Position numbers and translations under genes: made by a program
Part shown: positions 1 to 38,054 of the stretch, one piece after another
Position numbering within the stretch: position 1 is the stretch's first letter
Layout: the number at the start of each line of letters is the position of its first letter
IMG/VR virus record: IMGVR_UViG_3300007344_000076
Span: 1-38,054 of that record
DNA length: 38,054 nt
DNA from: a virus
Reading direction: 5' to 3' (one strand)
Notes under the pieces: model-generated
What the model saw: the letters and a program-made list of their open reading frames with translations, nothing else
Databases searched by the model: none
What the model was told of the DNA's origin: nothing

Positions 1-1001
1 CCAACAAAAATAACGCCCCATTGCTTAGTAGCATAACCAAGAGAAATCGCATCTGTGCCAGCACCATTTGGCGCATATTCGCAACCAAGCTCTGTGTAAA
101 AACCGTGGATAGTATTACCAGCGCCGGACGGCTCAAACACAATATTTGCGCCAAAGTTGATTTCCGAAACTACGCCAAAAATATGAGTAGAACGATGTGG
201 ACCAAAGTACACACCACACCCATCCTTGCATAGAACTGGGTCGCTTTCACGGAATGTTGCTGCAGATCCATTTGCAAAAGCATGTAAATCGTAAATATAA
301 AGTGCATTGACCTTATCTTGCGCTGTCCAGCCAAACCGTTCGTCGGCGGCTCCTAATTCAAAACCTCTGCCCGGGTTCCTAGAGCAGCGTATTGAACGTA
401 TTGAGCCGGAATAAGTGCCGTTAATTGAAACGCCTGCAATGGTGGCACCGCGAGCACTGATTTTATCAAGTTGAAGATTCTGCACCCTGGCTGTGAATAA
501 GCCATAACCAGCCTTCTCATTAGCATCAAGTGTGATGTTCTCCAGTATTAAAGACCAGATTGTTGTATCAAAAGAAGCAATGGGTTCCGTGCCAATCGTC
601 GCAGAAGAAGCTGCAATAACAGCTTTGGTTGACGATACAGCACCATCGTACTTGATAATGGCTTCTTGTTGGCCATCCCACGTTGGTCCACCTACTTGCT
701 GGAGGTATGGGTATGTAGAAGAGCCAACACCGCCAATAAACCCACTATTTCGATTAACAGTTGGATTTACCGAAAGCTGAGCCGTTGTTCGGTACAAACC
801 TGGTGGCATAAACACAAGTTTGTTTGAATTTAAAGCCGCCTGGAGAGCTGCTGTATCATCAGCAACTCCGTCACCAACGGCTCCGAAGTCCTTGACGCTC
901 ACCACATCTTGCAGCTTTGATTCAACGGTGCGCTGCACAGCACCAGGACCGGGCTGGGTGAAACCTCCACCCAGGTCAGCTAAGTCACGTGTTTTAGTCA
1001 T
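1..1001 (-). CDS. Second tailspike / receptor-binding beta-helix protein (partial, runs off left edge)
   Basis: An open frame starts at the ATG at 1001, overlapping the tail-fibre stop as ATGA, and stays open through 333 codons to the window edge, so the C-terminus is missing. Near residue 30 it has VKDFGAVGDGVADDTAA, the entry of a pectate-lyase-3 type parallel beta-helix. The rest is the Gly/Asn/Ser/Thr-rich sequence usual for beta-helix tailspikes. There is no T7-fibre N-terminal attachment domain, so it may bind the virion through its short N-terminus or through the fibre encoded just upstream. Expected role: host surface binding or polysaccharide cleavage. No catalytic residues can be assigned. 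The segment looks more AT-rich than the head genes, as exchanged host-range modules often are. Confidence 0.85.
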   Translation of the reverse strand, partial: MTKTRDLADLGGGFTQPGPGAVQRTVESKLQDVVSVKDFGAVGDGVADDTAALQAALNSNKLVFMPPGLYRTTAQLSVNPTVNRNSGFIGGVGSSTYPYLQQVGGPTWDGQQEAIIKYDGAVSSTKAVIAASSATIGTEPIASFDTTIWSLILENITLDANEKAGYGLFTARVQNLQLDKISARGATIAGVSINGTYSGSIRSIRCSRNPGRGFELGAADERFGWTAQDKVNALYIYDLHAFANGSAATFRESDPVLCKDGCGVYFGPHRSTHIFGVVSEINFGANIVFEPSGAGNTIHGFYTELGCEYAPNGAGTDAISLGYATKQWGVIFV

Positions 1002-3547
1002 AATGCTGCAATAATAAATGCGAGAAGTTCTTCATAGCGGATGCTATATACATCACCAGCTTCAATAGCCACTGATCCGTCATCAGCAAGCTCTTGATCC
1101 CAGTGGTCGTAGCAGACAATACCGTAATCAAAAGGATCTAATCCTTCAGACTCAAATGCTGCGATGACTTCCTGTACAATTACACCAATGTGGAATCGGG
1201 CGTCGCCACCTTTGGCTGCCACAGCATGTTTAAACTTAAATGCCTTAACGAGACCTTTGACTTTTACAGCAACTCGGCGCTCAGCATCAGACAACTCTCT
1301 GATCTGTTCCTTTAGTCTTTCGTCGGATGTGTTGATGGTCCCATTAACAGCAAAAACTTCGCTCCACCTTGCAGCACTAATGCCAAGAGAGGCGGTGTTA
1401 TTAGAGATGGGGCGTATGGCGTTTAAAGACCTTTGTGTACCATCGAACCCAAACCTTTGTAACTGTGTGGTTCCATCGTAAATGGCTAAAGACGTACCAG
1501 GGTCAAGATAAACCCCAGATCCACCAGCAAATGCGTAAAAACCTTCGGAAGTTGCTGATACAAAAGGTTGGGTAGACGCAGCGACAGCTGCGAGGGTCAG
1601 GTTGATAGGATCTGCAACTTGCGAACTTCCTATATTAGAAACTGCAACGCCATTAGCGCCACTGTTGACTGAAATCGCGGGGTTGAAATCTGTACCAGAC
1701 GAGTGCCTACACTCTGCACCATTAACAATGGTGTTAGTGGCTGTGGCTGTAATTTCAACAGCAGGATCAGCAGGACGGATGTACCTGTTATTCAGAAGCT
1801 GATTGCTTCTGCCGCCAACATATATACCTTTAACAAGTGCAGCAGTTGTCGTACCATCACTGGGCAAAGTGCCTTGAGTAGTAGAATTGCCACCAGCTTG
1901 TCCATTAGGCGAACTTACTGCTGATCCAACAATAGTTGCGTTATCTGTATATAGCTTGACCACATAATCAGCATGAGAGCTGAGTGCAGTATTACCTCCA
2001 CAGAAGAAAAACTCGCAATTCAGTAAATACAACCTGTAAGCAGATAATCCTGTCCCAGATTCATTATTCGGGTCACCTGCGAACAAGGCGCAACAATCAA
2101 CCCTAGCTGCTCGGCAGTTATCAAAAGTAATAATGCCACACTCGTTATAACCAGAAGATGAGTCAAGAGCGCCATCGTCAACATAGTAGGCGTGGCCTTT
2201 ACAGTATTCAACTGTAACTTGAGTCAGCTTGGTGTTGGGACACTCGTGTGACAAATAAATGCCAATGCCAGGCTCTCTGTAAATAAGTACTCTTTCGATT
2301 GATGAGGTAACTCCATCTCGGATGTAAAGTGCACCTTTGGTGCCATCAACTGAGCCAGAAGTCGCCCATCGATTATCTGAGCCATAAATCTCTAGCTCTC
2401 TAAGCGTGAAACAGGCTTGGTTGCAGGTTATAACCCAACCAGTCGTAAAGTCTGCAACAAGCCGTGTACCAGGATTAGCCGATGTTGAAAGTGATCGTCC
2501 AAATCCAGCGCCTTCAATAATTATACCGTCATCTGGAATAGTTAATCCAGAAGTAAGTCGGTATGTGCCGTCAGGGATGTAGACAGTAGCACTGCCGCCA
2601 CTAGCAGCATCAATCGCAGCCTGGATCGCAGCGGTATCATCCGCCACGCCATCTCCAACAGCACCAAAGTCCTTAACGGAGACAACATCCTTCAGCTTAT
2701 CAGCAACAGTCCTAGCAACAGCACCAGTACCAGCTTGAGTGAAGTCCAGGGATCCTGCATCTACATCAGGTCCCAGCTTCGCCTCGGTCACAGCCCCATC
2801 AATAATGGCCGCCGTGTTGACGGAATTTTGGTCCACCGACACGGGAGCATAGTTGTAGGCCGTGACATCCACCACATCACCCGCTAGGAGGGGCTGAGTG
2901 AAGGTGATGAGCGTTGAGCTATCACAGGTATAGTCAACGTTGCGGGTCATGGTGGCTCCATTGAGGAACACCAGTTCGTTCCCAGGGGTCACAGAGAAGG
3001 AGGGCACGCCACCGACACCACTGCTCAGGGTAGTTTCGCCTGCAGAGGCAGTGTATGTGAACCTCTCCACAGCGGCACCAGAGAAGTCAGGTGCAGCTGC
3101 CACCAGGCGGGCGTCCACATAATCCTTGGTAACAGCATCACCTCCAGAGGTAGGGGCACCGAGATTGATAACTCGGTTCCCGTCCATGTTTAGGTTACCA
3201 CTCATAGGAGTGCTACCGTTCACCCTGAGGGAGTCGTCAAGCCGCTCTTGGGCTACAAAGAGTGTTTGTTCAAAGTTAGTGTTAAGGTCCTGAGCACGGA
3301 TCACGGAGCCAGGGAAAAACTGGGCCTTGACTTCCGAAAGGTCGGTCTCACGATAGATGCGGATCTTGACCCCCTGAGCGGGGGCCGTATCTACTTCCAC
3401 TGTGGTCGCGTTGGCCAGGCTGTACGTAGTGATGTCCGCTCCGTCCAGGGACACTTTGACGTCGTCGGTCTCAATATAGGGGAATGTAAAACTGAAGAGG
3501 GTCGTAGACCCATCCCCAGTGTAGATGTTTTCAATTGTGGCAGTCAT
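998..3547 (-). CDS. Tail fibre with T7 gp17-like N-terminus, beta-helix and S74 chaperone domain
   Basis: 849 residues. Residues 1 to about 105 resemble the T7 gp17 N-terminal domain that joins the fibre to the tail (GDGSTTLFSFTFPY, later RAQDLNTNFEQ). A KDYVDARL segment follows, then a beta-helix entered by VKDFGAVGDGVADDTAA near residue 290. The last 109 residues match a peptidase S74 intramolecular chaperone: TSDERLK with Ser741 and Lys746 as the likely self-cleavage pair, and FHIGVIVQEV further on. In that family the domain trimerises the fibre and cuts itself off before the Ser. The start lies 5 nt from the gp16-like stop. The distal part is AT-richer by eye than the first 900 bases, suggesting a swapped receptor module. 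Confidence 0.93.
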   Translation of the reverse strand: MTATIENIYTGDGSTTLFSFTFPYIETDDVKVSLDGADITTYSLANATTVEVDTAPAQGVKIRIYRETDLSEVKAQFFPGSVIRAQDLNTNFEQTLFVAQERLDDSLRVNGSTPMSGNLNMDGNRVINLGAPTSGGDAVTKDYVDARLVAAAPDFSGAAVERFTYTASAGETTLSSGVGGVPSFSVTPGNELVFLNGATMTRNVDYTCDSSTLITFTQPLLAGDVVDVTAYNYAPVSVDQNSVNTAAIIDGAVTEAKLGPDVDAGSLDFTQAGTGAVARTVADKLKDVVSVKDFGAVGDGVADDTAAIQAAIDAASGGSATVYIPDGTYRLTSGLTIPDDGIIIEGAGFGRSLSTSANPGTRLVADFTTGWVITCNQACFTLRELEIYGSDNRWATSGSVDGTKGALYIRDGVTSSIERVLIYREPGIGIYLSHECPNTKLTQVTVEYCKGHAYYVDDGALDSSSGYNECGIITFDNCRAARVDCCALFAGDPNNESGTGLSAYRLYLLNCEFFFCGGNTALSSHADYVVKLYTDNATIVGSAVSSPNGQAGGNSTTQGTLPSDGTTTAALVKGIYVGGRSNQLLNNRYIRPADPAVEITATATNTIVNGAECRHSSGTDFNPAISVNSGANGVAVSNIGSSQVADPINLTLAAVAASTQPFVSATSEGFYAFAGGSGVYLDPGTSLAIYDGTTQLQRFGFDGTQRSLNAIRPISNNTASLGISAARWSEVFAVNGTINTSDERLKEQIRELSDAERRVAVKVKGLVKAFKFKHAVAAKGGDARFHIGVIVQEVIAAFESEGLDPFDYGIVCYDHWDQELADDGSVAIEAGDVYSIRYEELLAFIIAAL

Positions 3548-3552
3548 TAGTT

Positions 3553-6500
3553 TTAGTTACCGTAGTCGATAATGTCCTGTAATCCGTTGGGGGTACGAGC
3601 AAAGCGGGCATTAGCACCAGCCTGTTCGATCTCAGCGTCAAGTTCAGGGTCTTCCTGCCTCAGTAAGCGTAAGGCTTGGTCTCTAGCAGCCCTAACCTCC
3701 TGAGTAACCAGCCTATAGAAGTACTGATTCTCCTTGGTGACACGGCTACCAGCGTTGAGTTCAGCTTTATACTGCTCAACGGACTCATCAAACTTAGGAT
3801 GAAGCATCAACCGCTTCAGGTTCTTATAGAGATTGGTCTCACTCATCAGCTGTTGGATACGTGTGATCTGTTCAGCTGTTAATTTGACCCCACCAACCTC
3901 CTTAACGATGTCTGAGGAGTTAAACTCAATGTCCATCAGCTTGTCCCGTACGGGATCCTGGGTTCGTTGAACGACACGCATGGGCAGTAAGGCATTGATA
4001 CCACCAGATGGTGCGTCAATTGTCTGTCCATCGAGGTAGTCATAGGACACAGAGCCAGGGCGGGCAAGGCCAGCCGAAGCTGAGTTAATTAGACGATCAA
4101 ACTCGTTGTTGAACTCCTGCATGTAGGGCATCAGACCATTAGAGATAGCCCGACGAAGGCCAGATGCAGGAAGGAAGTTGTTGGCGACCTCAAGAGGAAT
4201 TATACCAATACGCTCAAGGGAGCGGGTTGACCTGGGGTTAAGCAGGTTACCAAGAGGAGCAAGTCCCTGAAGGAAGCTACGGTCAGTCAGGTTGGTTGAG
4301 ATGGCGTACATCATATAACCTGAAAGGTATTTAGCCCTGTCTTCCTCGAGTTTACCACTCTTGAAGGCGTAGTGGATGTCTGCAACAGCACTAAGGATCT
4401 GCCCAAAAGGCTCGAGCCTGTCCATAGACAGGAAGTTGCCATCAGGGAGCCTGATAGAGCGAGGTTGATTTGTCTTCAACCACTCTTTACGCTGACGTGG
4501 GTCAGACGGTCCGTTACCAGTGATGCGACCCTCATGGGCAGCAAGACCTCCCAGCAGCATGACCATCGATCCAAAGGCCAAACGACCCTTCATGATAGCC
4601 TTCTGATAGGGATCAGCAGTAGGATCCAGTAGAACATCCCTAGACTCCTTCAATGCTAAGTTGAGTACAGGTACGTGAGTACCCGTGTAGACCATGATGT
4701 TGTGTCCAGTCTTCACAAAGGGGAAGAAGATACGTAGGGCAGGGGCATTGTCAATGAATGTGGCGAATGAACCCACAGCACCTTTTAGTTCAGTCTGGAA
4801 TGTGACTTCCTTAGCAGCTGTAAGGAGCTCTTCGTTGAGGACGTTACCAGAGCTGGTGAAGTTGCGACTATATTCGGACTTCAGCAGGCTCTCAAAGGTC
4901 TCCTGCAGGTTATTAGCTCCTAAGCTGGACTGATCGATTGCCTTCTCCATCATCTTACGGTTAAACTCCATACGAGTCACCATAGTCTTGAAGAACTCAT
5001 CTGAAGTTGTCAGGAGTCTTGAGGGAAGAGACAGTAAGGGGTTGTCTGCCAGGCCAGCCAGCATGTTCACAAACCCAACACCAAACTTCTCAGCTTGAGT
5101 ACCAGAGTCAGCAATGTCTGCAGTGATCTCAGCAAGCTCACGAGTGAATTGGGACTCTTGAACCATCTTGGATCCAGAAGTCACGGGCTCATTGAGCTTA
5201 AACGACTGCCCAGCTAGCTCTGCTGCATCACCAATGGTCGTGAGGAAGTTGTGGTAGGAGGCTAAGGCTGCCTTCTGAGTCCTCTTGTCACCACCAGCAA
5301 GGGCAGTGAGAGGCCGATAAACCGTATTGAAAGCGTTCGATAGGGTGTTGACCAAGTGGGTTGTTGGGCTGGACAGCATCGAGTTGTACATGATGCTGAA
5401 GGCCTTACCAATGGCGATCTTCTTGAGGCCTACAGAAGTTCCCACGATCTTAGCTGGGTTACCCTTAAACAGTTCGAGCTGCTTAGCCACACGAAGGGCC
5501 TCAGTACGAGCTTTAGGGTCGCCAGACTCAATACCCTTGACCATTTCATCCAGCAACTCATCAGTCTTCTGGATGTTCTGAGCCAACTCATCCACCGTAC
5601 GGACGGGAGGAAGGTCTTTTAGGTCTAAACCAAGCTCAGGAACCTCAATTTTATATGTAGAGAGGTACTTACTATAGGCATTGGCACTAGTTTTATGGAT
5701 TCTGAGCAAAGCCTTGAGCTGATCCGCCATATTCTTGAGCTGGTTGGTAGCATCAAGACCCTGCTGGGACATGGTGTTAGCCTTGAAGGCTGAATCACCA
5801 ATGGCATTAGCCGTCTCAGTCATCAGAGTGCGGACCTGAACGATGCCTGCACGGGACAGGAGTACGTCATCGCCCACCTGTTGAGTCAGGATCTTCGAGA
5901 AGTCGATGTCACCTGTAGCTCCGAGGGCATCTTGAATGGCTAAACCAGCCTGACGAGTCACATCATCCACAGTCATGTTGGCCTGCCTGGCGAGCTGATC
6001 CACACTGATGGGTGTGTCCCTCACAAAGTTACGTAGGACCGTCTCACCAGCCTCAGAGGTGGCTTGAGAGAGGATGTGCAGCTGAGCATCAGTAACAGAG
6101 CGCTGTGCAGGAGCACCATCAATGAAGGGGGTGTTGTCTGCGATCAGCTGTTGGACTGCTGCCCTCTCTACGGGGACGGTCTGGACCTCAGTAGGGGTGC
6201 TGAAGGGGGACCGAGTGTTGTTGAACTTGGTGTTGAGAAGACGGTCCTTACCACCAGTGGGGATGTAGTTAAAGCCCTCTACATCAAACACACCCTCTTG
6301 ATCAAACAGGTGGCCCAGGAAGCGTGCCTCATTGACATCAGGGACGATACGGGATAGCTCAACCACAGTCTTACCTGTGATCTCAGACTTCCAAGCACCT
6401 AGGAACACATCCTCTCGTGAAAGGGCTGTACGGTTCTGGGAGATGAAGGTTGCAACAGCATCCTCGGAGAAGTCTTCTAGCTTGGCACCATCGATGGCCA

Positions 6501-9408
6501 CAGCTACACCCTGAGGGGGAACCTCACCAGTGAAAGGGTTACGTGTGAACCCATCGTCAGGACCAAGCCCATCCAGGGCCTTGAAGATGGCCTCATTGAA
6601 GGTAGGTTCTACAGCACGGGTTCCCTCTGTGAAGTACTCAGGGACCACTGCAGCAGCATCGTCCCACGTAGTGGTGATGCCTTTAGCTTCGAGGTCTAGG
6701 AGATTACCATATGCCTCCAGACGCTCGGGAGTCAAGTAGCGACCACCCTCTTCTAAGGCAACAACACGAGCAGCAGGAGCGCTCATATCCAGCTCACCCT
6801 GACTGTAGCTATAAGAAGTAGCAACAGCCTCGTCATACTGCTCTTGGAAGGGCTTGTTGAGGTCGTAAGGTAAGAGGCTCTTACGGCCAGACCGGTCTTT
6901 CTTGACAATACCGACCATCAAGTCTGCGGTTTTACCAGAAGGCTTGCTCAAGCCAGCACGCTCATAGAGCTTCTGACGGATAGAGCGTTTGTCGGTGGGT
7001 ACCTCCATCTTCGGGATGACACCCTCTTCAGCCAGCTTACGCATGTAGTCCATGCGGCCAGCAGAGCCAATGACACGGTCCCAATCTTCAGGGCTGGCAC
7101 CCTCACGCTCGAGGAATACCTCACGGGCCTTGTCGGCGTTATCTAGCTTCCAGTTAGCCTCGATAGAGCTGGCAGACCGTGCATCACCTCTACGGGCCTG
7201 AACTCCGCTACGACCTATACCATAGCCATCCTCAGCAGCTTCAGCGGTAACAATAGCACCAGGCTTAAGCTCTTCTGCTATTTTACCAAACTCTTTGTAC
7301 AGTTGGATAGCCCCAGCTCCTTCACCCAGACCACCTTCTGTAGCATCTACAAAGGGGATGTCCCAATCCACCCTGTAAGCAGGGACACCTTTTGCATCAG
7401 GGATGAAACCACTTACAACGTTTTCTGAAATAGTCCAAGTAACAGTGGAACCATTAGGCATCTGCACCTGCTTGTGTGCTAAGCCCTTCAATTCAATCTG
7501 AAGGTCGATGGGGGCTTTACTCAGGAGTGCTTCTGGATCATCCACATAATCGAGTAGCTGTAGGATCTCACCCCGTTTAGCTACTTCTAGCAGCTCACTA
7601 CCTGTAAAAGTCTCTAACTCCTTAGCGGCTGCCTCGAAATCATCATCTAAGATCTTAATGAAACGCTCAATACGGGCCTCAGTATTAGCCTTACCAGTCA
7701 CCCCCAGTTCGAGCTGCTCCATAGTAGAACCAGCAGGTAGGGGAGCGGGCCCCTGTTGCATCTTCTGCCACAGCCGTGCTTGGGCTGGGTCAAAGATCAG
7801 GGTCTCAGTTGCTGTGTTCCTCTCGTTCTGAGAGAACGAAGCATCATAGCGAACACCTTGGTACTTACCATCCTCAGCTAGGAGCTCCCGAAGGCGTTTC
7901 TTATCTGAGTTGGAGATGTCGAAGCCTACGTCGTCTGCGATATCTTGGGGTGTTAGCTTGCTGAGGTCAACGTCATCCCCAGTAGCTAGGTCGTAGGGTC
8001 TGTATTCGATGCCATTCTCATCCAGGAACTGAAGTAAGGGTCGATCCATGTCCCGGATGTTGAGTCCAGCAGGGTCAATACCGAGGATCTCATCGCCATA
8101 GACACTTGCGTACTTGATGTCCTCAGCAGCATAGACGCCTGAACCTAGGATATTAGTACCTTCAGATCCACCTCTGAAACCACCCTCTCGGATGGTCTTA
8201 GCGGACCCAGGGGTGGTTCCATGGTATAGGAGTCCAGTCTCAGGCATAGCCTCTTGGGAAGCCTCAAAGGCTGCCTTGATGGCTTCGTCTTGAGTAGCTC
8301 CATCTGCAAGAGCCTTACGGGCAGCACGGGCTCCAGAGAACCAAGCACCCATAGCACCAATGGGCATACCGAGAGCAGCACCATCGAGGGCTGTCTTAAA
8401 AGCAACCTCCCAAGGGTTGTCATCTGCATCCACTGCCAGAGCAGTGAGGAAGGTGTTCTCCAGAGAAGGGAAGGCATCACGGACGAGGTTAGCCATGTTC
8501 CCCTCACCTTTGGAGGCAGAGATCATGTCAGCACCAATACCGTAGAAGCCTTCCAGGGCTGCTGCCTTACCCATCACACCCAGCTTACCAGCACGGGTGG
8601 TGGCGGCTGCGAATGCCTGACCAGCTCCATCAAAGCCTCTGAATCCACCTGTTCCTGCCATCAGCAGGGCGAACTCACCAAAGCCTTGAACAACCTTACC
8701 GATACCAGACTTGGCACCTAGCTCATCCTTACCCAGGTTCCACTTGGCCCATTCGTATTGATTAGACCAGGGGTTGTTCTTTTCTTGAGCCCCAGAGAGG
8801 GTCTCGAGGGACTGTAGGACTCCATCGATCTGTTGGTCAATAGAGTCAGGTGTGACCAGCTTGGCAGCCTCACCGATGTTCTCGGCTGCTGTCTGGGCCA
8901 TCTCACGGGTGGTATCACCCACGATCTCAGCAGCAGACCCTACAGCCTCAGCAGCACCCAGACCTGCACCAGCAGGGATGCGGGTGGCCATCTGTGCAAT
9001 AGAGTCCACCAAAGAGGTCTCACCGGCCTCCTGACGGGCGATGTACTCATCTACCCCCAGATCTATACCAGTGACGTTCTTAAGGCCGTGGAGGGCCGCC
9101 AGAGCGGCATCCTCCTGTGGGTTGTACTGCTCCCCTGTACCCTGATAGTCATCAGTGACGTTGGGGTTGGAGTAGTCACCCACGGCCTTAGCCATGTCAA
9201 CCTTGGGATCCTCGGGGGCCTCAGGGGATGGTGCGGCTTGTTCTTGAGGTTGTTCGATAGCAGCAGCAGGATCAGCCTCCTGTGCTTCAGAAAGTTGTTG
9301 ATAGGGGGTCTCAGTCACCTCAGGTGTATCTTCTGGTCCTGAGATCCCTGTTTCTATGTCTTCACCTTCAGCGAAGATCTCATCTACAAAACCGTAGTCA
9401 TTTTCCAT
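3553..9408 (-). CDS. Giant internal virion (ejection) protein, gp16-like, with ADP-ribosyltransferase-like domain
   Basis: 1951 residues against about 1318 in T7 gp16, in the gp16 position between the gp15-like and fibre genes. Expected to be ejected with DNA and to build the trans-envelope channel. The first 90 residues are acidic and Pro/Gln-rich. Residues 391-550 contain YHGT (395-398), GSGVYAAED (422-430), further Tyr433/Tyr437, and ETLIFDPAQAR with Glu535. This is the order of motifs in PARP-like ART domains of large polyvalent phage proteins. A segment near LSSPTTHLVNTLSNAF resembles long ejection proteins. I see no soluble lytic transglycosylase motif at the N-terminus, where T7 gp16 has one. 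No clear Shine-Dalgarno precedes the ATG. ART catalysis is inferred, not shown. Confidence 0.88.
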   Translation of the reverse strand: MENDYGFVDEIFAEGEDIETGISGPEDTPEVTETPYQQLSEAQEADPAAAIEQPQEQAAPSPEAPEDPKVDMAKAVGDYSNPNVTDDYQGTGEQYNPQEDAALAALHGLKNVTGIDLGVDEYIARQEAGETSLVDSIAQMATRIPAGAGLGAAEAVGSAAEIVGDTTREMAQTAAENIGEAAKLVTPDSIDQQIDGVLQSLETLSGAQEKNNPWSNQYEWAKWNLGKDELGAKSGIGKVVQGFGEFALLMAGTGGFRGFDGAGQAFAAATTRAGKLGVMGKAAALEGFYGIGADMISASKGEGNMANLVRDAFPSLENTFLTALAVDADDNPWEVAFKTALDGAALGMPIGAMGAWFSGARAARKALADGATQDEAIKAAFEASQEAMPETGLLYHGTTPGSAKTIREGGFRGGSEGTNILGSGVYAAEDIKYASVYGDEILGIDPAGLNIRDMDRPLLQFLDENGIEYRPYDLATGDDVDLSKLTPQDIADDVGFDISNSDKKRLRELLAEDGKYQGVRYDASFSQNERNTATETLIFDPAQARLWQKMQQGPAPLPAGSTMEQLELGVTGKANTEARIERFIKILDDDFEAAAKELETFTGSELLEVAKRGEILQLLDYVDDPEALLSKAPIDLQIELKGLAHKQVQMPNGSTVTWTISENVVSGFIPDAKGVPAYRVDWDIPFVDATEGGLGEGAGAIQLYKEFGKIAEELKPGAIVTAEAAEDGYGIGRSGVQARRGDARSASSIEANWKLDNADKAREVFLEREGASPEDWDRVIGSAGRMDYMRKLAEEGVIPKMEVPTDKRSIRQKLYERAGLSKPSGKTADLMVGIVKKDRSGRKSLLPYDLNKPFQEQYDEAVATSYSYSQGELDMSAPAARVVALEEGGRYLTPERLEAYGNLLDLEAKGITTTWDDAAAVVPEYFTEGTRAVEPTFNEAIFKALDGLGPDDGFTRNPFTGEVPPQGVAVAIDGAKLEDFSEDAVATFISQNRTALSREDVFLGAWKSEITGKTVVELSRIVPDVNEARFLGHLFDQEGVFDVEGFNYIPTGGKDRLLNTKFNNTRSPFSTPTEVQTVPVERAAVQQLIADNTPFIDGAPAQRSVTDAQLHILSQATSEAGETVLRNFVRDTPISVDQLARQANMTVDDVTRQAGLAIQDALGATGDIDFSKILTQQVGDDVLLSRAGIVQVRTLMTETANAIGDSAFKANTMSQQGLDATNQLKNMADQLKALLRIHKTSANAYSKYLSTYKIEVPELGLDLKDLPPVRTVDELAQNIQKTDELLDEMVKGIESGDPKARTEALRVAKQLELFKGNPAKIVGTSVGLKKIAIGKAFSIMYNSMLSSPTTHLVNTLSNAFNTVYRPLTALAGGDKRTQKAALASYHNFLTTIGDAAELAGQSFKLNEPVTSGSKMVQESQFTRELAEITADIADSGTQAEKFGVGFVNMLAGLADNPLLSLPSRLLTTSDEFFKTMVTRMEFNRKMMEKAIDQSSLGANNLQETFESLLKSEYSRNFTSSGNVLNEELLTAAKEVTFQTELKGAVGSFATFIDNAPALRIFFPFVKTGHNIMVYTGTHVPVLNLALKESRDVLLDPTADPYQKAIMKGRLAFGSMVMLLGGLAAHEGRITGNGPSDPRQRKEWLKTNQPRSIRLPDGNFLSMDRLEPFGQILSAVADIHYAFKSGKLEEDRAKYLSGYMMYAISTNLTDRSFLQGLAPLGNLLNPRSTRSLERIGIIPLEVANNFLPASGLRRAISNGLMPYMQEFNNEFDRLINSASAGLARPGSVSYDYLDGQTIDAPSGGINALLPMRVVQRTQDPVRDKLMDIEFNSSDIVKEVGGVKLTAEQITRIQQLMSETNLYKNLKRLMLHPKFDESVEQYKAELNAGSRVTKENQYFYRLVTQEVRAARDQALRLLRQEDPELDAEIEQAGANARFARTPNGLQDIIDYGN

Positions 9409-9416
9409 GTATTAGG

Positions 9417-9427
9417 CCCCGTAGGGG
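9417..9427 (-). other. Small GC hairpin between gp15-like and gp16-like genes
   Basis: CCCC-TAC-GGGG (minus strand) lies 8 nt upstream of the gp16-like ATG, in the only gap (31 nt) between the two ejection-protein genes. There is no T-run, so it is not a terminator. It could affect translation start, but with only four pairs it may be chance. Confidence 0.3.
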
Positions 9428-9439
9428 AAAGGATGTACA

Positions 9440-12013
9440 TCAGGAGTTCCTACGGAGCAGACGCTCAGCGTCCACCCAGCGGTTACCTGTATATCTGGGA
9501 TCGAAACCCCAGTAGCGCTTCACAGCCCACCGTAGATCAGCTGCGGAAGCATTTGGATCCATGAAGACTCGATACTGCTGAGGATAGCTCCTCTTCATCT
9601 CAAGCTGCATGTACTCCAACTGTTTGGACTCTGGGATCTGTGCAATGTTCATCCCAAAGTGTCGTTCAATCCTACCCAGGCGGGCGGAATCATTAGCCCA
9701 GGCAGCCCATGAAATGAGGCCACCATTACGGCTAGTTCCATCACCAGCTACCTCGCCCCATTCCCGTAGGCCGTGCCAAGTACTCTCGTGGCTGATGGCA
9801 GATGCAATGTAAGCAGCCCCTGGAGCAGGGAAGCCCATAGACTTGAGGTGTTTGAAGCCAGCAGCCTCGTTGGGGATGTCACGTATGACACCACCAGCAC
9901 CCTCTGTAAGGGGCTGTGACTGCTGTCTGAAACCGTCTAGGGTAGGTAGCTTATATTGCTCTAGTTGGGCATCTAGGAGGGCCTTAGGGGACACACCTAG
10001 GGTCTTAGCCCATTGACGTAGACGGACACCAGGCTCCTTACCATCCAAGATAGCTTTCACGTCCACCGCCAGCTGGTCCTTAGACATGATCAGATCTTCT
10101 GAGGGATTGATCGATGCAGGGGACACACCAGCTTGGTTGATGACCTGAGTAGCATTGTACCTCCGGTAGTCGTTACGGCCCTGTGAGGACACGTAGAACT
10201 TAGGATTGTTCTGCGCTACAGTTGATGTTGGCTCAGCAGCAAAGCCCCAGCCATTCTTGACATCACCAGTCATCTGGTACTCAGGCTTGGCTAGTAGCTT
10301 CTGGGCCTCCTCAAAGACGAGGTCATTGAGAGCTAGAGGATCGTTAGCGATGTCTGGGTTTGTCTTGAGGACTCTATTCACTGCACCATTCACCTCATGC
10401 CTGAAGCGGATCTGTCTGGCGCCCAGTTCGGCACGTTCAGATCCATTGAGGTCAGAGGTGTTAACTTGGTGTAGCTGTGAGTTCTTAGCGACGTTACCTA
10501 TGATCATCTGATCCAGCTTGGACCTAGCATCTGTCGTGGCTGTCCTGACTTTCTTTTCCCGCTCCAACTGGGCAGGATCCTTAGCCAGCTTCTTGTACTC
10601 ACTGTCGTTGATCAGACCTTGTTGGAGGGCAGTCTGTAGCTCATCGTTAGATGGGGGGTTCTGTCCAGTGACAATACGCTTCTCGAAGTCAGCCGCAGCT
10701 ATAGGATCGTAACGTAGTCCACCTGCAGATAGCTTAGCAGCCTGTGCAGCAGCTTCTGGGGTGCCCTGAGACATCAATTCCTCATGAGCCCTGATACGGT
10801 TCTCCACTGTGGGATTAGCGTAGTAGTCATCAAGGATCTGCCTGCTGGCCATAGCACTTTCGTTACGGCCTAGGTTATAGTCACCAATGGCTCGCTCACG
10901 GGCTTTCCTGACAGCATTGTCAATCTCATAGCCATACTCCTGTCCAAGGGTGGGGAGGCCGGGGCCCTTTGGTGTCCCTCTCAGCTGTTCCAGGAAGTTG
11001 ACATCTCCTGCAGCTACAGCCCTGTTAACGACTTCCTTGAAAGCAGCATCATTGGACTGCCTGGAGTGTCCAGAAAAACCGACGTTACCATAGGCATATC
11101 TGTCAGCCGCTTGACGCCAGACTTCCTCAGCTGAGGCCCCAGAGTTCATGACACGTCCGATCTCTGAGTTGACCTGTGATAGGTTCTCCTGTTGATCGAA
11201 CTTGATGCCACCAGCCACAATCTGTGAGACCATGTTCTGGGTGTTCTGGAGCATGGTAGGGGCCAGCACCTTGGCCACTAGGGCGCGGTTACCGGCTACT
11301 CCAGTCTGCCGCAGGAACTGAGCATTCAGCCTCCTGATCATGTTCTGGGCTTCTGCTGCTGTCTTAGGTTTAGCAGTGTCTGGAAGAGACTTTAGAGCCT
11401 CCTGTAGGTAGAGGGAGTGGGCTCCCCTGGCAGAGTAGACATTACCATCAATACCCTGAAGGGACTTATAGGCAGCGCTTTGACGTAGCTGGTGTGCCAC
11501 GTCTCGAGACATGACATCACCATTAGCATCGTATTCAGCTGCTACTGAGTTGATACCACTGGCTTCAGCATTGACCTGGGTACGGGCATCAGTTTCTGCC
11601 TCGAACTCCCCGTCAGTTACTGTAATCTCCCCACCATCAAGGCCAAGGGAGGCCAACATCATGTCCTCTTGCTGTTGCTTCAGCTTCTCAGCCTCAGCCA
11701 CCTTCTGCTGATCCTGGATCATCTGAGCCCCTTTCAGGGCCGTCTGTGAGAGGGAAAGGATCCCATTGATCATGGAGGCATCGGCCTTAGCCTTTGCCTG
11801 TGCTATGCCATGTTGAGCAGCCAGGATACCATTGTCAATGGTTGCCTGTCGGGCATCAGCCCTGGCTAGGGTCTTGATGTCCTCAACGTCTTGCTGACCC
11901 TCTTCACGGATCTTCTGTTCGCGGTTGACCGCTTGTTCTGGTTGGAAAGCACGACTCTGAGCTCTAGGCTGGTAGAGGTCACCGTACTTCTCTGGATTGT
12001 AGATTCTTGCCAT
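9440..12013 (-). CDS. Internal virion protein, gp15-like, with C-terminal muralytic domain
   Basis: 857 residues; T7 gp15 is 747. The N-terminus and central region are helical and rich in Gln, Ala and charged residues, as in core/ejection proteins. Residues about 706-857 look like a phage-tail lysozyme or transglycosylase domain: AAYIASAISHESTW with Glu743 as likely catalytic acid, GGLISWAAWANDSARLGRI, then LEYMQLEMKRSYP. T7 places its peptidoglycan-cutting domain at the N-terminus of gp16, so here the activity appears to have moved to the neighbouring gene. The start overlaps the gp14-like stop by one base (TAATG). Expected job: local wall opening during DNA entry. Family assignment of the domain rests on motif resemblance only. 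Confidence 0.87.
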   Translation of the reverse strand: MARIYNPEKYGDLYQPRAQSRAFQPEQAVNREQKIREEGQQDVEDIKTLARADARQATIDNGILAAQHGIAQAKAKADASMINGILSLSQTALKGAQMIQDQQKVAEAEKLKQQQEDMMLASLGLDGGEITVTDGEFEAETDARTQVNAEASGINSVAAEYDANGDVMSRDVAHQLRQSAAYKSLQGIDGNVYSARGAHSLYLQEALKSLPDTAKPKTAAEAQNMIRRLNAQFLRQTGVAGNRALVAKVLAPTMLQNTQNMVSQIVAGGIKFDQQENLSQVNSEIGRVMNSGASAEEVWRQAADRYAYGNVGFSGHSRQSNDAAFKEVVNRAVAAGDVNFLEQLRGTPKGPGLPTLGQEYGYEIDNAVRKARERAIGDYNLGRNESAMASRQILDDYYANPTVENRIRAHEELMSQGTPEAAAQAAKLSAGGLRYDPIAAADFEKRIVTGQNPPSNDELQTALQQGLINDSEYKKLAKDPAQLEREKKVRTATTDARSKLDQMIIGNVAKNSQLHQVNTSDLNGSERAELGARQIRFRHEVNGAVNRVLKTNPDIANDPLALNDLVFEEAQKLLAKPEYQMTGDVKNGWGFAAEPTSTVAQNNPKFYVSSQGRNDYRRYNATQVINQAGVSPASINPSEDLIMSKDQLAVDVKAILDGKEPGVRLRQWAKTLGVSPKALLDAQLEQYKLPTLDGFRQQSQPLTEGAGGVIRDIPNEAAGFKHLKSMGFPAPGAAYIASAISHESTWHGLREWGEVAGDGTSRNGGLISWAAWANDSARLGRIERHFGMNIAQIPESKQLEYMQLEMKRSYPQQYRVFMDPNASAADLRWAVKRYWGFDPRYTGNRWVDAERLLRRNS

Positions 12014-12657
12014 TAGCCCCAGTTGTACGATGGAATGCCTAGATTGAGGTTGTCACCTATACCCACTGGATCAGGAGCCATAAGAGGGGCCTGTACAGGG
12101 GCGGTAAGTCTGGAGTATGCCTGGTTGTTTGCTGACTTGGCTTGGGTGTATCCAATATCCATACCAACCCTAGCAGATGCTTCAGCACTCCTGAGAGAGG
12201 CGTTCTGTTGGGCATCAGCAAAGCCACGTTGTCGATCGGCATCCATGGCTAGGAGGCCCACAGACTGACCTGTGGCTCCAGAGGCTAGGACCTTGCCTTT
12301 CGATCCGATTGACTTGATGTAGTTCTCTTGGGCCTTGAAGGCTGCTTGAGCCTTAGCCTCTTGTAGTTTTACTTGCTCTTGTACGTATGTCTTATTTGCT
12401 GCTTCGTTGTTGTTCTGTAGTTGTTGGTAATAGCTGAGCTGACCAGCCTGCTGAGCCTTGACATCAGCTGTATGCTGGGCCACAGACTGCTGTCGTTCTC
12501 TGTAGGCCTGCTGTTGAGCCTGCTGATATTGCAGGTTCATCTGCTGGTTGTACTGGTCTTGCTGCATCTGCATCTGCTGCTGCCCTTGGGCAATACCAGC
12601 GACAGTACCAGCAGCCGACACAGCTAATCCCAACAACGGAATCAGTGGGAGGCACAT
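12013..12657 (-). CDS. Internal virion protein, gp14-like
   Basis: 214 residues, close to T7 gp14 (196). The N-terminus has a short hydrophobic Gly/Ala segment (LLGLAVSAAGTVAGIA), followed by a long Gln-rich coiled-coil-prone stretch with repeated Met/Gln. This composition is typical of the gp14 ejection protein that forms the outer-membrane part of the channel. It sits between the gp13-like and gp15-like genes, overlapping the former by 16 nt. No enzymatic motif is seen. The assignment rests on size, composition and gene order. Confidence 0.85.
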   Translation of the reverse strand: MCLPLIPLLGLAVSAAGTVAGIAQGQQQMQMQQDQYNQQMNLQYQQAQQQAYRERQQSVAQHTADVKAQQAGQLSYYQQLQNNNEAANKTYVQEQVKLQEAKAQAAFKAQENYIKSIGSKGKVLASGATGQSVGLLAMDADRQRGFADAQQNASLRSAEASARVGMDIGYTQAKSANNQAYSRLTAPVQAPLMAPDPVGIGDNLNLGIPSYNWG

Positions 12658-13106
12658 GATAGTCTCACAATCTCATAGTATGGGAGGTAGTTTGGTGGAG
12701 GCTGCACGATACGAAGTGCCTTAAATCCAAGCATCTTGAGGAGCTTGTGGTGGAAGTGGTTGTTGATGCTGGTAACATTCCAGAGAAGATCCCAGTCCTT
12801 GTCCTGCTCAGCTAGCCATCGACGGGCTTCACGGACAAAGGTTATGGGCTTACGCTGCAGGGTTGGTGTACACAGCATCCAGATAGTCCCCTGCCTGGGG
12901 ACCTCTGTAGGGCTGATACCAGCAACACCTGCAACTGTACCATCCTCATCGCAAAACGTGATAGAGACGGTACTGATAGCCACAGAGAAAGGGAGGGCAG
13001 CCCGGGTGTGACCGAGCCCCTCCACCTCTTTCAGATCTTCTTCTCGAATGTTCCTAGCCACTTCCAAGGCGTCTTCATACGTAGCCTTGCGGGTGATGTA
13101 TCTCAT
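12642..13106 (-). CDS. GNAT-fold protein in the T7 gp13 position
   Basis: 154 residues. The sequence follows the acetyltransferase fold: an N-terminal strand-helix (MRYITRKATYEDALEVARN), central strands ending in GTVAGVAGISP, then WNVTSINNHFHHKLLKMLGF. The last part is the usual 'N..S...L.K.GF' tail of GNAT proteins. T7 gp13 occupies this place, affects the internal core, and has a similar LWN...F.K..GA ending. The start overlaps the tail tubular B stop as ATGA. Whether it acetylates anything is unknown; a structural role, as proposed for gp13, is as likely. Confidence 0.75.
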   Translation of the reverse strand: MRYITRKATYEDALEVARNIREEDLKEVEGLGHTRAALPFSVAISTVSITFCDEDGTVAGVAGISPTEVPRQGTIWMLCTPTLQRKPITFVREARRWLAEQDKDWDLLWNVTSINNHFHHKLLKMLGFKALRIVQPPPNYLPYYEIVRLSCASH

Positions 13107-16100
13107 CGTAGTGGGCGGATCCCTCGGTTGTTGTAATGACCCTGCCAGCTGTAGCTGGTGACCGATGCTGGGAATGGGTCTGGGCAGTTGATGGTCAGGT
13201 TGACTATATCTCCGGGAGCGAATAGGGGGACAGTAGCTGTACCCAGTTCTACTACGGTAGGATCATCAGCCTGATAAACATTGGCGATAGAAACCTCAAG
13301 ACTCTTGGTTGAGGTGTCATAGCCGCGCTTATTTAATACAGCCTCGTATCGACCTGAGTAGTAGAGGTTGAGGTAGAGGAACTCCACCATAGGTACATTC
13401 ACCCTATCAGCCCTACCCTCGGCTGTAACAAAGATAGCTGGTAGCTCTACAGAGCTGGTGTATTGTAGGCCTAATCTCCAGTCACCAGCAGACACCACTG
13501 AGGTGGGTACCTCGATGTACTTGGTACCTGCATCATTCTGGATGTCAGGGCTGGTGTAGTAGCCTGCATAGTCACCTGAAGTTGAGATGAACACAGGAGC
13601 CACTGGCTTATCTACAAAGTATGCGGGTAAGTCAATCCTGGTTTTTTGCTCCCCTACGACTGGTGTGAACTCAGAGTCACTCATCTGGTAATCCAGTCTG
13701 GGAGTGAAGGACGAGAATCCCACATTAAGGGGAGCATCAGCTGGATCATCTGTCAGCTTAGCTGTCAGTAAGTGATGGTTGTCCTCATCCCTTGTGACTA
13801 TGTAACACTGGTCGTCCTCAAAGGCCCATAGCTCTACAGGATCAGGGAAGATCCAACGGGTCCAACCTGCTAGCTGCCGCTCCTCTCCATTATTGAAGAA
13901 TTTGAATGTAAATACCTCTCTTGATTTATCACCAAACACCAGGAAGTTGTTGTTGGCTGATACTGCTCCCCACTCCATCTTAGAGGGTAGATACTCAGGG
14001 ATGATCCTGGTAATATCTGCCACCGCTGGGCGGTTAGCTACAGAGTCCACTGCCATCTCCAGGACCTTGGAGTAGGTCTGACTTTCAGAGATGAAAGATA
14101 CAGACACACCTGAGTTCAGGGGTAGTACCTTTGAGCGATAGAAGTAGTTGGAGATCTCTTTCAGCTTAGCAGTTGCTGTAGAAAACACAACCTCATCTGT
14201 AGACAAGAGGAACTGGCTACTCTCTGCAAATAGAATTAAACCTTTTGCAGTTCCTATAGCTGATTTTAAGATGGCTGGTTTGGTTGCTGAGGCAGTTAGG
14301 TCCAGCGGATCTACATCAGACACAGCCAGAGCTGAGGCTGAGAAGAAATTGAAGTAATCACCTGGCTGACTCATCACCACAGCATCAGCTGATAGGAACC
14401 CAAGACGGTTGGCATAGAAGAACAAGCCAGAGATGGTCCTACCTACGAAGCTAGGATCTGGGTTGGTATCCTCATCACCTACTAACCTGGGAGCCCAGCC
14501 ACCAAAGGCTGACTCACTATTGAGGGCATCCAGTGTGAATGATCCGTCTGCCTGTCTGACCAAAGCGTGTGGCATCGTAGCGCTATTCAGCAGCGTCTTG
14601 ATACCAGGAGCCACAGTCTCGGTCCACGTACCAGCACCAGCTGATCCAGGGGATTGAGTCTCGAACTTGACATAGTAATCATCAGCAGTCTCATCATCTA
14701 TGTTGTTCACTTTGATGACGAACCCGTCCCATCCTTGTGATGGTAGATCTGCAACATCCCTAGCAATACCTTTCAGTGCTGTCATGGATGAATTAGTGGT
14801 ACCACCTCGTACTCCGATGTTGTACTCAGCATCACCAGTTCCTGTAATCTTGATCACATTACCAATGGAGGTAGCTGTGAATCCAGCGATAGAGGAGTTG
14901 ATAGATGCCACTAGGGCGGATGTGACCGTGGCCACAGACAGTACACCAGATGATGTATCAGCAGGGGAAGTGTAGGAGGCTGTTCCTAGGTTGTTGTAGG
15001 TATAGACTACAGTCTCATCTGTGACCCTGATGGCGTATGTCTTACCTTGCATGACGACGTTAATCACATCACCCCTGCGCCAACCCACACCACCGTTCTG
15101 GAGGATCACATCTGAGGTGTAGCGTGATATGTACTGCTCAGTACTGAAACCCCGTGTGTCAACAAAACCAATAATGACGGTGGTTCCTTTATCACCAACC
15201 ACCTTTTTACCCCGAGGATCTGGACCTGATGTCCACTCAGCCTCACGAGCCTTACCGTATAAGTTCCACTCCTTATCTTCATCTATGTAAGACCAGGTAA
15301 GAGTGAAGTTGTAGTTAGGGCCAGTGAAGGTCTCAAGGACGAATTTCTCTGAGGAACCTAGTACGCCACCACCAGGCCCACCACCATAGGGTATATTAGC
15401 TGAATCGACTCTGTATTCAAAACCTTTCGAGCCAGCTAGGTATGCAGCACACTGGGTAACGATCCTAAACTGAAGCCCTGAACGACCACCAGCACCAGAC
15501 TCAGAGAAGTTCTGAGCATCTACGAGACTACATACACCCCCATCTGCTACCTCCCAGGTTCCAGGAATAACCTCTAGTCCTGTAGCTGAATAAATAGGTG
15601 TAGGGGATGACCCAGCAGTACTGAAATCAATGTTGTAGTTACTGTTGTAGGCTACCTGATCGATGGTAACTAAAGAGTCAGAGTTGGCAACAGGGCTGAT
15701 AGAATTAGACGACATACTAACAATCTTGTTAGTGTTAGTGATCATCGTATAATCAGCAATGGAGATCTGCTCCACTGTGTCGTTAGTAGCGTCTGAGAAG
15801 TACTCAGCAGCACTGTCACTGATCGCGACCGTACGCTCTGACCCGTTGTTGAGGTCCCATACCCTTAGCCCAAAGCTAGGGTTGTTGTACATCGCTACCA
15901 CGTAGCGCTCGTTGTTGTCCCTGAAGATAGTGAACCACCGAGCATCCACAGGGATGTTAGCACCTAAGGTGGATAGGTATTCAGTACCAGGACGCTTACG
16001 GCACCCAAAGGTGGGGTCAAGATACACATTATCAGCTGCTCTGACTTGACCCGGCAGCTTAACGGGATCTGGTTGTTGGCTAACTCCACCCAGGAGGTTA

Positions 16101-16126
16101 GCGATCTTCTGTGAAATAGCTGCCAT
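13103..16126 (-). CDS. Tail tubular protein B (gp12-like, nozzle)
   Basis: 1007 residues against 794 in T7 gp12, directly after the gp11-like gene with a 3 nt gap. The N-terminus (SQKIANLLGGVSQQPDPVKLPGQVRAADNVYLDP) is the hallmark of T7-type nozzle proteins: 'GGVSQQP', then the NV.L.P..G..KRPG segment. The body is beta-rich with Tyr/Trp motifs (FYANRLGFLS, ILFAESSQFLL) common to this family. Expected to form the distal tail tube through which DNA leaves. The extra 200 residues may be a decoration domain; no enzymatic motif is seen. Confidence 0.95.
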   Translation of the reverse strand: MAAISQKIANLLGGVSQQPDPVKLPGQVRAADNVYLDPTFGCRKRPGTEYLSTLGANIPVDARWFTIFRDNNERYVVAMYNNPSFGLRVWDLNNGSERTVAISDSAAEYFSDATNDTVEQISIADYTMITNTNKIVSMSSNSISPVANSDSLVTIDQVAYNSNYNIDFSTAGSSPTPIYSATGLEVIPGTWEVADGGVCSLVDAQNFSESGAGGRSGLQFRIVTQCAAYLAGSKGFEYRVDSANIPYGGGPGGGVLGSSEKFVLETFTGPNYNFTLTWSYIDEDKEWNLYGKAREAEWTSGPDPRGKKVVGDKGTTVIIGFVDTRGFSTEQYISRYTSDVILQNGGVGWRRGDVINVVMQGKTYAIRVTDETVVYTYNNLGTASYTSPADTSSGVLSVATVTSALVASINSSIAGFTATSIGNVIKITGTGDAEYNIGVRGGTTNSSMTALKGIARDVADLPSQGWDGFVIKVNNIDDETADDYYVKFETQSPGSAGAGTWTETVAPGIKTLLNSATMPHALVRQADGSFTLDALNSESAFGGWAPRLVGDEDTNPDPSFVGRTISGLFFYANRLGFLSADAVVMSQPGDYFNFFSASALAVSDVDPLDLTASATKPAILKSAIGTAKGLILFAESSQFLLSTDEVVFSTATAKLKEISNYFYRSKVLPLNSGVSVSFISESQTYSKVLEMAVDSVANRPAVADITRIIPEYLPSKMEWGAVSANNNFLVFGDKSREVFTFKFFNNGEERQLAGWTRWIFPDPVELWAFEDDQCYIVTRDEDNHHLLTAKLTDDPADAPLNVGFSSFTPRLDYQMSDSEFTPVVGEQKTRIDLPAYFVDKPVAPVFISTSGDYAGYYTSPDIQNDAGTKYIEVPTSVVSAGDWRLGLQYTSSVELPAIFVTAEGRADRVNVPMVEFLYLNLYYSGRYEAVLNKRGYDTSTKSLEVSIANVYQADDPTVVELGTATVPLFAPGDIVNLTINCPDPFPASVTSYSWQGHYNNRGIRPLR

Positions 16127-16129
16127 GTA

Positions 16130-16723
16130 TCAATACCTCAGGACACCCATGTAGGGACGATAGTAGTTGTAGTTACGGAGGTCAGTGTTCGAGAGCATAT
16201 TGTAGTCACCTTGTGAGGTCTCATAATCGATCATTGCTGCTCTAGCAGTAGCCTCCTCACGCTCACCGAACTTGACCTGTTCAGCTGAGCCAACAGCTCT
16301 TCCTGCAAACAGGTTGGCAGCTCTAACAGCAATATAGTTCTTGAATGCTTCTGGGATGTCGTCGTAGTCAAATAACCAGAGGACATCTAGATTAATTTGC
16401 TCTGTGAACTTATAGCTGTGGGTAGACTTATTGTACAGCTTACCAGATCGGATGATCAGGTTATCCTTCTGATATTCATCTGAGTCCAACTCCAGTACAT
16501 TGTCTGGGACCAAGATCTCATTATTTGGGCTAGGGGTGAAGGGATAATCCCTCTCTGTGTTAAATACCCAACCCTCAGTCTGTACAGACCGAGACACTTC
16601 ATCGATTAGATTGGCGGCCATAACCACCATAGGGTTATCGTTGTCTACTCTGGTGACTGGAGCCATACCAATGTTAGACAGGACGATGTTGACTGCTGAG
16701 AGTTTTGTTAGTTTAGATGCCAT
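16130..16723 (-). CDS. Tail tubular protein A (gp11-like, adaptor)
   Basis: 197 residues, almost the same as T7 gp11 (196). It begins with KLSAVNIVLSNIGMAPVTRVD, the typical start of gp11 adaptors, and carries the GWVFNTERDYPFTP segment seen across the family. Expected to form the gatekeeper ring between portal and nozzle. The upstream leader is pyrimidine/A-rich (CCCCTTAACCAAA before ATG) with no Shine-Dalgarno sequence. It follows the capsid gene across a 66 nt gap holding a stable hairpin. Confidence 0.95.
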   Translation of the reverse strand: MASKLTKLSAVNIVLSNIGMAPVTRVDNDNPMVVMAANLIDEVSRSVQTEGWVFNTERDYPFTPSPNNEILVPDNVLELDSDEYQKDNLIIRSGKLYNKSTHSYKFTEQINLDVLWLFDYDDIPEAFKNYIAVRAANLFAGRAVGSAEQVKFGEREEATARAAMIDYETSQGDYNMLSNTDLRNYNYYRPYMGVLRY

Positions 16724-16752
16724 TTTGGTTAAGGGGAATGGTAAGCCCCAGA

Positions 16753-16766
16753 GGGCCCGAAGGCCC
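16753..16766 (-). other. cUUCGg hairpin after the capsid gene
   Basis: On the minus strand GGGCC-TTCG-GGCCC forms five G/C pairs closed by the very stable C(UUCG)G tetraloop, 23 nt after the capsid stop. No T-tract follows, so it is not a textbook terminator. T7 has its late terminator at this same place after gene 10. Here the hairpin may slow polymerase, protect the capsid message 3' end, or mark processing. Confidence 0.6.
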
Positions 16767-16789
16767 CTAGGGAGTGATCGAAATGAGGA

Positions 16790-17809
16790 TCAGGCAGCGC
16801 GGAGAGCACCAGCAACACCAGTGCGGAGATGGTCAGCGCCCATAGCGAGCTTACCGACGATCAGGTCACCCTGATACTGCACATGGAAATCGCCAGAGGT
16901 GGTCTCGATGCTGGGAGCGATAGCTTCCACAGTACCGGCAGCTTCCTTGTGGAAGATCAGACCAGCCAGGTTGGTGATCGCGGGGCGGTAGGAAGCGTTG
17001 TTCTCACCGCTGGAGGTTGCGTCACCAGGATCAGTAGCCAGATTCACGCCATACAGGGAGGCGAGGACGTTGGACTTGTAGATCCGAATACCAGCAATGC
17101 TGTAGAGACCCTTACCAGAGTTCATGTCACCCTGGGTGTTACCGATCTCACGGTTGAGGATGTTGGTATCCACAGAGGAGATCAGGCTGTAGTACTGGCG
17201 GGGGCTCAGTACAGCGCAGCGTCCATCCATGGGAGCAGAGCGCTCGTCAAGCACAGCAGCAGCTTCGAAGAAGCCGTCAACCAGAGCTTGAGCGTTGTTG
17301 GTGTTAGCAGCACCGATGTTGACAGAGAAGCCACCATCTTGGCCAGTAACAGGAGCAGCAGCGATAGAAGCAGCAGCCAGCACGCGAGCGATGCGCTCGT
17401 CATAGTGGAGAGCCAGAGCTTCACCGATCTGCTTGGAGATCTCAGAGCGGGTGGACCACTGGGCCAGCACCTCATCGAGGTCGTAGACGAACTGGGAGGC
17501 AACCAGAAGATCATCCATGATGATGGTCTTCTCATTGCTCTTCAGACCGTCATCGCCCAGGATGGGGGTACCAGGGGTGTGGTAGCCAGCAGCCAGCTTA
17601 CCGCTGAAGAGGAACTGCTTGCTCTTACCACCACGGAGAGCATAGTTACGAACCAGACCCTTGAAGATCGTGGCGTCATTGAAAGCGTTGAACACTTCAC
17701 CGCTGAAGAGTTTCAGCGCTGTTGCATAACGGGTGTCGTAGTCCTGAGCAGCGGTACGTCCACCGTCTACTACGTTAGGGCCTACCCAGCCCGTGTTGAT
17801 GTTAGTCAT
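16790..17809 (-). CDS. Major capsid protein (gp10-like, HK97 fold)
   Basis: 339 residues, close to T7 gp10A (345). It lies after the scaffold gene and before the adaptor, as in T7. The text is typical of the podoviral capsid: FSGEVFNAFNDATIFKG near residue 35, IIMDDLLVASQFVYDLDE, ALALHYDERIARVLA, and near the end GLIFHKEAAGTVEAI. It ends within a few residues of an ordinary stop; I could not identify a gp10B-type frameshift site. The ATG has no Shine-Dalgarno sequence: its leader is CTAACTCTTCTAACA, within a 203 nt structured gap. It carries the strongest codon bias in the window, judging by the long open mirror frame on the other strand. Confidence 0.96.
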   Translation of the reverse strand: MTNINTGWVGPNVVDGGRTAAQDYDTRYATALKLFSGEVFNAFNDATIFKGLVRNYALRGGKSKQFLFSGKLAAGYHTPGTPILGDDGLKSNEKTIIMDDLLVASQFVYDLDEVLAQWSTRSEISKQIGEALALHYDERIARVLAAASIAAAPVTGQDGGFSVNIGAANTNNAQALVDGFFEAAAVLDERSAPMDGRCAVLSPRQYYSLISSVDTNILNREIGNTQGDMNSGKGLYSIAGIRIYKSNVLASLYGVNLATDPGDATSSGENNASYRPAITNLAGLIFHKEAAGTVEAIAPSIETTSGDFHVQYQGDLIVGKLAMGADHLRTGVAGALRAA

Positions 17810-17873
17810 TGTTAGAAGAGTTAGTGTGTCGTTAGAAGTTGAACAAATTTGGCTTCTGACGTTGACACCTTTC

Positions 17874-17904
17874 AGTGAGAGGTATCCGCCTTAGCGGGCT
17901 CACT
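17874..17904 (-). other. Compound hairpin upstream of the capsid gene
   Basis: On the minus strand outer arms AGTGAG and CTCACT (6 bp) enclose an inner CCGC-TAAG-GCGG stem. No T-run follows. It lies 64 nt before the capsid ATG and could stabilise the 5' end of the capsid message. Confidence 0.55.
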
Positions 17905-17962
17905 CTTACTCGTTATCTTTGTCTTTGTGCCTAGGTTTTTTACTTGCAAGTGCCAGATACAA

Positions 17963-17978
17963 AGCCTCTGACGGGGCT
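17963..17978 (-). other. Second hairpin of the capsid-side tRNA-like unit
   Basis: AGCC and GGCT arms (minus strand) enclose an 8-nt loop. It begins 3 nt after the end of the tRNA-like minihelix at 17982-18037. That matches the arrangement in the three units at 35.9, 36.6 and 37.2 kb, where a second hairpin follows after 2-3 nt. It is weaker than those. Confidence 0.45.
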
Positions 17979-17981
17979 AAT

Positions 17982-18037
17982 AACTAGAGGGGGAATCGAA
18001 CCCCCACCCCCATTACAGGAGGTCTCCAGACCTAGCA
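17982..18037 (-). other. tRNA-like acceptor/T-arm element (E4) between scaffold and capsid genes
   Basis: The minus strand has a perfect T-arm, GGGGG-TTCGATT-CCCCC, whose loop fits the TTCRANY consensus. The 7 nt after it (TCTAGTT) can pair 6 of 7 with TGCTAGG 25 nt upstream of the T-arm, counting two G-U pairs. D and anticodon arms are missing, so this is not a normal tRNA gene. The 5' strand lies in the last codons of the scaffold gene and the scaffold stop is in the connector. Three similar elements occur in the right part of the window. Confidence 0.6.
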
Positions 18038-18843
18038 AGTTTCTGCTCAACGTCGAGACGGTACGCTGGGTCAGTTTGGTAGCGAGGGTCAGCAATGGCA
18101 CGGGCCAGCTCGGCGTTGGACCGAAAGCCTTTAGGTGCATTAGCTGCCTTCTTACCTGTCACCAGGGGAGCCTCGTTACCGTTGGCTGCCTTGTACCGAT
18201 TGGACAGGGCCTCCACCGCATAACGGATGGCTGCGGGGTTACCGCTGTTGGTGACTTGGTTGTAGTTCTGGATCTCTGCTGGGTCCAGATTCTGAGCGGC
18301 CCATTGGACCATCTCACCATAAGCCTCAGCACCTCCAGCCTGCTGGATAATAGCGTTCTGCTCTTGCTGGGAGAGGGCCTGCTGCTGGGCCTGCTGGGAG
18401 GTCTTGGTATAGAACTCCATGTACTGTTTGATCAGGTCTTTCTGATCCATCTTGGACAGCTGCTCCAAGGTCTCCTCAGTCAGCTCACCAGTCTCAGTGT
18501 ACTGCTTGGCTGCATCGTTGAAGACTTCGGGGGCCTCGTAGTCAGGCTCTTCTTCTGGTGTCTCCTCAGAGGCCTCTGGCTGCTCCTCTACGGGCTCTTC
18601 AGTGTCTTCAGGTGTCTTCTCACCTAACTTCTTCTGAAGCTCCAGGTAGGCCTTCTCAAGCTCAGCTGGTGTTTTGAACTTACCAGCGAGAGGCTCAGCC
18701 TCTGCCTCTTTCTGTTCGAAGTTACGGAGTCGATCCTCAGCCTCAGCAGCTGCGATCTTCTCCCCAACCTCTAGTGCTTTAGCCTCAGCCTCAGCTTGTG
18801 AGGTGTCAGCTTCATCGAATGGATTGAACTCGGTGGTGGCCAT
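18013..18843 (-). CDS. Scaffolding / capsid assembly protein (gp9-like)
   Basis: 276 residues; T7 gp9 is 307. It is strongly acidic and helical, with a Glu/Pro-rich centre (residues 75-105) and a Gln-rich stretch (SQQAQQQALSQQEQ). The C-terminal third is more basic (NRYKAANGNEAPLVTGKKAA), as in podoviral scaffolds that bind the capsid inner face through the C-terminus. It lies between the small 75-residue gene and the capsid gene. The leader (CCTATCACTAATCT before ATG) has no Shine-Dalgarno. The role is assigned from composition, length and order. Confidence 0.9.
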   Translation of the reverse strand: MATTEFNPFDEADTSQAEAEAKALEVGEKIAAAEAEDRLRNFEQKEAEAEPLAGKFKTPAELEKAYLELQKKLGEKTPEDTEEPVEEQPEASEETPEEEPDYEAPEVFNDAAKQYTETGELTEETLEQLSKMDQKDLIKQYMEFYTKTSQQAQQQALSQQEQNAIIQQAGGAEAYGEMVQWAAQNLDPAEIQNYNQVTNSGNPAAIRYAVEALSNRYKAANGNEAPLVTGKKAANAPKGFRSNAELARAIADPRYQTDPAYRLDVEQKLARSGDLL

Positions 18844-18846
18844 AGA

Positions 18847-19074
18847 TTAGTGATAGGTGGTAGTGACATTACCGAAGGTGGGGCGGGTAACCTTCTTCTT
18901 CGGTGAATACTTGTTCTCATCAGGCTGGGAGGTACCAGTCACCTCGGTGGTGATCTCCTGGGTTACCTCTTTCTCTGTTACATCACGCTCGATAGCGATG
19001 GGCTCGACTCCCTTATCAAAGGTACCGTCAGAGTTCCTCGCTCGGCGGCGGGGCTTCCTGCTGGGCTCCGGCAT
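18847..19074 (-). CDS. Small basic/Thr-rich protein between portal and scaffold
   Basis: 75 residues. The N-terminus is very basic (RKPRRRARNSDGTF) and the middle is Thr/Glu-rich. Many phages have a small head-region protein with a similar 'R.R..DGTF' start, but I know of no firm function. The gene overlaps the portal 3' end by 47 nt and stops 3 nt before the scaffold gene, so it sits in the head-assembly operon and is probably translated by coupling. No T7 counterpart is recognised. Confidence 0.65.
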   Translation of the reverse strand: MPEPSRKPRRRARNSDGTFDKGVEPIAIERDVTEKEVTQEITTEVTGTSQPDENKYSPKKKVTRPTFGNVTTTYH

Positions 19075-20686
19075 CTTGTTGCTGCTCCATTAGTTGTTTG
19101 GTCATTGCCTCACCCATAGGAGACTTAGCCAGTTGGCCAGCCTGTCCGATGAGGGCTTGTTGTGTAGCATCCTGCTTCATCTGATCCATCTCCTGGCCCA
19201 TCTGCTCCTCAGTCTTAACGAGGCCGAGGGCGTCGATACCAGAGGATGCTGCCAGGCGTTTGATGAACTCACCTGCATTGAGGTACTGGGCCATAGCCTC
19301 AGGACCCATGCCTTGGGCGATGGTTTGGACGAACTGGATGAGGGCTTCCCTGTCCTGGCCACGGCCAATGCCGTAGAGACCAGCCACCACCGTAGGCATA
19401 ATGAGGCCTTTGGGGAGGGAGGGGAGTGCCTTGGAACGCTGCAATAGATGCAGCTTCCGATTGAGGTAGGGCTTGAGCAGCTCTGTGGTGAGTGATCCGA
19501 AGATCCCACCCAGCTGTTCGTTCAGCTCCTGCTGTGTTGCTTGGACCTCCATCGCTGTGGTCCGTTCAGACTGGCGTACCTGTAGCACCAGGAAGGCATC
19601 AGACAGGCGCTGGGTAAGGCTCTGGACCATCTCCATCACCGTACGGAAGTCAGCTGTCTTGCCCACCTGGACCACTGCCACGTCATCAGGACGGCCTTGG
19701 ATGATGGATCCGTTCTGTGCTAGGGCCAGGGCCTGTGGCTTGGTTGTAGCTGATGGGGACACCAGGAACACAACCTTAGCAGCTGCTGCTGATCCCTCGA
19801 CCATGGCCTTCATCAGGGCCTCAAGGGAGCGTAGGTCGCCAAGGAACTCCTCGACACGGCCACGCCCATAGGATTCACCATCCACCACGTTGAAGCGGAG
19901 GGGCATCCAGGGGCTGAACTTGAGAGGGGAGGATGACCTGGATCCGGGGATCTCCTTGCCATCACACTCCTGTACCCAGTGATGTTGACCATCTCTCAGC
20001 TGGACATAAGTGTAGACCTCAGCAGACTCAGTATCGCTGTGTCGCTTACCACTGCCAGCTACGCCCATCTTAGGGCCGTCCTCACCTACAGCATTAGAGT
20101 CTTTGATCTTACCATCAGCAGCTAGATCTGCTGTCTGGAACTCCTTAGGGAGCAGAGATCTGTCTACGATCTCTTTGGTTACGATCTCGATTACGTTACC
20201 GTCTCCGTCTCTGTTGATGACGAAGCGGTCAAGTGGATAAACCTTCAGGCTTTTCTTCCCTGCATACAGTAGTGCATTGCCAGTGATGATCAGATGCTTC
20301 ACGGCAGCCGTCAGCTGTACACGGTCTGTGGTCTCAGAGATCTGTTGCATGACCACCCTCTCCATCTTGGCTAGGGATAGGTCAATCTCAGCTCGGACCT
20401 GCTCACCGTCCAGCTCTGGTACTTTAGCCAGCTCTGCATCGTTGATCTGCAGCTTAAAGAAGCTTGTGTTGATTGGGAATAGGCTCAGCATCAGCTTAGA
20501 GCTGAGCACGTTTACGCCTTTAGCTCCCACTGATTGATAGGGGCTGTGTAGCCTACCACCATCACTCAACCCATCCTCTGTGAGAAGGTAGGGAAGAGTG
20601 AGGGCAGCACACTCACGGCCCGTGTCCAGGAAGTCCTCACGCTCACTGCGGAGCGCTTGGTACCTGGCCATTGCGGGCTCTTTCAT
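19028..20686 (-). CDS. Portal (head-tail connector) protein, gp8-like
   Basis: 552 residues against 536 in T7 gp8. The N-terminus has the usual helical start (ARYQALRSEREDFLDTGRECAALTLPYLL), followed by SVGAKGVNVLSSKLMLSLFP, a conserved portal segment. The centre has YTYVQLRDGQHHWVQ and MPLRFNVVDGESYGRGRVEEFLGDL, the wing/stem signature of this family. The C-terminus is Gln-rich and probably lines the barrel. Twelve copies are expected at the packaging vertex. The leader CATCCCTACCTAAA before ATG lacks a Shine-Dalgarno sequence. Confidence 0.96.
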   Translation of the reverse strand: MKEPAMARYQALRSEREDFLDTGRECAALTLPYLLTEDGLSDGGRLHSPYQSVGAKGVNVLSSKLMLSLFPINTSFFKLQINDAELAKVPELDGEQVRAEIDLSLAKMERVVMQQISETTDRVQLTAAVKHLIITGNALLYAGKKSLKVYPLDRFVINRDGDGNVIEIVTKEIVDRSLLPKEFQTADLAADGKIKDSNAVGEDGPKMGVAGSGKRHSDTESAEVYTYVQLRDGQHHWVQECDGKEIPGSRSSSPLKFSPWMPLRFNVVDGESYGRGRVEEFLGDLRSLEALMKAMVEGSAAAAKVVFLVSPSATTKPQALALAQNGSIIQGRPDDVAVVQVGKTADFRTVMEMVQSLTQRLSDAFLVLQVRQSERTTAMEVQATQQELNEQLGGIFGSLTTELLKPYLNRKLHLLQRSKALPSLPKGLIMPTVVAGLYGIGRGQDREALIQFVQTIAQGMGPEAMAQYLNAGEFIKRLAASSGIDALGLVKTEEQMGQEMDQMKQDATQQALIGQAGQLAKSPMGEAMTKQLMEQQQDAGAQQEAPPPSEEL

Positions 20687-20687
20687 T

Positions 20688-20975
20688 TTAGGTAGGGATG
20701 TTCAGTGTTCCGGGCTTCTTACCACCAGGACGGAGAGCGTCCCCTGTGTTGAGGGGAATTGTTAGGGCTCCAGCTCCTGAGGATTGCTGCTGTTGTTGTT
20801 GACGCTTACTCTTTGCACCCTTGACCTTGGCACCCTCAGTGTCGTTGTCCACAAATGTCGGTGGTGGCAACGGAGTTTCCTGAGGGGGAAGCGGCGGTGG
20901 TGGTGGAGCTACTGGAGCCGGTGGTGGTGGCTCGGGTGATTTGGGCATCTTAGCGCCCCCTCCTCCCATACACAT
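20688..20975 (-). CDS. Small Pro-rich virion protein, T7 gp6.7-like
   Basis: 95 residues, with a poly-proline segment (residues 14-40), a DTEGAKVKGAKSKR stretch, and the ending GTLNIPT. T7 gp6.7, a virion protein ejected early, also starts with MC, carries 'DTEGTEV.GRK' and lies just before portal. That likeness and the position support the call. A good Shine-Dalgarno (AGGAG, 8 nt before ATG) is present, unlike the portal gene. The C-terminal LNIPT is shared with the next gene upstream, so the two may bind the same partner. Confidence 0.7.
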   Translation of the reverse strand: MCMGGGGAKMPKSPEPPPPAPVAPPPPPLPPQETPLPPPTFVDNDTEGAKVKGAKSKRQQQQQQSSGAGALTIPLNTGDALRPGGKKPGTLNIPT

Positions 20976-20985
20976 AGTTAATCTC

Positions 20986-21351
20986 CTAAGTTGGTATGTT
21001 TAGTTGGCTATCACCTACATTAGTAGATGATGTGGATGATAAGGTGGGGATGTTCAATGCAGTGGGTCTGGTTTTACCAGTACTACCACCACCGCCAATA
21101 GATTTACCAGACTTCTTAGTCTGGGCAGCAGCATACTGCTCCTGTGATGTTTTGACTAGACTTGGCGTAGGAACGGGTTGGGCTTGTGGTTTTGACTCAG
21201 GACCGTTGTTATCCCGTGGCTGATCTTTAGCGCGATCAAAGAGTGGGAATCCCAGACCATCTGTTTGAATCACCCCATCAACCCTTCGGAACTTTTCAAA
21301 CTGACCATCACTCGTACCGCCGTCCATTCCTGGGCGGCCTGCTTGACACAT
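20986..21351 (-). CDS. Small virion / tail-assembly protein, T7 gp7.3-like
   Basis: 121 residues. It starts MCQAGRPGMDGG, has a Gln/Pro-rich middle, a SGKSIGGGGSTGK linker, then two copies of a TALNIPT / SQLNIPT-type motif, the second at the exact C-terminus. It lies immediately upstream of the gp6.7-like gene and two genes before portal, as gp7.3 does in T7. GGAGG lies 8 nt before the ATG. The function (ejected protein or tail-assembly factor) comes from position and low-complexity style, not from clear homology. Confidence 0.6.
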   Translation of the reverse strand: MCQAGRPGMDGGTSDGQFEKFRRVDGVIQTDGLGFPLFDRAKDQPRDNNGPESKPQAQPVPTPSLVKTSQEQYAAAQTKKSGKSIGGGGSTGKTRPTALNIPTLSSTSSTNVGDSQLNIPT

Positions 21352-21555
21352 TTAAGGTTCCTCCATTTTACTTAGGATGTAATCCACCACTGAGCGCTGA
21401 CCAGATCGATACATAATCTGTTCAATGCTATCATTCGGTGATGGGGTGACGAGTGGATAGAGATCCTCCAGCTCCTTTCCAAGCCGCTCTAGGGCAGGCT
21501 CAGTGCCAAAGACATCTTGTTCTGTGAGGTTAGCCATATTGCGGTAGGTTGACAT
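21352..21555 (-). CDS. Conserved-looking small protein, function unknown
   Basis: 67 residues, acidic, with no motif I recognise. Starting at 21555 puts GAGG 6 nt before the ATG and overlaps the upstream ferritin-like gene by 26 nt. An internal ATG at 21537 (MANLTEQ) lacks such a site, so the longer form is preferred. It stops directly before the gp7.3-like gene, at the border between the nucleotide module and the virion block. A head-assembly or host-interaction role is possible; nothing in the sequence decides. Confidence 0.65.
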   Translation of the reverse strand: MSTYRNMANLTEQDVFGTEPALERLGKELEDLYPLVTPSPNDSIEQIMYRSGQRSVVDYILSKMEEP

Positions 21556-22249
21556 TACTTGCCTCGAAGAATGCAGGCATCCTGGCTCGCTGTGTTTCAG
21601 CTAAACCCTCAGCCTTGCCGTTGCGGTACAGACTATCGGACTGCTTGATCCAGAAGTCTTTGTCCAGGTACCTGTCCTCAGAGGTCCCCAACCCATCCAT
21701 TACCCAGGCAACAGTGGCCCGGCGTAGCTTGTCAAGGTTGGGGGTGGACTTATAGCCGAGATCATGGGCGACCATGCCGTGGATGGCCACGTGCGTCTGC
21801 TCGTCCCTACTGATGTCGGAAGCCACGGTTCTAATACCGATGTCTCCATTGAAACGGAAGAAGGGTAACAGAACGAAGAACACCGACCTTTCGAGGATCG
21901 CCGTCTTAAGGATCGGATGCTCCGGCGCAGCGAGCCAGGTATCTCGAATGTTGCGAGCCTCTCTCTCGGCACGCTCATCGCTGCCGTGTACATCAACAAT
22001 GTACTGGAGAGCAAGATCGTGCTTATCCTCATCTTTCATGTTGGATAGTAGGGCAGGGATGACACCTGGGTCATCAGGGAGATCTCTCTCCAATCCCTGG
22101 GCTAGCATCTCCTTCACAGGGAGCTCCAAGGTGCGGAGAGCTAAGGCTCGAAACAGAGCAGCCTCAGCCCCATCTTTAACCAGACCCTTGTCTACAGCGA
22201 CAGGCGTCCAAGTACGCTTGCGTGAAATTACTTTAGTGTAGCTCGACAT
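21530..22249 (-). CDS. nrdB: Ferritin-like di-iron protein: probable class I ribonucleotide reductase beta subunit
   Basis: 239 residues from the ATG at 22249. The candidate metal ligands fall in the R2/ferritin order: Glu42 (RTLEL), Glu74 and His77 (DEDKH), Glu120 (ILERS), Glu150 and His153 (ISRDEQTH). ISRDEQTH closely matches the second EXXH helix of R2 proteins. The usual radical Tyr, four residues after the first His, appears to be Leu81, with Tyr83 nearby, so the cofactor may be unusual. The protein is shorter than E. coli NrdB (375). It overlaps the endolysin 3' end by 22 nt and is separated from the alpha gene only by that endolysin. It could instead be another ferritin-like enzyme, but the nearby alpha subunit keeps the class I Tyr pair. 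Confidence 0.72.
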   Translation of the reverse strand: MSSYTKVISRKRTWTPVAVDKGLVKDGAEAALFRALALRTLELPVKEMLAQGLERDLPDDPGVIPALLSNMKDEDKHDLALQYIVDVHGSDERAEREARNIRDTWLAAPEHPILKTAILERSVFFVLLPFFRFNGDIGIRTVASDISRDEQTHVAIHGMVAHDLGYKSTPNLDKLRRATVAWVMDGLGTSEDRYLDKDFWIKQSDSLYRNGKAEGLAETQRARMPAFFEASNVNLPQYG

Positions 22250-22764
22250 TGTTTTACGATCAGTCTTTCGTTGTGGTTTGCATAAGCGTAAGGGCCAATC
22301 CATGAGCCAAGCCCAGCCTCATTTAGGAGGATGATAGCTAGCTTGTCTTGGAGCTCAGGGGTGAACTTATCGTCCAGACTGATGTTGTGCCTCCTTACTA
22401 AACTGGCCAGGGTACGGCCAATGAATTGATAGCGACCCACAGCATGGAGCCGTCTCTGGTCCAGCCACTGCTGGTTGGTCAGGGTACGATCGTCATACTG
22501 TAAAGCCATGATCTCACCTACAGTCTTGTCAGTGAGGTTCTCTCCTGGGTAAAGCCCGGAGAAGTGACCACTATAACCAAGGACACCATGACCACCCTTG
22601 ATACCTATCTGATTGACGGCATTATAGGAGCCTACGGGATCACTTTCATATTTTCCAATGACGTCTAGGGCATCCCTGCAAATAGAATTATGGGAAAAAG
22701 CAGGGAACTGTAGCCACAAAAAAAGGGGGGCCACAAGAGCCCCCCAAAGTGTATTCAGTTTCAT
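22228..22764 (-). CDS. Exported endolysin, lambda-R-like lytic transglycosylase
   Basis: 178 residues from the ATG at 22764, which overlaps the reductase stop (TAATG). The N-terminus is a signal peptide or signal anchor (MKLNTLWGALVAPLFLWLQF, then PAFSHNS). The mature part shows IGKYES with a likely catalytic Glu, LTDKTVGEIMALQ, HAVGRYQFIGRTL and FTPELQDKLAIILL. This is close in pattern to GH104/lambda R transglycosylases (GAGRYQLL) and unlike the T7 gp3.5 amidase. Role: peptidoglycan cleavage at lysis, with secretion by the host Sec system. The first codons contain an intrinsic terminator hairpin, so expression may need antitermination or a promoter further down. Confidence 0.8.
   Translation of the reverse strand: MKLNTLWGALVAPLFLWLQFPAFSHNSICRDALDVIGKYESDPVGSYNAVNQIGIKGGHGVLGYSGHFSGLYPGENLTDKTVGEIMALQYDDRTLTNQQWLDQRRLHAVGRYQFIGRTLASLVRRHNISLDDKFTPELQDKLAIILLNEAGLGSWIGPYAYANHNERLIVKQCRATLK
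22718..22745 (-). terminator. Strong intrinsic terminator inside the endolysin signal-peptide codons
   Basis: Minus strand: GGGGGGC, 7-nt loop TCTTGTG, GCCCCCC, then seven Ts. That is a seven-pair all-G/C stem with an immediate U-tract, a textbook rho-independent terminator for leftward transcription. It begins 19 nt downstream of the reductase alpha stop and lies in codons 7-16 of the endolysin. The opposite strand lacks a T-run, so it should act in one direction only. It is the only such structure I find on the minus strand. Confidence 0.8.
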
Positions 22765-24140
22765 TATTCGGCACAGCTTGAGCATATTCCATCATCAAAA
22801 TTAAAGATATCAGCGTACTCCTCATCCATGATGGAGCTGGCATCATCCTTACGGAGGGTGTCAGGCATCACCTGGAGAGCATAGTAGAGGGAGGTCTGCG
22901 GACTGCAGAGCCAGTCTTGGATGAAGGCCTCATCATAGGTAACTACATCACTCCAGCTGTTGAAGCTGTAGCCATGGAAGAGACCAGTCAGGTGGAATGT
23001 TCTGACGATCTCATCAGCCACCAGTTTGTAGGCTTCCCAGCCAACCTCTGAGGCGATCTCCACATCACCGTAGGAGAAGCTCTCAACACCAAAGGTACCT
23101 GAGTCTCTGTCTACTTCACGAGCAATGGGTGGGGCAATCTCAGGGCAGGTGGTGTTCCCTCTGAGGTCGGTGTATCGGTACGAGCAGCTGGCTGTTGGGG
23201 CGATGGTGAATGCACGGTCCATCTTGTGATACCGAGCAACAGAAGAAGCACTAGCCACGGCGCAAACAAACCCCCGAGCAAGACACACAGCAGGTGTCTG
23301 TTCCAGTTCGTCATTACCAAGGTTGACTTCCCGAAGGGCTTCACCGAACGCTGCATAAGACACACCATGATAGCTTAGGAAATTAGCCAGGCCCAGAAGT
23401 CCGAGGCCCACCTGACGGTCCTCTTCATGATGGAGGTACTCACCGGAGTCCGAGACGCCTGTCTTGCTATGGAGCTCGCACAGCTGGGACATACCTCGAT
23501 TGAAAGCGGGCACGAGGTCATCGATTTCGCAGGCACCAAGATTAACGTGCTCGAGTAGGCAAGTTCCTCGTGACCGCAAGTAAATTTCAAGGCACACGTT
23601 CCCGTAGATTCTCTCACCACTGGGATCGTACTTAACTTTATTGAGCCAGATGTCTCCGGCTTGAATGCCTTTAAGAATTTCTTGCTTGAAATATTCTGGC
23701 GTCTGGTTCCACCACTCTTCAGTGATGTCCAGACACTTTTTAATCCAGGGAAGTTCATGACGGGGAGCGGTAACAAATTCACGGGCATCGGGGTGGTTGA
23801 GGTCTAGGTGAGCAACCACTGCTCCATTCTTGTAAACACCACCGCGACGGAGAATTTCATTGAGGGTGGAGTAGATCTTTGCGAAGGAAACTGGGCCACT
23901 AGCCACAAGGCCCTTTCCATTCTCCTGCCCACGGGGGCGGAGCTTAGACAGGTGAACAGCGCAGCCCGCTCCATAGCGGAGAGCATGGGACACGAATCGC
24001 CAAGAGGCTTCAATTCCATTGGGTCCTTCCATTGTGTCTTCAACTACGAAGACGGTGCATGATACTGGCAGGCGGGACTCACGATTGTCCAGCCAAGATT
24101 GAACCCGGCCAGTGCGGGCGATGAGCTGCTTCTCAGTCAT
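22764..24140 (-). CDS. nrdA: Ribonucleotide reductase catalytic (alpha) subunit, class I type
   Basis: 458 residues. Active-site residues are present: Cys28 (VSCTVF), Asn181-Cys183-Glu185 (NVCLE) and the partner Cys194 in CLLEHVNLGA. The C-terminus has Tyr419-Tyr420 in TSLYYALQ, matching the Tyr pair of class I radical transfer, then a CSSC tail (453-456) for reduction by thioredoxin. The N-terminus is very short: no ATP cone and about 200 residues missing relative to E. coli NrdA. Such cyanophage enzymes have often been labelled B12-dependent class II; the Tyr pair argues for class I. The ATG overlaps the MazG-like stop, and a phage thioredoxin is encoded at 27.9 kb. Role: dNTP supply from host ribonucleotides. 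Confidence 0.92.
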   Translation of the reverse strand: MTEKQLIARTGRVQSWLDNRESRLPVSCTVFVVEDTMEGPNGIEASWRFVSHALRYGAGCAVHLSKLRPRGQENGKGLVASGPVSFAKIYSTLNEILRRGGVYKNGAVVAHLDLNHPDAREFVTAPRHELPWIKKCLDITEEWWNQTPEYFKQEILKGIQAGDIWLNKVKYDPSGERIYGNVCLEIYLRSRGTCLLEHVNLGACEIDDLVPAFNRGMSQLCELHSKTGVSDSGEYLHHEEDRQVGLGLLGLANFLSYHGVSYAAFGEALREVNLGNDELEQTPAVCLARGFVCAVASASSVARYHKMDRAFTIAPTASCSYRYTDLRGNTTCPEIAPPIAREVDRDSGTFGVESFSYGDVEIASEVGWEAYKLVADEIVRTFHLTGLFHGYSFNSWSDVVTYDEAFIQDWLCSPQTSLYYALQVMPDTLRKDDASSIMDEEYADIFNFDDGICSSCAE

Positions 24141-24453
24141 TTAGTAGGTCTTCGAGGTAAGGTGGTTTGTAGTTTGATCCCTTTAGGACCTTCCCGTCTT
24201 CACGCCTGAGAGGCTTTCCGTCAACGAGTTTAGATAGGTTGGAGGCATACACCCTATCCAAGGCTTCATCCAGCTCCCAGCCCCTTGCAGCGGCATACTG
24301 GAAGCATACATAGACGAGGTCGGCCAGCTCCTTCAGCTGTGCTTCCTCTGTCTCTTCGTCTAAGGCGTATTCCCACTCGGCATACTCCTCAGAGATCAGC
24401 CTCCTCTGCATGGCAAGGACATGTGCATCCTTCGACGCACATGGTTGCTCCAT
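24133..24453 (-). CDS. MazG-like nucleotide pyrophosphohydrolase
   Basis: 106 residues from an ATG at 24453; a later ATG at 24411 is a possible start. The sequence has the all-alpha NTP pyrophosphatase pattern: EEYAEWEYAL, then LKELADLVYVCFQYAAARGW with the E..D metal pair, and ASNLSKLVDGKPLRREDGK, seen in MazG-like and HisE-like phage proteins. Likely hydrolyses a non-canonical or specific (d)NTP to the monophosphate. It overlaps the upstream DUF3310 gene by 65 nt and the reductase gene by 8 nt, forming a nucleotide module. The substrate is unknown; cyanophage MazG proteins have also been linked to host (p)ppGpp, without clear proof. Confidence 0.8.
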   Translation of the reverse strand: MEQPCASKDAHVLAMQRRLISEEYAEWEYALDEETEEAQLKELADLVYVCFQYAAARGWELDEALDRVYASNLSKLVDGKPLRREDGKVLKGSNYKPPYLEDLLND

Positions 24454-24697
24454 TGTTGCTCTGAAGATCAGGGCTTGGCCCATCAGGTCGGGGTGCATGG
24501 ATCTCGGTTTGGATAAGTTTGTGGATGTAGGCTTGTGCTTTGAGCAGGTCGTCGAAGCGAGACTCCTCACTCTTGTTACCAGCTCGGCAGATGTACTTGA
24601 CAACATTGCCTTCCAGGAAGTTTAGATCCTGATCGACGATGAAGTCCCAAACTTGGATCTTACCAAGCTGATAGTGGTCGGGGTTCCATTTAGTCAT
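24389..24697 (-). CDS. DUF3310 / T7 gp1.7-like nucleotide-metabolism protein
   Basis: 102 residues. FLEGNVVKYICRAGNKSEESRFDDLLKAQAYIHKLI is the DUF3310 core (quoted in pieces: FLEGNVVKYICRAG, then DDLLKAQAYIHKLI). T7 gp1.7, a nucleotide kinase active on dGMP and dTMP, belongs to this group, so a role in dNTP metabolism is reasonable. The C-terminus adds a Cys/His cluster (CVEGCTCPCH) that may bind metal. The ATG overlaps the stop of the 54-residue gene upstream. Its neighbours, MazG-like and reductase, support the nucleotide context. Confidence 0.75.
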   Translation of the reverse strand: MTKWNPDHYQLGKIQVWDFIVDQDLNFLEGNVVKYICRAGNKSEESRFDDLLKAQAYIHKLIQTEIHAPRPDGPSPDLQSNNGATMCVEGCTCPCHAEEADL

Positions 24698-24858
24698 GAG
24701 TTCTCCAGTACATCGAGTTCATCAGTCACCTTCTGTAGGAAGGACTCCATCCAGGGTTCCCAGATGGTGGCCCTACAGGGGAGGCTGGTGTGGCGGTAGG
24801 CTTTCTTAGCGATCAAGGTGTGCTTGATATAAGAGAGCTCATTCTTCGTTAGTCTCAT
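24694..24858 (-). CDS. 54-residue protein, function unknown
   Basis: ATG at 24858, TGA overlapping the next ATG as ATGA. It encodes MRLTKNELSYIKHTLIAKKA and ends in a helical acidic stretch (FLQKVTDELDVLENS). It overlaps the end of the membrane-protein gene upstream by 20 nt and fills what would otherwise be a 141-nt gap in a region where genes abut. No family is recognised. Start and stop overlaps of the kind used throughout this operon are the main support. Confidence 0.65.
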   Translation of the reverse strand: MRLTKNELSYIKHTLIAKKAYRHTSLPCRATIWEPWMESFLQKVTDELDVLENS

Positions 24859-25081
24859 TTAAGTCTTTGCGGATTTGCTCGGCCATCTTGAGGTACTTGT
24901 TGGTGTTCCTCTTCATCCAGTAGACATCCCACTCAAGCCGAATGAGCATGGGAATCTTGATCAGCTCTAGTCGTACAGCAGCAATGAGGATGCAGCACAA
25001 CTCCTTAAACCAAGGGTCCAGCTCTGCGTAGAGCCAGCCCACTAGGACCAGGAGGATGGTGGGGTAGAGAATCAGGAGCAT
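24839..25081 (-). CDS. Small membrane protein, function unknown
   Basis: 80 residues. One clear transmembrane helix opens the protein (LLILYPTILLVLVGWLYAEL), a second hydrophobic stretch follows (LCCILIAAVRL), then a charged tail rich in Lys, Asn and Glu. The start overlaps the exonuclease stop by 10 nt. Membrane location is clear from composition. It could be a holin-like or inner-membrane host-takeover protein, but it lies far from the endolysin and nothing else supports that. Confidence 0.7.
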   Translation of the reverse strand: MLLILYPTILLVLVGWLYAELDPWFKELCCILIAAVRLELIKIPMLIRLEWDVYWMKRNTNKYLKMAEQIRKDLNETNEE

Positions 25082-25800
25082 TTGAGGATAGGCAGTTGGT
25101 TTTCATGGTCCCAGTTATCGACTTGCAGGATGCGGGCTAAGTTGAAGTTGCGGACAGCGTCCTCTTCGGTTAGGTCTGCGTCTTTGAACGCTTTAACCAC
25201 TGCTTCCCAGTAATCACCTTTGCAAGCATCCAGGAGAACACCAGCCCTTTTAGGACCGATGCCTGGACAACCAGCATAACCATCTGTGCTATCACCGGTA
25301 AGGGTCTGCTCGTAGAGCTTTCTCTCGGCAAGTGCAGGGGTCTGAGTGAACTCATCTTTCAGGTTGTAGATACGACAGGGGATCTGTTGCATGTCCTTAT
25401 CAGGGCTGATGAGTACGAAGTTCTCGAACTCACCTGATGTAGCAGCAATACCAAGGGCGTCATCAGCTTCCAGTCTTGGAAGGAGACGACTAGGCCAGTT
25501 ACTCATAGCCCAGTTCTTGAGCTTCAGGTAGCCAGCAGGCTTACGCTTGGTCCTGTTACCTTTGTAGCTGGGATCCACATCCTTACGGAAGTTCTCCCGG
25601 TCAGTGAAGAAGAGAACAACATCATCTGACTCGAACCGAGTGCAGAGGTCTTTGATCTCAGACTCCACACGGCGCTTGCCTTTACGGAAGTCTCCAACAA
25701 TGACAGTGAGGTCTTCGTTGTACTCGTGTTCCTCTTCGGCAGCGGAGGATGCCCTATAGATGAAAAAGTCAGCATCAATCAGCAGGGTGGGTGGTTTCAT
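25072..25800 (-). CDS. 5'-3' exonuclease, T7 gp6-like (FEN family)
   Basis: 242 residues; T7 gp6 is 300. It carries the FEN/5' nuclease motifs: LLIDADFFIYRA with metal-binding Asp at the N-terminus, a basic arch segment (YKGNRTKRKPAGY), EADDALG, ISPDKDMQQI, and TDGYAGCPGIGPKRA for the helix-hairpin-helix that grips DNA. Role: removal of RNA primers, host DNA degradation and recombination. It lies after DNA polymerase as in T7, with a small nuclease-like gene in between; start and preceding stop almost touch. Confidence 0.93.
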   Translation of the reverse strand: MKPPTLLIDADFFIYRASSAAEEEHEYNEDLTVIVGDFRKGKRRVESEIKDLCTRFESDDVVLFFTDRENFRKDVDPSYKGNRTKRKPAGYLKLKNWAMSNWPSRLLPRLEADDALGIAATSGEFENFVLISPDKDMQQIPCRIYNLKDEFTQTPALAERKLYEQTLTGDSTDGYAGCPGIGPKRAGVLLDACKGDYWEAVVKAFKDADLTEEDAVRNFNLARILQVDNWDHENQLPILKCS

Positions 25801-26222
25801 TTGGTGGTGTAGTAGCGGTTATCAGTAGACCAGAAGTTGTCCCAGCCAGGTGGTGTGCGGTCGTGTCCCCAACTGACTTTCCAGTTAGCGATGTCTCCGT
25901 CAGGGGTAACCTCAACAGGCCACACCCCAACCTCCTTGACGTGACTACCTTCCCGTCTCCACCTATTGGTTTGGTGGTTCCAGGTGCTGGTCTTCACATC
26001 GATCTCAATGATACCCAGGGCGGGGTGCTTGAGGATGATGTCAGTCTTACCCGTGCTGTTGATGTTGGGGAACACCTCACACCCTTTCCAGGAAGCGAGG
26101 AGGTATACCCACTGCTCGGAGAGATCACCAAGCCTGCTGCGATTAATGGCAGTCAGACCAGTTTGATCCTGTTTGGTATTCAGAGTCGAGTTGGCACCTG
26201 AAACCGAGACTACGCTGGACAT
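25797..26222 (-). CDS. Small PD-(D/E)XK-like nuclease between DNA polymerase and exonuclease
   Basis: 141 residues from the ATG at 26222; a shorter form is possible but would need a rare start. The pattern RLGDLSEQWVYLLASWKG, then GKTDIILKH, then IEIDVKTSTW gives Glu, Asp and D-X-K in the order of PD-(D/E)XK nucleases such as small resolvase-like enzymes. A Trp-rich C-terminus follows. The gene overlaps the polymerase 3' end by 80 nt. T7 has no nuclease here. Likely function: DNA cleavage in replication, recombination or host DNA breakdown. The match is by motif spacing only. Confidence 0.65.
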   Translation of the reverse strand: MSSVVSVSGANSTLNTKQDQTGLTAINRSRLGDLSEQWVYLLASWKGCEVFPNINSTGKTDIILKHPALGIIEIDVKTSTWNHQTNRWRREGSHVKEVGVWPVEVTPDGDIANWKVSWGHDRTPPGWDNFWSTDNRYYTTK

Positions 26223-27897
26223 CGTGCATTGCTTGGGTGATAAGATCCCCGACACGCTTGATGTCTTCCTCTTTAATGCTGAGTTGCTGCTCGTCATGAA
26301 CAAAGGCTAGTGGTGTGAAGTCGATGCCAGCCTCATGCAGGAGCTCATGGGTACGGATGACCCAGCGCTTGCAGATGATGGCACCAGCGGATTGAAGTAG
26401 GTAGTTGAGAGCGGCGTGCTCCTTACCCAACAGTCGGATAGGTCTTCCATCGAGTCCACGAAGAACCCCAGTTGACGCTCTTGCTTTGACAGCTGCGGAC
26501 AACTCTTTGAACCCATCAAGGCCATCAAGAATTCGATTTCGGATATCACCACCTCTCTTACTAGCACCAGACTTTGAAGCCCCTGCAGTAAGGCCCAACT
26601 TAGTATTACCACCACCATAGATAAGGCAATAGGTGACTGATTTACCTGACTTACGATCTGTTCCATAGATGTTTGATAAGTGAGTGTGAATGTCGCCTTC
26701 AACTACTTCCTTGGCGAACTTCCCACCATCGAAAGGAGCAAGGTAGTGACCAAGGCAGCGGAGCTCAAGCCCGCTAGCGTCACTGCCAAGCTGGATGCGG
26801 TTTGAACCTGGTCCAAAGAGGGCACGGTATTCAGAAGCAGAGGGGACTTGTGCGAGGTTGGGACCCATGTGAGCCATGCGTCCTGTGTTGGTATTGAGGA
26901 CACAGCTGTGATGGATGCGTCCGTCCTTTCCAACTTTCTTGAGCCAGGCGTTCTTACCTTCGCTCAGCTGGCCTAGATGTTTTTGGAGTTCGAGGATCCT
27001 TGCGAATTTGAGAGATTCGGGGGTCCCTATTTCCTCCAAAATTTTTTCATCAATTTTTGCTCGGCCAGTGTTGGTAAACTCTCGTGGTTGCCAGTCCCTA
27101 TGGGTCTTGAAGGCCCAAGCGACGTGATCCCGAGAAGTAGGGTTGAACTCCTTCAGCCTACAGAAGGTGGCATCAACTACATACCCACGAGTCTTGTTTG
27201 GACGCTTAGGTGTGAACTCACCACCATCGACGAAGATGAAGGTATCACGCATCTCAGCGGACAGGGAGTCCAGCTCAGTGCGTAGCTTTGACTCGAGCTC
27301 TTGAGCAGCACGAACATCGAACGGGAAGCCCGATGTCTCTTGCCAGGCCATGATGTGGGCCAGGGTGTGCTCAGTCTCGATCGCGGGGGACTGCTCCTCC
27401 ATCTTGGGGAGGAAGAGTTTGACTAGGGCAACGCTGACCACCACGTCTTGGGCGCAGTAGTCGAGCATCTCGGTTGAGTACGTTGACCAGTCCCCGTCCA
27501 GGGACTTCCCAAATTCGGACTTGTACTGTCCGAGTCTGTGGCCCCAGCTTTCAAGGCTGTGGCGGCCATACAGGTTGGCAGGCATCCCAGCAGGACGTGA
27601 GCGGAAGTCACGGTCTAGGATGTCGGTGAAGAAGAGGCGAGACAGGATCAAGGTGTCATAGGCTTTCCCTTTGTAGGTCCAGCGTGGGAACAACTCCTTG
27701 ATGGCTTGGATGTCGTAGCCTACGATGTTGTGACCCCATAGCTCATCAGCATCTTGGAGGAGCTTGAGTCCAGCCTTGATCTGGCCAGGCTCGAAGCGGT
27801 GTTCCTCATCGGTGTCGATGTCACGGGCCACGATGCAGTGAATGACTGACAGGTCCCGTAGGAGCCCATCAGTCTCAATGTCAAACGCGAGTCTCAT
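26143..27897 (-). CDS. T7-type family A DNA polymerase
   Basis: 584 residues from the ATG at 27897 (MRLAFDIETDGLL); T7 gp5 is 704. The 3'-5' exonuclease keeps FDIETDG at the start and LDYCAQDV later. Polymerase motif A is SDASGLELRCLGHYLA, motif B is KSVTYCLIYGGG, and motif C is FVHDEQQLS. It ends SNWSDCH, like T7 (PNWAICH). The thumb region matching the T7 thioredoxin-binding loop is about 40 residues shorter (RDTFIFVDGGEF to FNPTSRDH). The gene overlaps a phage thioredoxin gene by 17 nt. Replicates the phage genome together with primase-helicase and SSB. Confidence 0.96.
   Translation of the reverse strand: MRLAFDIETDGLLRDLSVIHCIVARDIDTDEEHRFEPGQIKAGLKLLQDADELWGHNIVGYDIQAIKELFPRWTYKGKAYDTLILSRLFFTDILDRDFRSRPAGMPANLYGRHSLESWGHRLGQYKSEFGKSLDGDWSTYSTEMLDYCAQDVVVSVALVKLFLPKMEEQSPAIETEHTLAHIMAWQETSGFPFDVRAAQELESKLRTELDSLSAEMRDTFIFVDGGEFTPKRPNKTRGYVVDATFCRLKEFNPTSRDHVAWAFKTHRDWQPREFTNTGRAKIDEKILEEIGTPESLKFARILELQKHLGQLSEGKNAWLKKVGKDGRIHHSCVLNTNTGRMAHMGPNLAQVPSASEYRALFGPGSNRIQLGSDASGLELRCLGHYLAPFDGGKFAKEVVEGDIHTHLSNIYGTDRKSGKSVTYCLIYGGGNTKLGLTAGASKSGASKRGGDIRNRILDGLDGFKELSAAVKARASTGVLRGLDGRPIRLLGKEHAALNYLLQSAGAIICKRWVIRTHELLHEAGIDFTPLAFVHDEQQLSIKEEDIKRVGDLITQAMHDVQRSLGFRCQLDSEYQTGSNWSDCH
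27075..27090 (-). repeat. 16-nt copy of the intergenic leader motif inside DNA polymerase
   Basis: CAACCACGAGAGTTTA on the minus strand is identical to the leader before the gene at 37168. Here it encodes part of WQPREFT in the polymerase thumb. It lacks the nearby hairpin and ATG spacing of the other copies. It may be chance, or a site used by a process that recognises the motif. Confidence 0.4.
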
Positions 27898-28192
27898 GGA
27901 TTTGGCGGAGGATGGATTCGAGGTTCTCAAAGATCTTTTTCCCTCCCACTACTCGGGAGATCTCCTCACCATCCCGGTTCAGGAGGAGGAGAGTAGGGAA
28001 TAGGTCAATACCCCCATACTCCTCTCGGAGGTGGGGATAGAGATCCTTGTCTTTGATGTTTATGTAGAAGGTCATAGGTGCTGTATCCTCCCGAAGTCGG
28101 AGAGCGGTGATCTTCTGTTTAACCAGTCCACAGGGAGGACACCCCTCTTTGGTGAAGAGGAGGAGGTTAAAAGTCAGTGAAGGGATTTTCAT
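27881..28192 (-). CDS. Thioredoxin-like protein
   Basis: 103 residues, normal for a thioredoxin or glutaredoxin. The N-terminal strand ends in LLLFTKEGCPPC, an active site of the CXXC type, and the cis-Pro loop is present as LFPTLLLL. GGKKIFENLESIL forms the last helix. It overlaps the primase-helicase end by 26 nt and DNA polymerase by 17 nt, so it is translationally tied to both. Two jobs are plausible: reducing the CSSC tail of the phage ribonucleotide reductase, or serving the polymerase as host thioredoxin does for T7. Confidence 0.88.
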   Translation of the reverse strand: MKIPSLTFNLLLFTKEGCPPCGLVKQKITALRLREDTAPMTFYINIKDKDLYPHLREEYGGIDLFPTLLLLNRDGEEISRVVGGKKIFENLESILRQIHETRV

Positions 28193-29780
28193 CTGAGGTG
28201 GTGGGGGTGAAGTCGAGGTTGGTCACAAGACGACCGGTGGATGTCTGATGAGCCAGGTCACCAGCGGGTCCTGTCTGACCGTTGAAGCGGTTCTTAAGGA
28301 CTCGGAGGGAGGCGGCGTTGTCTCCGGCTGAGATGTTGCGCTCGAGAGCCACAACAATGTCACTAAGCTGAGCGATGCTATGTGAACCGCGCAGCTGACC
28401 AAGAGACACCTGAGCGCCATCCTCATGACCTTTGTCGCCTTGAGCGCGACGGAGGTGAGAGATAAGGATCATCCCAATACCGGTCTCTTCGACGAAGCTT
28501 CTGAGCTGAGTCATGACGACGTCGATCATTTTCCTTTCGTCGCTGCTCTCGTTTCCGCTTAGCAGGATTGATAGGTGATCCAGAATAATCCATTTAACTT
28601 CGTTAGCTTTTACTAAGTAGCGGATGTCATTGAGAAGAGCATCTGGATCAACAGACCCAAACCCATCCCGTAGAAAGCAGTTACCACCTCCAACGGTATT
28701 TCGGAATGCACTCTTAAGGTCTTCCTCAGGAATTTCATTGTTGAGATGCAGTGGTTTGTTAGCAGCCACCGTCATGAGGCGGAGGCCTGTGCGCTTAACG
28801 CTCTCCTCTAGAGCGATGTAGCCGATCTTCTGACCTTGGTTGATCAGGTGAACAGCTATTTCACCACAGAGCGTACTCTTACCGGTACCAGAACCGCCTG
28901 TGATCGTGACGAGCTCACCGAGGCGAAGACCGCCAGTAACGGTATTGAGATCGTCAAAAGGGTAATCAGCATCACGGCCATGTAGTGGTGTAGTAACGAG
29001 GTCAAAGATATCCCGACCATCAATGATGGATTGGGGTGTGTAAGAGCGTTTGTTCCAGATGGCTTGGCGTATAGCCTCCCCATCGTTCGCCTGTAAGGCA
29101 TCAGATGCGTCCTTGTAAGAGCCTAGAGAGGCTAAGAAAACCCGATCAGGTGGGAACAGGCTCACACAGTCTTGTGCGGCCTGTGTCCCTGCCTCATCGT
29201 TGTCGAACATCAGAATGATCTCATCAAACCCAAGGAGGTAGTTGAGCTGATTCTGAAGTGCCTTCTTAGCCCCTTGGGCACCATTGGGGACGGAGACGAC
29301 AGGCCACTTAGGGCGGGCCTGCCAGACGGAGAGAGCGTCGAACTCCCCTTCAGTGATGACAATGGTCTTGCCATTACCGAAGAGGTGTTGACCGAAGAGC
29401 TGTTTGTCTTCGTTCTTTCCTGTCCAGTGGAAGTCCTTTTCCTTTGGCCGCTCCTTGTACCCCACCACCCGACCAGCTGCCGAGTAGTAGGGGAAGCGGA
29501 TGACAGGGCCAGAATCCACTCGGACGTTGAACTTTTTACAGGTCTCCTCAGAGATGTTTCTCGAAGGGATCCGTGCGAAGTCACCCGAGTAGGTGATCAT
29601 TTTGTTTGTGCGGGGGGTGAGCTCAATGTCGTCGGAGGAACCACGTTCCCAGTGGCCACAAGAAAAGCAGTAGCCATGAGCGTCGCTATAGGTAGTGAAA
29701 GCATCAGAGCTACTGCAGGAAGGACAGGGTCCTTGGTGTACGACGGTGGAGTCTTCATCAGAGAGAAGCGGCACGGGCAA
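28167..29780 (-). CDS. Primase-helicase, T7 gp4-like
   Basis: 537 residues; T7 gp4A is 566. It has a zinc-binding N-terminus (Cys19, Cys22, Cys38, Cys41), a TOPRIM primase core (EGEFD 144-148 and DNDEAG 193-198), then a RecA-type hexameric helicase with Walker A GGSGTGKST (295-303), ILDHLSIL for Walker B and ISHLRR. The Asp/Phe-rich C-terminus (ENPFTDF) is the acidic tail that binds polymerase in T7. The best start is TTG at 29780 with GAGG nearby, inside the end of a 45-residue gene; an internal GTG at 29774 is also possible. Unwinds DNA and lays primers at the fork. Confidence 0.95.
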   Translation of the reverse strand: MPVPLLSDEDSTVVHQGPCPSCSSSDAFTTYSDAHGYCFSCGHWERGSSDDIELTPRTNKMITYSGDFARIPSRNISEETCKKFNVRVDSGPVIRFPYYSAAGRVVGYKERPKEKDFHWTGKNEDKQLFGQHLFGNGKTIVITEGEFDALSVWQARPKWPVVSVPNGAQGAKKALQNQLNYLLGFDEIILMFDNDEAGTQAAQDCVSLFPPDRVFLASLGSYKDASDALQANDGEAIRQAIWNKRSYTPQSIIDGRDIFDLVTTPLHGRDADYPFDDLNTVTGGLRLGELVTITGGSGTGKSTLCGEIAVHLINQGQKIGYIALEESVKRTGLRLMTVAANKPLHLNNEIPEEDLKSAFRNTVGGGNCFLRDGFGSVDPDALLNDIRYLVKANEVKWIILDHLSILLSGNESSDERKMIDVVMTQLRSFVEETGIGMILISHLRRAQGDKGHEDGAQVSLGQLRGSHSIAQLSDIVVALERNISAGDNAASLRVLKNRFNGQTGPAGDLAHQTSTGRLVTNLDFTPTTSDENPFTDF

Positions 29781-29895
29781 TGTCCTCAGTGATAGCTAGA
29801 TACTCATCGAAAGCATCTAAGATCTCATCGATGTCGTACCCTTCCTCTTCGAGGTCAGATACGAAGCCATCAACTTTGTAGATTAGGTCAGCCAT
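29758..29895 (-). CDS. 45-residue acidic protein, function unknown
   Basis: The ATG at 29895 opens inside the endonuclease I 3' end (13-nt overlap) and the frame ends inside the primase-helicase start. It encodes MADLIYKVDGFVSDLEEEGY and an acidic helical remainder ending ITEDIARAASL. It fills the gap between two replication genes and couples them. T7 gene 3.5 occupies this region, but there is no likeness to the amidase. No function is recognised. Confidence 0.65.
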   Translation of the reverse strand: MADLIYKVDGFVSDLEEEGYDIDEILDAFDEYLAITEDIARAASL

Positions 29896-30236
29896 GATGG
29901 TGGAATGTCGGGGAATATGCAGGCAGGAAAGCCATGCTTCTCAGCCCACATGGTGTAGGTAGTCTTGCTGTTCTTGGACAGCGTGTTGTCACGTTGAAAG
30001 ACGAAGCGGATGTCTAGGTGGGGGTGAGCCTTCTGTACGGCGAGCATCTTCCTACGATCCGATGGCTTGAAGAAGCCTTTGGCCTCAATGATGATGCCGT
30101 TGGGTAGGAAGAAGTCGGGGGTGTATTTAGACTCAGTGACATAGGAGAACTTCTCCACCTCGTAGAGATAGGGAACATTCTCCTTGTCAAGGTATTTAGC
30201 CAACCGCTCCTCAAGTCCAGAGCGATAACCAGCCAT
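29883..30236 (-). CDS. Endonuclease I (Holliday junction resolvase), T7 gp3-like
   Basis: 117 residues against 149 in T7 gp3. Catalytic residues line up with T7: FRSGLE-like RSGLEERL (Glu20 equivalent), YEVEKFSY (Glu35), YTPDFFLPNGIIIEAKG (Asp55, Glu65, Lys67). HPHLDIRFVFQRDN also matches the T7 text HPELDIRIVF. Role: cutting branched DNA and helping host DNA breakdown and maturation. The C-terminal basic tail of T7 gp3 is missing. The ATG overlaps the preceding stop as TGATG. Confidence 0.95.
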   Translation of the reverse strand: MAGYRSGLEERLAKYLDKENVPYLYEVEKFSYVTESKYTPDFFLPNGIIIEAKGFFKPSDRRKMLAVQKAHPHLDIRFVFQRDNTLSKNSKTTYTMWAEKHGFPACIFPDIPPSWLT

Positions 30237-30382
30237 CAGTCTTCTACGGCGTCTAGGTCAAGGAGCCATGCCTCCAACTGCTCCATCTGCATGTCGATGG
30301 CATGTTTCTGGCTAGGGGTGTCGGCCAAGAAGAGCTGCTCCTCAAGATCGCGGAGACGGGCTAGGGCTTGATCAGAAGTCAT
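30236..30382 (-). CDS. 48-residue coiled-coil-like protein between SSB and endonuclease I
   Basis: The ATG at 30382 overlaps the SSB stop by 11 nt and the frame ends as TGATG with endonuclease I. The product (MTSDQALARLRDLEEQLFLA, then QLEAWLLDLDAVED) is acidic, helical and leucine-repeat-like, suited to a small coiled coil. Its position within the replication genes and tight coupling suggest a real gene, perhaps an SSB or nuclease partner. No homologue is known to me. Confidence 0.7.
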   Translation of the reverse strand: MTSDQALARLRDLEEQLFLADTPSQKHAIDMQMEQLEAWLLDLDAVED

Positions 30383-30944
30383 AGGACTCTCCAGCTTCTT
30401 CAGGGCGTGCATCCCGTACGGAGGGGTCAGACTGCTTGAAGCCTTCTGCCTCACCGAACAGGGCGGCGACATCTTCAACGGAGAGATCGCCAGAGTCAGC
30501 AGCACCATTACCAGAGACGAGCTCAACGATCTGGACTCCCAGAACCTTGAACTTCGTGCCGACCTTGGAGCCAAAGACGTAAGGAGATTGTTGAACGATG
30601 ATGTTCACCTTGGTACCACGGCGGACACCTTGGAGAACTGAGCGCTCGATGGGCTTGCCTTCGGTGTCAACGAAGACAGGCTCAGGGCGCTTGGTCTCAC
30701 CACCGTAGCTGTACTTAACCAGACCTTCGTCATCCCACTTGGGGAGAGCTTTCTCCACCCGGCGTGGGTTAGGAGCTTTGGAAGCAGCCCATTCGAGGAG
30801 CTCTTCACGGTCGGCTTCAGCTTGCTCGATCACTTCAGGCGGAAGCTTGAAGGAGAAGCAGCGGTTGTTGAACTTGCCTCTGTCCTCGAAGACGTTGATG
30901 AAACCTTCGAGCTCAGCAGCGAACTTGTAGCGGTTGCGGGACAT
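30372..30944 (-). CDS. Single-stranded DNA-binding protein, T7 gp2.5-like
   Basis: 190 residues; T7 gp2.5 is 232. Predicted OB-fold: AELEGFINVFEDRGKFNNRCFSFKLP resembles the gp2.5 start in style (quoted portions AELEGFINVFED and CFSFKLP), then GTKVNIIVQQSPYVFGSKVG. The C-terminus is acidic and ends in Phe (GESYDF), as gp2.5 does; that tail binds polymerase and helicase. It lies between RNA polymerase and endonuclease I, the T7 place. Coats single-stranded DNA and promotes annealing. Confidence 0.9.
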   Translation of the reverse strand: MSRNRYKFAAELEGFINVFEDRGKFNNRCFSFKLPPEVIEQAEADREELLEWAASKAPNPRRVEKALPKWDDEGLVKYSYGGETKRPEPVFVDTEGKPIERSVLQGVRRGTKVNIIVQQSPYVFGSKVGTKFKVLGVQIVELVSGNGAADSGDLSVEDVAALFGEAEGFKQSDPSVRDARPEEAGESYDF

Positions 30945-30998
30945 AGTAATCAGAGTTTGCGGGTTAGGTGTTTTGGGTCTGGGTAGTGGACGGGTAGC

Positions 30999-31175
30999 TC
31001 AGCTAACTGGATCCAGACCGAGGAGATCCAGCTGTTCAGCATCCTCACCGTATGCGAGGACCCTGGAATAGTCCTCGGCGTCGAGGGAATCAAGGTAGGC
31101 TTGGGCGTCATAGAAGTCGATGAAGGTGTGGTCGTCGATCTCCAGTGAAAGGATGTCGAAGGTGTGAAGTGTCAT
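30999..31175 (-). CDS. 58-residue acidic protein downstream of the hairpin-leader module
   Basis: ATG at 31175, TGA at 30999. It encodes MTLHTFDILSLEIDDHTFID and a Leu/Asp/Glu-rich rest ending GLDPVS. The start follows one of four copies of the ACCACGAGAGTT leader. A 54-nt gap separates it from SSB. The high acidity and small size resemble the host-takeover and inhibitor proteins common in T7-like early regions, but there is no recognisable motif. Confidence 0.65.
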   Translation of the reverse strand: MTLHTFDILSLEIDDHTFIDFYDAQAYLDSLDAEDYSRVLAYGEDAEQLDLLGLDPVS

Positions 31176-31184
31176 GGTGATAAT

Positions 31185-31205
31185 GCGGTTGAACTCTCGT
31201 GGTTG
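31185..31205 (-). promoter_or_regulatory. Leader motif copy D (ACCACGAGAGTTCAA)
   Basis: The 15-base motif shared with three other gene starts lies here, but with 8-10 extra bases (TTATCACC) before ATG 31175. A hairpin lies 12 nt upstream (31216-31239: CTCTG/CAGAG arms, loop containing GACATTGA) inside the end of the previous gene. In the other copies the hairpin lies 9-11 nt upstream. GAGAG could serve as a weak ribosome binding site, but the conservation extends well beyond it. Confidence 0.65.
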
Positions 31206-31206
31206 G

Positions 31207-31359
31207 TCAGGTTAACTCTGGCTCAATGTCCCGGCAGAGACATTCCTCGAGGTGGTCCCCAAGGGCAGCCAGGGAGGCCGCCTCGGTTTTCATGTCGTTT
31301 TCCACGTACGCCACGATCCTCTGTACGAGGGTGGCGTTTGGTGGATAGATGTTGTTCAT
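31207..31359 (-). CDS. 50-residue protein directly after RNA polymerase, function unknown
   Basis: The ATG at 31359 shares its A with the polymerase stop (TGATG), indicating coupled translation. The product starts MNNIYPPNATLVQRIVAYVE and ends with a Cys pair in EECLCRDIEPELT. Mostly helical. No family recognised. The end of this frame also carries the hairpin of leader copy D, so coding and RNA structure overlap here. Confidence 0.7.
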   Translation of the reverse strand: MNNIYPPNATLVQRIVAYVENDMKTEAASLAALGDHLEECLCRDIEPELT

Positions 31360-33704
31360 CAGGAGAAGAAGTAGGTTGACTGGTTGACCTGTTCAATGTC
31401 GAGGGTGTTCTTGATCAGATCATCAGGGAGTTGGACTCCAACCTGATCAGCCCACTCTTTCATGACTGGGCGCTTGTACATCTCAGCGAAGTGGAGACGT
31501 ATCTCAGCCCCCAGATCGTCCATGTCGCAGGACCGGCCCAAGACACAGTCATGAATAACTGTGAAGGGACGCTCCCAGAACGCGAACGTCAGGTGGAGGA
31601 GAGAAGCATCTAGGGAGTGAACCACGTTGGGAGCAATGGCGCTCTTGTGGTGGGACCTATCAGGTTCTCCGGTGAAGCCATCAGCAAGAGCAATGTCCAC
31701 CCTTGCACCACCTAGTATCCGTGTTTGGATGCGCAAAGTCTGGGCGACTTGTAGATCCTGGATGACCTCAAACCCTGAGGGTGTAGTCCAATGAATGGAC
31801 TTAGCCCCAGAGTCAAGGATGACACCAGCAGAACGCTTGAGCCAAGCCATGACCTGAACAGGACCAGGGATGACCTCAGGGATAGCCTTCTGGAAGATAG
31901 CCTTAACGATGGTGCTGGTTACACCGGACTCCTTAAGGTCTTCCTTATGACCATCCTTAACCAACTGTTCCCTGATGTACCCACGGGCTGAATTACCAGT
32001 GACCCCATAGGGAGTGGTCATGACTGTACGTTTGGTGACCTTACGGTTCATCCAAGAGTGGTACTTCTTGTCGAGGTACTTCTTAGAGACCTCAGCCACC
32101 TCGCGGTAACAGTCAGAGGGATGTGGTGTGGGAACCACGTTGACCATCTGAGCTGTAGACCCACATAGAGTCATAGCTGCTAGATGTTGAAGACCAGAAC
32201 AAGTGGCATCAATACCAACAGGAAGACCAGAAGTCTCCTTGGTCTTGGCGATGACACAAGCATGGTACTCAATACAGGCAGCCAGGAAACACCATGGCTC
32301 AGCCACATCTTCATGACCCCAGATATTGACAGTAGCCAAAGGATCCTGAGCAATCGCAGACACAAGGTCTAGGTTGTCTCTGGTCCACTTAACTCTGTTC
32401 TCCATGGTCTCCTTGTCCTTCCCGTAGGTGTTAGCTACATGGAAGGCCAACCAGTACTCATTGACTGGACCCTCATCCTTGAAGTAGAGGAGAGACTTAT
32501 CAAAGTCTGTCCCCTGTGGGTTGAGAGCTGTGTTCTGGAAGTAGACCCTCCCCCGATAATCGAAGGAGGCAGGCATCCAGAAGGTGTCGTCTTTGTACTT
32601 CCTAGCCACATACATGACCTCGGTAGTCCGCCAGTTCTTCTGGCTTAGCTGAGCGTTGTAATCCTCAGCTTCACGACGACGCCTCTTCCAGTCTTTGAGT
32701 TGATCCTCATTGGTAGGGTCACCCTCGAACGGGGGGACCTCAATGGGACTGGCGCACTTGAACTTCCCCACTGACACCCTCATCTCATAGAGGGCTTCAG
32801 CCGTCTCCATGACCTCCCGGTTTAGCCGGTAGGCCTGGTGCTGTAGGTTGTTCAGCATTGCTAGGGGAAGGTCCCCTTGCTTAAAACCCTCCAATGGACT
32901 CACCCTCCTCACAAGTGGGTTCACCTTGCGGATCTGCTCGGTGAGATAACCACCAGGGGAGTCGTTAGTCCAATCAACGGGGGGACATAGCATGGGCCAT
33001 TGGCAGAAGGCCAGGGACTCAGCAGCGGCAAGGATGGTGTCACGATGTTGTAGGAAGTCGCGAGTGTAACCAATGCGGGTCTTGCGCTTGCCAGTAGGGT
33101 TGACGCTGATGCGACGTTCAATCCATCCGGTGACATCATTCAGGGCCATGAGCAGCCAGTTGCCAACCTTGTGATTGGTTACCTGGCTCCAACGATCCCA
33201 CTCGATACCTTCACGGGCGAACTTAAGCTTGAAGACCGTAGCCTTCTGGGCTGTGCCCGTACTCCCGTGGAAGAACTTTTCCACGTGCTTGTACAGTTCA
33301 GGATTCTCTCGGGCGTAATAGTCCAAGCGAAGCTCAATCTGTACGTTCTTACCAATGGCGGTGGTGATGTCCTGTAGCTGTGGCTCAGGATCCTTTCCCA
33401 GTACGTCGAGAGCACTCTTCAAGGTGATGAGTGACAGGTTGTATGGGTCAGCATCCTTGAGGTGCTTATACACAGCCTCAGCATCCACAGCAGCCGTACC
33501 ACGTCGGAGAGTGAATAACCGTTCCTCGATCCTTTTAGCGATAGGTTCCAGGAACTTACGGATGGCAGCCCGTGACTCAACGTTAGACGAGGCGTAGCTG
33601 TTGTCTTCCGCCTGCTTATGGCGGGTGAGGAAGCGATGGCGGGCTTCCTCTGCAGCTGTGGTCTCACGCTGTAGTTGACGAGCGATGAGAGTGTAGTCGT
33701 TCAT
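31359..33704 (-). CDS. Single-subunit DNA-dependent RNA polymerase, T7 gp1-like
   Basis: 781 residues against 883 in T7. Catalytic residues are in place: Asp499 in LPVGIDATCSGLQHLA, Lys558 and Tyr566 in KVTKRTVMTTPYG, Asp719 in VIHDCVLG, and NRE-type motif YRLNREVMETAEALY near 292. APNVVHSLDASLLHLT matches the region before the T7 C-terminus. It ends YFFS in place of the T7 FAFA foot. It reads phage promoters for middle and late genes. It lies downstream of the small early genes. Promoter specificity cannot be read directly; the loop between about 660 and 690 is the place to look. Confidence 0.97.
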   Translation of the reverse strand: MNDYTLIARQLQRETTAAEEARHRFLTRHKQAEDNSYASSNVESRAAIRKFLEPIAKRIEERLFTLRRGTAAVDAEAVYKHLKDADPYNLSLITLKSALDVLGKDPEPQLQDITTAIGKNVQIELRLDYYARENPELYKHVEKFFHGSTGTAQKATVFKLKFAREGIEWDRWSQVTNHKVGNWLLMALNDVTGWIERRISVNPTGKRKTRIGYTRDFLQHRDTILAAAESLAFCQWPMLCPPVDWTNDSPGGYLTEQIRKVNPLVRRVSPLEGFKQGDLPLAMLNNLQHQAYRLNREVMETAEALYEMRVSVGKFKCASPIEVPPFEGDPTNEDQLKDWKRRRREAEDYNAQLSQKNWRTTEVMYVARKYKDDTFWMPASFDYRGRVYFQNTALNPQGTDFDKSLLYFKDEGPVNEYWLAFHVANTYGKDKETMENRVKWTRDNLDLVSAIAQDPLATVNIWGHEDVAEPWCFLAACIEYHACVIAKTKETSGLPVGIDATCSGLQHLAAMTLCGSTAQMVNVVPTPHPSDCYREVAEVSKKYLDKKYHSWMNRKVTKRTVMTTPYGVTGNSARGYIREQLVKDGHKEDLKESGVTSTIVKAIFQKAIPEVIPGPVQVMAWLKRSAGVILDSGAKSIHWTTPSGFEVIQDLQVAQTLRIQTRILGGARVDIALADGFTGEPDRSHHKSAIAPNVVHSLDASLLHLTFAFWERPFTVIHDCVLGRSCDMDDLGAEIRLHFAEMYKRPVMKEWADQVGVQLPDDLIKNTLDIEQVNQSTYFFS

Positions 33705-33708
33705 AGGT

Positions 33709-33948
33709 TTAGGAGTAGTGGTGAGTCAGAAGATCTTCAAGCTGAACAAAGGACAGGCCTCTGTATTGGGCCTCATCAATGATCAGGTAACTAGGCCAGG
33801 TATCTAGCCCCATGGTCATATCCTCGTACGCAAGGGCGAGCTCGACATCTGTAAGCTCTCCTACGTAGACGGCAGCAGCTGGATCATCGTAGATGGAGTG
33901 AACATTAGACATAGTGCGTCCCTCAATGAAGTTCTCGATGTAGGTCAT
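33709..33948 (-). CDS. 79-residue acidic protein upstream of RNA polymerase
   Basis: Start chosen at ATG 33948, which has AAGGAG about 9 nt upstream and shares its A with the previous stop (TGATG). Another ATG at 33912 with GAGGG nearby would give a 67-residue form. The text includes GELTDVELALAYEDMTMGLDTW and a Tyr-rich end; net charge is strongly negative. It stops 4 nt before RNA polymerase. T7 genes in this place (0.3, 0.7) disarm the host, but there is no sequence likeness. Confidence 0.65.
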   Translation of the reverse strand: MTYIENFIEGRTMSNVHSIYDDPAAAVYVGELTDVELALAYEDMTMGLDTWPSYLIIDEAQYRGLSFVQLEDLLTHHYS

Positions 33949-34109
33949 CAGTCCCACTCTCCTTCCGGAATTACTCTCGTGATCCTGACGGGTCCCAAGA
34001 GCTCATGGGCGGAGAGGATGGCGTGCCGTACATCGTGGGCAAGCAAGGTGTTGCGGTGACGGCTCCCCTGCTTATCGATGTAGGTGACTTCGTAGGTGCG
34101 TGCGGCCAT
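33948..34109 (-). CDS. 53-residue protein, function unknown
   Basis: ATG at 34109, TGATG overlap with the next gene. The product (MAARTYEVTYIDKQGSRHRN, then TLLAHDVRHAILSAHELLGP) looks like a small mixed alpha/beta domain: strand, basic turn, helix, then a strand VRITRVIP. The layout resembles the 49-residue product of 35690-35839, which also begins with a strand ending in a basic turn (TYRVTFRNKYG). The two may be distant copies. No function known. Confidence 0.65.
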   Translation of the reverse strand: MAARTYEVTYIDKQGSRHRNTLLAHDVRHAILSAHELLGPVRITRVIPEGEWD

Positions 34110-34114
34110 GGTGA

Positions 34115-34285
34115 TCAGAAGGTAGCGTTAGATTCAATCCACTGTGCCTTAAAGGCAGCCAGACGGGCCTCAGAGCGGCGGAAATGCTCCTGAACCCATA
34201 CGGTCTGGAACCCAGCAACAGGGGGGTTGTAGCCCACCACAGGACGTGTAGAGGACCAATAGTCGCGATAGATGCTGTTAGTCAT
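34115..34285 (-). CDS. 56-residue protein, function unknown
   Basis: Start at ATG 34285 overlapping the previous stop (CTATGA). The first half is Tyr/Pro/Ser-rich (MTNSIYRDYWSSTRPVVGYN); the second half is a basic amphipathic helix (HFRRSEARLAAFKAQWI). It is part of a string of overlapping small genes. Nothing in it matches a family I know. Confidence 0.55.
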   Translation of the reverse strand: MTNSIYRDYWSSTRPVVGYNPPVAGFQTVWVQEHFRRSEARLAAFKAQWIESNATF

Positions 34286-34572
34286 AGCTGATAGGTGTTG
34301 TTGGGTTGTTGTGGGGGTGTAGGGAGTGGAGTGTTGAACAGGACGCAAGCTTGGTGGAAATTGGATCCGTTCTCCGCGTTGTGGTAGCGGACTGATCCGT
34401 CAGGCATGAAGATTGTTAAGGCTCCTGTCTGGCATTCCACCACGGCTCGCACCCCGGCGTGGCTTTCAATGGCCACCCGTGGGAAGGTGAGGCCCTGAGC
34501 ATTACCGGCTAAGGCTGTGCCAACGATGGTCGCCCCTGCAAGGGCAGCTAGGAGAGGTGTGGTGTAGTTCAT
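34282..34572 (-). CDS. Exported small protein with signal peptide
   Basis: 96 residues from the ATG at 34572. The first 25 residues form a signal peptide (MNYTTPLLAALAGATIVGTA, then LAGNAQG, a plausible signal-peptidase site). The mature part has two Cys (VECQTG and HQACVLF) that could form a disulfide, a MPDGSVRYHN turn and a Pro/Gln-rich end. Likely periplasmic or membrane attached. Exported small proteins of T7-like phages can act in superinfection exclusion or lysis, but no direct evidence exists here. Confidence 0.65.
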   Translation of the reverse strand: MNYTTPLLAALAGATIVGTALAGNAQGLTFPRVAIESHAGVRAVVECQTGALTIFMPDGSVRYHNAENGSNFHQACVLFNTPLPTPPQQPNNTYQL

Positions 34573-34793
34573 TAGCGGTACAGGCGAGTGACAAAGGCGC
34601 TGAGGCGTGAGAGTTGATCCATCTCCCAACGGGAAAGACGGGTGGTCCTGTCGTTGAGGTTATGGATGAACTGACCAGTGACATAGCCAGCCACATACAC
34701 AGCCACCAACACTCTCGTGATGTAGATGACTGCGAGCTGTAGGTACTGGCCAACCACTGTGTCAGAAGGGAGGCGGTGGGTGGTGGTCATCAT
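34572..34793 (-). CDS. Small single-pass membrane protein
   Basis: 73 residues starting at one of two adjacent ATGs (34793 or 34790). A hydrophobic segment (QLAVIYITRVLVAVYVAGYV) forms a transmembrane helix, followed by a basic, Arg-rich tail (NDRTTRLSRW, FVTRLYR). Overlaps its neighbours at both ends. A positively charged tail after one helix is the layout of some pinholins and spanin-like proteins. This is only a possibility, since the endolysin is 12 kb away. Confidence 0.6.
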   Translation of the reverse strand: MMTTTHRLPSDTVVGQYLQLAVIYITRVLVAVYVAGYVTGQFIHNLNDRTTRLSRWEMDQLSRLSAFVTRLYR

Positions 34794-34957
34794 GATGATG
34801 CAAACTCTAGGCGAAGGATAGCGTTCAGGTATTCCCACTCACTGAGGATCTCTTTAATCTCTCGACGAGTCTTAGCAGCCTGTACTTGAACCATGAGTTC
34901 AGACAGGCGGTGCTGGATATCCTCAGCAGTGGAAGGGATGACATACTTTGTGTTCAT
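34790..34957 (-). CDS. 55-residue helical protein, function unknown
   Basis: ATG at 34957, TGA overlapping the next gene's ATGs. It encodes MNTKYVIPSTAEDIQHRLSE and continues as one long charged helix (VQVQAAKTRREIKEILSEWE), suggesting a coiled coil. It fills a 170-nt space between two other small genes, with 3 nt to the previous stop. No family recognised. Confidence 0.65.
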   Translation of the reverse strand: MNTKYVIPSTAEDIQHRLSELMVQVQAAKTRREIKEILSEWEYLNAILRLEFASS

Positions 34958-34960
34958 TGG

Positions 34961-35119
34961 TTACATCCTCTCAGGTGAGTAGTGGTGGTGTTCGTAGCTG
35001 TTCATCTCGTAGTTTTCCTCGAGCTGTTCAAACCACTCCAGATAGTGGAGAGGTACGGGATCAAAAGGTGTATCGAGGTGGAGGTTCAGCCACTTAGCTA
35101 GGAAGTATTGATCAGGCAT
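34961..35119 (-). CDS. 52-residue acidic, His/Tyr-rich protein
   Basis: ATG at 35119, overlapping the upstream gene by 8 nt. It starts MPDQYFLAKWLNLHLDTPFD and ends in a His/Tyr-rich tail (NSYEHHHYSPERM) that could bind metal. The central part (EWFEQLEENYE) is an acidic helix. No function recognised; retained because it fits the overlap pattern of the operon. Confidence 0.6.
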   Translation of the reverse strand: MPDQYFLAKWLNLHLDTPFDPVPLHYLEWFEQLEENYEMNSYEHHHYSPERM

Positions 35120-35264
35120 AGGTTTTCTCCAATACCTGGACAACTTCCTTACAGTCAGGATCACGGTATACCTCAGAGGCAGCCATGGCAGGTGTGGAGG
35201 CCTGCTGATAACGGGTCCAGCCGTTGTTGAGCTGGTCCCTGTAGCGCACGACGTAGGTGATCAT
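35112..35264 (-). CDS. 50-residue protein, function unknown
   Basis: ATG at 35264. It reads MITYVVRYRDQLNNGWTRYQ, then ASTPAMAASEVYRDPDCKEVVQVLEKTYA in pieces (ASEVYRDPDC, VVQVLEKTYA). The plan strand - basic turn - helix - strand resembles the products of 33948-34109 and 35690-35839 (VTYCFPAS-type ends), so these may form a small paralogous family. There is 1 nt between its ATG and the previous stop. Confidence 0.6.
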   Translation of the reverse strand: MITYVVRYRDQLNNGWTRYQQASTPAMAASEVYRDPDCKEVVQVLEKTYA

Positions 35265-35265
35265 C

Positions 35266-35442
35266 TCAGTTGTCCTCCTGTGTGGTTGGGCGCATTGCTT
35301 TTTTGAGTTCGCTAATAAACTCATGTTTCTGATAAGGGTGTTCAAAAAGATACCATCCAAACTTTGATACCCAATGAATCACCTGCTGCAACTGCCAATC
35401 AGCAGCGACACGCATGAGGGTCACTTCATCTTGGTGGTTCAT
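35266..35442 (-). CDS. 58-residue protein, function unknown
   Basis: ATG at 35442, one base after the previous stop region. It encodes MNHQDEVTLMRVAADWQLQQ, an aromatic centre (HWVSKFGWYLFEHPY) and a basic end (ELKKAMRPTTQEDN). The local sequence is a little AT-richer than neighbours. No family recognised. Confidence 0.6.
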   Translation of the reverse strand: MNHQDEVTLMRVAADWQLQQVIHWVSKFGWYLFEHPYQKHEFISELKKAMRPTTQEDN

Positions 35443-35443
35443 T

Positions 35444-35611
35444 TCAGTTGAACTCCAAGCGGTTAGCAGTGAGGGCGTTGTATAGCAGGGTGAGACGGTT
35501 CTGGTGTGCACGTATCTCTTGAAGCTCCTCAGGTGAGGCGTGGAGGCTGTCGATGTAGAGCTGAGCCAGAAAGTGGCGTACTTCAGTAGCGCCAGTCGGT
35601 TGATAAGTCAT
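35444..35611 (-). CDS. 55-residue helical protein, function unknown
   Basis: ATG at 35611. It encodes MTYQPTGATEVRHFLAQLYI, then SPEELQEIRAHQNRLTLLYN, suggesting two helices. The ATG overlaps the stop of a possible 25-residue membrane peptide (CTATGA). It sits in the small-gene string; no motif known. Confidence 0.6.
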   Translation of the reverse strand: MTYQPTGATEVRHFLAQLYIDSLHASPEELQEIRAHQNRLTLLYNALTANRLEFN

Positions 35612-35685
35612 AGCAGGATCAGGAGAAAGGGAAAGAAGGCTAGGGCTCCGGTGACAGAAACCCATACTTTTGTGTGTGTGTCCAA
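35608..35685 (-). CDS. Possible 25-residue membrane peptide (TTG start)
   Basis: TTG at 35685 opens a frame reading LDTHTKVWVSVTGALAFFPF then LLILL and stop, with the stop TGA overlapping the next ATG. The last 17 residues form a transmembrane helix. It occupies the only space (78 nt) between two small genes, and the ATGA-style overlap is typical here. Against it: a rare start codon, no clear ribosome binding site and very small size. Confidence 0.35.
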   Translation of the reverse strand: MDTHTKVWVSVTGALAFFPFLLILL

Positions 35686-35689
35686 TAGT

Positions 35690-35839
35690 TCAGCTAGCAG
35701 GGAAACAGTAGGTGACCTTGTGGAACTTGTAGCCTAGGGTCTGAAGATCAACCACAGCCTGAACAGCAGAGGAGCTGATGACAGGGACGGTTTCTTCGTT
35801 GCCGTACTTGTTCCGGAAGGTGACTCGATAGGTTGTCAT
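35690..35839 (-). CDS. 49-residue protein downstream of tRNA-like unit E2
   Basis: ATG at 35839, TGA at 35690. Sequence MTTYRVTFRNKYGNEETVPV, then SSSAVQAVVDLQTLGYKFHK, a strand-turn-strand-helix-strand plan. It is the first gene after the E2 minihelix, hairpin and leader motif, with the leader ending right at the ATG. Similar in layout to the products at 33948-34109 and 35112-35264. Confidence 0.7.
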   Translation of the reverse strand: MTTYRVTFRNKYGNEETVPVISSSAVQAVVDLQTLGYKFHKVTYCFPAS

Positions 35840-35859
35840 GGTGCTTGAACTCTCGTGGT
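35840..35859 (-). promoter_or_regulatory. Leader motif copy B (ACCACGAGAGTTCAAGCACC)
   Basis: Twenty bases directly before ATG 35839, identical to copy C before ATG 36549. The upstream hairpin (35871-35887) lies 11 nt away. Identity over 20 bases between unrelated genes means the block is under its own constraint, as part of a promoter leader, a processing product or a translation enhancer. Confidence 0.75.
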
Positions 35860-35870
35860 AGATGGATCAA

Positions 35871-35887
35871 TGCCCAACTAGTGGGCA
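35871..35887 (-). other. Second hairpin of tRNA-like unit E2
   Basis: TGCCCA-CTAGT-TGGGCA (minus strand), six pairs with a 5-nt loop, starting 3 nt after the minihelix end and 31 nt before ATG 35839. It is followed by TTGATCC. TTGGGCA also matches the first half of the promoter I recall for Syn5 RNA polymerase, so this could double as a promoter; unverified. Confidence 0.65.
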
Positions 35888-35890
35888 ATG

Positions 35891-35937
35891 ACCAGGGAGT
35901 GGATTCGATCCACTAGCATCACGCCTGTTCCCCTGGC
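35891..35937 (-). other. tRNA-like acceptor/T-arm minihelix E2
   Basis: On the minus strand GCCAGGG pairs with CCCTGGT over 7 positions (first pair G-U). Directly inside the 3' strand sits a 5-bp, 7-nt-loop T-arm, AGTGG-ATCGAAT-CCACT. A 16-nt connector replaces D and anticodon arms. The element starts 9 nt after the stop codon of the 36549 gene. An alternative pairing of TGACCA (at the stop) with TGGTCA also exists. E3 has the same 7-16-5-7-5-7 layout. Confidence 0.7.
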
Positions 35938-35946
35938 TAGTGATGG

Positions 35947-36549
35947 TCACTTAGTGACGCCATGGATGCGGCGCCAAGCAACCCAGGTGATGGCCTGCAG
36001 GCTGGCTGCTGTCATGCCCAACTCATCTGCTGCATGCTGATAATCATCCTTGATCTGAGCGCGGAGTTTCTTCCCGATAGCCGGCACGTCCGCGAGGCCT
36101 GTGCGCTCACCTGCCCAAATGCAGTAGGCGTGACCGTCGATGCAGACGTCAGCAATGCCCTGGATGCAGCTATAGAACTCCTGAAGCTTAGGGCCCGACA
36201 GGATGGCCAGTACGTCAGCATCAGTCAGCACGCCAGCAGTCAGGATCCTAATGGCCTTGGCCTTGTTGGCTCCGAAGGTGCATACCTTGGTGAGCATGGC
36301 CTGTTCAGCCCCGCCAGCCTGGAATGCTGTGATCAGAGCGTCAGCGTCTTGCACGTTACGCTCCCAGCGGTTACGGGGTGATAGGGCAGCGATGACGCCA
36401 GCGGCTTCGGCAGGGTGGATGCCGTGGCGGTCTGCAAGGTTGCGGGCGATCTGGCGAGCGTTAGGGTACCAATTAATCCCGTCTTGCTCCTCAACTAGAG
36501 AGGCTAGTTGATAGATGGCCTTGATGTTGTCGATGTTGTTGCGAGCCAT
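35947..36549 (-). CDS. 200-residue HhH/DNA-glycosylase-like conserved protein
   Basis: Start at ATG 36549 directly after leader copy C. All-helical: AAGVIAALSPRNRWERNVQD, TFGANKAKAIRIL, SGPKLQEFYSCIQG, VCIDGHAYCIWAG, then VPAIGKKLRAQI and WVAWRRIHG. Phages and plasmids often carry proteins of this pattern (ALSP...W..N, then a conserved D.HA segment), which look like the helical core of HhH-GPD base-excision enzymes. The catalytic Lys/Asp cannot be fixed by eye. Possible role: DNA repair or modification removal. The largest protein of the small-gene region. Confidence 0.65.
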   Translation of the reverse strand: MARNNIDNIKAIYQLASLVEEQDGINWYPNARQIARNLADRHGIHPAEAAGVIAALSPRNRWERNVQDADALITAFQAGGAEQAMLTKVCTFGANKAKAIRILTAGVLTDADVLAILSGPKLQEFYSCIQGIADVCIDGHAYCIWAGERTGLADVPAIGKKLRAQIKDDYQHAADELGMTAASLQAITWVAWRRIHGVTK

Positions 36550-36569
36550 GGTGCTTGAACTCTCGTGGT
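36550..36569 (-). promoter_or_regulatory. Leader motif copy C (ACCACGAGAGTTCAAGCACC)
   Basis: Identical over 20 bases to copy B and placed directly before ATG 36549. The hairpin at 36580-36602 lies 10 nt upstream. Base changes in copies A and D fall at the same positions (C to T, G to C, A to G near the 3' end). Confidence 0.75.
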
Positions 36570-36579
36570 GATGTAATGA

Positions 36580-36602
36580 TGCCCCTATCAATATAAGGGG
36601 CA
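36580..36602 (-). other. Second hairpin of tRNA-like unit E3
   Basis: Arms TGCCCCT and AGGGGCA (7 bp) with a 9-nt AT-rich loop, starting 2 nt after minihelix E3 and 30 nt before ATG 36549. No T-run follows. It has the strongest stem of the three second hairpins; its arms start TGCCC, as in E2. Confidence 0.7.
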
Positions 36603-36604
36603 AT

Positions 36605-36651
36605 ATCTGGCCAGGGGTTTGCACCCCGGCACCCGCTTTAACGGATCAGAC
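36605..36651 (-). other. tRNA-like acceptor/T-arm minihelix E3
   Basis: Minus strand: GTCTGAT pairs with GCCAGAT over 7 positions with one A-C mismatch and two G-U pairs. T-arm CGGGG-TGCAAAC-CCCTG has five pairs and a 7-nt loop. The connector is 16 nt, the same as in E2. The 5' strand contains the stop codon of the preceding gene, so RNA structure and gene end overlap. Confidence 0.65.
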
Positions 36652-36969
36652 GAAGTTAGCGTTGACCTCAGTGGTGAGGACCATTACGCTTTCCTGGTTG
36701 GCGGCTTCCTTGTAAGCCCTAGCCATCTCGTAGATGGCGTCGCTGGCCTTACCGGTATCGATGAGGACCTCGATAACCGTGGTTGGCTCAGTGATGGTGT
36801 GAGTCCCATTGAAATGGGCCCATTGGCCTGTGGCCTCGATGACCGTATGGCCTAGTGGGAAGAACTGAGCAGCCAAGCGGCGGGCTGTCTTGCCGTTGCG
36901 CTCGAGGTCGAGCTCGTTGAAGCAGCCATCCTGAGGACGTTGGCCACAGTAGATACGGAACAGTTTCAT
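36646..36969 (-). CDS. 107-residue protein, function unknown
   Basis: Start at ATG 36969, 13 nt after the previous stop. The sequence (MKLFRIYCGQRPQDGCFNEL, later PLGHTVIEATGQW, TTVIEVLID) suggests an alpha/beta domain with two Cys near the N-terminus. The last residues overlap tRNA-like element E3. No family recognised. The upstream sequence lacks the ACCACGAGAG leader, so it is probably translated from the message of the 37168 gene. Confidence 0.65.
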   Translation of the reverse strand: MKLFRIYCGQRPQDGCFNELDLERNGKTARRLAAQFFPLGHTVIEATGQWAHFNGTHTITEPTTVIEVLIDTGKASDAIYEMARAYKEAANQESVMVLTTEVNANFV

Positions 36970-36982
36970 GGTGATGATGACC

Positions 36983-37168
36983 TCAGAAGTGTTGTTCGTT
37001 GTTTTCCTGGGCGATGCTGACCCAGCGATAGAGCTCTTCTCGAGCCTTATCAGCCAGCCAGCCATCCTCCTTAGCATCCCAGAGCAAGGCGTTAGCCTGG
37101 CAGATGTGGATGCGGTTTTCGGGGTGGCTTAAGTAAGCCCTGACTCGTTCCCTGGTGGTTGCTTTCAT
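36983..37168 (-). CDS. 61-residue helical protein downstream of tRNA-like unit E1
   Basis: ATG at 37168 right after leader copy A. It encodes MKATTRERVRAYLSHPENRI then a long helical region (ANALLWDAKEDGWLADKARE) and WVSIAQENNEQHF. Mixed charge, likely a small helical bundle. First gene of a two-gene unit with 36646-36969. Function unknown. Confidence 0.7.
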   Translation of the reverse strand: MKATTRERVRAYLSHPENRIHICQANALLWDAKEDGWLADKAREELYRWVSIAQENNEQHF

Positions 37169-37190
37169 GGCGGTTAAACTCTCGTGGTTG
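37169..37190 (-). promoter_or_regulatory. Leader motif copy A (ACCACGAGAGTTTAA)
   Basis: Leader directly before ATG 37168, differing from copies B/C at three positions near the 3' end. CAACCACGAGAGTTTA is repeated exactly inside DNA polymerase at 27075-27090. The hairpin at 37198-37214 lies 9 nt upstream. Confidence 0.7.
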
Positions 37191-37197
37191 GAAGGAC

Positions 37198-37214
37198 TGA
37201 CTCAATGCCAGTCA
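37198..37214 (-). other. Second hairpin of tRNA-like unit E1
   Basis: TGACT-GGCATTG-AGTCA (minus strand), five pairs and a 7-nt loop, 2 nt after minihelix E1 and 29 nt before ATG 37168. The loop GGCATTG resembles the GACATTGA loop of the hairpin at 31216-31239 and the GGGCATTGA that ends the E2 hairpin. Confidence 0.6.
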
Positions 37215-37216
37215 AT

Positions 37217-37270
37217 GAGATGAGCTGGTTTCGAACCACAGCCATTCCTGTCTAGGAGCTGACCCATCTC
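37217..37270 (-). other. tRNA-like acceptor/T-arm minihelix E1
   Basis: Minus strand: GAGATGG pairs with TCATCTC over all seven positions (one G-U). The T-arm has loop TTCGAAA and a stem GC(TG)TGG/CCAGC with a 2-nt bulge. The connector (21 nt) folds into TCCT-AGAC-AGGA. No anticodon arm. The 5' strand starts 12 nt after the stop of the 37282-37611 frame. Confidence 0.65.
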
Positions 37271-37281
37271 AAGCCTTCACT

Positions 37282-37611
37282 TCACACGCTTCTAGCTTCG
37301 AAGCGGGAGAGAGGATTTATCGGTTCCTCTCTGGCACCATTCTTATTCAGCCCTTCAGAGTCAGGCTGTCCGTTCACTCGCCATTTCTTTAAGCGAGGAG
37401 GTCCGGACCTGTTCTTCAGGAGTCGGGAGGAAGAGGAAGGGTTGTCGAGGTCCCGTCTTTCCTTAACTTCAAGGTAACCGAGCGGTTGGACCTTGGTCAA
37501 CCTCTCAGCCTTAAAGTTAGCTGAGAGATCTAGGAAGGAGGTTTGAAGGTGGCGTTCCCTCGCCTCGTCTTCCATGTCCTTAAGGTAGTCGCTGATCAGC
37601 CCGACCTGCAT
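37282..37611 (-). CDS. Doubtful 109-residue basic protein
   Basis: ATG at 37611, no Shine-Dalgarno. The start (MQVGLISDYLKDMEDEARER) looks protein-like, but the rest is basic and low in hydrophobics (SSSSRLLKNRSGPPRLKKWR) without obvious domain structure. An 8-bp inverted repeat (CTCTCAGC/GCTGAGAG, 37502-37527) and another hairpin at its 3' end (CGCTTC/GAAGCG, near 37288-37306) lie in it. It may be a coding gene, or the stretch may be a structured leader transcript. If not coding, this would be a roughly 490-base gene-free region. Confidence 0.45.
   Translation of the reverse strand: MQVGLISDYLKDMEDEARERHLQTSFLDLSANFKAERLTKVQPLGYLEVKERRDLDNPSSSSRLLKNRSGPPRLKKWRVNGQPDSEGLNKNGAREEPINPLSRFEARSV
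37502..37527 (-). repeat. 8-bp inverted repeat within the doubtful ORF
   Basis: CTCTCAGC and GCTGAGAG flank a 10-nt AT-rich loop. It reads as a hairpin on either strand and lacks a T-run. It could be an RNA structure or an operator-like site. Confidence 0.4.
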
Positions 37612-37658
37612 CAGTACAAATACTCATTGTGGTGCTGATCCCTCAGCTTTAAGTAGTC

Positions 37659-37880
37659 CTACCTATAGTGCAGCACGTATGACTCTGTCTCCAGCACCTC
37701 AGTCCCTGGGGCTGCAATGGTGCGCTTGAAGCTGATCACAGCACCATTGGCTGTCTTGCCCCGCCATATGACGTGCTTGTGGCTGCCTCTAGGTGTCTTG
37801 TAGTGGATGGTCCACATCTCGACGCTCTTACTCCCACCATCGTGGGCGCTTGCTTGCTTCCTCTTGCTTTTGGTACTCAT
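37659..37880 (-). CDS. 73-residue basic protein, function unknown
   Basis: Start at ATG 37880, four bases after a perfect AGGAGG ribosome binding site, the strongest in the window; a GTG one codon upstream is too close to it. The product has a basic N-terminus (STKSKRKQASAHDGGSKSVE) and a beta-rich body (MWTIHYKTPRG, HVIWRGKTANGAV, VLETESYVLHYR). Could be a small nucleic-acid-binding protein. Overlaps the upstream gene by 53 nt. Confidence 0.7.
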   Translation of the reverse strand: MSTKSKRKQASAHDGGSKSVEMWTIHYKTPRGSHKHVIWRGKTANGAVISFKRTIAAPGTEVLETESYVLHYR

Positions 37881-38054
37881 CACACCTCCTATTGATTGTG
37901 TCTGCTGTAGAAGGCTCTAGAAGGCCTTCCCTCACCTGCTGGGCTAGTTCGTACCTAACCTCATCGCAAAGCACCTTGTTGGGGCTTACAGCGGCCTCTG
38001 AGCGTACGTATGCGATTGTGATCACTGTCAGCAGTGCTATGGCCAGGATCACTC
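37828..38054 (-). CDS. Small membrane-anchored protein (5' end at or beyond the window edge)
   Basis: The frame is open at the right edge; a GTG at 38052 is the only start inside the window, so the gene may begin outside it. Visible residues begin with a transmembrane or signal segment (ILAIALLTVITIAYV) followed by a charged helical domain with two Cys (NKVLCDEVRYELAQQV, INRRCDEYQKQ) and a basic Trp-rich end (KRPRWWE). Probably anchored in the inner membrane with the charged part outside or in the cytoplasm. Function unknown. Confidence 0.6.
   Translation of the reverse strand, partial: VILAIALLTVITIAYVRSEAAVSPNKVLCDEVRYELAQQVREGLLEPSTADTINRRCDEYQKQEEASKRPRWWE

Follow-up and report, generated by a model that had tools for sequence, protein, structure and literature searches.

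Mini-tRNA-like elements without an anticodon arm at gene boundaries of cyanophages: putative mRNA cut signals for host tRNA maturation enzymes

Introduction

In organelles, RNase P and RNase Z excise the tRNA folds that separate genes on a long transcript, and this frees the messages. The early message of phage T7 is processed at long RNase III hairpins. In the tRNA-like RNAs of MHV68, which carry microRNA hairpins, and in MALAT1/mascRNA, a tRNA-like fold stands beside a hairpin or a transcript end and is cut by RNase P and RNase Z. The cyanophage elements described here can be compared with each of these systems. Organelle punctuation uses real tRNAs, whereas the cyanophage elements lack an anticodon arm and their cleavage is predicted. 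Like the T7 RNase III sites, they are folds at the early-gene boundaries of a T7-like phage message, but they form a three-armed tRNA mimic where T7 has long hairpins. The MHV68 and MALAT1/mascRNA folds are eukaryotic and more fully tRNA-like, and to our knowledge they have no sequence relation to the cyanophage elements. RNase P sites in E. coli operons resemble the proposed cyanophage sites in that the enzyme acts on polycistronic mRNA, although we know of no conserved tRNA-elbow family among them. The cleavage of E. coli operon mRNAs by RNase P is credited to Li and Altman (2003), as cited in PMC11143913. Minihelix model substrates of RNase P likewise stack an acceptor stem on a T-stem closed by a T-loop; these are synthetic, whereas the cyanophage elements are natural and carry a D-arm equivalent (PMC11143913).

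The first reading of the sequence knew of no description of the arrangement, and this agrees with the present search: no report describing them was found in open-access papers, and Rfam 15 at its gathering score has no family at the elements, nor did a relaxed search of the E1–E3 region return one. tRNA-like structures as such are already known; what is new, as far as checked, is a recurrent, anticodon-less element at mRNA junctions of phages and bacteria.

Elements in the window

The window is a virus record of 38 kb (38,054 nucleotides), the whole stretch of DNA analysed here. Its genes are read on the minus strand and include a T7-like RNA polymerase, a primase/helicase and a DNA polymerase; the closest match is Synechococcus phage P60, whose capsid protein is 94% identical. 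An earlier note, made from the sequence alone, had described three repeated units on the minus strand, and all three (E1, E2 and E3) are confirmed by sequence, descriptor and shuffle controls. They occupy gaps between small early genes. A fourth copy (E4) was found with a descriptor combining the T-loop and a 12-bp stack. The features, all on the minus strand, are as follows.

37217-37270, minus: E1, mini-tRNA-like element; 7-bp acceptor, CAGC..GCUG third arm, T-arm loop UUCGAAA
37216, minus: E1 discriminator A
37195-37213, minus: E1 second hairpin, GACUGG-CAUUGAG-UCAGUC
37174-37187, minus: E1 shared leader CCACGAGAGTTTAA, preceding the ATG at 37168
36605-36651, minus: E2, mini-tRNA-like element; 5-bp acceptor, AUCCG-UUAAAG-CGGGU arm, 7-bp T-stem, loop UGCAAAC
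36604, minus: E2 discriminator A
36580-36602, minus: E2 second hairpin, UGCCCCU..AGGGGCA
36555-36568, minus: E2 shared leader CCACGAGAGTTCAA, preceding the ATG at 36549
35891-35937, minus: E3, mini-tRNA-like element; 7-bp acceptor GCCAGGG/CCCUGGU, T-arm loop AUCGAAU
35890, minus: E3 discriminator C
35871-35887, minus: E3 second hairpin, UGCCCA..UGGGCA
35845-35858, minus: E3 shared leader CCACGAGAGTTCAA, preceding the ATG at 35839
17982-18031, minus: E4, copy in the capsid gene leader; T-arm GGGGG-UUCGAUU-CCCCC
17963-17978, minus: E4 weak second hairpin AGCC..GGCU, read from the sequence

In E1–E3 the order is constant: an acceptor-like stem with a T-arm closed by a 7-nt T-loop (TTCGAAA, TGCAAAC and ATCGAAT, respectively, as DNA), then ATTG, a hairpin, the leader CCACGAGAGTTyAA and the ATG. 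The connector is 16 nt in both E2 and E3, as had been claimed. E2 is better drawn with a 5-bp acceptor, an AUCCG(UUAAAG)CGGGU arm and a 7-bp T-stem, which leaves the total at 12 bp. The element had further been said to lack both D and anticodon arms; the anticodon arm is indeed missing, while a D-arm equivalent is present as a third arm inside the connector; in E3 this arm is weak, but E1 and E2 show it clearly. The tRNA-like helices are partly imperfect in E1, E2 and E4. Three of the five T-stem pairs form in E1, and the 5′ strand of the E4 acceptor is uncertain. E4 overlaps the end of the scaffold ORF.

The sequence CACGAGAGT occurs eight times in the window against 0.44 expected, with minus-strand sites at 31189-31202, 33973, 34711, 35849, 36559 and 37178. 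It corresponds in part to the leader ahead of start codons and is also present where there is no tRNA-like element. A scan of viral contigs for the exact leader returned unrelated sequence and one near-identical contig.

The elements are not tRNA genes, in agreement with the earlier note. ARAGORN predicts no tRNA in the window or at the elements of its relatives, the sole exception among the loci scanned being a tRNA-Gly in phage NATL1A-7, and it predicts no tmRNA with a tag peptide; a complete cloverleaf with an anticodon arm was not found at the elements. Two sequence patterns were discarded as markers of the family: many matches to GGATCGAATCC...TTGCC do not form the element fold, and many matches to GGTTCRANYCC...ATTGCC are ordinary tRNAs. 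The sequence ATTGGGCACCCGTAA, which we take to be the promoter of the Syn5 RNA polymerase, is absent at the elements. In Syn5 it is found only at 4929 and 44797 (L088:4929-4943 and 44797-44811), one of these copies being inside the RNA polymerase gene.

Structure and covariation

The element consists of an acceptor-like stem, a third arm equivalent to the D-arm, and a T-arm with a 7-nt T-loop, without an anticodon arm. A long imperfect double-stranded hairpin of the T7 RNase III type was not found at the elements, whose fold is three-armed. Because a first alignment of mixed types had misaligned the 5′ strands, pairs were counted on an ungapped set of 75 aligned E2-type elements, in which the search pattern had constrained nothing but the third arm and the upper part of the T-arm. 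In this set, 94.8% of cells in the free acceptor and lower T-stem pairs are paired, and the free helices contain 218 double-changed cells compared with 53 in shuffles. The covariation score is 0.489 against 0.132 in shuffles, and the signal is destroyed by sliding the partner strand. The suggestion that structure is kept while bases change is thereby borne out by compensatory changes in relatives. A second set of 44 ATC-type elements was selected without an acceptor criterion; 39 of them pair six or seven of the seven acceptor positions, but shuffled acceptors reach 45% because many copies share stems, so this set is weaker evidence.

Together the T-stem and acceptor span 12 bp, as in tRNA. 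The division between the two varies (5+7, 6+6 or 7+5) while the sum stays at 12 in phage and host copies alike, a sum that the descriptor itself imposed on part of the set. Tested separately on E2-type elements, pair 12 forms in 63/78 and pair 13 in 15/78, the latter at the level predicted from composition; the helix ends at pair 12, and a 13th pair is not conserved. The last two loop bases of the third arm also change together with T-loop positions 55–56 (AG-GC, AA-GU and GG-UC) in 21 cases compiled by hand; this rule does not plainly hold in ATC-type elements, in the capsid copies of S-CBP3 and S-RIP1, or in E1 and E4. In this the third arm behaves like a D-arm, with signs of a tRNA-like elbow. 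With the 12-bp stack, the elbow covariation and the tRNA-Gly at the same site in NATL1A-7, mimicry of tRNA has more support than the earlier note had claimed.

Distribution in phages

When run on 21 cyanopodovirus genomes (0.96 Mb), the descriptor returned 33 matches on the coding strand and two on the other strand, compared with three to six in dinucleotide shuffles; with a stricter cut the numbers were 17, zero and zero to two. The elements are not due to chance. Eighteen of the 33 coding-strand matches are located inside the 7% of sequence beyond a rough ORF mask, and about 24 of the 33 are at gene boundaries when compared by eye with annotation tables, the same placement as in the window. 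Most of the 21 genomes have copies in early-gene gaps and ahead of the capsid gene. Phage S-CBP42 has five in early gaps, with acceptor stems that include CCACCTA/TAGGTGG, CCAGCAG/CTGCTGG and CCACTTG/CAAGTGG. Gap copies are also found in Syn5, S-TIP28, S-CBP2, S-CBP3, P-SSP7, P-SSP2, P-SSP10, S-TIP37, S-RIP1, S-RIP2, S-SBP1 and NATL1A-7. In many of these phages a copy is present in the pre-capsid gap, which in NATL1A-7 holds a complete tRNA-Gly instead (annotated, and predicted by ARAGORN).

Beyond these genomes, a pattern derived from E2 has matches in at least 119 viral contigs. Two of the larger contigs checked (86 and 52 kb) resemble S-EIV1, an unrelated phage that is not classified among the T7-like phages; S-EIV1 itself carries two copies, both at gene boundaries. 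In T7 and roseophage SIO1 no copy was found, either on the coding strand with the descriptor or with model R1. E1–E3 are members of an extensive and apparently undescribed family of cis-acting cyanophage RNAs, which is widespread in viruses of marine and freshwater cyanobacteria.

Of 95 E2-type copies in phages, 81 have A as the discriminator; the next bases are mostly TTG and in no copy CCA. A CCA-less 3′ end after an unpaired discriminator, a feature of RNase Z substrates, is present. A hairpin of at least 5 bp begins within 7 nt in 82 of 96 such copies, compared with 16% in shuffles. No T run follows the phage copies that were read. In most phage cases a start codon is located 35–55 nt past the element, and the genes downstream are diverse. 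The apical loop of the second hairpin is often CANUGAG, a motif common to distant phages (window, 37207; P-SSP7, 1055 and 2614; P-SSP10, 35966 and 35272; S-CBP2, 1090 and 1333; P-SSP2, 8634).

Copies in host genomes

A scan with the E2 pattern of 84,980 bacterial and archaeal species, one genome per species, gave three matches, all in cyanobacterial records and two of them in Prochlorococcus. Model R1 gave about 38 good matches in 201 Cyanobiaceae genomes, normally one per genome; its weak matches (E above about 1e-4), found in large genomes of the family, lack the fold and look like chance. Most of the host copies examined stand behind one and the same conserved, unnamed gene (MSQLTIKLSAKADALIAQLQKEIFNRRRKK...), 7–21 nt past its stop codon; no Pfam or NCBIfam match was found in the one copy of the gene tested. 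At L454:4426-4998 and at loci L459-L485 this conserved picocyanobacterial gene (MSQLTIKLSAKADALIAQLQK...) has the element directly behind its stop codon.

In most cases there is no gene directly behind the host copy, and a hairpin follows these stop-codon copies at a frequency of 0.38 against 0.27 by chance, which is little excess. Four larger Cyanobiaceae genomes have the element elsewhere, ahead of a shared gene, and there a hairpin follows it in 4/4; these copies (L458, L463, L464 and L466, around position 1500) have the T-loop UGUGA or UGUAA and an arm loop ending in AA. By eye, the shared downstream gene appears DUF932-like, and the upstream gene in two of the four appears ArdC-like. The second hairpin therefore accompanies a downstream gene.

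Proposed mechanism and alternatives

The elements are probably mini-tRNA cut signals that split the polycistronic phage mRNA by means of host tRNA maturation enzymes, a reading to which we assign a probability of roughly 0.62. The fold, the 12-bp stack, the elbow covariation, the placement and the following hairpin are observed; among the mechanisms considered, punctuation of the mRNA by host RNase P, RNase Z or both has the best support, with recognition and cleavage as its predicted steps. The element would be transcribed within the polycistronic message and fold as an anticodon-less mini-tRNA, which the host tRNA maturation machinery would mistake for a CCA-less pre-tRNA. The likeliest cut would be made by RNase Z directly past the discriminator base, and a cut by RNase P on the 5′ side of the acceptor, before position 1, may also occur. 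The upstream message would then end in a compact tRNA-like fold, while the downstream message would have its new 5′ end a few bases ahead of the second hairpin, by which this end might be shielded. Bacterial RNase P cuts model hairpins consisting of acceptor, T-stem and T-loop (PMC11143913), and RNase Z cleaves CCA-less pre-tRNA after N73 (PMC3161902), so the proposed enzymology is plausible. On minimal substrates, E. coli RNase P reportedly depends on CCA (PMC5723415); this tips the balance towards RNase Z, or else towards a cyanobacterial RNase P unlike the E. coli enzyme. The imperfect helices of E1, E2 and E4 and the elements that depart from the elbow rule also weigh against the reading. 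The interpretation in the earlier note, which had likewise proposed cutting at a tRNA mimic, is partly supported overall: both the compensatory changes and the gene-boundary placement that it had asked for in relatives were found.

An alternative is that the fold stabilises 3′ ends, blocking 3′–5′ exonucleases and marking the end of the upstream message, with any cutting left to another nuclease such as RNase E or RNase III. The host copies that stand directly behind a stop codon, most of which lack a second hairpin, fit this, as does the replacement of the element by the class B hairpins described below; the kept T-loop, the elbow and the exact 12 bp are left unexplained, and we regard a pure stabiliser as unlikely. 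Somewhat less probable is excision of the element as a stable small RNA that has its own function, for example as a decoy for a host tRNA enzyme, its boundary position being secondary. The compact, self-contained fold and the several copies per genome would suit such an RNA, but in phages the distance to the second hairpin and start codon behind the element is near-constant, and one host copy follows a single gene. The 35–55 nt between element and start codon in most phage cases could also indicate that the leader binds or senses a protein or ligand and in this way controls how the following gene is translated; with such diverse downstream genes, and most host copies having no gene directly behind them, we consider this improbable. 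A DNA signal, either phage promoter or transcription terminator, would be consistent with inverted repeats at gene boundaries, one of which, as in T7, precedes the capsid gene, but is very improbable given that bases change while pairing is kept, that the Syn5 promoter sequence is elsewhere, and that no T run follows the phage copies read. Decayed tRNA genes or attachment sites, which the integrases of some relatives and the complete tRNA-Gly of NATL1A-7 might bring to mind, are equally improbable for elements that occur several per genome with differing sequences and conserved structure, none detected by ARAGORN, and are contradicted for the family by covariation, although the element may possibly descend from a tRNA.

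Cutting by host tRNA maturation enzymes may extend beyond the window and its relatives. It seems slightly better than an even chance that unrelated picocyanobacterial phages and at least one host gene share anticodon-less mini-tRNAs as general mRNA cut sites for these enzymes. If so, tRNA punctuation would apply to ordinary bacterial messages, with mimics replacing tRNAs, and the cut signal would be common to phages and host chromosomes. It would also show that phages can swap the RNase III strategy of T7 for tRNA mimicry, and that the upper half of a tRNA, elbow included, works as a portable mRNA cut signal. As natural and minimal candidate substrates of RNase P and RNase Z the elements would be ready to hand, and they would form a new RNA family in viruses that are very abundant.

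Class B hairpins

A second type of structure, class B, is found in the capsid leader of phages SS120-1, S-CBP1, DSL-LC07, S-SRP01, S-CBP4, P-SSP10, S-B28 and S-RIP2, and in more than 60 viral contigs (L108-L224). Class B is a hairpin whose loop reads CACCUCAGAGUCGGA, with one base changed in DSL-LC07; its stem covaries and reaches up to 9 bp, and in most cases a similar hairpin of the ATTGGC type comes next (examples of class B at L093:20956-20988, L091:35262-35294 and L103:16596-16628); class B has no Rfam 15 match. P-SSP10 and S-RIP2 have both types: the tRNA-like element (class A) occupies early gaps, and a class B hairpin precedes the capsid gene. At L053:4878-4910 a class B hairpin fills an early gap. 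Their position suggests that class B hairpins are a functional substitute for the tRNA-like element, and since they take the same place in some phages, the likeness to tRNA may not be essential. Matches to the Glutamine-II riboswitch are found in the psbA-capsid region of cyanopodoviruses (L093:20690-20773, L094:20522-20575 and L103:17722-17777).
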